This document shows positions 1-33,489 of a DNA stretch of 33,489 nt, piece by piece. The notes below the pieces were generated by a model. That model was not told the DNA's origin. It was given only the letters and a program-made list of their open reading frames with translations, and did not search any database. The DNA is from Longimicrobium sp. (lineage in GTDB: Bacteria > Gemmatimonadota > Gemmatimonadetes > Longimicrobiales > Longimicrobiaceae): contig NZ_DATIND010000019.1 of the NCBI RefSeq assembly GCF_035474595.1, positions 1 through 33,489 on the forward strand. Direction: 5' to 3'. How positions within the stretch are numbered: position 1 is the first letter of the stretch; each line of letters begins with the position of its first letter. The position numbers were made by a program, and so were the translations under genes.

Positions 1-462
1 CTCCTCCGCTTGGGGTGGAGGAGCCAACCTGTGGGATCGGCCGCCCGCGCGCTCACCTCACGCGCAGACCGCCACGAGTGCGATGCCGACTGTCAGATTT
101 TCGCCCGCCGAAAGTGTCAGATTTACGCCCGCCGCTAACAACTCGTCAGACTTCCGTGTGATGCGAGGGCCCACGGAGGCATCCCGGCCGCTCCGAAGAC
201 TCTCCTGCGATGAGTTTCCCCGCCCCCACGGAGCGGGCGGAGAGGCCGGGGCCAGCTTGGCGGGCAGGATGCAGCCTTGGAGCGCGGATGGTTTTCCGTT
301 GGGACTCACCGCCGGTCACCGCTCGCAAGCTGTGCAGATGCAAACAATTACAGTGTCGCCCTTGACGGGGTTTCTAGATTGGAGGCATGGGTTCTGTATC
401 GCGATGACGGTTCACCGGCGCGGGTGGGGGTGGCGCGCCGTTCAGAGCAAGGATGGGCTGAA
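1..462. other. Intergenic region upstream of thioredoxin-like gene
   Basis: No convincing gene is seen. The first 23 bases form a hairpin (CTCCTCC, 9-base loop, GGAGGAG) that may be a terminator of a gene outside the window. A pair of near-identical 20-mers lies at 91-134 (listed separately). TTGACG at 362-367 resembles a -35 box but no good -10 box follows at normal spacing. A perfect GGAGG at 381-385 precedes a seven-codon frame at 387-407 (six residues and a stop), which is too little to call a leader peptide. Confidence 0.5.
91..134. repeat. Two direct 20-bp repeats, 24 bp apart
   Basis: Positions 91-110 and 115-134 differ at one base of 20 (TGTCAGATTTTCGCCCGCCG against an A for one T). 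A weaker third match (GTCAGACTTCCG) begins near 145. They could be binding sites for a regulator of the downstream gene or remnants of a mobile-element end; the sequence does not decide between these. Confidence 0.6.
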
Positions 463-1014
463 ATGGGCGACTTCGACTACCGGAAATACTGGGACCTGGG
501 GTTCACCTGGGATGACTACCTCGGCAACGAGGTGAAGGAGCACCGCGACCTCTGGCACGGCGTCTGGACCCGCTCGCGGGTGCCGGAGTGGGCCACGGCC
601 GCCGCGCCCGCCGGCGAGTGGAAGGTGCTGGTGATCAGCGAAGACTGGTGCGGCGACGCATCCAACACCGTTCCCGTGATCGCCAGGCTGGCGGAGACGC
701 TGCCGAACGTGGAGATGCGCGTGGTGAAGCGCGACGAGCATCCCGAGCTGATGGACCGGCACCTGACCAGCGGCTCGCGCTCGATCCCCCTCGCCGTCGT
801 GCTGCGGCCGGACTGGTCCGTCGCCGGGCAGTGGGGGCCGCGACCGAGCGAGCTGCAGGACTTCGTGCTGCGCGAGAAGAAGGCGGAGCTCCGCCCCGTG
901 GGCGACATCTACCGCGACGTCCGCACCTGGTACGCCCGCGACCGCGGCGAAACCACCATCCGCGAGATCTTGGCGGTGTTCGAGGCCGATTCGCCCCGCC
1001 GCGCGGCGGCATGA
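463..1014 (+). CDS. Thioredoxin-like family protein (single cysteine)
   Basis: This 183-residue protein looks like the thioredoxin-fold group Pfam calls Thioredoxin_9. The motif SEDWCGDASNTVPVI sits around residues 59-73 with Cys63, and SRSIPL (Pro109) matches the cis-proline loop of the fold. The usual CxxC is reduced to one cysteine (C-G-D-A), so it is unlikely to be an ordinary dithiol reductase; a peroxidase-like, glutathione-linked or non-redox role is possible. There is no signal peptide, so it should be cytosolic. The ATG at 463 was chosen because the homologous part starts here (MGDFDYRKYW); the frame stays open upstream, but that part does not read like protein. A strong terminator follows 24 bases after the stop, so it is probably transcribed alone. 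Confidence 0.8.
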   Translation: MGDFDYRKYWDLGFTWDDYLGNEVKEHRDLWHGVWTRSRVPEWATAAAPAGEWKVLVISEDWCGDASNTVPVIARLAETLPNVEMRVVKRDEHPELMDRHLTSGSRSIPLAVVLRPDWSVAGQWGPRPSELQDFVLREKKAELRPVGDIYRDVRTWYARDRGETTIREILAVFEADSPRRAAA

Positions 1015-1038
1015 CGGTTCGATCACCGGCAGCTCACA

Positions 1039-1070
1039 AGCCCTCCTCCGATCCACGGGGGAGGGCTCTT
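1039..1070 (+). terminator. Rho-independent terminator of the thioredoxin-like gene
   Basis: An 11-bp stem (AGCCCTCCTCC with GGGGGAGGGCT, one G-T pair) closes a 7-base loop and is followed by CTT. It begins 24 bases after the stop codon. Confidence 0.75.
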
Positions 1071-1335
1071 CCGCATGGGGAGAACCCGATGCTGCGCTGA
1101 TCTCCGCGCGGTGCGGGAATGGCAAGGACGGGAGTCCGCAAAAGGCGGACTTCGGGCCGTTGTCGCCGCGAATTCCATTCGCCCTCCCCTGTCCGGCGAT
1201 CGGACCCGCTTGCCGCCATCCCCCGCCCCGCTCTATATCTCCCGTATTCCGTATACAATCCCGGCGGCATCCGCGTCTCCCGGCGCGGCGGCTGCCCACC
1301 GCCCCGACACCCGCCTGCTCGGAGAGTCCATCCCC
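1071..1335 (+). other. Leader region of the S9 peptidase gene
   Basis: No gene is seen. Weak promoter-like pieces are TTGCCG at 1210-1215 with TATATC at 1234-1239 (18-base spacing), and TATACAAT at 1252-1259. Neither is close enough to consensus to call a promoter. Confidence 0.3.
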
Positions 1336-3330
1336 ATGCGATTCCGCCGTTCCCTGGCCGCGGCCGCGGCGCTGGCGCTGGTGGCGCCCGCCGCCGCCCG
1401 CGCGCAAGCGCCGCAGCAGCCGACGATCGCGCCCAACGACAACCTGGTGGCCGACGGCATCCCGCCCATCCCCGCCTCGCTGGCCGAGGAGGTGCGGCGC
1501 TACACCGAGTCGCGCGGCGCCGGGCTCGCGAGCTGGCATCCGCTGCGCCGCGAGATGCTCATCTCCACCCGCTTCGCCAACACCAACCAGCTGCACCTGG
1601 TGAAGACGCCGATGGGCGCGCGGACGCAGCTCACCTTCTTCGACGAGCCGGTGGGCGGCGGAAGCTGGGAGCCGCGCGCGGGGCGCTACTTCCTGTTCAC
1701 GAAGGACGTGGGCGGCAACGAGTTCGGGCAGATCTACCGCTTCGACCCCACCAGCGGGCGCAGCGAGATGCTGACACCCGGCGGACGCTCGCAGAACGGC
1801 GGGATCCAGTGGAGCCCCGACGGCACCCGCATCGCCTACGGCTCCACCCGCCGCAACGGCGGCGACCGCGACATCTTCGTCATGGACCCGGCCAACAAGG
1901 CGTCCGACCGCATGGTGCTGCAGGTGCAGGGCGGCGGCTGGGGCGTGAGCGACTGGTCGCCCGACGGGCGCCGGCTGCTGCTGGGCGAGTACATCTCCGT
2001 GAACCAGAGCAACCTGTGGCTGCTGGACGTGGCCACCGGGCAGAAGACGGCGCTCACCGACCCGCGCGACACCGTGGCCTGGAACCCCGGCGAGTTCACC
2101 CGCGACGGGCGCTCCATCGTGCTGACCACCGACCAGGGCTCGGAGTACCAGCGGCTGGCGCTGATGGACGTGGCCACCCACCGCGTGACCCCGCTCACCA
2201 CCGGCATCAGCTGGGACGTGGAGAGCTTCGGCCTGTCGCCCGACGGCTCGACCGTGGCCTTCACGACGAACGAAGCGGGGGTGTCGAAGCTGTACCTGTT
2301 CAGCATGGCCACGCGGCGCGCGCGCCCGGTCACCGGCGTGCCGCAGGGAGTGATCGGCGGGCTGGAGTGGCACCACAACTCGCGCGACCTGGGCTTCTCC
2401 GTCTCGTCCGCCCGCTCCACGTCGGACGTGTACTCGCTGAATACGGCGACGGGGGTGGTGACCCGGTGGACCGAGAGCGAGCTGGGCGGGCTGGCGGCGA
2501 GCGAGCTGGCCGAGCCGGCGCTCATCCGCTGGCCCAGCTTCGACGGGCGCGAGATCACCGGCTTCTACTACAAGCCGCCCGCGCGCTTCACGGGAAAGCG
2601 GCCGGTGATCATCAACATCCACGGCGGCCCCGAGGGGCAGAGCCGGCCCACCTTCCTGGGGCGCGGCAACTACTTCGTGAACGAGCTGGGCGTGGCCATC
2701 ATCTACCCCAACGTCCGCGGGTCCACCGGGTACGGGAAGACGTTCGTGAAGCTGGACAACGGGATGCGGCGCTACGACAGCGTGAAGGACATCGGCGCGC
2801 TGCTGGACTGGATCGCGCGGCAGCCGGACCTGGACGCCAGCCGGGTGATGGTGACGGGCGGGAGCTACGGCGGGTTCATGACGCTGGCGGTGGCCACCAC
2901 CTACAACGACCGCATCGCCTGCTCGCTGGACGTGGTGGGGATCAGCAACTTCAACACCTTCCTGAAGAACACCGAGAGCTACCGGCGCGACCTGCGCCGC
3001 GCCGAGTACGGCGACGAGCGGCAGCCCGAGATGGCGCAGTTCTTCGAGCGCACGGCGCCGCTGAACAACGCGGGGAACATCACCAAGCCGCTGTTCGTGG
3101 TGCAGGGCGGCAACGACCCGCGCGTGCCGCACACCGAGGCCGAGCAGATGGTGGCGCGGGTGAAGCAGAACGGCAGCCCGGTGTGGTACCTGATGGCCCG
3201 CGACGAGGGCCACGGCTTCCGCAAGAAGGCCAACGTGGACTACCAGTTCTACGCGACCGTCATGTTCATCCGCCAGTACCTGCTGGGTCAGCAGCCGGGA
3301 ACGCCGCAGCGCAGCGCCTCGGCGAACTGA
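1336..3330 (+). CDS. Secreted S9 family prolyl-oligopeptidase-type serine peptidase
   Basis: This 664-residue protein begins with a signal peptide (basic MRFRRS, an Ala/Leu-rich core, then ARAQA), so it is exported, probably to the periplasm. Residues of roughly 90-400 form a TolB/WD40-like beta propeller with repeated 'WSPDG' and 'LSPDG' strands. The C-terminal third is an alpha/beta hydrolase: nucleophile Ser510 in GGSYGG, Asp594 in GGNDPRVP and His626 in DEGHGF make a complete triad. The length fits S9 peptidases (acylaminoacyl-peptidase or dipeptidyl-peptidase type), and the likely job is hydrolysis of short peptides. The ATG at 1336 is chosen because the signal peptide starts there. The gene stands alone between two terminators. 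Confidence 0.93.
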   Translation: MRFRRSLAAAAALALVAPAAARAQAPQQPTIAPNDNLVADGIPPIPASLAEEVRRYTESRGAGLASWHPLRREMLISTRFANTNQLHLVKTPMGARTQLTFFDEPVGGGSWEPRAGRYFLFTKDVGGNEFGQIYRFDPTSGRSEMLTPGGRSQNGGIQWSPDGTRIAYGSTRRNGGDRDIFVMDPANKASDRMVLQVQGGGWGVSDWSPDGRRLLLGEYISVNQSNLWLLDVATGQKTALTDPRDTVAWNPGEFTRDGRSIVLTTDQGSEYQRLALMDVATHRVTPLTTGISWDVESFGLSPDGSTVAFTTNEAGVSKLYLFSMATRRARPVTGVPQGVIGGLEWHHNSRDLGFSVSSARSTSDVYSLNTATGVVTRWTESELGGLAASELAEPALIRWPSFDGREITGFYYKPPARFTGKRPVIINIHGGPEGQSRPTFLGRGNYFVNELGVAIIYPNVRGSTGYGKTFVKLDNGMRRYDSVKDIGALLDWIARQPDLDASRVMVTGGSYGGFMTLAVATTYNDRIACSLDVVGISNFNTFLKNTESYRRDLRRAEYGDERQPEMAQFFERTAPLNNAGNITKPLFVVQGGNDPRVPHTEAEQMVARVKQNGSPVWYLMARDEGHGFRKKANVDYQFYATVMFIRQYLLGQQPGTPQRSASAN

Positions 3331-3354
3331 CCGCCGATCGATCGTGGCTGGATG

Positions 3355-3391
3355 AAGATGCCCCGGCGCGGGATCCGCGCCGGGGCATCTT
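3355..3391. terminator. Bidirectional terminator between convergent genes
   Basis: A perfect 15-bp stem (AAGATGCCCCGGCGC and its complement) surrounds a 7-base loop, with A-rich and T-rich flanks on both sides. It lies between the S9 peptidase gene and the convergent minus-strand pair, and can serve both. Confidence 0.85.
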
Positions 3392-3424
3392 CCTGTGTCC
3401 GAACCGCCGGAACTCGCCGCGTGG

Positions 3425-4333
3425 TCAGTGCCCGCCGCAGCGCCGTCCGGCGTTGGCCACGGTGGCCACCGGCTGGCCGTCGTAGCTCACCTGCACCGTC
3501 CCGGTCGCCCCGGTGGTGAACGGCGTCCACCCGCCGATGGCGGGGAAGACCAGGTCCTCGGCGGCGGTGGTCCCGTCGGCCGCCGTGGTGGTCACCCGCA
3601 GCGTGAGCTCCGTGCCGGTGTGGTTCTGCACGCGGAAGTCGTTGCCGCACACGTAGTCCACCCGAATGCCCGAGACGTCCACCTGCGGCGGGATGTCGGG
3701 GTCCACGGACGAGCGGGCGCAGCGCGCCAGGTTCTGCAGCAGCGCCGCCCCCCCGCCGCCGTAGCGGATGCCGTCGATGACGCGCGCCGCCTGCCGCTCG
3801 GCGTCGGCGGGGATGCCATTGTCGAGCACCGGCCCGCCCTCGCCCGCCGCGAAGCCGCATACGCCGGTGGCGGGGAGCGCCTGGGTGAAGAGCTGGGGAC
3901 GGGTGTACCCCGGCAGGTACTGGCTGGCCCCCAGCGACGAGCCGATCACCAGCAGCCCCATCACCCGCGACTCGTCGGACGCGCGGCCGTCGCCGGTCAC
4001 CTCCAGCGCGGCGCCGAACACGCCGGGGTCGCGCACCTGGCCCGCCACGGCGGCCAGGGCGCCCAGGTATGCCGTGTCGCGCGACGCACGCGCCGCACGG
4101 ATGGCGCCGGACAGCGCGCCCGGCGCCGCCGCGGTGCACCCGGCGAGGTTGCCGTAGGCCACCGCGTCCATCGCGGCCTGCCCGCCGGCGGCGAGGTCGG
4201 ACGTCCACGCCTGGCACTGCTCGGAGGTGGGGGGATCGACCCACCCCTGCGCGCGCAGCCCGGCAGCCGGCAGCAGGAGGATGGCGGCCGCGGCCGCCGC
4301 GGCGCGTGAGAAGAACGTTCCGGGAGTGCTCAC
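3425..4333 (-). CDS. Exported protein of unknown function
   Basis: I do not recognise this 302-residue protein. It starts with GTG at 4333, overlapping the TGA of the upstream gene as GTGA, so translation is probably coupled. A signal peptide is clear: the start is followed by a run of alanines, ILLLPAAG and a likely cut after LRAQ. Residues 30-190 are alanine-rich and helical with an evenly spaced pattern that could be HEAT-like; cysteines near the start and in the middle (SEQCQ, GVCGF, LARCARS) may form disulfides in the periplasm. The C-terminal 90 residues read as a beta sandwich (RVDYVCGNDFRVQNHTGTEL onward) resembling a small extracellular binding domain. Its partner is the upstream lipoprotein. 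Confidence 0.7.
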   Translation of the reverse strand: MSTPGTFFSRAAAAAAAILLLPAAGLRAQGWVDPPTSEQCQAWTSDLAAGGQAAMDAVAYGNLAGCTAAAPGALSGAIRAARASRDTAYLGALAAVAGQVRDPGVFGAALEVTGDGRASDESRVMGLLVIGSSLGASQYLPGYTRPQLFTQALPATGVCGFAAGEGGPVLDNGIPADAERQAARVIDGIRYGGGGAALLQNLARCARSSVDPDIPPQVDVSGIRVDYVCGNDFRVQNHTGTELTLRVTTTAADGTTAAEDLVFPAIGGWTPFTTGATGTVQVSYDGQPVATVANAGRRCGGH

Positions 4334-5865
4334 GGGTCGCTCCGGTTGTGGTCCAGTTTGCACCCCAGCGAGGCGATCAGGAGGGGCGTGTCCGTCTTGT
4401 CGAACGCTTCCTGCAGCGGGTCGAGCTGCTTCCTCAGCATTCGTCCCAGCCTGTCGTACGCGTCCTGCAGCACCAGGTCGGGGTTGGTGGTCTGCGCGTA
4501 GGTCTGTTCCAGTTCCTGCTCCACGTTGCTCCCCTGGAAGAACCGCTGCGCGACGCCCCAGTGCGAGTCGGGCGCCTGCGTGGCGCCCTCGTGGCGGCGC
4601 ACCTGGGCTTCCAGCGTCGTGAACATCGCCTGCGTGCAGGTGCCGCTTCCCCGCCCGTTCTGGTCCGCGTGCCATACCTGCGACGGGTCGCTCGGGCGCT
4701 CCGGGTGGTCGAAGATCGCCGGGTGCAGGTAGATGCTGAAGTCGATCACGGGCCACGGGTCCAGCATGTACATCAGGCCCGTGTTCGGGCCAGCGGTGGG
4801 CCGCGACAGGCGCACCGCCGCGATCTTCGCCGGATCCATCTCCGGCAGCGCGTTCCCCAGCTCGCCGCGCCCGTCGGAGGGCGGATAGGGCTGCATCCCG
4901 CCGCGCATCCCCTCGGTGACCGTGGGCGTTCCCACCGTCAGCTTGGGCCAGTCGCGCGGCTTGGCCGTGAAGTCCGCCGCGAAGGTCTTCTGCTCGCCCT
5001 CCAGCGAAACCCGCATCTCCACGTGCGTGCTGGCCACGGCGTTGCCTTCCCACACCCAGTCGGCTCCGGCGGCGCGGCTGGCGTTGGGAGTCTCGGCCAC
5101 TGTGAAGCCCTTTCCCGTGGCGCGCTGGGCCAGCACCGTGTACGACCGCCTGGTTGAGTGGAATACGCAGCGCACGGGGGTGCCGCGCTCGACCGCCGCG
5201 GAGCCGTCCGCGCCCTTGCACACCAGCGACTCGTCCGGCTGCGTCGCCATCTCGGTGACCGTGATCACCTGCGAGCTGGTGAGCAGGTAGTGCCCGATCC
5301 ACGGGCCGCCGTAGCAGGTGCTGACGCCGGTGATGATGTCGCGTCGCACCCATACGGCCGTTCCCGCGGGCAGGTCCACCTGCGACTCGATGCTGGTCGC
5401 GTCCAGCTTCGTCCACGGGAACTCGGGGGTGCCCACTCCCCTGGAGGTTCGCACTCGCAGCGTGTTGCCCCCCGGGTACACGCCCGCCGGGCCCCAGTCG
5501 CCCAGAACGGTGAGGTTCGCGACCGCGTCGGGGCACATTTCCTTGAGCTGCGGGTTGAGCGTCACGCTCACCACGCCGGTGATCAGCAGCCGGTACTTCC
5601 CGGCGTGGGGGGTCACGATCCCCGTGTTGGTCCAGTCCAGGTCGTCGTCGTTGCTGGTGGGTTCGATGGGGATGTTCCAGGTGCCTACGACGGTTTCGCC
5701 GCTCGCGGCGGCGCGGAAGGGCGCGGGCGAGGGGGCCACGGCGGTGGTCGCGTCGGCGCAGGCGGCCGCCGCGAGCAGGGCGGCCAGCGCCGCCAGCCGG
5801 CGCGCGCCGGAAAACGGCGCGCGCGTGGGTGTGCCGCCCGGTGGCGGCGTTCGCGATGCGTGCAT
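4330..5865 (-). CDS. Putative lipoprotein of unknown function
   Basis: The 511-residue product is not a family I can name. The start at 5865 gives a basic N-terminus followed by a hydrophobic core ending LAAAACADATT, compatible with a lipobox cysteine, so an outer-membrane or inner-membrane lipoprotein is likely. Residues about 60-300 are rich in beta strands (GETVVGTWNIP, KYRLLITGVVSVTLN) and the C-terminal third is more helical. The frame continues open upstream to about 6021, but that part lacks the signal sequence. It overlaps the next gene by GTGA, so the two probably form a two-gene operon. Confidence 0.68.
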   Translation of the reverse strand: MHASRTPPPGGTPTRAPFSGARRLAALAALLAAAACADATTAVAPSPAPFRAAASGETVVGTWNIPIEPTSNDDDLDWTNTGIVTPHAGKYRLLITGVVSVTLNPQLKEMCPDAVANLTVLGDWGPAGVYPGGNTLRVRTSRGVGTPEFPWTKLDATSIESQVDLPAGTAVWVRRDIITGVSTCYGGPWIGHYLLTSSQVITVTEMATQPDESLVCKGADGSAAVERGTPVRCVFHSTRRSYTVLAQRATGKGFTVAETPNASRAAGADWVWEGNAVASTHVEMRVSLEGEQKTFAADFTAKPRDWPKLTVGTPTVTEGMRGGMQPYPPSDGRGELGNALPEMDPAKIAAVRLSRPTAGPNTGLMYMLDPWPVIDFSIYLHPAIFDHPERPSDPSQVWHADQNGRGSGTCTQAMFTTLEAQVRRHEGATQAPDSHWGVAQRFFQGSNVEQELEQTYAQTTNPDLVLQDAYDRLGRMLRKQLDPLQEAFDKTDTPLLIASLGCKLDHNRSDP

Positions 5866-6066
5866 GGAGCAGTGGGTCGGGGGAAGAGAAGAGTGGTCCG
5901 CCGATGCGCGGGACAGCCGCGCGGGAGGCGCGGACTTCGGGATGGCCTGGATCGGGGAATTCCGCTCGGTCCGGAGTTTGGGACGGACCGTAGCGCCACG
6001 GCCCGTGCGAAGGACGGACACGGAACGGTTCGGGATCGAACGAGCAGAGCCGGGTGATGCCTCACA

Positions 6067-6939
6067 CTACCCGGAGCCGCCACCGCCCGCAAGTATAGTG
6101 ATTCTAATGTCTCGATAGGGATGTAACGCCGTAGATGCCGATCCACCGTTCTCCAAGTCGGAAGAACGGTCGGCGGGGGATCGAACTCCCGCGCGATTCC
6201 CCAAACGCCGCTGCGCGTCCGCCACGCGCGCCAGGATGCTGCCCGGCGCGGCGAAACGGCGCAGGCGCGCGTAGGGGATGGTTACGCGCTCGCCGCACAC
6301 CGCGACGGCGTGCGCGAACACGATCTCCGCCGTGAGCCCCTGCGGCGACAGGCTGTAGACCTCCACCTGGTCCGGAAGTTCCTCGGCCGGGATGATGCCG
6401 TCGCACTGGTTGCGCTCGTTCGGATTGTCGGGCGCTGGGCGGCGGGCGCGCGCGACCTGCCGCGGGAAGATCGTGCGCACGATCTCCATCCCGTCGCGGC
6501 CGTAGTTCGCGAACAGCGCGTGGAAGGGCACCTCCCTCCCCGTCCGCAGGTCGTACGTGGCGGAGAGGTTCGCGTCGTCGGTCGGATACGGGCCGCCGCA
6601 GAACCACGACGCGAGGATGAAGACGCTGAACACGTCGTCCGCGGCGTAGGTCACCCGCGAGCGCACCTCGTAAGGCTGCGCGCGGCGGCCGCGCACCGGG
6701 TCGCACCGCAGGCCGGCCGCGAGCGTGTCGAGCCGCGTGTTCACCGCGCGCGCCTGCCGCGTCGCCAGAGTGATGCGCGGCAGCACCGCCCCGCTCACCG
6801 GGCTGCGCACCATCCGGTACGGAATCGCCCGCGGCGCGGCGGCCGGCGCGCGGGTCTGCGCCGCCGCGTCCGTGAGCGGAAGCGTCGCGAGCACCAGCGC
6901 CGTGGAGACGCGCATCAGGTGGCGAGAAACCAGAGTCAT
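6067..6939 (-). CDS. Exported DUF3298-like protein
   Basis: This 290-residue protein has an N-terminal signal sequence (MRVSTALVLATLPLTDAAAQ within the first 30 residues). Its middle resembles the DUF3298/RsiV C-terminal domain: a strand-rich stretch with ASWFCGGPYPTDDANLSATY, followed by DLRTGREVPFHALF, where the family usually has a glycine-rich 'GGAH' turn, a 'dl.tGk' turn and 'l..lf'. In other bacteria such domains sit in cell-envelope proteins such as PdaC and RsiV. The start at 6939 keeps the signal sequence; 6915 is an alternative, and neither has a clear ribosome binding site. The gene begins 28 bases after the Nudix gene on the same strand, so they may share a transcript. Confidence 0.65.
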   Translation of the reverse strand: MTLVSRHLMRVSTALVLATLPLTDAAAQTRAPAAAPRAIPYRMVRSPVSGAVLPRITLATRQARAVNTRLDTLAAGLRCDPVRGRRAQPYEVRSRVTYAADDVFSVFILASWFCGGPYPTDDANLSATYDLRTGREVPFHALFANYGRDGMEIVRTIFPRQVARARRPAPDNPNERNQCDGIIPAEELPDQVEVYSLSPQGLTAEIVFAHAVAVCGERVTIPYARLRRFAAPGSILARVADAQRRLGNRAGVRSPADRSSDLENGGSASTALHPYRDIRITILAGGGGSG

Positions 6940-6967
6940 CGGGATGACGGGGAGATGAGGTCGGCGG

Positions 6968-7468
6968 TCAGCACGGCGGCCGCAGCCACCCCGCGAAGTA
7001 TTCGCGCACGACCTGCGCATGCAGGGGGAACGCCATCTCCTCCGATGGCCCGCCGAGCACGACCCGCTCCGACGTCTCGGGCGACGGCGTGAACGGCGGC
7101 AGCGCGTCCGCGCACAGCGGCGGCGCCAGGCCGAACACCAGCAGCGTGCCGTCCGGCGCGGAGAGTACGCGCACCTCGCGGATCCCCGCCGGGTCGATGC
7201 CGATGCCCGTCTCCTCGCGCAGCTCGCGCGCGGCCGCCGCCTGCCAGCTCTCGCCGACGTCCACGTAGCCGCCGGGGAGCGCGAGCCGGCCGACCGGCGG
7301 AATCGCGCGGCGGATGGCGAGCAGTCCCCCCTCCACCGGCTGCAGCAGCACGGCGACGGGAGCCGGGTTCAGATACGCAACGCTGCCGCACGACGCGCAG
7401 CGCCGCGGCCACGGAGCATCGTCCGCGAACCGGGCCCCGCAATACGAGCAGTGGCTGTTCTGCACCAT
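6968..7468 (-). CDS. Nudix hydrolase with N-terminal zinc ribbon
   Basis: The 166-residue enzyme carries four cysteines in a zinc ribbon (Cys7, Cys10, Cys24, Cys27) and then a complete Nudix box: G67, E73, R81-E82 and E85-E86-x-G88 fit G-x5-E-x7-RE-U-x-EE-x-G-U exactly. It should hydrolyse a nucleoside-diphosphate-linked compound with Mg2+ in the cytosol. The zinc ribbon is typical of the NudC-like/ADP-ribose pyrophosphatase-like group, but the short length argues against NudC itself and the substrate cannot be named. The ATG at 7468 is supported by GGGGGATGGAAG just upstream. The DUF3298-like gene follows closely. Confidence 0.88.
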   Translation of the reverse strand: MVQNSHCSYCGARFADDAPWPRRCASCGSVAYLNPAPVAVLLQPVEGGLLAIRRAIPPVGRLALPGGYVDVGESWQAAAARELREETGIGIDPAGIREVRVLSAPDGTLLVFGLAPPLCADALPPFTPSPETSERVVLGGPSEEMAFPLHAQVVREYFAGWLRPPC

Positions 7469-7522
7469 CTTCCATCCCCCGCTTCTCAGCGCCAGCGCGC
7501 CCCGCTCGAACACGCCAGTCCC

Positions 7523-7605
7523 CCTCGCCGGCGGCTGAAGCCGCAGCAACATCCACGGGAAGCCTCGCAAACTGCGCGAGGCTGTTCGGCTCGGAAACCG
7601 GTTCC
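7523..7605. repeat. Dispersed 83-bp two-hairpin element, copy 1
   Basis: This stretch matches 33218-33300 base for base over the same length with about nine differences. It holds a small hairpin (GCGGCTGAAGCCGC, 7531-7544) and a larger one (AGCCTCGC at 7561-7568 with GCGAGGCT at 7576-7583, 7-base loop). In copy 2 the small hairpin keeps pairing by a G-C to A-T change. It lies between the acyltransferase end and the Nudix start. Confidence 0.8.
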
Positions 7606-7693
7606 GGCGCTCACGACCGATCTCTCATCCTCCTGGACGCGCGCACTCCGGGGACGACTCAGCCCGGAACGCACTCACCGTGCGGATTCGGGA

Positions 7694-8836
7694 TCAGTAC
7701 GTCGGCGCGGCGACCGGGATCGCCAGCGCGGGCGGGGCGAGCACCACCGCCACCGGGCGCGGCGCGGCGAAGCGGCGGCGCATCCAGGCCGAGACCGGCG
7801 TCACGAACCGCTCCGTCGCCGCCACCGCGAGCACCAGCATCCCCGCGAGATACGCCGCGTACACCGCCGCGCTCGCGGCCGTCGTGGCACCGGGATACCA
7901 CCCCATCGCCTCGATCCACGCGATCACCGGCAGGTGCAGGAGGAAGATGGCGATCCCCGCGTGCCCCAGCCGCTGCAGCCACGGCCGCGAGAGCACCCGC
8001 CCCAGCGCGCCGCCTCCGCTGGCCAGCCCGACCAGCAGCAGCGCGAACACCGGCGCCAGCAGCCCGTTGTGCATCACCGGGCGCGGCACCAGGCCGATCA
8101 CCGCCAGCACCGCCGCCCACATCCCCAGCGCCCCCGCGGTCGCCCGGGTGGAAGCACGCGCCGACAGCGCGGGGCGCGACAGGAACCACTTCGCCAGCAG
8201 CATCCCGAACAGGAACTCGGGAAGGCGCATCAGCGGGAAGCTGAAGAGGAAGCGCGACGCCGCCCCGCTCGCGTGCGGCCACGCCACGCACGGCGCCACG
8301 GAGACCGCCCACACCGCCGCCATCGCCCACGGCAGCGCCCGCGCGGGGATGCGGCGGAGGCGCTCCAGCAGCCAGGGGAAGGCACCGTACGCCAGCACCA
8401 GCAGCGACACCGTCCACGCGGGCGTGTTCAGCACGTGGGCCAGGTTCGGGAGCCACGCCTGCTGCCCGGTGAGCCCCGCGGCCAGCGGCACCCACGTCTC
8501 GCCCCAGTCGTGCGACCGCAGCCAGAGCGGCAGCACGACCAGCTGCGACACGATCATCAGCGGGTAGATGCGCGAGAAGCGCGCGGTCCAGAACTCCCGC
8601 CGCGAGACGGTCATCGACCCGTCCGGGCCGCTGTAGACCCACACCAGGATGAAGCCCGAAAGCACCAGCAGCAGCGTGGCGCTGGTGTACCCCGCGCCGA
8701 TGGCGGCGCGCAGCGGCGCCGGGAGCAGCCGTGCGCGGAGCGAGTGCTCCAGCATCACGTGCGCGGCGGCCACGAACCGCAGCCCGTTCACGGCGGAAAG
8801 CACCGGCCGTCGGGCGGCCGGAGGCGAGAACTGCAT
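7694..8836 (-). CDS. Membrane acyltransferase, acyltransferase-3 family
   Basis: The 380-residue protein has about ten membrane segments and the N-terminal signature of the acyltransferase-3 (OafA/YrhL-like) family: NGLRFVAAAHVMLEHS with the conserved histidine, then an FWTARFSRIYP motif. Such proteins move acetyl or other acyl groups onto sugars or lipids at the inner membrane. No SGNH domain is attached. A C-terminal HAGIAIFLLHLPV segment also fits the family. It starts at 8836, where the hydrophobic region follows at once; no strong ribosome binding site is visible. It could modify a polysaccharide, but it lies well outside the exopolysaccharide island. Confidence 0.87.
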   Translation of the reverse strand: MQFSPPAARRPVLSAVNGLRFVAAAHVMLEHSLRARLLPAPLRAAIGAGYTSATLLLVLSGFILVWVYSGPDGSMTVSRREFWTARFSRIYPLMIVSQLVVLPLWLRSHDWGETWVPLAAGLTGQQAWLPNLAHVLNTPAWTVSLLVLAYGAFPWLLERLRRIPARALPWAMAAVWAVSVAPCVAWPHASGAASRFLFSFPLMRLPEFLFGMLLAKWFLSRPALSARASTRATAGALGMWAAVLAVIGLVPRPVMHNGLLAPVFALLLVGLASGGGALGRVLSRPWLQRLGHAGIAIFLLHLPVIAWIEAMGWYPGATTAASAAVYAAYLAGMLVLAVAATERFVTPVSAWMRRRFAAPRPVAVVLAPPALAIPVAAPTY

Positions 8837-8953
8837 GGAGGGAGAGCGGGTGCGGCGGGAGAGGGGGCCAGAGCCGGAAGGCGCGTGGAAATTACACCCG
8901 AATGGACGCCCGGCGCCAGCTTTTCGTCACATTGTACAATTTACGCCACGATC

Positions 8954-9406
8954 TCACGCCGCCGAGGCCGCGGCGCGCGGTTCGCCGGCGATGTCCGCGC
9001 GAAAGAACGGCCACGCGTCGCGCAGGTACAGCGCGAACGGGATCCACCAGACGAAGTCGTTGGTCAGGCAGAGGACGAAGGTCGCCGGCGGCCACTGGCC
9101 GGTGGCGATCAGGCGCGCGAGCCCGATGGGCCCCAGCACCTTCCCCAGCAGCCCCACCGCGGCGATGGCGAAACCGCGCTCGGGAACGCGGGCGACCTCG
9201 AGGTAGAGGAAGCCGTAGACGCCCACCACCATTCCCAGGCAGGCGAAGATGGCGGCGTGGTTCAGCGGCTCCATCGCCGCGAAGCGGAACAGCCACTGCG
9301 GGTCGGCCGCGGCGTACGCGCCCCACGCCAGGTTGTAGACGCCGGCCAGCGCGAACACGGCGCGGTGCAGGCCGCGGCGGCGGATCGCGCGGGCGGGCGG
9401 CGTCAC
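8954..9406 (-). CDS. Small four-helix membrane protein of unknown function
   Basis: The 150-residue protein starts with GTG at 9406, overlapping the stop of the upstream methyltransferase-like gene as GTGA. Four hydrophobic segments are visible: AVFALAGVYNLAWGAYA, HAAIFACLGMVVGVYGFLYL, FAIAAVGLLGKVLGPIGL and FVLCLTNDFVWWIPFALYL. I recall similar short membrane proteins but no established function. The tight coupling suggests that it works with the preceding membrane methyltransferase-like protein. Confidence 0.75.
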   Translation of the reverse strand: MTPPARAIRRRGLHRAVFALAGVYNLAWGAYAAADPQWLFRFAAMEPLNHAAIFACLGMVVGVYGFLYLEVARVPERGFAIAAVGLLGKVLGPIGLARLIATGQWPPATFVLCLTNDFVWWIPFALYLRDAWPFFRADIAGEPRAAASAA

Positions 9407-10140
9407 CGCCCGGCCACCTTCAGCACGCGCGTGTGCTTGCGCAGCGTGCGCAGCACCACGTACGCGGCCACGCCGGTGCCGAACAGCGCCAGCCAGAACG
9501 GGTGCGCCTGGACGCGGTGCAGGAAGTACACGTCCGACGCGGTGCGGATGGCCATGAACGACGCGGCCAGCCCCAGGAAGCCGGGGTACTCGGCCGCCAG
9601 CACGGCGCGGAGCGAGAAGGGCAGGTCCGGCCGCGTCCACTGCGAGAACTCGGGGATGAACGCCGGGGTGGCGGCCGCCCACTCCTTCCACGCGGCGCCG
9701 TGCTGGCGGCGCAGGAAGTCCTCCTCGGCGAACATGATGCGCTCGTAGTAGATCCAGAAGAACGCGGCCGCCAGGATCGCCGCCGTCCACATGCGCGGAT
9801 ACAGCGCCACGCCGGCCCACATCAGCGCGTTCCCCAGGTACAGCGGGTGGCGCACGATGGAGTACATCCCCGTGGTGTTCAGCCGCGCGGCCACCTGCGC
9901 CCGCCGGTTGCGCCCCGAGGTGCCGCGCGGCTTGGTGCCGATGGTGTGCGCGCGCACCAGCACGCCCGTCATCGACAGCCCCACGCAGAACGCCTCCCAC
10001 CACGCGTGCGGCGGGTGCACGCGCGGGTCCGGCGCCCACGGAAGCAGCGCCAGCACCAGCGCCAGCGGAACCAGCGGAAGCCAGCTGCGGTGCCGGAACA
10101 GCCAGTTGCCCTGCGCGACGAGCTCGTTCTTCAGTGCCAT
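9403..10140 (-). CDS. Isoprenylcysteine/phospholipid methyltransferase-like membrane protein
   Basis: The 245-residue protein has several membrane segments and the ICMT/PEMT-type signature: RHPLYLGN at 97-104 and, about 35 residues later, the acidic pair in FAEEDFLRRQHGAAWKEW. In this family these residues bind S-adenosylmethionine and help methylate a lipid or prenyl-linked substrate in the membrane. Bacterial relatives include lipid methyltransferases such as those acting on lipid A phosphate; the substrate here is unknown. The preceding GRNRRAQVAARLNTTGMYSI fits the family. It is the first gene of a pair with the small membrane protein. Confidence 0.8.
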   Translation of the reverse strand: MALKNELVAQGNWLFRHRSWLPLVPLALVLALLPWAPDPRVHPPHAWWEAFCVGLSMTGVLVRAHTIGTKPRGTSGRNRRAQVAARLNTTGMYSIVRHPLYLGNALMWAGVALYPRMWTAAILAAAFFWIYYERIMFAEEDFLRRQHGAAWKEWAAATPAFIPEFSQWTRPDLPFSLRAVLAAEYPGFLGLAASFMAIRTASDVYFLHRVQAHPFWLALFGTGVAAYVVLRTLRKHTRVLKVAGR

Positions 10141-10561
10141 CGGATGCGGGTTCGGGCGTGCGTCTCAGGCGGACGGGCGTGGAAAATCTCACCGGCGGCG
10201 CCCGCGCGGAAGAGGGGAAATCCCCATCGCCCGCGCAGGCCGCCGCGCGCCGGATGAACACAGCCCCGCCGCGGTTTGCGCGGTGGGGCTTTCGCCGTGC
10301 GAGTGACTGAATCTAATCATTATCCCTTGCGGCACAAAGGGTTTGCGCGCGGCGCGACGTTCCGTCCCCCGCGCCGCTTCCGATCCCGGTGGTAATGCCT
10401 CGGCCGCGCCGCTTGCGCCCGTTCGCGGTGCGCACTAAACCTTTGCATCGGCCGCGAATGGGGATTTTCATCCTCCCGCGGCCCCGGATCCCGACTGGAT
10501 CGTCCCGCATCTCCCCGCCCCGCCGTCCCCTCGCCGGCCCGCGACGGGCGATCAGCATCCG
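10141..10561. other. Divergent intergenic region
   Basis: No gene is supported. It holds a terminator-like hairpin at 10262-10292 and an imperfect inverted repeat (CAAAGGGTTTGCGCGC at 10335-10350 against GCGCACTAAACCTTTG at 10430-10445) that could be an operator for the divergent transcripts. No clear promoter was recognised. Confidence 0.4.
10262..10292 (+). terminator. Terminator-like hairpin without an obvious gene
   Basis: An 11-bp stem (AGCCCCGCCGC with GCGGTGGGGCT, one G-T pair) with a 7-base loop is followed by TT. It lies upstream of both divergent genes, so either it ends an unseen transcript or it is a repeat-type hairpin. Confidence 0.5.
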
Positions 10562-11515
10562 ATGAATCCCGCAGCACTCCCGCGCGACCCGATGAGCTCG
10601 AACCCGGAGGATGGCGTGCGCTGGAACCCGTTCCGCAACCTGAAGCTCTTCCCCGCCGCGCCGGCGGACGCGGGCCAGGCCGCGCCCGAGCCGGTCGCCG
10701 CGCGCTCCACCGTCCCCGCCGACCCGGCGCTGGCGATGGACTCGCCGCGCGGGGACGTCTCGATTCCCTGGCAGCCGCCGCAGCTGCGCCTTCCCTCCGT
10801 CCCCGCCGCGCTGGACGGCGGCGTGGCGCCGGAGATGGGGGATGAAGAGCAGGGGGATGAAGATGCGTCACCGCTCGCGCACCTGGCCGGTCCGCGCGCC
10901 TTCCTGCGCGTGGCGTGGGAGGCGCTCACCGAGCCGGGCCCGCCGCCGGACGACGACGAGCTGGACCGCGACGCGGCCGACGAGTACGCGCGGCGGTTCG
11001 CGGTGGCGCGCTTCGCCCGGCGCGTGCTGGAGCCCGATCCCCACGCGTGGGTCGAGGCGCTGGTCACCTACCGCGAGCGCATCCGCCTCCCGGTCGCCGT
11101 GCCGTTCCGCGTGGCGGTCGAGCCCGACCTGCAGGTGCGGCTGGCGCTGGAGCTTCCCGCGCCGGCGCTCGTCCCGCCGCGCCCGCGCGAGACGGCCACC
11201 CAGCACCGCGCGCGCTACGACGAGCTGTGCTGCGGCATCGTGCTGGCCTTCGCGTGCGACACCTTCCGCCTCCTCCCGCCCGCGGCCGACCAGGTGTACG
11301 TCACCGGCTGCCGCGTGGAGACGAACCCCGCGACGGGGCACCCGCACCACGCCATCCTCCTGCGCCTCGCCACAGACCGCGCGTCGCTGGACGCCATCGA
11401 CCTCGCCCGCGCGAGCGCGTCGGCCGCGTTCGAGCACCTGGGCGGCGCGGCGCGCAGGCAGCGCGGCGAGCTGCTGCCGCTGGCCTTCGAGGAAGACGGC
11501 GAGCGGGTGATCTGA
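10562..11515 (+). CDS. Conserved-looking hypothetical protein
   Basis: I do not recognise this 317-residue protein with confidence. The first 110 residues are low-complexity (Pro, Ala, acidic) and probably disordered. Residues 110-317 look folded: a helical part (DELDRDAADEYARRFAVARF) followed by a strand-helix domain with VYVTGCRVETNPATGHPHHA and a final helix. That C-terminal part faintly recalls the C-terminal domain of DUF4236-type proteins, but this is a weak impression. It has no signal peptide or membrane segment, so it should be cytosolic. The ATG at 10562 lacks a ribosome binding site, and the ATG at 10592 is an alternative. The zinc-ribbon gene follows after 55 bases. Confidence 0.65.
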   Translation: MNPAALPRDPMSSNPEDGVRWNPFRNLKLFPAAPADAGQAAPEPVAARSTVPADPALAMDSPRGDVSIPWQPPQLRLPSVPAALDGGVAPEMGDEEQGDEDASPLAHLAGPRAFLRVAWEALTEPGPPPDDDELDRDAADEYARRFAVARFARRVLEPDPHAWVEALVTYRERIRLPVAVPFRVAVEPDLQVRLALELPAPALVPPRPRETATQHRARYDELCCGIVLAFACDTFRLLPPAADQVYVTGCRVETNPATGHPHHAILLRLATDRASLDAIDLARASASAAFEHLGGAARRQRGELLPLAFEEDGERVI

Positions 11516-11570
11516 CCCCGCTCGTCATCTCCATCGTCCCCCCTCCCCCGCCTTCCGCAGTGGAGTCCCG

Positions 11571-11786
11571 ATGCTCATCCATTGTCCCGAGTGCCGCGAG
11601 CGCACCAGCGACCGCGCGCTGATGTGCCCGCACTGCGGCTTCTCCGTCGCCCCTCCGCGCAACGGCCCCGGCACGCTGGTGATCGCGTCCGGCGTGTTCC
11701 TGGGCCTGCTCGTCTGGAGCCTGATCCCCTTCGGCCTCGCGTTCCTCTTCTTCGGCGCCGTCGCCAGCGCCGTGAGCGGGCGCTGA
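11571..11786 (+). CDS. Small zinc-ribbon membrane protein
   Basis: This 71-residue protein has a zinc ribbon at the N-terminus (CPEC near residue 5 and CPHC near residue 19) and one or two hydrophobic segments (TLVIASGVFLGLLVWSLIPF, then GLAFLFFGAVASAV). The ribbon would face the cytosol with the rest in the membrane. Proteins of this layout are common and uncharacterised. GGAG seven bases ahead of the ATG supports the start, and a strong terminator follows immediately. Confidence 0.75.
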   Translation: MLIHCPECRERTSDRALMCPHCGFSVAPPRNGPGTLVIASGVFLGLLVWSLIPFGLAFLFFGAVASAVSGR

Positions 11787-11790
11787 CCGG

Positions 11791-11822
11791 AAAGCCCTCG
11801 CAGCGGGAGATGCGAGGGCTTT
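11791..11822. terminator. Bidirectional terminator
   Basis: A perfect 12-bp stem (AAAGCCCTCGCA with TGCGAGGGCTTT) around an 8-base loop lies between the zinc-ribbon gene and the convergent HEPN gene. Confidence 0.85.
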
Positions 11823-11829
11823 CGCGTGA

Positions 11830-12312
11830 TCAGGATGACGGAGGTGCTGCAAGCCCGCCTTTCAGGGCCGGCCTGGCATCGAGCAACCATCGATGGACCC
11901 GCTCCAGAAGCGCCGAGACCGTACGCCGCGCCTTCTCCAGATCTTCCGGCTCCAACTCCTCCTCATCCCCATACAGCGCGGAATGGCGTCCGCCGCGAAT
12001 CCCCTGCATCGTATCGGCAATGCGCTCCAGGTCCTCGTCACCGAGCGCGCCGAGGGCGTAGAAACTCACATGATGGTGCCCCCCGACAGCCCCTCGCTGC
12101 CGGTACCCCGCCGCGCGGACGGCGGCGCTCGCCGCACGGAATGCCGCCTGGTAGACGTGGATGAACGCGCCCGCCACGCTCAGGCCGGGCACAGAGGCGT
12201 CCGCCCACTCGCGGAGCGCGGCACTCCAGATCGCCGCCACCTCGGCGTCGTCCGCGGGCACCGGCTCCAGATTGCGCGCCTCGATCAGGCGGTCGATGCG
12301 GTGCTGCCTCAT
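11830..12312 (-). CDS. HEPN-domain protein (putative toxin of HEPN/MNT pair)
   Basis: This 160-residue, all-helical protein fits the HEPN group found next to MNT nucleotidyltransferases, in a subtype resembling SAV_6107-like HEPN proteins (DASVPGLSVAGAFIHVYQAA, then AAGYRQRG and HHHVSFYAL). The putative RNase motif is R106-GG-R109-H110-SAL-Y114; it keeps an Arg and His and a downstream tyrosine, but is not the textbook R-N-x-x-x-H-x-Y. In known HEPN/MNT systems the HEPN protein is the RNase toxin and the partner inactivates it by adding AMP to a tyrosine; Tyr114 is the natural candidate. Its ATG overlaps the TGA of the partner gene (ATGA), so synthesis is coupled. Confidence 0.82.
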   Translation of the reverse strand: MRQHRIDRLIEARNLEPVPADDAEVAAIWSAALREWADASVPGLSVAGAFIHVYQAAFRAASAAVRAAGYRQRGAVGGHHHVSFYALGALGDEDLERIADTMQGIRGGRHSALYGDEEELEPEDLEKARRTVSALLERVHRWLLDARPALKGGLAAPPSS

Positions 12313-12929
12313 GCCGGCACCATTCCGAGCCGGTCCTCGTCGCCCACGATCCAGCGCTTGGGGCCGGCCAGGATGCGCCTGAGGACGGCGTTGCCCGCCG
12401 CGATCTGGCGGTCGAGCCGGTCGCGAGTGTAGCTCCGGATCTCCACCGGCCGCCCGAGCAGCACCGAGGCCCCGGCCACCTCGCGCCCCAGCCGCGCCTC
12501 CGACGCCTCATCGCCCACGACCAGGACGTCGATGTCGCTGTCGGCGCGCGCATCGCCCCGCGCGAACGAGCCGTAGACGAACGCCGCCTCGATCCCCTCC
12601 ACCCCCGCGATCGCCTCCTCCACCACCTCGGCGGGATCGGCGAAGTGGCGGATGAGCTGCCGCAGCCCCGCCCAGCCCGGGTGCGTCTCGGCGGTGCGGT
12701 AGAGCACGCGCCCGCCCGTCTCCTCCCGCTCGACCAGCCCGCGCCCCTCCAGCCGCCGCAGCTCGCGCGAGAGCGAGCTCATCGACAGCCCGGAGCGCCG
12801 CTGGAGGGCGCGCACGTGCTCCGGCTCGTCTCCGTGCAGCGCGAAGTGCAGCACCAGCCGCGCGAAGGCGGGCGATGCCAGCACTTCACCCAGGCCCGGA
12901 AATCCAGCGCTTTCTTCAGATCGAATCAT
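12309..12929 (-). CDS. MNT nucleotidyltransferase fused to a winged helix (putative antitoxin)
   Basis: In this 206-residue protein, residues 20-85 form a winged helix-turn-helix (LQRRSGLSMSSLSRELRRLE, then a wing GRGLVEREETGGRVLYR). Residues 115-206 form a minimal nucleotidyltransferase with the active-site pattern G120-S121-F-A-R-G and D132-x-D134. The family transfers a nucleotide onto a protein, in HEPN/MNT systems onto the HEPN partner. The attached DNA-binding domain and the palindrome over the promoter suggest that it also represses its own operon. The ATG at 12929 follows GGATGAAGA. It is the first gene of a two-gene operon. Confidence 0.88.
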   Translation of the reverse strand: MIRSEESAGFPGLGEVLASPAFARLVLHFALHGDEPEHVRALQRRSGLSMSSLSRELRRLEGRGLVEREETGGRVLYRTAETHPGWAGLRQLIRHFADPAEVVEEAIAGVEGIEAAFVYGSFARGDARADSDIDVLVVGDEASEARLGREVAGASVLLGRPVEIRSYTRDRLDRQIAAGNAVLRRILAGPKRWIVGDEDRLGMVPA

Positions 12930-12957
12930 TCTTCATCCGGACGAGGTTCATCTCTGC

Positions 12958-12991
12958 TCCAAAATTTGGATCAGCATCACCGCCCTGTCAA
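12958..12991 (-). promoter_or_regulatory. Promoter with palindromic operator for the HEPN/MNT operon
   Basis: Read on the minus strand, a perfect TTGACA (12991-12986) is followed after 17 bases by CAAATT (12968-12963). The palindrome TCCAAAATTTGGA (12958-12970) covers the -10 region. Transcription would start near 12956, about 27 bases before the start codon. The layout fits autorepression by the winged helix of the first gene product. Confidence 0.65.
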
Positions 12992-13021
12992 TCCACGGAT
13001 GAATCGACATCCCCCTAAGCA

Positions 13022-13050
13022 CGAAGCCCCACCATCACGGTGAGGCTTCG
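13022..13050 (-). terminator. Terminator of the epimerase gene
   Basis: A 12-bp stem (CGAAGCCCCACC with GGTGAGGCTTCG, one mismatch) has a 5-base loop. It follows the end of the minus-strand epimerase gene by about 30 bases and lies upstream of the HEPN/MNT promoter. Confidence 0.7.
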
Positions 13051-13080
13051 ATCGTCGCAGATGCCAGCCGGGCGAGCGCG

Positions 13081-14103
13081 TCACCCCACGCCGGCCGTGG
13101 CGCGGCGGTGGACGCGGTGCGCGGGGGCGGCGGCGGGCTCCGGGGCGGGAGCGGACTGGGTGCGGACCCACTCCCACGTTTCGCGCAGCCCCTGCTCCAG
13201 CGAAACCTCCGGGCGCCAGCCGAGGCGCCGCAGCTTCTCCGCGGAAAGGGCGGAGCGCCGCACCTCGCCCGGCCGGGCGGCGGCGCGCTTCACCAGCGCG
13301 GGGGCGCCGGCGGCGTGCATCAGCACCGAGGCCAGCGCGTTCACGCTGGTCTGGCTGCCGGTGCCCACGTTGAAGGCGCGCGAATCCACCGAGGCGCCGC
13401 GCGGAAGGGCGGCATCCGCGGCGATCAGGTTGGCGCGCACCACGTCGGCCACGTGCACGTAGTCGCGCGTCTGCTCGCCGTCGCCGTAGATGGTGAGCGG
13501 CGAGCCCTCGGCCAGGCGCGAGCAGAAGACGGCCACCACGCCGCCCTCGCCGAACGGGTCCTGCCCGGGTCCGTAGACGTTCGCGTAGCGCAGGGCCACG
13601 TAGTCCAGCCCGTGCGTGCGGTGGAAGCAGTGCAGGTACTGCTCGCCGGCCAGCTTCCCCACGCCGTACGGGCTCTCGGGCCGCTTGCCGGCGCCCTCGG
13701 GGGTGGGCCGCGTGCGCGCGTCGCCGTACACCGCGCCGCCCGACGAGGCGAACACCACCCGCCCCCGCTCCGCCGCGCGCACCGCCTCCAGCACGTTCAG
13801 CAGCCCGTCCACGTTCACCCCGGCGTCGTGGCGGGGGCGCGCCACCGAGTCGCGCACGTCGATCTGCGCCGCGTGCAGGTCCACCACGTCGAAGCGCCCC
13901 TCGCGCACCAGCATCTCCATCGCCGGGTCGCGGACGTCCATCTCCACGAAGTCCGCGCCGGCGGGAACCCGGCCGCGCGAGCCGTGCACCAGGTTGTCCA
14001 GCACCACCACCTCGTCGCCCCGGCGCAGGAAGGCGGCGGCCACGTGCGACCCGATGAAGCCCGCCCCACCCGTCACCAGCACGCGCCGTCCCGTTGTAGC
14101 CAT
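13081..14103 (-). CDS. NAD-dependent epimerase, UDP-glucose 4-epimerase-like
   Basis: The 340-residue protein is a short-chain dehydrogenase of the extended type: GGAGFIGS (12-19) binds NAD, SSGGAVYG supplies the catalytic Ser, and Y146-GVG-K150 is the catalytic pair. RYANVYGPGQ and the substrate-side motif YGDGEQTRDYVHVADV match UDP-glucose 4-epimerase-like enzymes, which interconvert nucleotide sugars for polysaccharide and lipopolysaccharide synthesis in the cytosol. Exact sugar specificity cannot be read. The C-terminal 25 residues are Ala/Pro-rich and probably disordered. It sits just before the exopolysaccharide genes and may feed them. Confidence 0.9.
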   Translation of the reverse strand: MATTGRRVLVTGGAGFIGSHVAAAFLRRGDEVVVLDNLVHGSRGRVPAGADFVEMDVRDPAMEMLVREGRFDVVDLHAAQIDVRDSVARPRHDAGVNVDGLLNVLEAVRAAERGRVVFASSGGAVYGDARTRPTPEGAGKRPESPYGVGKLAGEQYLHCFHRTHGLDYVALRYANVYGPGQDPFGEGGVVAVFCSRLAEGSPLTIYGDGEQTRDYVHVADVVRANLIAADAALPRGASVDSRAFNVGTGSQTSVNALASVLMHAAGAPALVKRAAARPGEVRRSALSAEKLRRLGWRPEVSLEQGLRETWEWVRTQSAPAPEPAAAPAHRVHRRATAGVG

Positions 14104-14246
14104 TGTGTTCCGTGGATGGAAGAAGGAGAGCAGAAGAAAGGTGGGAAGGGAGATCGGCGGCGGAGCGCGGCACGCGGGATGCGGCAGACTGGGCGCGGCC
14201 CCGTGCGAAGCTCACTGCACTTCGGCCGCGCCACCCCCCGGGAGCC

Positions 14247-14528
14247 ATGGACCCCACCACGCGCGACGAGGTGTCGGACTTCCTGCGGCGCTGGCTGCCG
14301 CCCGCCGCACGGGACGCGTACGCCCGGCTGATGTACGCCGACCCGGCCGGGTGGAGCCGCCATCCGCACTTCCGCGGCGGGCTGATCGTGCGCTGCGCCC
14401 TGCGCGGAAACGGCTACACCGAGCACCTGCTGGGCGTCCGCTCGCTGGACGAGGTGTGGCCGGACCTGCTGGAGCGCGCCGTGCGCGAGGAGCGCTCCGC
14501 CAACGGAGCGGGCCCGCACGAAGGCTGA
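14247..14528 (+). CDS. Small protein, possibly DUF6794-like
   Basis: This 93-residue cytosolic protein starts at ATG 14247, three bases after GGGAG. It has a helical N-terminus (EVSDFLRRWLPPAARDAYARL), then HFRGGLIVRCALRGNG and SLDEVWPDLLERAV. The order 'helix, H-F-x-x-G-x-x-[IV]-R, short arm, D-x-V-x-x-x-L-L' resembles DUF6794-type proteins, but I rank this as a loose match. It lies between two minus-strand genes and diverges from the epimerase. No function can be given. Confidence 0.55.
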   Translation: MDPTTRDEVSDFLRRWLPPAARDAYARLMYADPAGWSRHPHFRGGLIVRCALRGNGYTEHLLGVRSLDEVWPDLLERAVREERSANGAGPHEG

Positions 14529-14576
14529 CCCGCGCTCCCGCTCGATCCGCGCGTCCCCATCCTCATCCCCCGGCTG

Positions 14577-15362
14577 TCAGAGCTGCGACGCCGCGAAGAC
14601 CAGCGACAGCAGCACCGGGATGGACCGCACCGCGGCCCCAACCGGGCTCGTGGGCTTGGCGGGAAGGTAGAAGCGGTCGCCCGGGTGGATCCCCATGGCG
14701 TCCAGCGTGCGCCCCTGCGCCAGCGCCTCGCTCAGGATGGGCCCCGACCACACCGGCGTGCCGCCGCGCTCGATGCGCAGCCGCGCGGTGGAGGTGTTCC
14801 CCTGCGGGCCCCCCGCCAGCATCAGCACGTCCGAAACGAGCGCGTCCGCCGGCACCACGTACCAGCCGGGGTTGCGCACCTCGCCCTCCACCGACACCCG
14901 CACCAGCGGCCGCGCGCGCACCACCGGGTTGCGCAGGTAGCGCGACAGGTGCTCGCGCAGCCGCCCCTCGACCTCGGAGCGCAGCAGCCCGTGCAGCGGC
15001 ACGTCGCCGATCTGCGGGAGGAAGAGGACGGTACCCTCGCGCACGGTGAAGGTGTCGGTGAGCGCCGCCTGCCCCTCCACCAGCAGCACCACCTCGTCGC
15101 CCGGCTGCACGTCGCCCTCCTGCAGCCGCGCGCGGATGGACTCGGCGCGGGCGCGGGCCTGGGCGCGGTAGCGGTCGCTGTGCGCCGGCGAGGTGGCGGC
15201 CTGCTCGTAGCTGGCCAGCAGCGCCTGCAGGTCGTTGCGGTTCAGCTGCACGCGGCCGGGGTCCCACCCGGGCTGCGCGGCCGCCTGCGCCCGTGCGCCT
15301 GCGGCGCCGGTGAGGAGCGCGGCGGCCAGGAGGACGAGGGATCGCTTCATCGTGGGGTGCAT
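14577..15362 (-). CDS. Polysaccharide export protein (Wza-like, SLBB domain)
   Basis: This 261-residue exported protein has a signal peptide (MKRSLVLLAAALLTGAAGARAQ) and then the polysaccharide export domain (GDEVVLLVEG, then LPQIGDVPLHGLLRSEVEGR and LREHLSRYLRNPVVRARP). A SLBB domain follows (VSVEGEVRNPGWYVVPADAL, then MLAGGPQGNTSTARLRI). Such proteins form the outer-membrane or periplasmic exit for exopolysaccharide. No lipobox cysteine is present. The C-terminus ends in a hydrophobic stretch (AVRSIPVLLSLVFAASQL) that may be a membrane anchor. The start at 15362 has GGAG nine bases ahead; ATG 15350 is an alternative. A perfect 20-bp palindrome lies 205 bp upstream. Confidence 0.88.
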   Translation of the reverse strand: MHPTMKRSLVLLAAALLTGAAGARAQAAAQPGWDPGRVQLNRNDLQALLASYEQAATSPAHSDRYRAQARARAESIRARLQEGDVQPGDEVVLLVEGQAALTDTFTVREGTVLFLPQIGDVPLHGLLRSEVEGRLREHLSRYLRNPVVRARPLVRVSVEGEVRNPGWYVVPADALVSDVLMLAGGPQGNTSTARLRIERGGTPVWSGPILSEALAQGRTLDAMGIHPGDRFYLPAKPTSPVGAAVRSIPVLLSLVFAASQL

Positions 15363-15484
15363 GGGATGGGGCTCCAGGCGTGGGGGGCGGGCCGCCGCGG
15401 CGCGCCGGAACGCGGCGGGACGACGGGCGGCCAGCGGGAGGGGAGAGTTCAACGATGGTGCCGGGGCGGCGGCGGCGCGCAAGC

Positions 15485-15500
15485 GGCTGCGGCGGCGCCA
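15485..15500 (-). promoter_or_regulatory. Weak sigma-54-like promoter candidate for the export gene
   Basis: On the minus strand TGGCGCC-GCCG-CAGCC has GG and GC ten bases apart and four leading bases of the -24 box (TGGC), but CAGC in place of TTGC. It lies about 94 bp downstream of the palindrome centre. In such GC-rich DNA this may be chance. Confidence 0.3.
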
Positions 15501-15557
15501 CTTGCACGTCGGCGGAGGGCGATGCGGGGCGCGGGCGCCGTCGGCGGCGCCCGCCAT

Positions 15558-15577
15558 GTGTTGCGCGCGCGCAACAC
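15558..15577. promoter_or_regulatory. Palindromic operator or enhancer site
   Basis: A perfect 20-bp palindrome, GTGTTGCG-CGCG-CGCAACAC, whose half-sites TGTTGCG/CGCAACA and 4-base spacing are identical to the site at 19883-19900 upstream of the tyrosine kinase. It is a candidate binding site for the enhancer-binding regulator encoded at 20536-22038. Confidence 0.6.
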
Positions 15578-15801
15578 TCGCGCGGTGACGGAGAGGTGAG
15601 GCGGACCGCACGGCACAGGTGTCGGGCGCGTGCAGCACCCGGGGCGCGTGCCCTGCGGCGTAAGTGTCTGAAAACGCGACGTTTCGCCGCGCCGCGAGGG
15701 AAAGCACGCGACGTGCAGTCGGGTTGCACCAACTCCCCTCCGCGTTCCGCTCGGGCCTCCTCCGCGGGTCCGCGCGGAACGCCCCACTTCTACCGAGTGC
15801 C

Positions 15802-16806
15802 ATGGCCGGACTTCCGACTTCCCCCGCACGCCCCCCCACCGTGCTGGTATGCGGCAACACGGAATGGCTCGCGCGTTCGTTCGAGAGCATCCTGGCGCCG
15901 TACGGCTGCACGGTGGCGCGGGCCTCCGACCACGACCAGGCCTGGGCACGCTTCGACGAGCTGCACCCCGACGTGGTGCTGCTGGAGGCGGAGCACGGGA
16001 TGGACGGTGTGGAGCCGCTCTGCCGCACGCTGCGGGCGCACCCGCGGCTGGGCTCCAGCACGCCGGTGCTGGTGGTGTCGGCGGGCGCCCTGTCGCGCGT
16101 GGACCGCCTGGCCGCCATGCGTGCCGGCGCGTGGGACGCGTTCGGGTTTCCGCTGGACCCCGAGGAGCTGGTGCTGAAGGTGCGCGCGCTGGCCGCGGTG
16201 CGCCGCGAGGTGGTGGAGGCCGAGGAGCGCGGGCTGCTGGACGCGCCCAGCGGGCTGTACAACGCGCGCGGGCTGGCGCGGCGGGCCCAGGAGATGGTGG
16301 CCGAGGCGTACCGCAACCAGCGTCCGCTGGCGTGCATCACCTTCCACGCGGAGCCGGATGGGCCCGAGGGCGCGGAGCGCGACGGCCGCGCCGACGCGCT
16401 GGCCGAGCTGCTGCGGCTGGCCGGGCGCACCTCGGACGTGATCGGGCGGCTGCACCGCGGCGAGTTCGCGGTGCTGGCGCCGGCCACGGGATGGGAGGGC
16501 GCCGAGCGGCTGGCCCGGCGCGTGTGCGGCACCGTGCAGCGCGAGCTGGAGCGCTCGGGCGCGGCGGAGGTGCGCGTGTACAGCGGGCGCTTCGCCATCG
16601 ACGGCGCGGGGCAGCCGCGGGTGCAGGCGGCCGACCTGCTGGCCAACGCCGCCGAGGACCTGCACGCGGCGCTCAGCGCGCTGGGCGGCAACGGGAACGG
16701 CAAGGGGAAGAAGAACGGCCAGGGGAACGGCAGCGCGCACGCCGACGCCCCGGCACCCCCGCCCGCCCAGGCCGCCACGCTCCCCGCGCCGCCGGCGGCC
16801 GCGTAG
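15802..16806 (+). CDS. Pseudo-receiver protein with degenerate GGDEF domain
   Basis: This 334-residue soluble protein has a receiver-like domain at about residues 13-130 and a GGDEF-like domain at about 145-295, followed by a disordered Gly/Asn/Lys and Ala/Pro tail. Both domains have lost key residues. The phosphoacceptor Asp is replaced by Glu62 (DVVLLEAEHGMDG), the conserved Lys by Phe116 (FGFPLDP), and GGDEF reads HRGEF (218-222). It should therefore neither be phosphorylated nor make c-di-GMP, and may act as a fixed-state scaffold or ligand-binding protein. It diverges from the export gene and lies next to the tyrosine kinase gene, which points to a role in exopolysaccharide control. ATG 15802 is the start of the homologous region. 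A terminator follows. Confidence 0.83.
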   Translation: MAGLPTSPARPPTVLVCGNTEWLARSFESILAPYGCTVARASDHDQAWARFDELHPDVVLLEAEHGMDGVEPLCRTLRAHPRLGSSTPVLVVSAGALSRVDRLAAMRAGAWDAFGFPLDPEELVLKVRALAAVRREVVEAEERGLLDAPSGLYNARGLARRAQEMVAEAYRNQRPLACITFHAEPDGPEGAERDGRADALAELLRLAGRTSDVIGRLHRGEFAVLAPATGWEGAERLARRVCGTVQRELERSGAAEVRVYSGRFAIDGAGQPRVQAADLLANAAEDLHAALSALGGNGNGKGKKNGQGNGSAHADAPAPPPAQAATLPAPPAAA

Positions 16807-16832
16807 GATTCGAGCGTCTGCAGCGAACAACG

Positions 16833-16864
16833 AGAGCCCCGGCGATCACCGGGGCTCTTCTTTT
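16833..16864 (+). terminator. Terminator of the pseudo-receiver gene
   Basis: A perfect 10-bp stem (AGAGCCCCGG with CCGGGGCTCT), 6-base loop and TCTTTT tail starts 27 bases after the stop codon. Confidence 0.85.
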
Positions 16865-16908
16865 GTCGCATGCAGGAGACTCGCTCGATCTCCAATGGAT
16901 CGCTGATC

Positions 16909-16977
16909 TCACGCGGAGACGCGGAGACGCGGAGGAACAGCACGAGCTTTTCTCCGCGGCTCGGTGTCTCTGCGTGA
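16909..16977. repeat. Dispersed GCGGAG-rich palindrome, copy 1
   Basis: The arms TCACGCGGAGAC and GTGTCTCTGCGTGA pair with one G-T wobble, and inner GCGGAG pairs with CTCCGC. The same layout recurs at 23391, 27593, 30896 and 32964. Confidence 0.7.
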
Positions 16978-17033
16978 TTCGAATCAGCTGGAGACGCGGT
17001 GTGCTTCGCCGGACCGCGTGCTCCACGGATTCT

Positions 17034-17100
17034 GGATCATTTGGCCTGCAACCTTCTGCGTGGAAGCTGTTTGCGGTGTGGCGGGCCTCGGGATGACGTC
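17034..17100 (-). repeat. Third dispersed intergenic repeat, copy 1
   Basis: Read on the minus strand it begins GACGTCATCCCGAGGCC, continues GCCACACCGCAA and ends TTGCAGGCCAAATGATCC. The plus-strand stretch 33065-33134 has the same blocks in the same order. The outer blocks can pair (ATCC-GAGGCC with GGCC-AA-GAT). Confidence 0.55.
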
Positions 17101-17198
17101 CCGGCGGGTGGGATCGGGATCGGGTTGCGTGAGGGATGCGCGCCCGGAGGGCCGGGAACCCGGCGGGGCGGAAACAGCGATGCATCCGGAAACGAGAC

Positions 17199-17232
17199 GG
17201 GCCCCCGGCGGAGACGAATCCGCCGGGGGCCC
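17199..17232 (-). terminator. Terminator of the tyrosine kinase gene
   Basis: A perfect 14-bp stem (GGGCCCCCGGCGGA and its complement) with a 6-base loop. On the minus strand it is followed by GTCTCGTTTCC. It lies about 100 bases after the kinase stop codon. Confidence 0.75.
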
Positions 17233-17334
17233 GGCGCCGTTGGCAACGGCGGTATCGTTGCCTACGGCGCGCGCAGCCCGGTTCCGCGCCTCAGGCGCGG
17301 AACACGCCCAGAAACCTGCCGTTCACCCGTCCGC

Positions 17335-19722
17335 TCAGACCGTCTGCAGGCGCGGCACGTCGGCGCCGGCGTCCTCGGGGAGCACCTGGTAGTCGTAGCC
17401 CTTCAGGTACCGGTACGCGCGGTACGCGCCCTTGGGCGAGATGCCGTTGATGACGGCGCCCAGCACGCGGATCGGCAGCCGGTCCACCAGGTCCAGGTTC
17501 CACTCGGCCAGCTGCCGGTCGGTGGCGCCGTTGCGCAGCACCAGCACCATGTCGCGCGTGAGCGTGGCCAGCACCAGCGGGTCCACGCAGGCGCCGATCG
17601 GCGGGCTGTCGATCAGGATCACCCGGTAGGCGGAGCGCAGGTCGGCCACCAGCTCGGCCATGGCCGGCGTGCTCAGCATCTCCGGCCCGCGCCCGGCCCG
17701 CGTGCCCCCGGCGATCAGGTGCACGCCCTCGTACGGGGTGCGCTGCACCACGTCGGCCCGGGTCGCGGTCCCCGCCAGGTAGTCGCTCAGCCCCGGCTTG
17801 CGCTCGCACCCCAGGACGCGGTGCAGCGTGCCGCGGCGCAGGTCCGCGTCGATCACCAGCACGCGGTGCCCCTGCTCGGCGAAGGTGAGCGCCAGGTTGG
17901 CCGAGACGAACGACTTGCCGTCGCCGCTCCCGGGGCTGGTGATGGTGACCACCAGCGGGCCCGCGGCGCCGCTGGCGTGCACCAGCCCCAGCCGCAGCGC
18001 GCGGAAGGCCTCGGGAAGCTCCGGCGGCGGCGAGGCCGGGCGCGGCCCCGACGTGACCACGCGGGCGCGGGGGATGGCGCCCAGGATGGGCAGCCCCAGC
18101 CCCTCGGTGACCTGCTCGGGATAGGCCAGCCGCGGGTTGGCCTTGTCGTACAGCACGGCCCCCAGCACGCCCACCGCCAGCCCGCCCAGCGAGAAGAGGA
18201 GGATCCACTGCAGCCGCGGGTCGCGGCTGGGCGAGTAGGGCACGGTCGCCTTGTCCAGCACCCGCACGTCGGGGATCGTCGTCACCGCGGAGAGGCGCGC
18301 CTCCTCGTGGCGCTGCTGCAGGAGCTTGTACAGGTCCTCGGCGATCTCCACCCGCCGCGTGAGCCGCGCCTCCTCGATGGCGCGCGGGGGGATGCCGCGC
18401 AGCTGCGTGGAGGCCGAGGAGATGAGCCCGTCGATGGCGTGCTGCCGCCCGGCCAGCTCGGCGTCGAGCCGCGAGGCCAGCCCGGGGATGGTGGAGCGCT
18501 CCAGCGTGGTCACCTGCTCGCGCACCTTCTGCAGCGGCACGTACAGGTCGGTGAACTGCCCGCTCATGGCCCGCAGCTCGGCGCGCTTGGCGGTCAGCTC
18601 GGTCAGCGCCTGCACCAGCGCGGACGACTTCTGCACCGAGGGAATGGCCTCCACCGCACCCACCGAGGCCGCGTCCTGCGTGAGCGCGCGCGCCAGGTCG
18701 TCGCGGTCGCGCTGGATCTGCTCGCGCTCCATGTTCAGCGAGAAGTAGTTCGACAGCACCGGGTTCTGCGTGACCTCGAGCCCCGGCGTGACCGGCGAGC
18801 CGCGGTCGGCGGGAAGGGTGATGGTGCGCACGCGGAAGCCCTGCAGCGCCGACTCCTCGCGCGCCAGCGAGCCGGCCGCGTACCCCAGCTGCTCGCCCAG
18901 GATGCGCTCCAGCTCCTGCAGCCGCGAGCGCTTCAGGTCGCCCGCCACGGTCACGTAGCGGTCGGTGAGCGTGTTCAGCGTGGAGGCGATGCGCTCCGGG
19001 TCCTTCCCCGACAGCTCCAGCCGCAGGAAGTTGCCGTTCTCGGCCATGTGGGTGACGACTTCCGTCCCCAGCCGCACCGCCGCGTCGCGGGGCGTCACGA
19101 CGGTGAAGTCCACCTTCCCCGCGCGGCGCAGCGCCGCCACGTCCGGGTGCCAGCGGAAGCCCACCGTGGCGCCCACCGCCCCGCCCGCGTTCCCCACCTC
19201 CACGGTGGCGCCCCCGCGCGTGGCCAGGCGGTAGCGGCGGCCGCCGTTCTCCAGGCTCAGGCGGTACTCGCCGGGGCGGAAGCGCTCGGCCAGCTGGAAG
19301 TCGGCGAACACCGGCGCCGCGCCGCGCGTGGGCGTGTCGAGGTACAGCTTCTCGCTGCGCACCACCGGGTCCAGCACCGTGTACGAGCGCAGCAGCTCCA
19401 CCCACGCCTGCGAGCGCAGCAGCTCGGGCGAGCGCAGCGGGCCGCCGTCGCGCACCCCCAGGTTGCCGCCGTCGGAGTCGATCCACACGGTGGAGCGCGC
19501 CGCGTAGTCGGGGTGCGCGTGCCGGGCCACCAGGAGCCCCGCGCCCACGCCCAGCGCCACGGGCACGGGCAGGATCCAGCGGAAGCGGTAGAGGGTGGCC
19601 GCCAGCCGCTGCAGCCCGGTGTTGCGCGTCCGGCGGGGGCCGTCTTCCAGCGACGACAGGCCGGGGCGGATGCGTTCGGGGATCGGCGTGAGGAGCGGGG
19701 CCGGCACGGGAAGGTTCTGCAT
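17335..19722 (-). CDS. Polysaccharide biosynthesis tyrosine autokinase (Wzc/BY-kinase type)
   Basis: This 795-residue inner-membrane protein couples a Wzz chain-length domain to a cytosolic BY-kinase. Membrane segments lie near residues 47-66 (FRWILPVPVALGVGAGLLVA) and near 520-540 (LQWILLFSLGGLAVGVLGAV), with a large periplasmic part between them. The kinase has Walker A GSGDGKS (Lys603), Walker A' VIDADLRRG (Asp625, Asp627) and Walker B ILIDSPP (Asp705). A C-terminal tyrosine cluster (Tyr767, 770, 772, 776, 778) is the autophosphorylation site. It should set polymer length and work with the export protein. The start at 19722 is preceded by no clear ribosome binding site; the frame stays open far upstream, but that is a GC-rich shadow. 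A sigma-54-like promoter and an 18-bp palindrome lie upstream. No partner phosphatase is seen. Confidence 0.92.
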   Translation of the reverse strand: MQNLPVPAPLLTPIPERIRPGLSSLEDGPRRTRNTGLQRLAATLYRFRWILPVPVALGVGAGLLVARHAHPDYAARSTVWIDSDGGNLGVRDGGPLRSPELLRSQAWVELLRSYTVLDPVVRSEKLYLDTPTRGAAPVFADFQLAERFRPGEYRLSLENGGRRYRLATRGGATVEVGNAGGAVGATVGFRWHPDVAALRRAGKVDFTVVTPRDAAVRLGTEVVTHMAENGNFLRLELSGKDPERIASTLNTLTDRYVTVAGDLKRSRLQELERILGEQLGYAAGSLAREESALQGFRVRTITLPADRGSPVTPGLEVTQNPVLSNYFSLNMEREQIQRDRDDLARALTQDAASVGAVEAIPSVQKSSALVQALTELTAKRAELRAMSGQFTDLYVPLQKVREQVTTLERSTIPGLASRLDAELAGRQHAIDGLISSASTQLRGIPPRAIEEARLTRRVEIAEDLYKLLQQRHEEARLSAVTTIPDVRVLDKATVPYSPSRDPRLQWILLFSLGGLAVGVLGAVLYDKANPRLAYPEQVTEGLGLPILGAIPRARVVTSGPRPASPPPELPEAFRALRLGLVHASGAAGPLVVTITSPGSGDGKSFVSANLALTFAEQGHRVLVIDADLRRGTLHRVLGCERKPGLSDYLAGTATRADVVQRTPYEGVHLIAGGTRAGRGPEMLSTPAMAELVADLRSAYRVILIDSPPIGACVDPLVLATLTRDMVLVLRNGATDRQLAEWNLDLVDRLPIRVLGAVINGISPKGAYRAYRYLKGYDYQVLPEDAGADVPRLQTV

Positions 19723-19789
19723 GGGAACGTCCGGACGTTTCAGGAGGGAGCGGGCGCGCGGGACCGCGGGCGCCGCGCGTGCCGGACCT

Positions 19790-19805
19790 TGCAACGACGG
19801 GGCCG
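19790..19805 (-). promoter_or_regulatory. Sigma-54-like promoter of the tyrosine kinase gene
   Basis: On the minus strand CGGCCCC-GTCG-TTGCA has the required GG and GC ten bases apart, a perfect TTGCA -12 box and a partial -24 box. Transcription would start near 19779, about 57 bases before the start codon. Confidence 0.5.
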
Positions 19806-19882
19806 GGCACGGCCGAACGCGCGCGCGCGCGTAGCCGCCCCCTTTCCCGCCCGCCGCGGGGGCCCGCCCGCGGGTCCCGAAG

Positions 19883-19900
19883 TGTTGCGCGGACGCAACA
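19883..19900. promoter_or_regulatory. Palindromic enhancer-type site upstream of the tyrosine kinase
   Basis: A perfect inverted repeat TGTTGCG-CGGA-CGCAACA. Its centre is about 112 bp upstream of the predicted start of transcription, the usual place for sites of sigma-54 activators. The half-sites are identical to those at 15558-15577. Confidence 0.62.
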
Positions 19901-20535
19901 GCTGTGGCCGCCCCACATCTTCCGGTGCGGGGGACGGCGCCGTTGCTGGCCCTTCGTGCCCCACGCCGGGGCGGAGCGGGCGCGACGGCTTTCCCGCCGA
20001 CTCTCGACAGGCCCTGTACAACACGGGATGCGGAGTTTGTTTGTCGCGAGGAGATCGGCCCTGCGGGCGCGAACCGGTCGGCGGCGCGTCCCCTTGCGGC
20101 GAGCGGAAAACCGGGGCCGGAGCGCACGTTTCGTTGCAATCGTGTAATGCCTCGGGGCACCCCGCATCGAGGCGGGCGGGGGATGACGGAACAATGTGCT
20201 TGACGGCTATCTGTTTCTGCTTCAACTTCTTGCGGCCGAACGACCCGCTCTCCGGCCCTCTGGTCTGCCTCTTGCTCCGGGGTCCCTTCGCTGACCCCTG
20301 GCGCGCCTTCCCGAGTGACCGCTCCCCTTTCCTTCTCCCGTGACCCCGCTGCTTTCGCGGGAGTCGGGATCGCGCAAAGGGAGAGATCCCTGCCGGGCGC
20401 CAGGCATGCGCCCGATGTTCGATCGGATACGGCGAATGCATTCTCCGGCGTCCCCGCAGCCGGACCGCGTTCATGGTGACCATCCCAACATCCTTCGTCC
20501 GGAGCTCGTCGTCCGGAGTCCACCGGGAGCCCGCG

Positions 20536-22038
20536 ATGCCCGATCCCGTGACCTCCACCGCCGTACCCGCGCCCGCCGAAGGCGCGGCCTCCATCTCCCT
20601 CCTGCTGGTCGAGGACGAGTACACGCTGCGCGACAGCTGCGCCAACGTGCTGCGGCTGGACGGCTACACGGTCACGGCGTGCGCCCACGGCCGCGAGGCG
20701 GTGCAGACGCTGGCGCGGCGCGCCTTCGACGTGGCGCTGGTGGACCTGTACCTGGACGACCTGTCGGGGCTGGAGGTGCTGGCGGCCTGCCTGCAGGCCA
20801 ACCCGCGCTGCCTGGTGGTGGTGATGACCGGCAGCCCCAGCGTGGACTCGAGCGTCGAGGCGCTGCGGCAGGGCGCGTGGGACTACCTGCCCAAGCCCTT
20901 CTCGGCCACCCACCTGCAGATCCTGGTGGGGCGCGCCGCCCGCGCGGTGGCCGAAGCGCGCGCCGAGGAGGCGCTGCGCTCGGCGGCCGAAAGCGGCGGC
21001 CCGCGGCAGAGCCACAGCCGCGCCATCACCCTGCTGGGGCGCTCGCCGGCCTTCGTGCGGGCGGTGGAGCTGGCCCGCCGGGTGGCGCAGACCGACGCCT
21101 CGGTGTTCATCACCGGCGAGAGCGGCACGGGCAAGGAGATGATCGCGCAGTTCATCCACTCCGAGAGCCGGCGCGCGCAGCGGGCCATGGTGGCGGTGAA
21201 CTGCGCCGCGCTTCCCGAGAGCCTGCTGGAGTCGGAGATGTTCGGCCACGTGAAGGGCGCCTTCACCGGCGCCATCCGCGACAAGGTGGGGCTGCTGGAG
21301 GCGGCCGACGGGGGCACGTTCTTCCTGGACGAGCTGACGGAGATGACGCAGACGATCCAGGCCAAGCTCCTGCGCGTGCTGCAGGACGGGATCGTGCGCC
21401 GGGTGGGAAGCGAGACCACCGACGCCACGGTGGACGTGCGGGTGATCGCCGCCACCAACCGCGACCCGTCCGAGGCCACCGACACCGGCGTGCTGCGGCG
21501 CGACCTGTACTACCGGCTGAGCGTGGTTCCCATCTACCTCCCGCCGCTGCGCGAGCGTCCGGAAGACGTGCCGCTGCTGGCCGAGCACTTCCTGGGCTTC
21601 TACTGGCGCCGCCACCGCGAGGCCGGGGCGCCGGCGCCGCGCCTGTCGCCCGCCGCGGTGTCGCTGCTGCAGGCGCGCCCCTGGCGCGGCAACGTGCGCG
21701 AGCTGCAGAACCTGATGGAGCACACGGTGGTGCTGGTGGCGCCCGGCGCCGAGGTGCACCCCGACGACATCCCCTTCCGCGACGACTCGCCGCGCGGCGG
21801 GCGGCCGCGCGCGGGCGCCGAGCCGCAGCCGTACGCGCTGGTGGGCGACGAGCCCTACCACAGCGCGCGCGACCGCGTGCTGGCCGAGTTCGAGCGGATG
21901 TACCTGATGTCGCTGGTGGAGCGCGCGGGGGCCAACATGTCGCGCGCGGCCAAGATCGCCGGCGTGGACCGCACCACGCTCTACCGGCTGATGGAAAAGC
22001 ACGGGCTGCATCGCGACACCGCGATCCGCGTGGACTGA
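20536..22038 (+). CDS. Sigma-54-dependent response regulator (NtrC family)
   Basis: This 500-residue protein has three domains. The receiver (about 20-135) has phosphoacceptor Asp70, Thr98 and Lys120, all intact. The AAA+ domain (about 165-400) has Walker A GESGTGKE (194-201), the sigma-54 contact loop GAFTGA (241-246) and Walker B FFLDEL (262-267). A Fis-type helix-turn-helix (NMSRAAKIAGVDRTTLYRLM) lies near the C-terminus. It should bind enhancer sites and activate RNA polymerase with sigma-54 when phosphorylated. The histidine kinase gene follows after 22 bases, so the pair is very likely cognate. By position it plays the part of PrsR in known PEP-CTERM systems, though orthology was not tested. 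ATG 20536 follows GGGAGC by five bases. Confidence 0.93.
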   Translation: MPDPVTSTAVPAPAEGAASISLLLVEDEYTLRDSCANVLRLDGYTVTACAHGREAVQTLARRAFDVALVDLYLDDLSGLEVLAACLQANPRCLVVVMTGSPSVDSSVEALRQGAWDYLPKPFSATHLQILVGRAARAVAEARAEEALRSAAESGGPRQSHSRAITLLGRSPAFVRAVELARRVAQTDASVFITGESGTGKEMIAQFIHSESRRAQRAMVAVNCAALPESLLESEMFGHVKGAFTGAIRDKVGLLEAADGGTFFLDELTEMTQTIQAKLLRVLQDGIVRRVGSETTDATVDVRVIAATNRDPSEATDTGVLRRDLYYRLSVVPIYLPPLRERPEDVPLLAEHFLGFYWRRHREAGAPAPRLSPAAVSLLQARPWRGNVRELQNLMEHTVVLVAPGAEVHPDDIPFRDDSPRGGRPRAGAEPQPYALVGDEPYHSARDRVLAEFERMYLMSLVERAGANMSRAAKIAGVDRTTLYRLMEKHGLHRDTAIRVD

Positions 22039-22060
22039 CCCGCCGGAGAAGAGAAGGGGG

Positions 22061-23065
22061 ATGGCGACCGCCGATCCGTCCGCGCCGGGAGAGCCCCTGG
22101 CCGCGGTATCGCACGCCGCGCGGGAGGCGGCCGCCGAAGCCGGCCGCGGCGGCGGCGACGCCGAGCTCCTGGCGGAGCTGGCCGCGCGGGTCGACTCCGA
22201 GTGCGCGCGGCCCGCCCCCGTTGCCCCCACCTACTCGCTGGTGCTGCTGGACCGGCTGCGCGCCGCCGTGGTGGAGCAGTGGCTGGCCGGCGGCGATCCG
22301 CCCCCTCCCGGCGACGCGGCCGGCGTGCTGGCGGCGTTCGACCGCGTGCGCGAGCAGCTGCTGCACCCCGAAGGCGCCCTCTCGCCGCTGGAGCCGCTGG
22401 CCGAGTTCGCGCACGACCTGCGCTCTCCGCTCACCTCCATCCTCTTCCTGGCCGGCGCGCTCCGCGAGGGGCAGAGCGGCGCGCTTTCCGACGCACAGCG
22501 GCGGCAGGTGGGGATCATCTACAGCGCCGCGCTGGGAATGGTGTCGCTGGTGAGCAACACCATCGAGCTGAACCGGGGCAGCGAGGGCGGCGAGCGCTCG
22601 CCGATGTCGCTGCGGGGGATGTTCGAGTCGCTGCGCGACGTGGTGGCGCCGCTGGCCGAGGAGAAGCAGGTAGAGGTGCGGCTCTGCATCCCGGCCGACG
22701 ACCACCGCATGGGCGACCCCGTGGCGCTCAGCCGCGTGCTGCTGAACCTGGCGGTGAACGCCCTGCACTCCACCGACCAGGGGTGGGTGGAGCTGGCGGC
22801 CGAGCCCCAGGGCGAGGCGGCGATGCGCTTCTGGGTGCGCGACACCGGACGCGGGATCGAGCCCGAGGCGCTGGACCCGGTGGGCGGGCTGTACCGGCCG
22901 CGCCCGCACGCGCGCGGCTACGGCTTCTCCGGCACGGGCCTGGGCCTCGGCATCTGCCGCAAGCTGCTGGCGCAGATGGGCGGCGAGCTGGGCGTGGACA
23001 GCAACGGCGGCCAGGGCACCGCGTTCTGGTTCACCCTCCACCTTCCCCCCGCTCCGCCGCCGTAG
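22061..23065 (+). CDS. Soluble histidine kinase, partner of the sigma-54 regulator
   Basis: This 334-residue kinase has no membrane segment. The N-terminal 100 residues are helical and unassigned and may be a cytosolic sensor. The HisKA part contains His118 in EFAHDLRSPLTSIL. The ATPase part has the N-box around Asn233 (NLAVNAL), G1 DTGRG (261-265) and G2 GTGLGLG (291-297). AGAAGGGGG just before the ATG supports the start. Co-transcription with the regulator is likely. In exosortase-bearing proteobacteria the analogous kinase PrsK is usually a membrane protein with a GAF domain, so this is a different layout. Confidence 0.9.
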   Translation: MATADPSAPGEPLAAVSHAAREAAAEAGRGGGDAELLAELAARVDSECARPAPVAPTYSLVLLDRLRAAVVEQWLAGGDPPPPGDAAGVLAAFDRVREQLLHPEGALSPLEPLAEFAHDLRSPLTSILFLAGALREGQSGALSDAQRRQVGIIYSAALGMVSLVSNTIELNRGSEGGERSPMSLRGMFESLRDVVAPLAEEKQVEVRLCIPADDHRMGDPVALSRVLLNLAVNALHSTDQGWVELAAEPQGEAAMRFWVRDTGRGIEPEALDPVGGLYRPRPHARGYGFSGTGLGLGICRKLLAQMGGELGVDSNGGQGTAFWFTLHLPPAPPP

Positions 23066-23075
23066 GTCGAAAGTC

Positions 23076-23145
23076 CCAAGTGCCAAGTGCCAAGTGCCAA
23101 GTGCCAAGTGCCAAGTGCCAAGTGCCAAGTGCCAAGTGCCAAGTG
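23076..23145. repeat. Heptanucleotide tandem array, ten copies of CCAAGTG
   Basis: Ten perfect, uninterrupted copies of the 7-mer CCAAGTG begin ten bases after the histidine kinase stop codon. Such perfect identity points to recent expansion by slippage. Confidence 0.95.
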
Positions 23146-23193
23146 CTTAACTGCAAAGAGGATGATGAATCCAAAGGCGCAGGACTGCGCACT

Positions 23194-23235
23194 CAGGACT
23201 TAGGACTCAGGATTCAGGACTTAGGACTTAGGACC
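23194..23235. repeat. Second heptanucleotide array, six variant copies
   Basis: Six 7-mers of the form [C/T]AGGA[C/T][T/C] (CAGGACT, TAGGACT, CAGGATT, CAGGACT, TAGGACT, TAGGACC) lie about 50 bases after the first array and have the same 7-base period but another sequence. Confidence 0.85.
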
Positions 23236-23390
23236 CCTTCCGTTCCCGACATCCAGCCGGATCCGCACCACGTGTGCGGGTCCGGCTTCGCTTTGGTCTC
23301 TCACAGAGGGCACGGAGAACGGAGGATGGAGATACGGAGGATCGAGGCCGATCTGCCGGCATCCTCGATGGATTCACAGCCGGAAGATGG

Positions 23391-23452
23391 CTTACGCGGA
23401 GAAGCGGAGTAGCAGAGAGAGACGCTTCTATATCTCTGCTTCTTTGCGTGAG
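23391..23452. repeat. Dispersed GCGGAG-rich palindrome, copy 2
   Basis: CTTACGCGGAGAAGCGGAG pairs with CTCTGCTTCTTTGCGTGAG, and all arm differences are transitions that leave G-T pairs. It belongs to the family at 16909, 27593, 30896 and 32964. Confidence 0.65.
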
Positions 23453-23594
23453 CCGATTCTGTTGGTCGAGGTTCGATATCCATCCTCCCGAATTCGGGAA
23501 ATCCGGGGGCGCGCTGCGTCGGCGGAGCTCGCGGAGATGTGCCTCCGCCGACTTCGCTGAATCCGCATGGTGTCTGCGGTTTGCCTCGATCAGA

Positions 23595-23618
23595 CCTGCG
23601 CGGGCAGGCGGCTTTTTT
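23595..23618 (+). terminator. Terminator downstream of the kinase region
   Basis: A short stem (CCTGC, GCGG, GCAGG) is followed by CGGC and six T's. It probably ends transcripts from the regulator/kinase pair. Confidence 0.5.
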
Positions 23619-23678
23619 CCTCCGGATCCTCCGCGCCCTTCGTAAGAGACCATCCGTTCTCTCCTGTGCCGGATGGAC

Positions 23679-23719
23679 GTGTGGCGGGGGCGCGCCACGG
23701 GTGTGGAGCCCCGCCACAC
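23679..23719. promoter_or_regulatory. 11-bp inverted repeat upstream of the sugar transferase operon
   Basis: GTGTGGCGGGG (23679-23689) and CCCCGCCACAC (23709-23719) are perfect complements 19 bases apart, and inside them GGTGTGG (23700-23706) pairs with CCACACC (23714-23720). It could be an operator or an alternative hairpin. Confidence 0.4.
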
Positions 23720-23736
23720 CTGTGGGTGGGCCACCA

Positions 23737-23743
23737 CGCAACA
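23737..23743. promoter_or_regulatory. Single half-site CGCAACA
   Basis: This half-site is identical to one arm of the palindromes upstream of the export and kinase genes. The other arm matches at only two of seven positions. It lies about 105 bp upstream of the predicted start from the promoter at 23814. Taken alone it could be chance. Confidence 0.3.
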
Positions 23744-23813
23744 GCGGGCCCCGCCGCGTTCCCATCATCCCCCAAGTCGTTTGCAATCAACAGGTTGGCG
23801 GAAAGGCACGGCC

Positions 23814-23829
23814 GCGCACGGGCATTGCC
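23814..23829 (+). promoter_or_regulatory. Sigma-54-like promoter of the sugar transferase / exosortase operon
   Basis: GCGCACG-GGCA-TTGCC matches five of seven -24 positions and all of TTGC, with CG in place of the GG. It shares the block GGCATTGC at the same spacing with the element at 31158 ahead of the second PEP-CTERM gene. Start of transcription would be near 23840, about 48 bases before the GTG. Confidence 0.42.
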
Positions 23830-23887
23830 TTGTCCCATCCCGCTGTCGCAGGCCCTCCCCGGAACCCCTTCGCCGGAGCTCCCTGCC

Positions 23888-24664
23888 GTGCCCCCCCAGA
23901 TCGCCACCCGACGCCGGATGCCAACCCGGACGACCTTCTCCTTTCCGCGCCTTGCCGCGGCCGACGAGCTGATGCTGGCTCCGCCGGCGCCCGGGATCTC
24001 CATCCCGCGCCCGCTGGAAGGGATCCGCCTCGACATCGACCCCATCCGCCTGGTGAACGTGGCCGCCGCGCTGCTGCTGCTGGTGCTGGCCGCGCCGGTG
24101 ATGGCCGTGATCGCGCTGCTGGTGAAGCTGACCTCGCCGGGCCCCGTGGTGTTCCGCCAGGTGCGCGTGGGCGTGGACCGCCGCTCGCCGGGAAGCGGGT
24201 CGCGCTGGCGCCGCACCTACGACTACGGCGGCCGCCTCTTCACCATGTACAAGTTCCGCACGATGTCGGCGGCGTCGGACGACCGCCTGCAGGTGTGGGC
24301 CCAGCCCGACGACCCGCGGGTGACCGCGCTGGGGCGCGTGCTGCGCAAGTACCGCCTGGACGAGCTGCCGCAGCTGGTGAACGTGCTGCGCGGCGACATG
24401 AACCTGGTGGGGCCGCGCCCCGAGCAGCCCCGCATCTTCGCCGAGCTGCGCGACCAGGTGGACCGCTACGCCGAGCGCCAGCGCGTTCTTCCCGGCATCA
24501 CCGGGTGGGCGCAGGTGCAGCAGCCGTACGACCGCTCGGTGGACGACGTGCGCGGCAAGGTGCGGCTGGACCTGGAGTACATCGCCACGCGCTCGGTGCG
24601 GCGCGACGTGCAGATCCTGATGCGTACCGTGCCGGCCGTGCTGCTGCGCCGCGGCGGGTGGTAG
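23888..24664 (+). CDS. Sugar transferase (phosphoglycosyl transferase, initiating step)
   Basis: The 258-residue protein is of the monotopic phosphoglycosyl transferase family (bacterial sugar transferase, WcaJ/EpsL-like). One hydrophobic segment (LVNVAAALLLLVLAAPVMAV) is followed by the cytosolic catalytic domain with FTMYKFRTM, the Asp-Glu pair in YRLDELPQLVNVLRGDMNLV, GPRPE and GITGWAQV. It should transfer a sugar phosphate onto undecaprenyl phosphate to start repeat-unit assembly. The GTG start at 23888 is chosen because GGAG lies nine bases upstream; ATG 23918, which would give 248 residues, has no such site. It is the first gene of a tightly packed operon with the exosortase. Confidence 0.9.
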   Translation: MPPQIATRRRMPTRTTFSFPRLAAADELMLAPPAPGISIPRPLEGIRLDIDPIRLVNVAAALLLLVLAAPVMAVIALLVKLTSPGPVVFRQVRVGVDRRSPGSGSRWRRTYDYGGRLFTMYKFRTMSAASDDRLQVWAQPDDPRVTALGRVLRKYRLDELPQLVNVLRGDMNLVGPRPEQPRIFAELRDQVDRYAERQRVLPGITGWAQVQQPYDRSVDDVRGKVRLDLEYIATRSVRRDVQILMRTVPAVLLRRGGW

Positions 24665-24666
24665 CC

Positions 24667-25551
24667 GTGACCGGGCTGGCCCTTCCCGCCCGAGCCGGCG
24701 CCCGCGCCCGGCTGGCCGCTCCCGCGGCGGCCGCGGCCCCGCTGGTGGCCGCGGCCGCCTTCGCGCTGCTCTACTGGCGCCCGGCGCTCACGCTGGTGCG
24801 GGACTGGTGGAGCGACCCCAACGCCGGCCACGGGCTGCTGCTGGGCCCGGTGGCGCTCTGGCTGGCCTGGCGCGCCGGCGTGGTTCCCCGCCCCGCCCCG
24901 CGGCACCGGGCGGGCATCGCGCTTCTTACGCTGGCCGTGGCCATGCGCTGGCTCTCGGGGCTGGCGGCCGAGCTCTTCACCATGCGCCTGTCGCTGCTCC
25001 TGGCCGCGGCCGCGCTGGTGGTGTTCGCCTGGGGATGGGGGCAGCTGAAGCGGTGGTGGCTTCCCGCGGGGCTGCTCCTGCTCTGCATTCCCCTTCCCGC
25101 CGTGGTCACCGCGTCGCTGGCGCTGCCGCTGCAGTTCAAGGCCTCGGCGCTGGGCGCGGCCATGCTGGAGTGGCGCGGGATCCCGGTGCGCCTGGCGGGG
25201 AACGTCATCTCCCTTCCCGGGCGCAGCCTGTTCGTGACCGAGGCGTGCAGCGGGCTGCGCTCGCTGGCCGCGCTCCTGGCCATCGCCCTGCTCACCGGCG
25301 GGCTGTGGCTGCGCACCGCGGGCGCGCGGGCGGTGCTGCTGGCCGCGGCGCTGCCGGTGGCGGTGGTGCTGAACGGCGTGCGCGTGTTCCTCACCGGCTT
25401 CCTGGTGGTGTTCGTGGACCCGCGCCTGGGCGACGGCTTCATGCACCTGACCGAGGGGTGGCTCATCTACCTGGCCGCGCTGGGGATCCTGGCGCTGATG
25501 GCCTCGGGGCTCACCCGCGTGGAGCGCCGCCTGGCGCCGGTGCCCGCGTGA
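24667..25551 (+). CDS. Exosortase (PEP-CTERM sorting transpeptidase)
   Basis: This 294-residue inner-membrane protein has about eight membrane segments and the three exosortase catalytic residues: Cys194 in TEACSGLRSL, Arg239 in LNGVRV and His260 in MHLTEGW. The family removes the C-terminal PEP-CTERM signal from exported proteins and attaches them, probably to a polysaccharide or other carrier. The GTG start lies two bases after the sugar transferase stop codon, and the end overlaps the EpsI-family gene as GTGA. Two PEP-CTERM proteins are encoded in this window (26771 and 31301). Its subclass cannot be set by eye. Confidence 0.92.
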   Translation: MTGLALPARAGARARLAAPAAAAAPLVAAAAFALLYWRPALTLVRDWWSDPNAGHGLLLGPVALWLAWRAGVVPRPAPRHRAGIALLTLAVAMRWLSGLAAELFTMRLSLLLAAAALVVFAWGWGQLKRWWLPAGLLLLCIPLPAVVTASLALPLQFKASALGAAMLEWRGIPVRLAGNVISLPGRSLFVTEACSGLRSLAALLAIALLTGGLWLRTAGARAVLLAAALPVAVVLNGVRVFLTGFLVVFVDPRLGDGFMHLTEGWLIYLAALGILALMASGLTRVERRLAPVPA

Positions 25552-26198
25552 GCGCCCGCGCCTGGTGGGCGCCTGCCGCCGTGCTGGCGGCCGGGGCGGT
25601 GCTGGTGGCCGCGGGCGGGCGGCAGCGCTCGCTTCCGCTGCGCGCGCCGCTGGCCGAGACGGTGCCGGCGCGCGTGGGCCCCTGGGAGGGCCGCGACCGC
25701 ACCATCGCCGACGAGGAGCGCCGGGTGGCGGGGATGGACGACTACCTGATGCGCGCGTACGTGCCGGCGGGGGTGGCCGGGGCCGCCACGGCCTTCTCGC
25801 TGTACGTGGGCTACTACCGCAGCCAGGCGCAGGGACGCACCATCCACTCGCCGAAGAACTGCCTGCCGGGCGCGGGGTGGGAGGCGCTGACCACCGGGCG
25901 CATGCGCATCGCCACCCAGGCCGGCACGGTGGAGGTGAACCGCGCGCTGCTGCAGAACGCGGGGCGGCGCGCGCTGGTGCTGTACTGGTACCAGGGGCGG
26001 GGGCGGGTGACGGCCGACGAGTACGCGGTGAAGTGGAACCTCCTGCGCGACGCGGCGCTCAGCCGCCGCACCGAGGAGGCGCTGGTCCGGGTGATCGTGC
26101 CGGTCGACGGCACCGAGGCCCGGGCCCAGGAAGTGGCGGTACAGGCGGCCCGCGCGGCCGTTCCCGCCGTGGCGCGCGCGCTCCCCCAGCCCGGGTGA
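25548..26198 (+). CDS. EpsI-family exosortase-associated protein
   Basis: The 216-residue protein belongs to the EpsI family (DUF3485), which accompanies or is fused to exosortases. An N-terminal hydrophobic segment (APAAVLAAGAVLVAAGG) anchors it, and the rest is probably periplasmic. The family hallmark HSPKNCLPGAGW sits near residue 103, after VGYYRSQAQGRTI; WYQGRGR and the EYAVKWNLLRDA segment also fit. Its biochemical role is not established; context ties it to exosortase-linked polysaccharide. The GTG start overlaps the exosortase stop codon, so translation is coupled. Confidence 0.88.
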   Translation: MSARAWWAPAAVLAAGAVLVAAGGRQRSLPLRAPLAETVPARVGPWEGRDRTIADEERRVAGMDDYLMRAYVPAGVAGAATAFSLYVGYYRSQAQGRTIHSPKNCLPGAGWEALTTGRMRIATQAGTVEVNRALLQNAGRRALVLYWYQGRGRVTADEYAVKWNLLRDAALSRRTEEALVRVIVPVDGTEARAQEVAVQAARAAVPAVARALPQPG

Positions 26199-26249
26199 AC
26201 CGGGAGTCCGGCGCATGAAACCCTACCCGGGAAGGAGACCGAGGACCCC

Positions 26250-26774
26250 ATGGACGAGTTGAACCGGCGGCCGGTGCTGCTGGCCGTGTACCCCGTGGCC
26301 GCGCTGCTCGTGCTGGTGCCCACCATCGAGGTGGTCGCCGGCGCCTGGCCGTTCCAGACCGGCGAGCTGTCGTGGCGCTTCGGCGTGGGCGGCATCGTGC
26401 TGAAAACGCTGGTCACGCCGCTGCTGGGGATCATGCTGGCCATGGTGGCCGGGGTGGCGCTGGAACACCGCCGCACGGTGCGCGCGCTGGCCGCGGTCTG
26501 CCTGGCGATCGCGGTGGGCACCGTGCTGGTGGCCGCCATGTTCACGCTGGACTTCCTGCAGCTGCGGTCGATCGTGGACCCGCGGATGAAGGGCGGGATG
26601 ACCGTGGCCTCGGGCACGGCGCTGCTGATGGCGGCGCTGATCGCCCCCGCGGCGGCGGCGCTGGGTGCAGGGGGATGGAAGGCTACGCGCCGGGCCGGTA
26701 CGGTGCGCGCGCGGAAGGGCGCTCGCGCGGACGGAGTGCTGGTGAGCCCTCGACTGAAGGAGAACGCCACATGA
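26250..26774 (+). CDS. Four-helix membrane protein of the exosortase operon
   Basis: I do not recognise this 174-residue protein. Four hydrophobic segments are visible (PVLLAVYPVAALLVLVPTIE, then GGIVLKTLVTPLLGIMLAMV, AVCLAIAVGTVLVAAMFTL and GTALLMAALIAPAAAALGAG), followed by a basic, probably disordered cytosolic tail. AAGGAG and GAGG sit upstream of the ATG. The stop overlaps the ATG of the PEP-CTERM gene (ATGA), which suggests that the two are made in fixed ratio. It might help export or sorting of that protein; this is inference from position only. Confidence 0.75.
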   Translation: MDELNRRPVLLAVYPVAALLVLVPTIEVVAGAWPFQTGELSWRFGVGGIVLKTLVTPLLGIMLAMVAGVALEHRRTVRALAAVCLAIAVGTVLVAAMFTLDFLQLRSIVDPRMKGGMTVASGTALLMAALIAPAAAALGAGGWKATRRAGTVRARKGARADGVLVSPRLKENAT

Positions 26775-27487
26775 AACGCTTTCGTGCCCGCGCGCTGATG
26801 CTCGCGGCCGGGGCGGCGCTGGTGATGCTTCCCGCGCAGGCCCACGCGGTAAGCTTCCTGGGGGAGAAGTTCATTGCCCTGGGCGGATCGGTCACGGTTC
26901 GCTACATCGGCAGCAGTGCCGCGTACTTCAACACCATGCAGTGGTTCCGCAACGGCTACGGCGCGGTGAACTACACCGGCAACGTGGTCGACTACACCAA
27001 CTCCGGCACCGTCGACGACCTGTTCTACAGCCAGAACGGGTACCGGCTGGACGGCACGCCCGTGCCCGGCAGCCCCACGGGAAGCGTGGTGGTGCTGGGC
27101 GGGGGCTACTCGTTCGGCGTGGGCGAGGAGGTGCTGCTGGGCCTGTTCGTGCACAACGAGTACGAGGAGGGGCCGGGCGGCGCCAACTGGAAGACCCAGG
27201 ACGGCGACGACTACACCTACTTCTCCGGCCCGCTGTCGCGGAACAAGGACAGCCGCTTCCACCTGTCCATCACCGACCTGGGCGGCGGGACCTTCCAGTT
27301 CCGCGGCGGCTGGGAAGACACGGTGGACGGCGGCGACGAGGACTACAACGATCTCGAGTTCGAGATCTCCGGAGTCACCGTCACGCCCGAGCCGGTGTCG
27401 ATGATGCTGATGGCGACGGGCCTTGCCGGCCTGGGGGGCTTCGGCTTCCGCCGCCGCCGCTCGAACCGCACGCTCACGCCGGCCTGA
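26771..27487 (+). CDS. PEP-CTERM sorting domain protein (DUF4114-like)
   Basis: This 238-residue exported protein has an N-terminal signal peptide (MKRFRARALMLAAGAALVM, cut probably after AHA) and a C-terminal sorting signal: P206-E-P208 followed by a hydrophobic helix (MMLMATGLAGLGGFGF) and the basic end RRRRSN. The middle resembles DUF4114 domains: LFVHNEYEEG, WKTQDGDDYTYFS and GWEDTVDGGDEDYNDLEFEI, an acidic stretch that may bind calcium. It is the likely local substrate of the exosortase, being the last gene of its operon, and should end up on the cell surface or in the exopolysaccharide. AAGGAG precedes the ATG, and a terminator follows. Confidence 0.93.
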   Translation: MKRFRARALMLAAGAALVMLPAQAHAVSFLGEKFIALGGSVTVRYIGSSAAYFNTMQWFRNGYGAVNYTGNVVDYTNSGTVDDLFYSQNGYRLDGTPVPGSPTGSVVVLGGGYSFGVGEEVLLGLFVHNEYEEGPGGANWKTQDGDDYTYFSGPLSRNKDSRFHLSITDLGGGTFQFRGGWEDTVDGGDEDYNDLEFEISGVTVTPEPVSMMLMATGLAGLGGFGFRRRRSNRTLTPA

Positions 27488-27517
27488 CGCTTTCCGTCGG
27501 TACGGCGCACGCGCGCA

Positions 27518-27544
27518 GGGCCTGCTCCGCCGTGGGGCAGGCCC
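27518..27544 (+). terminator. Terminator of the exosortase operon
   Basis: An 11-bp stem (GGGCCTGCTCC with GGGGCAGGCCC, one G-T pair) around a 5-base loop is followed by GTTCGT. It starts 30 bases after the stop of the PEP-CTERM gene. Confidence 0.75.
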
Positions 27545-27592
27545 GTTCGTGCATCTTCCATCCCCCGTTCGTCTTCCGGCATCCCTCGAGAT

Positions 27593-27659
27593 CTCACGCC
27601 GAGACGCGGAGGCGCGGAGAAACGAATCAGTTCCCCGCGTCTCCGCGTCTTCGCGTGAG
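27593..27659. repeat. Dispersed GCGGAG-rich palindrome, copy 3
   Basis: The arms 27593-27617 and 27635-27659 are 25 bases each and pair at 22 positions, with one further G-T pair. The outer part CTCACGC/GCGTGAG and inner ACGCGGAG/CTCCGCGT are perfect. It is one of the two best-paired copies of the family. Confidence 0.8.
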
Positions 27660-27762
27660 GACCTGGCGGCATGGGGAACGGGAGATTGGACGACGGGGCT
27701 TCCGTTCAGTCGAGGGACATCCCCGTCCGCTGCTACGCCTTCGCCGTGCCGCGTGCCGCACC

Positions 27763-27780
27763 TGTTGAGTGCGCGCCGCA
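27763..27780. promoter_or_regulatory. Imperfect enhancer-type site upstream of the PAS-GGDEF-EAL gene
   Basis: TGTTGAG-TGCG-CGCCGCA agrees with TGTTGCG-N4-CGCAACA at 11 of 14 half-site positions. Its centre is about 92 bp upstream of the start predicted from the element at 27838. Confidence 0.42.
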
Positions 27781-27837
27781 ACGCCGCGGAGTACGGTGAC
27801 GGCGCGTGATGGACGGTCGCGCCACACATCCGGTTGC

Positions 27838-27853
27838 GGGAAAACGACTTGCG
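27838..27853 (+). promoter_or_regulatory. Sigma-54-like promoter candidate of the PAS-GGDEF-EAL gene
   Basis: GGGAAAA-CGAC-TTGCG has GG and GC exactly ten bases apart and a full TTGC; the rest of the -24 box is poor. The predicted start of transcription is near 27864, about 105 bases before the ATG. Confidence 0.38.
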
Positions 27854-27968
27854 CGGCCCGGAATCTTTCGTGGGCCGAAGGCCCGGACTTGCCTGCTTCT
27901 TGCCCCCTCGCTGGCGGCGGTCCACCCGGCGATTTCCGCCGGCCCCTTCCTACCCCGCACGGGAGCCC

Positions 27969-30056
27969 ATGAGTGTGCACGCCGACTTCTCGGCCGGGCC
28001 GATCGGGCCCGCTCCGGGCGTGACCGCGGATACCGGCGGACACCCCGTGGAGTGCGCCCCGGAAGGGCTGGACTACCGCGGCGTGTTTCTCGGCAGCCCG
28101 CACGCCGTGCTGGCGGTGGACAGCTGGGGACGCGTGACCGCGGCCAACCCGGCGTGCCGCGACCTGTGGCACGCGCCGGCGGGGTCGCTGATCGACGCGC
28201 CCTTCCTGTCGCTGGTGTGGCCCGAGGACCGCGCGCGCGCCCAGGAGGCGCTCGACGCCGCCCGCGCCGGCGCCGCCCCCGAGCTGCCGCTGGCGCTGGC
28301 CCGCCGCGACGGCAACCGCCAGGAGACCACCGCGCGGCTGGTGCTGGTGGACGGCTGCACCCTGCTCTACCTGTGCGCCGTCCCCGAGCTGGCCGCCGGG
28401 CTGGCCGCCGACGCGGTGCTGCGCGAGATCGTGGACGGGAGCGCCGAGCTCTTCTTCTACCACCAGGACGGAGCCGGCGTGCTGGAGTACGTGTCGCCCG
28501 GCGTGTCGCGGGTGCTGGGGTACGCGCCCGAAGAGCTGGTGGGCACCCCGCTGGAGCGCCTCGCCGAGCCCTGCCCGGCGGGACCCGCCCCGGAAGCGGC
28601 GGCCGAGAACGGCGCCTCGCACATCCACGCCTTCCGCGACCGTCGCGGCCGCACCGTGTACCTGGAGCTGATCGAGGCGCCCGTGCGCCGCGGCAGCGGC
28701 GACGCCGGGGTGCAGGGGCTGGCGCGCGACGTGACGCGGCAGAAGCGGCTCGAGGAGCAGCTGGTGCACGAGGCGCTGCACGACCCGCTCACCGGGCTTC
28801 CCAACCGCGCGCTCTTCCTGGACCGCCTGCAGCACACCGCCCGCGCCTCCACCCGCGACCCCGGGGCGCTCTTCGCGATCCTGCTGGTGGACGTGGACGA
28901 CTTCAAGCACATCAACGACCGGATGGGGCACGAGCTGGGCGACCGCGTGCTGGTGGACATCGCCGGGCGGCTGCAGCAGTGCGTGCGCCCCGGCGACACC
29001 GTGTGCCGCCTGGGCGGCGACGAGTTCACCGTGCTGCTGCACTCCATCGGCGACCCCGGCGACGCCACCCGCGTGGCCGACCGCATCCGCGCCGAGCTGG
29101 TGTCGCCCTTCCGCCTCAGCCCGCACGAGCTGTTCGTGACCACCAGCATCGGCATCGCGGTGAGCGGCACGGCGGGGAACGACCTGGCCGAGCTGATGCG
29201 CCAGGCCGACACCGCGCTGTACCGCGCCAAGGCCGGCGGCAAGGCGCGCTACGAGGTGTTCGACCGCGAGATGCACGAGAGCACGCTGGCGCGCCTGCAG
29301 CTGGAGAGCGACCTGCGCACCGCGGTGCGCGGCGGCGGCCTGAGCCTGCAGTACCAGCCGGTGATCTCGATGGAGACGGGGCTCATCTCCTCGTTCGAGG
29401 CGCTGGTGCGCTGGCGCCACCCCTCGCGGGGAACGCTGGAGGCGCGGCACTTCGTTCCCGTGGCCGAGGACACCGGGCTGGTGGGGGCCATCGACCGCTG
29501 GGTGCTGCGCGAGGCCTGCCGCCAGCTGCACGCCTGGCAGCGCCAGTTCGGCGAGCGCTCGCCGCGGGTGAGCGTGAACGTCTCGGCGCGCGAGCTCCTC
29601 TCGCACGACGGCGTGGAGCACCTGCGCAAGGTGCTGGCGGAAACCGGCGCCGAGCCGTCGCTGCTGCGGCTGGAAGTGCCCGAGTCGGTGCTGGCCGACT
29701 CGCGGGTGGAGGAGGTGCTGCGCGCGCTGCGCGGGCTGGGCGTGGTGGTGCAGGTGGACCAGTACGGCACCGTGGGCTCCACCCCCGCGTCGCTCAGGCG
29801 GCTGGAGGTGGAGGCGGTGAAGGTGCACCGCTCGGTGCTGCAGCAGGAGGCGGGCGACCCCGAGGTGCTGCGCGCCATCGTGAGCCTGGCGCACGCGCTG
29901 CACCTGGTGGTGGTGGTGGGCGGGGTGGAGACCGACGAGCAGATGACGCGGCTGCGGTCGATGGGGTGCGACTTCGTGCAGGGGTTCTTCCTCTGCGGCC
30001 CCGTGGACGCCGAGGAGGCCCGGCGGATGATGGTGACGGAGAAGCACGCGGCTTGA
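27969..30056 (+). CDS. PAS-PAS-GGDEF-EAL protein with degenerate EAL domain
   Basis: This 695-residue soluble protein has two PAS-like sensor domains (about 35-135 and 148-258), a GGDEF domain (about 265-430) and an EAL domain (about 440-690). The cyclase part looks active: GGDEF at 349-353 and the inhibitory site Arg340-x-x-Asp343 are intact. The EAL domain keeps the EAL residues (477-479) and the LEVPES glutamate but has lost others. The DDFG motif reads DQYG (597-600), the KxD aspartate is His620, and the base of AEGVE is Gly651. It probably makes c-di-GMP but does not break it down; the EAL part may only bind the nucleotide. GGGAG precedes the ATG by three bases. Its place next to the exosortase operon suggests control of matrix production. 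Confidence 0.88.
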   Translation: MSVHADFSAGPIGPAPGVTADTGGHPVECAPEGLDYRGVFLGSPHAVLAVDSWGRVTAANPACRDLWHAPAGSLIDAPFLSLVWPEDRARAQEALDAARAGAAPELPLALARRDGNRQETTARLVLVDGCTLLYLCAVPELAAGLAADAVLREIVDGSAELFFYHQDGAGVLEYVSPGVSRVLGYAPEELVGTPLERLAEPCPAGPAPEAAAENGASHIHAFRDRRGRTVYLELIEAPVRRGSGDAGVQGLARDVTRQKRLEEQLVHEALHDPLTGLPNRALFLDRLQHTARASTRDPGALFAILLVDVDDFKHINDRMGHELGDRVLVDIAGRLQQCVRPGDTVCRLGGDEFTVLLHSIGDPGDATRVADRIRAELVSPFRLSPHELFVTTSIGIAVSGTAGNDLAELMRQADTALYRAKAGGKARYEVFDREMHESTLARLQLESDLRTAVRGGGLSLQYQPVISMETGLISSFEALVRWRHPSRGTLEARHFVPVAEDTGLVGAIDRWVLREACRQLHAWQRQFGERSPRVSVNVSARELLSHDGVEHLRKVLAETGAEPSLLRLEVPESVLADSRVEEVLRALRGLGVVVQVDQYGTVGSTPASLRRLEVEAVKVHRSVLQQEAGDPEVLRAIVSLAHALHLVVVVGGVETDEQMTRLRSMGCDFVQGFFLCGPVDAEEARRMMVTEKHAA

Positions 30057-30137
30057 GACCCGCCGCGCGGGCGCCGCGGGCCGTCCCCTCCGCGCGTTTT
30101 TCGGGACGGCGGGCCGGACGGAAGCGGGGCCGGATGC

Positions 30138-30153
30138 TGGCGCGGGCCTTGCT
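30138..30153 (+). promoter_or_regulatory. Near-consensus sigma-54 promoter upstream of the helical protein gene
   Basis: TGGCGCG-GGCC-TTGCT agrees with TGGCACG-N4-TTGC[A/T] at 11 of 12 fixed positions, with GG and GC ten bases apart. It is the best match seen in the window. Start of transcription would be near 30164, about 160 bases before the ATG at 30324. No palindrome of the TGTTGCG type was found upstream of it. Confidence 0.62.
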
Positions 30154-30323
30154 ACGTATCGACGGCGCACTCCCCCCGAAACCCCGCCTCCCCTCCGCGT
30201 TTGCGGCCCTTCGAGGCCACGACGGGCCGGGAAGGATCGAAAGTTTTGCAACTCTCTTGCGGGACCGCCGACTCCGGCGTTTCTTTCCCCGACTCCACCC
30301 CCACGACCTCGACGAGGCGTTCA

Positions 30324-30797
30324 ATGAACCCCATCCGCCTGCACATCCTCGAGCGGGAGATCGAGAGCCTCTGCACGCTGGCGCTCGAGACCGCCGACGA
30401 TCTGGAATCGCGCTCCCCGGGGGCCGACGGCGCCGACGCCGCCGTGCTGGCCCAGGCGGTGGCGCACCTGGCGCTGAAGGTGTCGTACCTGCTCTGGCGC
30501 TTCGGGCGCCGCGTGAGCGACCGCTACGCCTCGGCCGAGGCCGAGAGCCTGCTGAACCGGCTGGGGCTTACCGAGGCCTCGCCGCTGGCGCCCAACCACA
30601 TGGCGCCCTTCGCCGACCTGCTCACGCTGTCCAGCGGCGAGCTGCTGCGCTCGGTGGACGCGGGGATGATGACGGTGACGGTGCGCGGGGTCACGCGCTC
30701 GCTGCGTCCGGTGGTGGCCGCGCTGGCGCGCGTGGCCGCCGAGCTGGGCGCCGGGAGCGGCGCCGAGCGCCCCCTGGCCGGCGCCGCCGTAGCCTGA
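30324..30797 (+). CDS. Helical protein of unknown function
   Basis: I do not recognise this 157-residue protein. It is predominantly helical and amphipathic (LHILEREIESLCTLALETAD, VLAQAVAHLALKVSYLLWRF, ESLLNRLGLTEASPL, a strand-like MMTVTVRGVT, and a final helix), without a signal peptide or clear membrane segment, so it should be a small cytosolic protein. GAGG lies eight bases before the ATG. It stands alone between the PAS-GGDEF-EAL gene and a terminator, under the best sigma-54-like promoter of the window. That makes it a candidate new member of the exopolysaccharide/exosortase system; it could be a partner or adaptor of the nearby kinases or cyclase. Confidence 0.72.
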   Translation: MNPIRLHILEREIESLCTLALETADDLESRSPGADGADAAVLAQAVAHLALKVSYLLWRFGRRVSDRYASAEAESLLNRLGLTEASPLAPNHMAPFADLLTLSSGELLRSVDAGMMTVTVRGVTRSLRPVVAALARVAAELGAGSGAERPLAGAAVA

Positions 30798-30819
30798 TCC
30801 CCGCCGGCAGATGGAACGA

Positions 30820-30853
30820 GCCGCCGCCGCGCACCACGCGCGGCGGCGGCTTT
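30820..30853 (+). terminator. Terminator of the helical protein gene
   Basis: A perfect 13-bp stem (GCCGCCGCCGCGC and its complement) with a 5-base loop and a TTT tail lies 22 bases after the stop codon. Confidence 0.85.
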
Positions 30854-30895
30854 CTGCCGTCCGGCATCGCCGCTCGCGTCGAGATTCCCGAAGTC

Positions 30896-30957
30896 TCTCA
30901 CCGGTGGCGAGGAGGAACCGCGGATCCGTTCTCCGTGACCTCCGCGCCTCCGTGAGA
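30896..30957. repeat. Dispersed GCGGAG-rich palindrome, copy 4 (diverged)
   Basis: TCTCACCGGTGGCGAGGAGG faces CTCCGCGCCTCCGTGAGA. The outer TCTCAC/GTGAGA and inner GAGG/CCTC blocks pair, and the rest has drifted. Confidence 0.5.
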
Positions 30958-31032
30958 TGCCCGGGGGTGTCGACCCGGTCGCGCCACGGCTGATGCGGCG
31001 GCGCAACGGCGGTGCGGGCGCACCACGACCAG

Positions 31033-31050
31033 TGTTGCGGGCGGCCCACA
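31033..31050. promoter_or_regulatory. Imperfect enhancer-type site upstream of the second PEP-CTERM gene
   Basis: TGTTGCG-GGCG-GCCCACA keeps one arm perfectly (7/7) and the other at 4/7. Its centre is about 142 bp upstream of the start predicted from the element at 31158. Confidence 0.42.
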
Positions 31051-31157
31051 AGCGTGCGCGATCCAGGGCCCGCCCGGTTTTCCGACGATCTTCACAACCT
31101 GTTGCAATTGAAGCACATCCGTGCGATCTGAACGAGGGCATGGGAACACTACGCGCG

Positions 31158-31173
31158 GGGCGCGGGCATTGCG
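31158..31173 (+). promoter_or_regulatory. Sigma-54-like promoter of the second PEP-CTERM gene
   Basis: GGGCGCG-GGCA-TTGCG has GG and GC ten bases apart, five of seven -24 positions and a full TTGC. It shares the block GGCATTGC with the element at 23814. The start of transcription would be near 31184, about 117 bases before the ATG. Confidence 0.5.
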
Positions 31174-31300
31174 TTGTGGCATGGCGCAACGCAGCCCGCA
31201 CATGCGGGCATCCGCCCCCGCGGCCGCTGGCTTCCCCGGACGATCCCACGCCCGGCCCGCCTGCCCGCTTCCCCCCCTTCTTCGCGCGGAGGACAATTCA

Positions 31301-32074
31301 ATGCGCAGGAAAGTCGTAGTCGCGGCGGTGCTCGCGCTCAGCGCGGCCACTGCCCACCCGGCCCACGCCAGCCCAGGGTATCGTGAGTGGATGAACGTCT
31401 GCGGAGCCGCGCTCCCGGGCCTCACCACCTGCGCGTCCGTGAAGCTGCAGGTCGTGGGCAACAACGTGACCCTCTGGGTGAAGAACCTGTCGGGGCTCTA
31501 CGGTTCCTACCAGAACTTCGTCTTCACCTCGATCTCGTTCTTCAACGCGAACGCGGCGAACGGCATCCCCGACGCGGTCGAGGGGAACGTCACCACCATG
31601 ACGGGCCCGTACCGCACCTCGAACGCCAGCAACCCGCCGCCCTCGTGGGCCGTCGTGAACAACGGCGGCGCGGGCGGAACGTTCGGCCTGGACTTCGACG
31701 CCGGGGTGAACGGGAACGACGGCTCAATCGCCAGCAGCTGCGGCAACATCCTTCCAGGGGGCAGCAACAACCTGTGGATGACGCCCACCTGCGGGTCGGG
31801 GAACGTGACCGACGGGGGCCCGGACTTCGGCTGGGTGACCATGACCTTCAGCATGACCGGGGCGTGGAACCTGGACGCGACCGACACCCAGATCCAGATC
31901 CACGCGCAGAGCGACCAGGGTTCGGTGAAGTGCACGACGGGCGTGGACTGCGACCCGACGAGCACCACGCCGGAGCCGGTGACGCTGGCGCTGGTGGGCA
32001 CGGGGCTGGCCGGGCTGGCCGGCGCGTACCGCCGCCGCCGCCGCAACGGCGGCGAGGGCGAAACGCCTGCCTGA
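31301..32074 (+). CDS. PEP-CTERM sorting domain protein, cysteine-containing
   Basis: This 257-residue exported protein has a signal peptide (MRRKVVVAAVLALSAATAH, cut probably after AHA) and a C-terminal sorting signal: P224-E-P226, hydrophobic LALVGTGLAGLAGA and basic RRRRRN. The mature part is beta-rich and Asn/Gly/Thr-rich, without a family I can name, and has six cysteines (VCGAALPGLTTC, SSCG, PTCGSG, KCTTGVDCD) that probably form disulfides after export. It should be processed by the exosortase at 24667 and held at the surface or in the matrix. GGAGG lies eight bases before the ATG. It is transcribed alone, with its own sigma-54-like promoter and terminator. Confidence 0.92.
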   Translation: MRRKVVVAAVLALSAATAHPAHASPGYREWMNVCGAALPGLTTCASVKLQVVGNNVTLWVKNLSGLYGSYQNFVFTSISFFNANAANGIPDAVEGNVTTMTGPYRTSNASNPPPSWAVVNNGGAGGTFGLDFDAGVNGNDGSIASSCGNILPGGSNNLWMTPTCGSGNVTDGGPDFGWVTMTFSMTGAWNLDATDTQIQIHAQSDQGSVKCTTGVDCDPTSTTPEPVTLALVGTGLAGLAGAYRRRRRNGGEGETPA

Positions 32075-32095
32075 GCGGGCCGGTGCGGAACGGAC

Positions 32096-32121
32096 GCGGG
32101 GCGGCCCACACGCCGCCCCGC
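32096..32121 (+). terminator. Terminator of the second PEP-CTERM gene
   Basis: A perfect 10-bp stem (GCGGGGCGGC with GCCGCCCCGC) has a 6-base loop. A second perfect palindrome, GGGGCCTCCGCGGAGGCCCC, follows at 32134-32153 and may act in tandem. Confidence 0.6.
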
Positions 32122-32200
32122 GCCGCATGGGCCGGGGCCTCCGCGGAGGCCCCGCGCCCGTCGGTAAGCAGGACCTTGCACTTCTCCCCCGGTAGTCTCC

Positions 32201-32938
32201 ATGTCCGACGAAGTCCGTGCTCCCGCGGTACCCGTGTTCCACCTGGGGGCCGCGGACCCCGCCGGGCCCCCGCCGCTTCCCCGCCCCGCGCCCGACGCGG
32301 AGGCGCAGCTTTCCTCCTTTCTTGCCCACGAGCTGACCACCCCGGTGAGCACGCTGGTGGGGCTGGTGCACCTGCTGGCCGAGGAGCGGCTGGCCGGGCG
32401 CGCCGGCGACCTGGCCGAGCGCGCGCTGGAGGCGGCGGCCGAGGTGTCGCGCACCGTGCACGAGCTCCGGGCGCTTCCCGGCGGGATGCTGCCCGAGGAC
32501 GTGGATGCCGCCCAGGCCGCCGCCGAGGCGGTGCGCGGCGTTCCGTGCCCGCCGGGCGTGACCCTCACGGTGGACGCGCCGCTCCCCGGCGAGCCGGGCG
32601 GGGTGCGGGGGCACCAGGCGCTGCTGGCGCGGGCGATCCGCAACCTGGTGCTGAACGCGGTGCAGGCGGTGGGCCCCGCCGGCTCGGTGGGGGTCACGGT
32701 GCGCGCCGCGGGCGACCGGGTGCGCATCTCGGTGTGGGACGACGGGCCGGGGGTGGCGCCGGAGCACCGGGCCGGGCTCTTCACGCGGCCGTTCACCACG
32801 CGGCCGGGCGGGAGCGGGCTGGGGCTCCTGCTGGTGCGCCAGGTGGTCGAGGGGGTGCACGGCGGCACGGTGTCGCTCCGCCCCCGCGCGCCGAAGGGAT
32901 CCATCTTCCACATCGAGCTGCCGCGCGATCCGGGCTGA
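32201..32938 (+). CDS. Orphan soluble histidine kinase
   Basis: This 245-residue protein is a minimal kinase: a Pro/Ala-rich N-terminus, a HisKA part with His43 in SSFLAHELTTPVSTL, and an ATPase part with Asn152 (NLVLNAVQ), G1 DDGPG (180-184) and G2 GSGLG (204-208). No sensor or membrane segment is present, and no response regulator lies beside it. It resembles the kinase at 22061 in lacking a membrane sensor, so both may act on the sigma-54 regulator; this is inference. The ATG at 32201 has no clear ribosome binding site. TTGCA at 32176-32180 resembles a -12 box, but no GG is found at the right distance. Confidence 0.85.
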   Translation: MSDEVRAPAVPVFHLGAADPAGPPPLPRPAPDAEAQLSSFLAHELTTPVSTLVGLVHLLAEERLAGRAGDLAERALEAAAEVSRTVHELRALPGGMLPEDVDAAQAAAEAVRGVPCPPGVTLTVDAPLPGEPGGVRGHQALLARAIRNLVLNAVQAVGPAGSVGVTVRAAGDRVRISVWDDGPGVAPEHRAGLFTRPFTTRPGGSGLGLLLVRQVVEGVHGGTVSLRPRAPKGSIFHIELPRDPG

Positions 32939-32963
32939 CCCGGAACCGCAGGTTGCACGCAGA

Positions 32964-33010
32964 GAAACGGAGAAGCGGAGGATCGGGAAGATCCTTCGCT
33001 TCTCCGTTTC
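32964..33010. repeat. Dispersed GCGGAG-rich palindrome, copy 5
   Basis: The arms 32964-32984 and 32990-33010 pair over 21 positions with a single G-T wobble, around a loop of GGGAA. It starts 25 bases after the kinase stop codon, so it may also act as a terminator or RNA-stabilising hairpin. Confidence 0.85.
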
Positions 33011-33064
33011 CATGTCGATGGGGCGTTTCTACGTCGATGGGCGTTTACCCTCGATCGACACCCC

Positions 33065-33134
33065 GATGACGTCATCCTGAGGCCGGCCACTCCACAACCC
33101 GCCGCCGCACAGTCACTTGCAGGCCGAAGGATCT
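33065..33134 (+). repeat. Third dispersed intergenic repeat, copy 2
   Basis: It begins with the palindrome GATGACGTCATC, continues CTGAGGCCGGCCACTCCAC and ends TTGCAGGCCGAAGGATCT. The same blocks occur in the minus-strand reading of 17034-17100. Confidence 0.55.
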
Positions 33135-33217
33135 ATCGCCGGAATGCACGTGAGCATCGGAGGCGCACCGACCCGGCGGTTGCGGTGTGGCTGGCCTCGA
33201 AGTGCGCGATCCGGCTT

Positions 33218-33300
33218 CCTCACCGGCGACTGAAGTCGCGGCAACAACCACGGGAAGCCTCGCAAACTGCGCGAGGCTGTTCGGCGCGGAAGATGGTTCC
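33218..33300. repeat. Dispersed 83-bp two-hairpin element, copy 2
   Basis: It matches 7523-7605 in length and nearly throughout. The small hairpin reads GCGACTGAAGTCGC (33226-33239) against GCGGCTGAAGCCGC in copy 1, so a pair changed on both sides. The second hairpin (AGCCTCGC, 7-base loop, GCGAGGCT; 33256-33278) is identical in both. Confidence 0.8.
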
Positions 33301-33329
33301 TGCCGCGGAGTGGGATTGCCCCACGGTGG

Positions 33330-33489
33330 TGGACACCTCAATAAGCCTGTAGGTTCGGGCGAGGAGGTGGTCCATGGCTGAGAAGCGAAGGCAGTACACG
33401 CGCGAGTTCAAGGTGGAGGCGGTGCGGCTGGCGACGAGCGGAGAGAAGAAGCCGGCACAGGTAGCACGCGAGTTGGGGGTCCGACCTGA
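33330..33489 (+). mobile_element. Left end of an IS3-family insertion sequence (cut by window end)
   Basis: TGGACACCTCAATAAG from 33330 is a plausible left terminal repeat, since IS3 family ends begin with TG and the transposase gene starts 44 bases later. The right end is outside the window, so the terminal repeat and target duplication cannot be checked. Confidence 0.6.
33374..33489 (+). CDS. IS3 family transposase OrfA, N-terminal fragment
   Basis: The frame from ATG 33374 runs off the window end; 38 complete codons are visible. It reads MAEKRRQYTREFKVEAVRLA and continues TSGEKKPAQVARELGV, which is the typical helix-turn-helix start of IS3 OrfA proteins, the DNA-binding subunit that is joined to OrfB by frameshifting in this family. 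GAGGAGGTGG directly upstream is an unusually strong ribosome binding site. Whether the gene is intact cannot be seen. Confidence 0.85.
   Translation, partial: MAEKRRQYTREFKVEAVRLATSGEKKPAQVARELGVRP

Follow-up and report, generated by a model that had tools for sequence, protein, structure and literature searches.

Candidate activator sites of an NtrC-type regulator at an exopolysaccharide and exosortase island in Longimicrobium and related Gemmatimonadota

The locus and its genes

The window, which is the whole stretch of DNA analysed (33,489 nucleotides from Longimicrobium sp.), carries on its minus strand the genes for a polysaccharide export protein with Poly_export and SLBB domains (14577-15362) and for a polysaccharide co-polymerase/BY-type tyrosine autokinase (17335-19722). 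Between them, on the plus strand and divergent from the export gene, lies a gene for a response-regulator/degenerate GGDEF protein (15841-16806, with an ATG also possible at 15802). This protein is kept beside the export and kinase genes in many relatives, and a link to c-di-GMP or other signalling is possible. Further genes on the plus strand encode an NtrC-type response regulator, named EbpR here (20536-22038, alternative start 20473), an adjoining histidine kinase of 334 aa (22061-23065), a polyprenyl glycosylphosphotransferase with a Bac_transf domain (23567-24664, the true start of which may be nearer 23918) and an exosortase (24667-25551; PF09721, 1.5e-58), which is followed by its partner, an EpsI-like DUF3485 protein (25581-26198). 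A probable PEP-CTERM protein is encoded at 26798-27487 (plus strand), its score of 19.8 bits being slightly below the Pfam cut-off of 20.7, and a PEP-CTERM protein with the C-terminal sequence TPEPVTLALVGTGLAGLAGAYRRRRR at 31301-32074 (plus strand). Exosortase (PF09721) and PEP-CTERM proteins (PF07589 matches) are found in one island, as in XrtA/PEP-CTERM systems.

The window and a second contig, C25, are probably neighbours, because their counterparts in the sister genome G008 form one contiguous island. The stretch C25:58-100 kb encodes a polymerase, a flippase, a glycosyltransferase, an amidotransferase, a phosphotyrosine phosphatase and an outer-membrane barrel protein, together with an XrtA-type polysaccharide deacetylase that scored above the TIGR03006 cut-off. 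A proline-rich PEP-CTERM gene at L017:15131-15844 was overlooked by coding-potential calling, and the strongest sigma-54 match among the sites examined in the source genome (G000) lies ahead of it.

Pfam searches and inspection of the sequence found the domains of EbpR intact, with a receiver, an AAA+ domain (Walker A GESGTGKE, and GAFTGA) and a Fis-type helix-turn-helix, as is characteristic of the NtrC family. Distant orthologues across the phylum have almost the same recognition helix, AARxAGVDRTTLYRLM. The adjoining histidine kinase is likely to be the partner of EbpR; only HisKA and HATPase domains were recognised in it, and no sensor domain. A conserved block upstream of EbpR (20196-20276) contains a promoter-like pair, TTGACG-N17-CAACTT, plus the sigma-54-like element TGGTCTGCCTCTTGCT (20261-20276, plus strand), and might represent a dual promoter or autoregulation. 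The element itself is conserved and is a candidate sigma-54 promoter of the EbpR gene, which tentatively suggests that EbpR is autoregulated.

The palindrome in the window and the genome

The original prediction had placed perfect copies of the palindrome TGTTGCG-N4-CGCAACA at 15559-15576 (TGTTGCGCGCGCGCAACA) and 19883-19900 (TGTTGCGCGGACGCAACA), ahead of the export and kinase genes, and both 18-mers are found at exactly these coordinates, between genes and 5' of the two minus-strand genes, where they are candidate upstream activator sites. The distances that it gave, 205 bp and about 170 bp, were close without being exact: the export ATG (15362) is 196 bp from position 15559, or 207 bp if the ATG at 15351 is used, and the kinase ATG (19722) is 160 bp from position 19883. 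Whole-genome scans, made as pattern searches, recovered these two copies and no other perfect match in the 6.57-Mb genome. The expectation under a first-order Markov model is 1.6e-4 perfect copies per window and 0.03 per genome, so the claim that two copies are far beyond chance holds, and the motif is neither scattered at random nor mostly genic, its only perfect copies being the two intergenic sites. With up to three mismatches allowed the window contains 11 matches, where shuffling predicts 2.1 (maximum 6).

Several sites were not part of the original prediction. Two degenerate palindromes, TGATGCGGCGGCGCAACG (30991-31008) and TGTTGCGGGCGGCCCACA (31033-31050), lie 42 bp apart, or four helical turns, upstream of the window PEP-CTERM gene, and the region that they span (30991-31050) is inside a block almost invariant in G008. 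Two of the four sites in the genome with a single mismatch, C25:69401 and C25:95343, are also intergenic and lie in the same polysaccharide island; the remaining two are on contigs C156 and C151. There are six sites with two mismatches or fewer in C25:58-100 kb. The deacetylase/VanZ site (C25:88395) is conserved in G008 by half only, and the LMW-phosphatase/OMP site (C25:95343) is eroded there, with a 22-bp sigma-54-like block retained.

Sigma-54 promoter elements

The genome encodes RpoN (sigma-54), and each perfect palindrome has a sigma-54-like -24/-12 element between it and its respective gene. That of the kinase, CGGCCCCGTCGTTGCA (19790-19805, minus strand), is 95 bp past the palindrome and 67 bp before the ATG, while that of the export gene, CGGCACCATCGTTGAA (15448-15463, minus strand), is 113 bp past the palindrome and has GA rather than GC at -12. 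The export palindrome is kept in G008, where the corresponding element is CGGCACCAACGTTGAT, likewise at 113 bp. Palindrome and promoter are also paired ahead of two PEP-CTERM genes, the one in the window, with the element GGGCGCGGGCATTGCG (31158-31173, plus strand) 125 bp past the site at 31033, and the one on C25, with the element TGGTATCGGCGTTGCT, which is identical in G008. All four promoters retain in G008 the palindrome, the element and, without a base of difference, the spacing between them (95 bp for the kinase, 113 for export, 125 for the window PEP-CTERM gene and 59 for that on C25). The targets have a dyad upstream of a -24/-12 promoter, which is the arrangement of sigma-54 enhancer-binding proteins. 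The palindrome sites C25:80044 and C25:88395 are without a clear -24/-12 element, and that at C25:84731 overlaps a called gene.

A scan with the sigma-54 consensus yielded many false positives within genes, and a profile built from the kinase promoters of relatives was used instead. Matches to a simple consensus over the whole window, at 22542 and 29404, fell within genes and were set aside. An element resembling CGGYMCC-N3-CTTGCT was present in the kinase promoters of 14/14 regulator-positive relatives, at positions -67 to -110, usually about 90-115 bp from the palindrome. When the profile trained on this first set was applied to 35 distant kinase promoters, 17 contained a match, compared with 2.0 in shuffles (maximum 6). 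An element resembling TGGGCCYRNNNTTGC occurs upstream of the kinase in the distant loci L306, L318, L320, L326, L327, L333, L344 and L345; it may represent a lineage-specific form of the -24 box.

Conservation among relatives and across the phylum

Orthologues of the tyrosine kinase were found in 15 of 41 related genomes, 14 of which also had an EbpR orthologue, defined by at least 58% identity and clearly set apart from the paralogues, the nearest of which reach no more than 50%. Kinase starts in the relatives were located by tblastn, the gene caller, which was trained on the GC-rich source genome, having missed genes in L108, L113 and L117. An unbiased search of the 400 bp upstream of 13 kinase orthologues ranked TGTTGC-N6-GCAACA first among 53,248 dyads, with a score of 20 compared with 12 for the best unrelated dyad and shuffle maxima of 9-13. 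With the source genome left out, 12/13 kinase promoters had a site within two mismatches, as against 0.1 in shuffles. The one genome with the kinase and export polysaccharide locus and no EbpR orthologue (G019, contig C105, locus L179) had neither the palindrome (best match four mismatches) nor a -24/-12 element in its kinase upstream region. Genome-wide, sites with at most one mismatch numbered 38 in 13 EbpR-positive genomes against 13 matches to the reversed control, and 11 against 12 in 11 EbpR-negative genomes. The looser pattern TGTNGC-N6-GCNACA was uninformative over the 41 genomes, its counts falling under those of the reversed control because of the GC background. An exosortase was present in only six of the 41 relatives, all of them EbpR-positive, and the regulon is therefore probably linked primarily to exopolysaccharide, to which the PEP-CTERM genes look like an addition.

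The named sequences most closely related to the kinase are from Gemmatimonadota. EbpR was found in 128 of 298 genomes sampled across this phylum, and in 40 loci from other families the kinase was usually divergent from the regulator and next to it. In 35 of these loci an unbiased search again ranked TGTTGC-N6-GCAACA first, here among 36,864 dyads, with a score of 28, no unrelated dyad scoring above 14. The candidate site of the first set was thereby replicated independently, and the original expectation of conservation in related genomes was borne out, the dyad that ranked highest ahead of the kinase being the same in both genome sets. Sites within two mismatches were found in 20/35 distant kinase promoters, as against 0.6 in shuffles (maximum 3 in 200 shuffles), and were not found in the other 15. 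The excess of exact copies in the distant genomes was modest, with 16 against 6 in the control for EbpR-positive genomes and 4 against 2 for EbpR-negative ones. Many relatives in this phylum, which has been little studied, carry the same palindrome at the corresponding gene cluster. Genome G063 yielded no tyrosine kinase, yet it has an exact copy of the palindrome about 310 bp ahead of its EbpR gene.

A model for regulation by EbpR and its alternatives

It is very probable that the neighbouring regulator lands on the palindrome. The original prediction had read the sites as targets of the NtrC-type regulator encoded at 20536, and this is well supported by the intact activator, the sigma-54 elements and the co-occurrence with the regulator. 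A probability of about 0.87 is given to the reading that the palindrome is an upstream activator site of the adjacent EbpR, which would switch the export, kinase and PEP-CTERM genes via sigma-54. Computation has shown the sites and that they are conserved, that they pair with sigma-54 elements and co-occur with EbpR, and that the EbpR domains are intact; binding, the phosphorylation partner and activation are inferred. EbpR would be phosphorylated, probably by the adjacent histidine kinase, and would then bind TGTTGC-N6-GCAACA about 60-125 bp upstream of sigma-54 -24/-12 promoters. Bound EbpR would loop to RNA polymerase-sigma-54 and open it, which would turn on, within a single exopolysaccharide/exosortase island, the genes for export, for the tyrosine kinase and for the PEP-CTERM surface proteins. 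The effect of EbpR would be expected to be activation and not repression.

Other readings of the same sites were considered. With 21 clear Sigma54_activat proteins encoded in the genome, EbpR included, and the nearest EbpR paralogue (on contig C14) 47% identical, the sites could be sigma-54 activator sites bound by a different NtrC-type activator, with EbpR controlling something else. This is unlikely given that throughout the phylum EbpR is encoded divergently, next to the kinase promoter that bears the site, that genomes with a paralogue of about 48% identity and no EbpR have no excess of the motif, and that the site is absent from the one kinase locus without an EbpR orthologue. What singles EbpR out among the 21 activators is its genetic linkage and co-occurrence. 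It is more improbable still that the palindrome is the operator of a dimeric repressor or activator independent of sigma-54, with the sigma-54-like elements coincidental. A perfect dyad with 7-bp arms is equally typical of dimeric repressors and some sites in the island are without a good -24/-12 element nearby, yet such an element accompanies the palindrome, usually about 90-115 bp off, in all 14 EbpR-positive kinase promoters, it recurs in 17 of the 35 independent loci where 2 were expected, and four promoters keep base-exact spacing in G008. That the palindrome arose by chance or is a structural element (a terminator, a cruciform or the remnant of a mobile element) is scarcely credible, even in a window of 73% GC where GC-rich self-complementary words are common, when 0.03 perfect copies are expected in the genome and, in each of two independent sets, no other dyad among tens of thousands ranked higher upstream of the kinase.

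Activation by EbpR through sigma-54 remains the preferred reading, and the predicted Gemmatimonadota regulon joins exopolysaccharide genes with PEP-CTERM/exosortase genes. The chances are even that EbpR and the palindrome constitute an ancient, phylum-wide exopolysaccharide regulon, independent of the proteobacterial PrsK/PrsR system, which later recruited PEP-CTERM/exosortase genes where these are present; sigma-54 control of PEP-CTERM/exosortase sorting would then have evolved more than once.

Relation to known systems

PEP-CTERM genes of Proteobacteria were described as having, in their upstream regions, a 17-nt activator motif that ends in TTTACA and precedes a sigma-54 element by about 63 bp; PrsR and PrsK were the proteins that fitted this motif, which was reported in Proteobacteria only, and further regulators and DNA motifs were said to await discovery (Haft et al. 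2006, PMC1569441). The predicted EbpR system is analogous to PrsK/PrsR, with a different operator. In both, the gene for an NtrC-type regulator lies by a histidine kinase gene and near exopolysaccharide genes, and PEP-CTERM genes are preceded by an activator motif and then a sigma-54 element, spaced by about 63 bp there and by 59-125 bp here. The operators differ, however, being a 17-mer ending in TTTACA in the one and TGTTGC-N6-GCAACA in the other, and aligned upstream regions of PEP-CTERM genes contained no TTTACA motif, TGTNGC-N6-GCNACA-like dyads being found instead. EbpR fails the PrsR model TIGR02915, with 347.8 bits against a cut-off of 502.6, and the histidine kinase failed the test for the transmembrane kinase PrsK (TIGR02916), which was absent from its 25 best NCBIfam matches. 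Unlike the proteobacterial system, that of the Gemmatimonadota also has sites ahead of export and tyrosine-kinase genes and occurs in relatives without an exosortase.

TGT...ACA dyads are the sites of NifA-type activators. In Desulfovibrio, TGT and ACA half-sites with spacings of 9, 11 or 12 bp have been reported for groups of bacterial enhancer-binding proteins (Kazakov et al. 2015, PMC4641369). The palindrome described here shares these half-sites, 12 bp apart, whereas its inner bases (TGC/GCA) and its target set are particular to it. The PEP-CTERM gene pepA of Aquincola tertiaricarbonis has been found experimentally to be RpoN-dependent, and it has a promoter of the -24/-12 type as well as a predicted enhancer (PMC9850573); unlike the genes described here, it lies in a proteobacterial PrsK/PrsR context. 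Literature searches found no work that unites Gemmatimonad, PEP-CTERM and exosortase, and nothing relevant on the TGTTGC-N6-GCAACA motif or on the EbpR regulator. EbpR would be a case, in another phylum, of the undiscovered regulators and motifs that Haft et al. anticipated, with its regulator, operator, promoters and targets listed, and control of the biofilm matrix and of surface-protein sorting in Gemmatimonadota is now directly testable.

Further sites in the genome

The single-mismatch site on C151 is located at the 5' end of a gene call that resembles a metallopeptidase. That on C156 is intergenic and precedes a TPR-like gene, and a sigma-54-like element is found 103 bp from it. The palindrome and sigma-54 element at this locus (L020:3637-4489), far from the island, accompany a gene for a TPR-like protein of 208 aa, which is possibly an extra member of the regulon.

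Follow-up and report, generated by a model that had tools for sequence, protein, structure and literature searches.

An orphan 157-residue helical protein of Longimicrobium and its probable place in a sigma-54 PEP-CTERM regulon

A sigma-54 regulon that includes PEP-CTERM genes is probably real in the Gemmatimonadota, and a 157-residue open reading frame (ORF) at an exosortase locus of Longimicrobium sp. is probably a member of it. The initial annotation had proposed such a regulon from the sequence of the locus. The proposal gains probability from three lines of evidence, namely a conserved sigma-54-type site before the ORF, a twin of this site before the adjacent PEP-CTERM gene, and a sigma-54 activator linked to the exosortase genes. 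The family to which the 157-residue protein belongs is a Longimicrobiaceae-restricted orphan, as judged from the sequence searches described below.

Locus and candidate activator

The window, i.e. the whole stretch of 33,489 nucleotides that was analyzed, is the complete contig G000:C19 of a 6.57-Mb genome (G000). Its relevant features are the following.

20473 to 22038, + strand: NtrC-type response regulator with GAFTGA loop and Walker A motif, PrsR-like, below the TIGR02915 cut-off
22061 to 23065, + strand: histidine kinase adjoining the regulator
23567 to 24664, + strand: exopolysaccharide sugar transferase, TIGR03025/TIGR03013-like, below the cut-offs
24751 to 25503, + strand: exosortase EpsH domain (PF09721)
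25575 to 26174, + strand: DUF3485 (EpsI-like) domain, residues 257-456 of ORF 24807-26195
26372 to 27487, + strand: second PEP-CTERM gene, tail at 27383-27457 (18 bits, below the cut-off)
27834 to 30056, + strand: PAS-PAS-GGDEF-EAL protein (Pfam/NCBIfam)
30138 to 30153, + strand: putative sigma-54-type -24/-12 element TGGCGCGGGCCTTGCT, by consensus match and conservation in the related genome G008
30324 to 30797, + strand: gene of the 157-residue orphan helical protein (157 codons), by coding pattern, homologues and model
30818 to 30852, + strand: terminator-like hairpin (15 bp, GC) with a short run of T behind it, from the fold of 30796-30870
31007 to 31060, strand undefined: 54-nt block near-identical in G008; its part 31017 to 31051 (35 nt), identical without a break, is a candidate activator binding site
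31159 to 31172, + strand: second putative sigma-54-type core GGCGCGGGCATTGC, before the PEP-CTERM gene and conserved in G008
31301 to 32074, + strand: PEP-CTERM protein gene, 257 amino acids (Pfam/NCBIfam)
32201 to 32938, + strand: second histidine kinase

The 157-residue ORF was described in the initial annotation as a lone gene for a helical protein between the PAS-GGDEF-EAL and PEP-CTERM genes. This arrangement was recovered with ORF 30324-30797, with both neighbors assigned by Pfam/NCBIfam and with a structural model at pLDDT 83. The DUF3485 domain at 25575-26174 is presumably linked to EpsI. A receiver protein with a weak GGDEF match is encoded at 15664-16806, upstream of the regulator-kinase pair, and is a second c-di-GMP-type gene of the locus alongside the PAS-GGDEF-EAL gene. 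On the minus strand, ORF 12309-12929 encodes an ArsR-type helix-turn-helix and, after it, a stretch that resembles the nucleotidyltransferase MntA; neither match reaches its NCBIfam cut-off.

The regulator at 20473-22038 carries the motifs GESGTGKE and GAFTGA. From these motifs, alongside the TIGR02915 match, we take it to be of NtrC type. Against the PrsR model TIGR02915 it scored 347.2 bits, short of the 502.6 required, and was outscored by other regulators of the genome. No PrsR equivalog above the TIGR02915 cut-off was found in any of the 10 genomes of the genus. The regulator may nevertheless work like PrsR, though it fails the PrsR cut-off. Its identity to the regulator in the exosortase operon of G018, a genome of a different genus, is 71%, compared with 40-47% for six other GAFTGA regulators. 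The syntenic orthologue in G008 shares 90% identity and reads GSFTGA. The genome encodes an rpoN gene along with this GAFTGA-type activator.

Exosortase (PF09721) was detected in 3 of 21 Longimicrobiaceae genomes (G000, G008 and G018), and a related NtrC-type activator is present at the exosortase loci of all three. The regulator-kinase pair lies beside exosortase/polysaccharide genes both in the window and in G018:C44. In the latter (L072, 2820-7567) the order is NtrC regulator, kinase, a 319-residue ORF and exosortase, a gene order that suggests a conserved exosortase operon in the Longimicrobiaceae.

Sigma-54-type sites before the orphan gene and PEP-CTERM genes

The consensus of the sigma-54 -24/-12 element is TGGCACGN4TTGCW. 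The element TGGCGCGGGCCTTGCT has the right GG/GC spacing (10 bases) and a single deviation, and it is the sole exact match to TGGCRCGN4TTGCW in the window, where 0.06 matches were expected; the near-consensus character claimed for it was thus upheld. At least one exact match to TGGCRCGN4TTGCW occurred in 5 of 100 window shuffles. With the looser pattern TGGCNCGN4TTGCW and one mismatch permitted, two matches were present in the window compared with 1.86 expected, which is not unusual. Because about two one-mismatch matches are expected per window, the consensus match of the 30138 site is weak evidence by itself. Conservation in comparison with G008, and not the consensus match alone, decides that the site exceeds chance. 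In the alignment of the leader between the two genomes, 161 of 241 columns are identical and the leader is otherwise diverged. Its longest unbroken conserved run of 18 nt covers the 30138 site, and a run of 18 nt was reached in 25 of 20,000 column shuffles. In the G008 copy of the element, C replaces T at the final position. The leader is long, with 185 nt from 30139 to the ATG of the ORF. On these grounds the predicted sigma-54 site at 30138 is very probably functional.

In the next intergenic region, the alignment of G000 and G008 contains a second unbroken run, GGGCGCGGGCATTGCG, with a core that starts at 31159, 142 nt before the ATG of the PEP-CTERM gene. The core GGCGCGGGCMTTGC occurs exactly twice in the 6.57-Mb genome, once before the 157-residue ORF and once before the PEP-CTERM gene (31159). 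G008 also has exactly two copies, in the two corresponding intergenic regions. A reversed-pattern control for GGCGCGGGCMTTGC also gave two occurrences in each of the two genomes. Two copies per genome is the chance level; that in both genomes the two lie at orthologous promoters no more than about 1 kb apart is, from the sequence comparison, not chance. Among the remaining eight genomes of the genus, GGCGCGGGCMTTGC was found once in G005 and once in G009, each time inside a predicted reading frame, and none of 100 window shuffles contained two copies.

The block at 31017-31051 lies 107 nt upstream of the 31159 site and is far more conserved than its surroundings. It contains an imperfect 17-bp dyad, TTGCGGGC-G-GCCCACAA, and could be an activator binding site. 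No Rfam family was found in 31007-31060 or elsewhere in the window. A TGTTGCGGG-like stretch common to this block and the G008 orthologue of the PEP-CTERM gene on G000:C25 was noticed by eye only.

Sigma-54-like sites were then scanned for in the 200 nt before eight PEP-CTERM genes of G000, G008 and G018. These genes come from a set of 11 matches, from which three with low scores (14.2, 13.5 and 13.4 bits) had been excluded. Sites with at most two mismatches precede four of the eight genes and sites with at most three mismatches precede six; in neither case did any of 1000 dinucleotide shuffles yield as many. Without the two G008 orthologues, the numbers are 3 of 6 with at most two mismatches (0 of 1000 shuffles) and 4 of 6 with at most three (1 of 1000 shuffles). 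Two PEP-CTERM genes of G018 have the sites TGGCACGGCCGCTGCT and TGGTACGGCGAGTGCT, each 65 nt before the ATG. The 16-mer TGGTATCGGCGTTGCT is identical in the PEP-CTERM gene on G000:C25 (L075) and its G008 orthologue (L074), 113/114 nt before the ATG. For the second PEP-CTERM gene of the window and the gene on G018:C233, no site with at most three mismatches was found in the 200 nt upstream. A comparison of the upstream regions by k-mers and dyads yielded no upstream activator site before 30138, no clear counterpart of the 31017-31051 block before the 157-residue ORF and no motif common to the upstream regions of all sites. The paired conserved sites in Longimicrobium and the sites before PEP-CTERM genes of another genus suggest an extension of sigma-54 control over exosortase substrates into the Gemmatimonadota.

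Two further observations concern the arrangement of these genes. The G008 orthologue of the C25 gene is located on the exosortase contig of G008. On G018:C73, the adjoining PEP-CTERM genes L077 and L080 have identical C-terminal tails, and both carry a common conserved block some 90-140 nt upstream of their sigma-54-like sites.

Family and structure of the 157-residue protein

The frame that contains 30324-30797 has a GC3 of 0.92. The ORF is 87% identical and syntenic to its G008 counterpart with a dN/dS of 0.34, and by this measure it is under purifying selection. The hairpin behind the ORF is strong, with a folding energy of -52.3 kcal/mol (z -5.4) for 30796-30870, and a similar hairpin is found in G008.

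The protein had been called unrecognized, and it stayed so: no credible sequence family was found for the ORF or its homologues in Pfam, NCBIfam, PHROGs or PADLOC, with best scores of E 0.098 (Pfam) and E 0.071 (PHROG). A PDB profile search gave no matches for the 157-residue protein. Plasmid searches gave none for the window protein or the G011 homologue, and phage searches gave none for the G011 homologue and E ~3 or worse for the G010 homologue. In viral contigs, 0 of 58 pattern stretches matched the family. In a scan of genome contigs, the single protein matched 0 of 595 stretches and the five-row alignment matched 3 of 88.

Homologues are present in 5 of 21 Longimicrobiaceae genomes: G000, G008, G003 (45% identity), G010 (32%) and G011 (23%). 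Weak matches in G007 (E 0.0097, 76 positions) and in G009 and G042 (E 0.004-0.008) were left out of this count. Across the phylum, homologues were found in at least 3 of 395 genomes at E ≤0.001, a lower bound because at most nine candidates were scored per genome and G010 and G011 went unmatched. The homologue in G003 sits between a gene for a PLP-dependent enzyme and a tRNA-binding gene, that in G010 lies near an aldose epimerase gene, and that in G011 overlaps a PLP decarboxylase gene with guaA on the other side. In the 300 nt upstream of these three copies, no site with at most two mismatches was found; G010 has two with three mismatches. No exosortase match was found in G003, G010 or G011, whose genomes are 72-86% complete, and no homologue was found in G018, although it has an exosortase. 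Exosortase is therefore present in two of the five homologue-bearing genomes, and a homologue in two of the three exosortase genomes.

The initial annotation had considered the protein specific to exosortase loci, with homologues that would always neighbor them. This was not supported, since only two of the five homologues lie at an exosortase locus, the other three have unrelated neighbors and belong to genomes in which exosortase gave no match, and G018 has no homologue. A wide spread of homologues away from exosortase loci had been named as evidence against the idea; three of five are indeed away from such loci, but with the phylum count given above the family is not widespread. The three homologues without exosortase and the lack of one in G018 indicate that the family is not tied to exosortase, whereas the copy in G000 and G008, from its location, is. 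The unrelated neighborhoods of the other three copies would also fit a family of general Longimicrobiaceae accessory proteins, in which case presence at the exosortase locus would be uninformative on the exosortase system. We consider this unlikely, as the family is patchy and the strong site is found only at the exosortase-locus copies, so that the gene is here apparently under the regulon.

By eye, the protein has no signal peptide or membrane segment. The helical character attributed to it was supported by AlphaFold2 prediction of the protein alone, which gave a helical bundle. Using a four-row alignment, the mean pLDDT was 83.3 (window protein) and 82.6 (G011 protein), and the models place a short beta hairpin or meander between four main helices and a last helix. 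Foldseek against the PDB returned nothing at E ≤0.001 for either model. The top match of the G011 model was the HEPN protein 2hsb (E 0.067, probability 0.96), and HEPN/HepT entries recur for the window model (Z ~6.5-7.9). The best VIA-align Z values were 9.2 (rmsd 4.2, 111 residues) and 9.1 (rmsd 3.0, 100 residues), the level given for unrelated bundles. The top viral fold match of the G011 homologue was A0A516KPP1 (E 1.7e-3, 21% identity). The sequence AHLALK in the second helix had raised the idea of Hpt-type phosphotransfer, which was dropped, as the histidine is not conserved in G010 and G011.

The HEPN matches would fit a non-cleaving protein with a degenerate HEPN fold whose binding partner is RNA or a nucleotidyltransferase. 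However, their E-values exceed 0.001, and designed bundles score equally high. The HEPN catalytic motif is R-x(4-6)-H. Among the five proteins it is absent in G000 and G008 and occurs at unaligned places in the other three, and no credible PADLOC, Pfam or PHROG family supports the assignment. Because the fold match is at a generic level and R-x(4-6)-H is not conserved, the protein was not filed as HEPN. The model predicts a helical bundle and a hairpin, a fold that is at most HEPN-like, and we regard the degenerate HEPN reading as quite unlikely. A HEPN-like family with the pattern LLWP...R...LG...SPL...RN..EH, absent from the libraries searched, appears to resemble the protein and is an unproven lead.

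A cytosolic export chaperone in the manner of FliS, a bundle that holds the co-regulated PEP-CTERM precursor until export, would agree with the probable co-regulation and with the FliS entries that recur among the structural matches (Z 6.8-7.7). These Z values are again those of unrelated bundles, three of the five homologues occur in genomes without an exosortase match, and G018 has PEP-CTERM genes yet no homologue, which makes a chaperone very unlikely.

Proposed role and relation to known systems

There is little probability that the 30138 site is a chance match or relic and that transcription of the gene comes by read-through of the GGDEF-EAL gene on the same strand or from an ordinary promoter in the 267-nt gap between them: the expected number of one-mismatch matches and the failure to find an upstream activator site agree with it, but the element is conserved without a break in a diverged leader and has an exact twin before the next gene in both G000 and G008 and nowhere else in either.

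Under sigma-54 control, the 157-residue ORF and the adjacent PEP-CTERM gene are probably switched on together with the surface-sorting machinery. From their adjacency, the kinase at 22061 would phosphorylate the NtrC-type regulator at 20473. The regulator would then drive open-complex formation by the RpoN polymerase at 30138 and 31159, a step suggested by the shared conserved core, the GAFTGA loop and the rpoN gene. The exported PEP-CTERM protein and the cytosolic helical-bundle protein would be co-produced, and the latter would contact proteins in the cytoplasm as an adaptor or modulator of the exopolysaccharide/exosortase program. Since the family is Longimicrobiaceae-restricted and has other members outside exosortase loci, we infer that the protein was recruited into the regulon and does not belong to the core of the sorting machinery. 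Adaptor or modulator is the best guess because there is no enzyme motif, no family, and recruitment from a lineage-restricted pool. On balance, the gene appears to be a sigma-54 single-gene unit, co-regulated with the PEP-CTERM gene, whose product is a recruited cytosolic adaptor or modulator and not an enzyme.

More tentatively, and with considerable doubt, a Longimicrobiaceae-only protein may have been captured by a non-proteobacterial sigma-54 PEP-CTERM regulon as a dedicated cytosolic partner that couples the kinase/NtrC regulator or the exopolysaccharide machinery to export. If true, this would be a kind of regulon member that we know from no described exosortase system. The twin sites define a regulon that is small and open to testing and has an orphan cytosolic protein among its members, and they offer an entry to what exosortase systems need inside the cell. 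In the open-licence literature we found nothing on PEP-CTERM in Longimicrobium; other print may cover it.

As in FliS-type flagellin chaperones, a small helical bundle is placed in a regulon with an exported protein; unlike FliS, no sequence relation was found and the structural match is at background level. With the HEPN superfamily (AF_0298, HepT, AbiV) the protein shares a helical bundle of similar size and a weak structural match, but it lacks a conserved R-x(4-6)-H and has a beta hairpin before the last helix, and the match is at the level of generic bundles.

The closest known system is the proteobacterial PEP-CTERM box/PrsK-PrsR-RpoN regulon. Haft et al. (2006; PMC1569441) reported the sigma-54 PEP-CTERM box DNA motif from Proteobacteria alone, with the activator motif 1 of the PEP-CTERM/PrsK-PrsR regulon about 63 nt before the sigma-54 motif. 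In Aquincola, transcription of pepA was shown to depend on RpoN (PMC9850573). The Longimicrobium locus resembles this regulon in the sigma-54 element before single-gene PEP-CTERM units and in the genes for an NtrC-type regulator and a kinase beside exosortase and polysaccharide genes. It differs in that the host belongs to the Gemmatimonadota, that the regulator scores below the PrsR cut-off, and that the predicted regulon here includes a non-PEP-CTERM gene whose product is apparently cytosolic.
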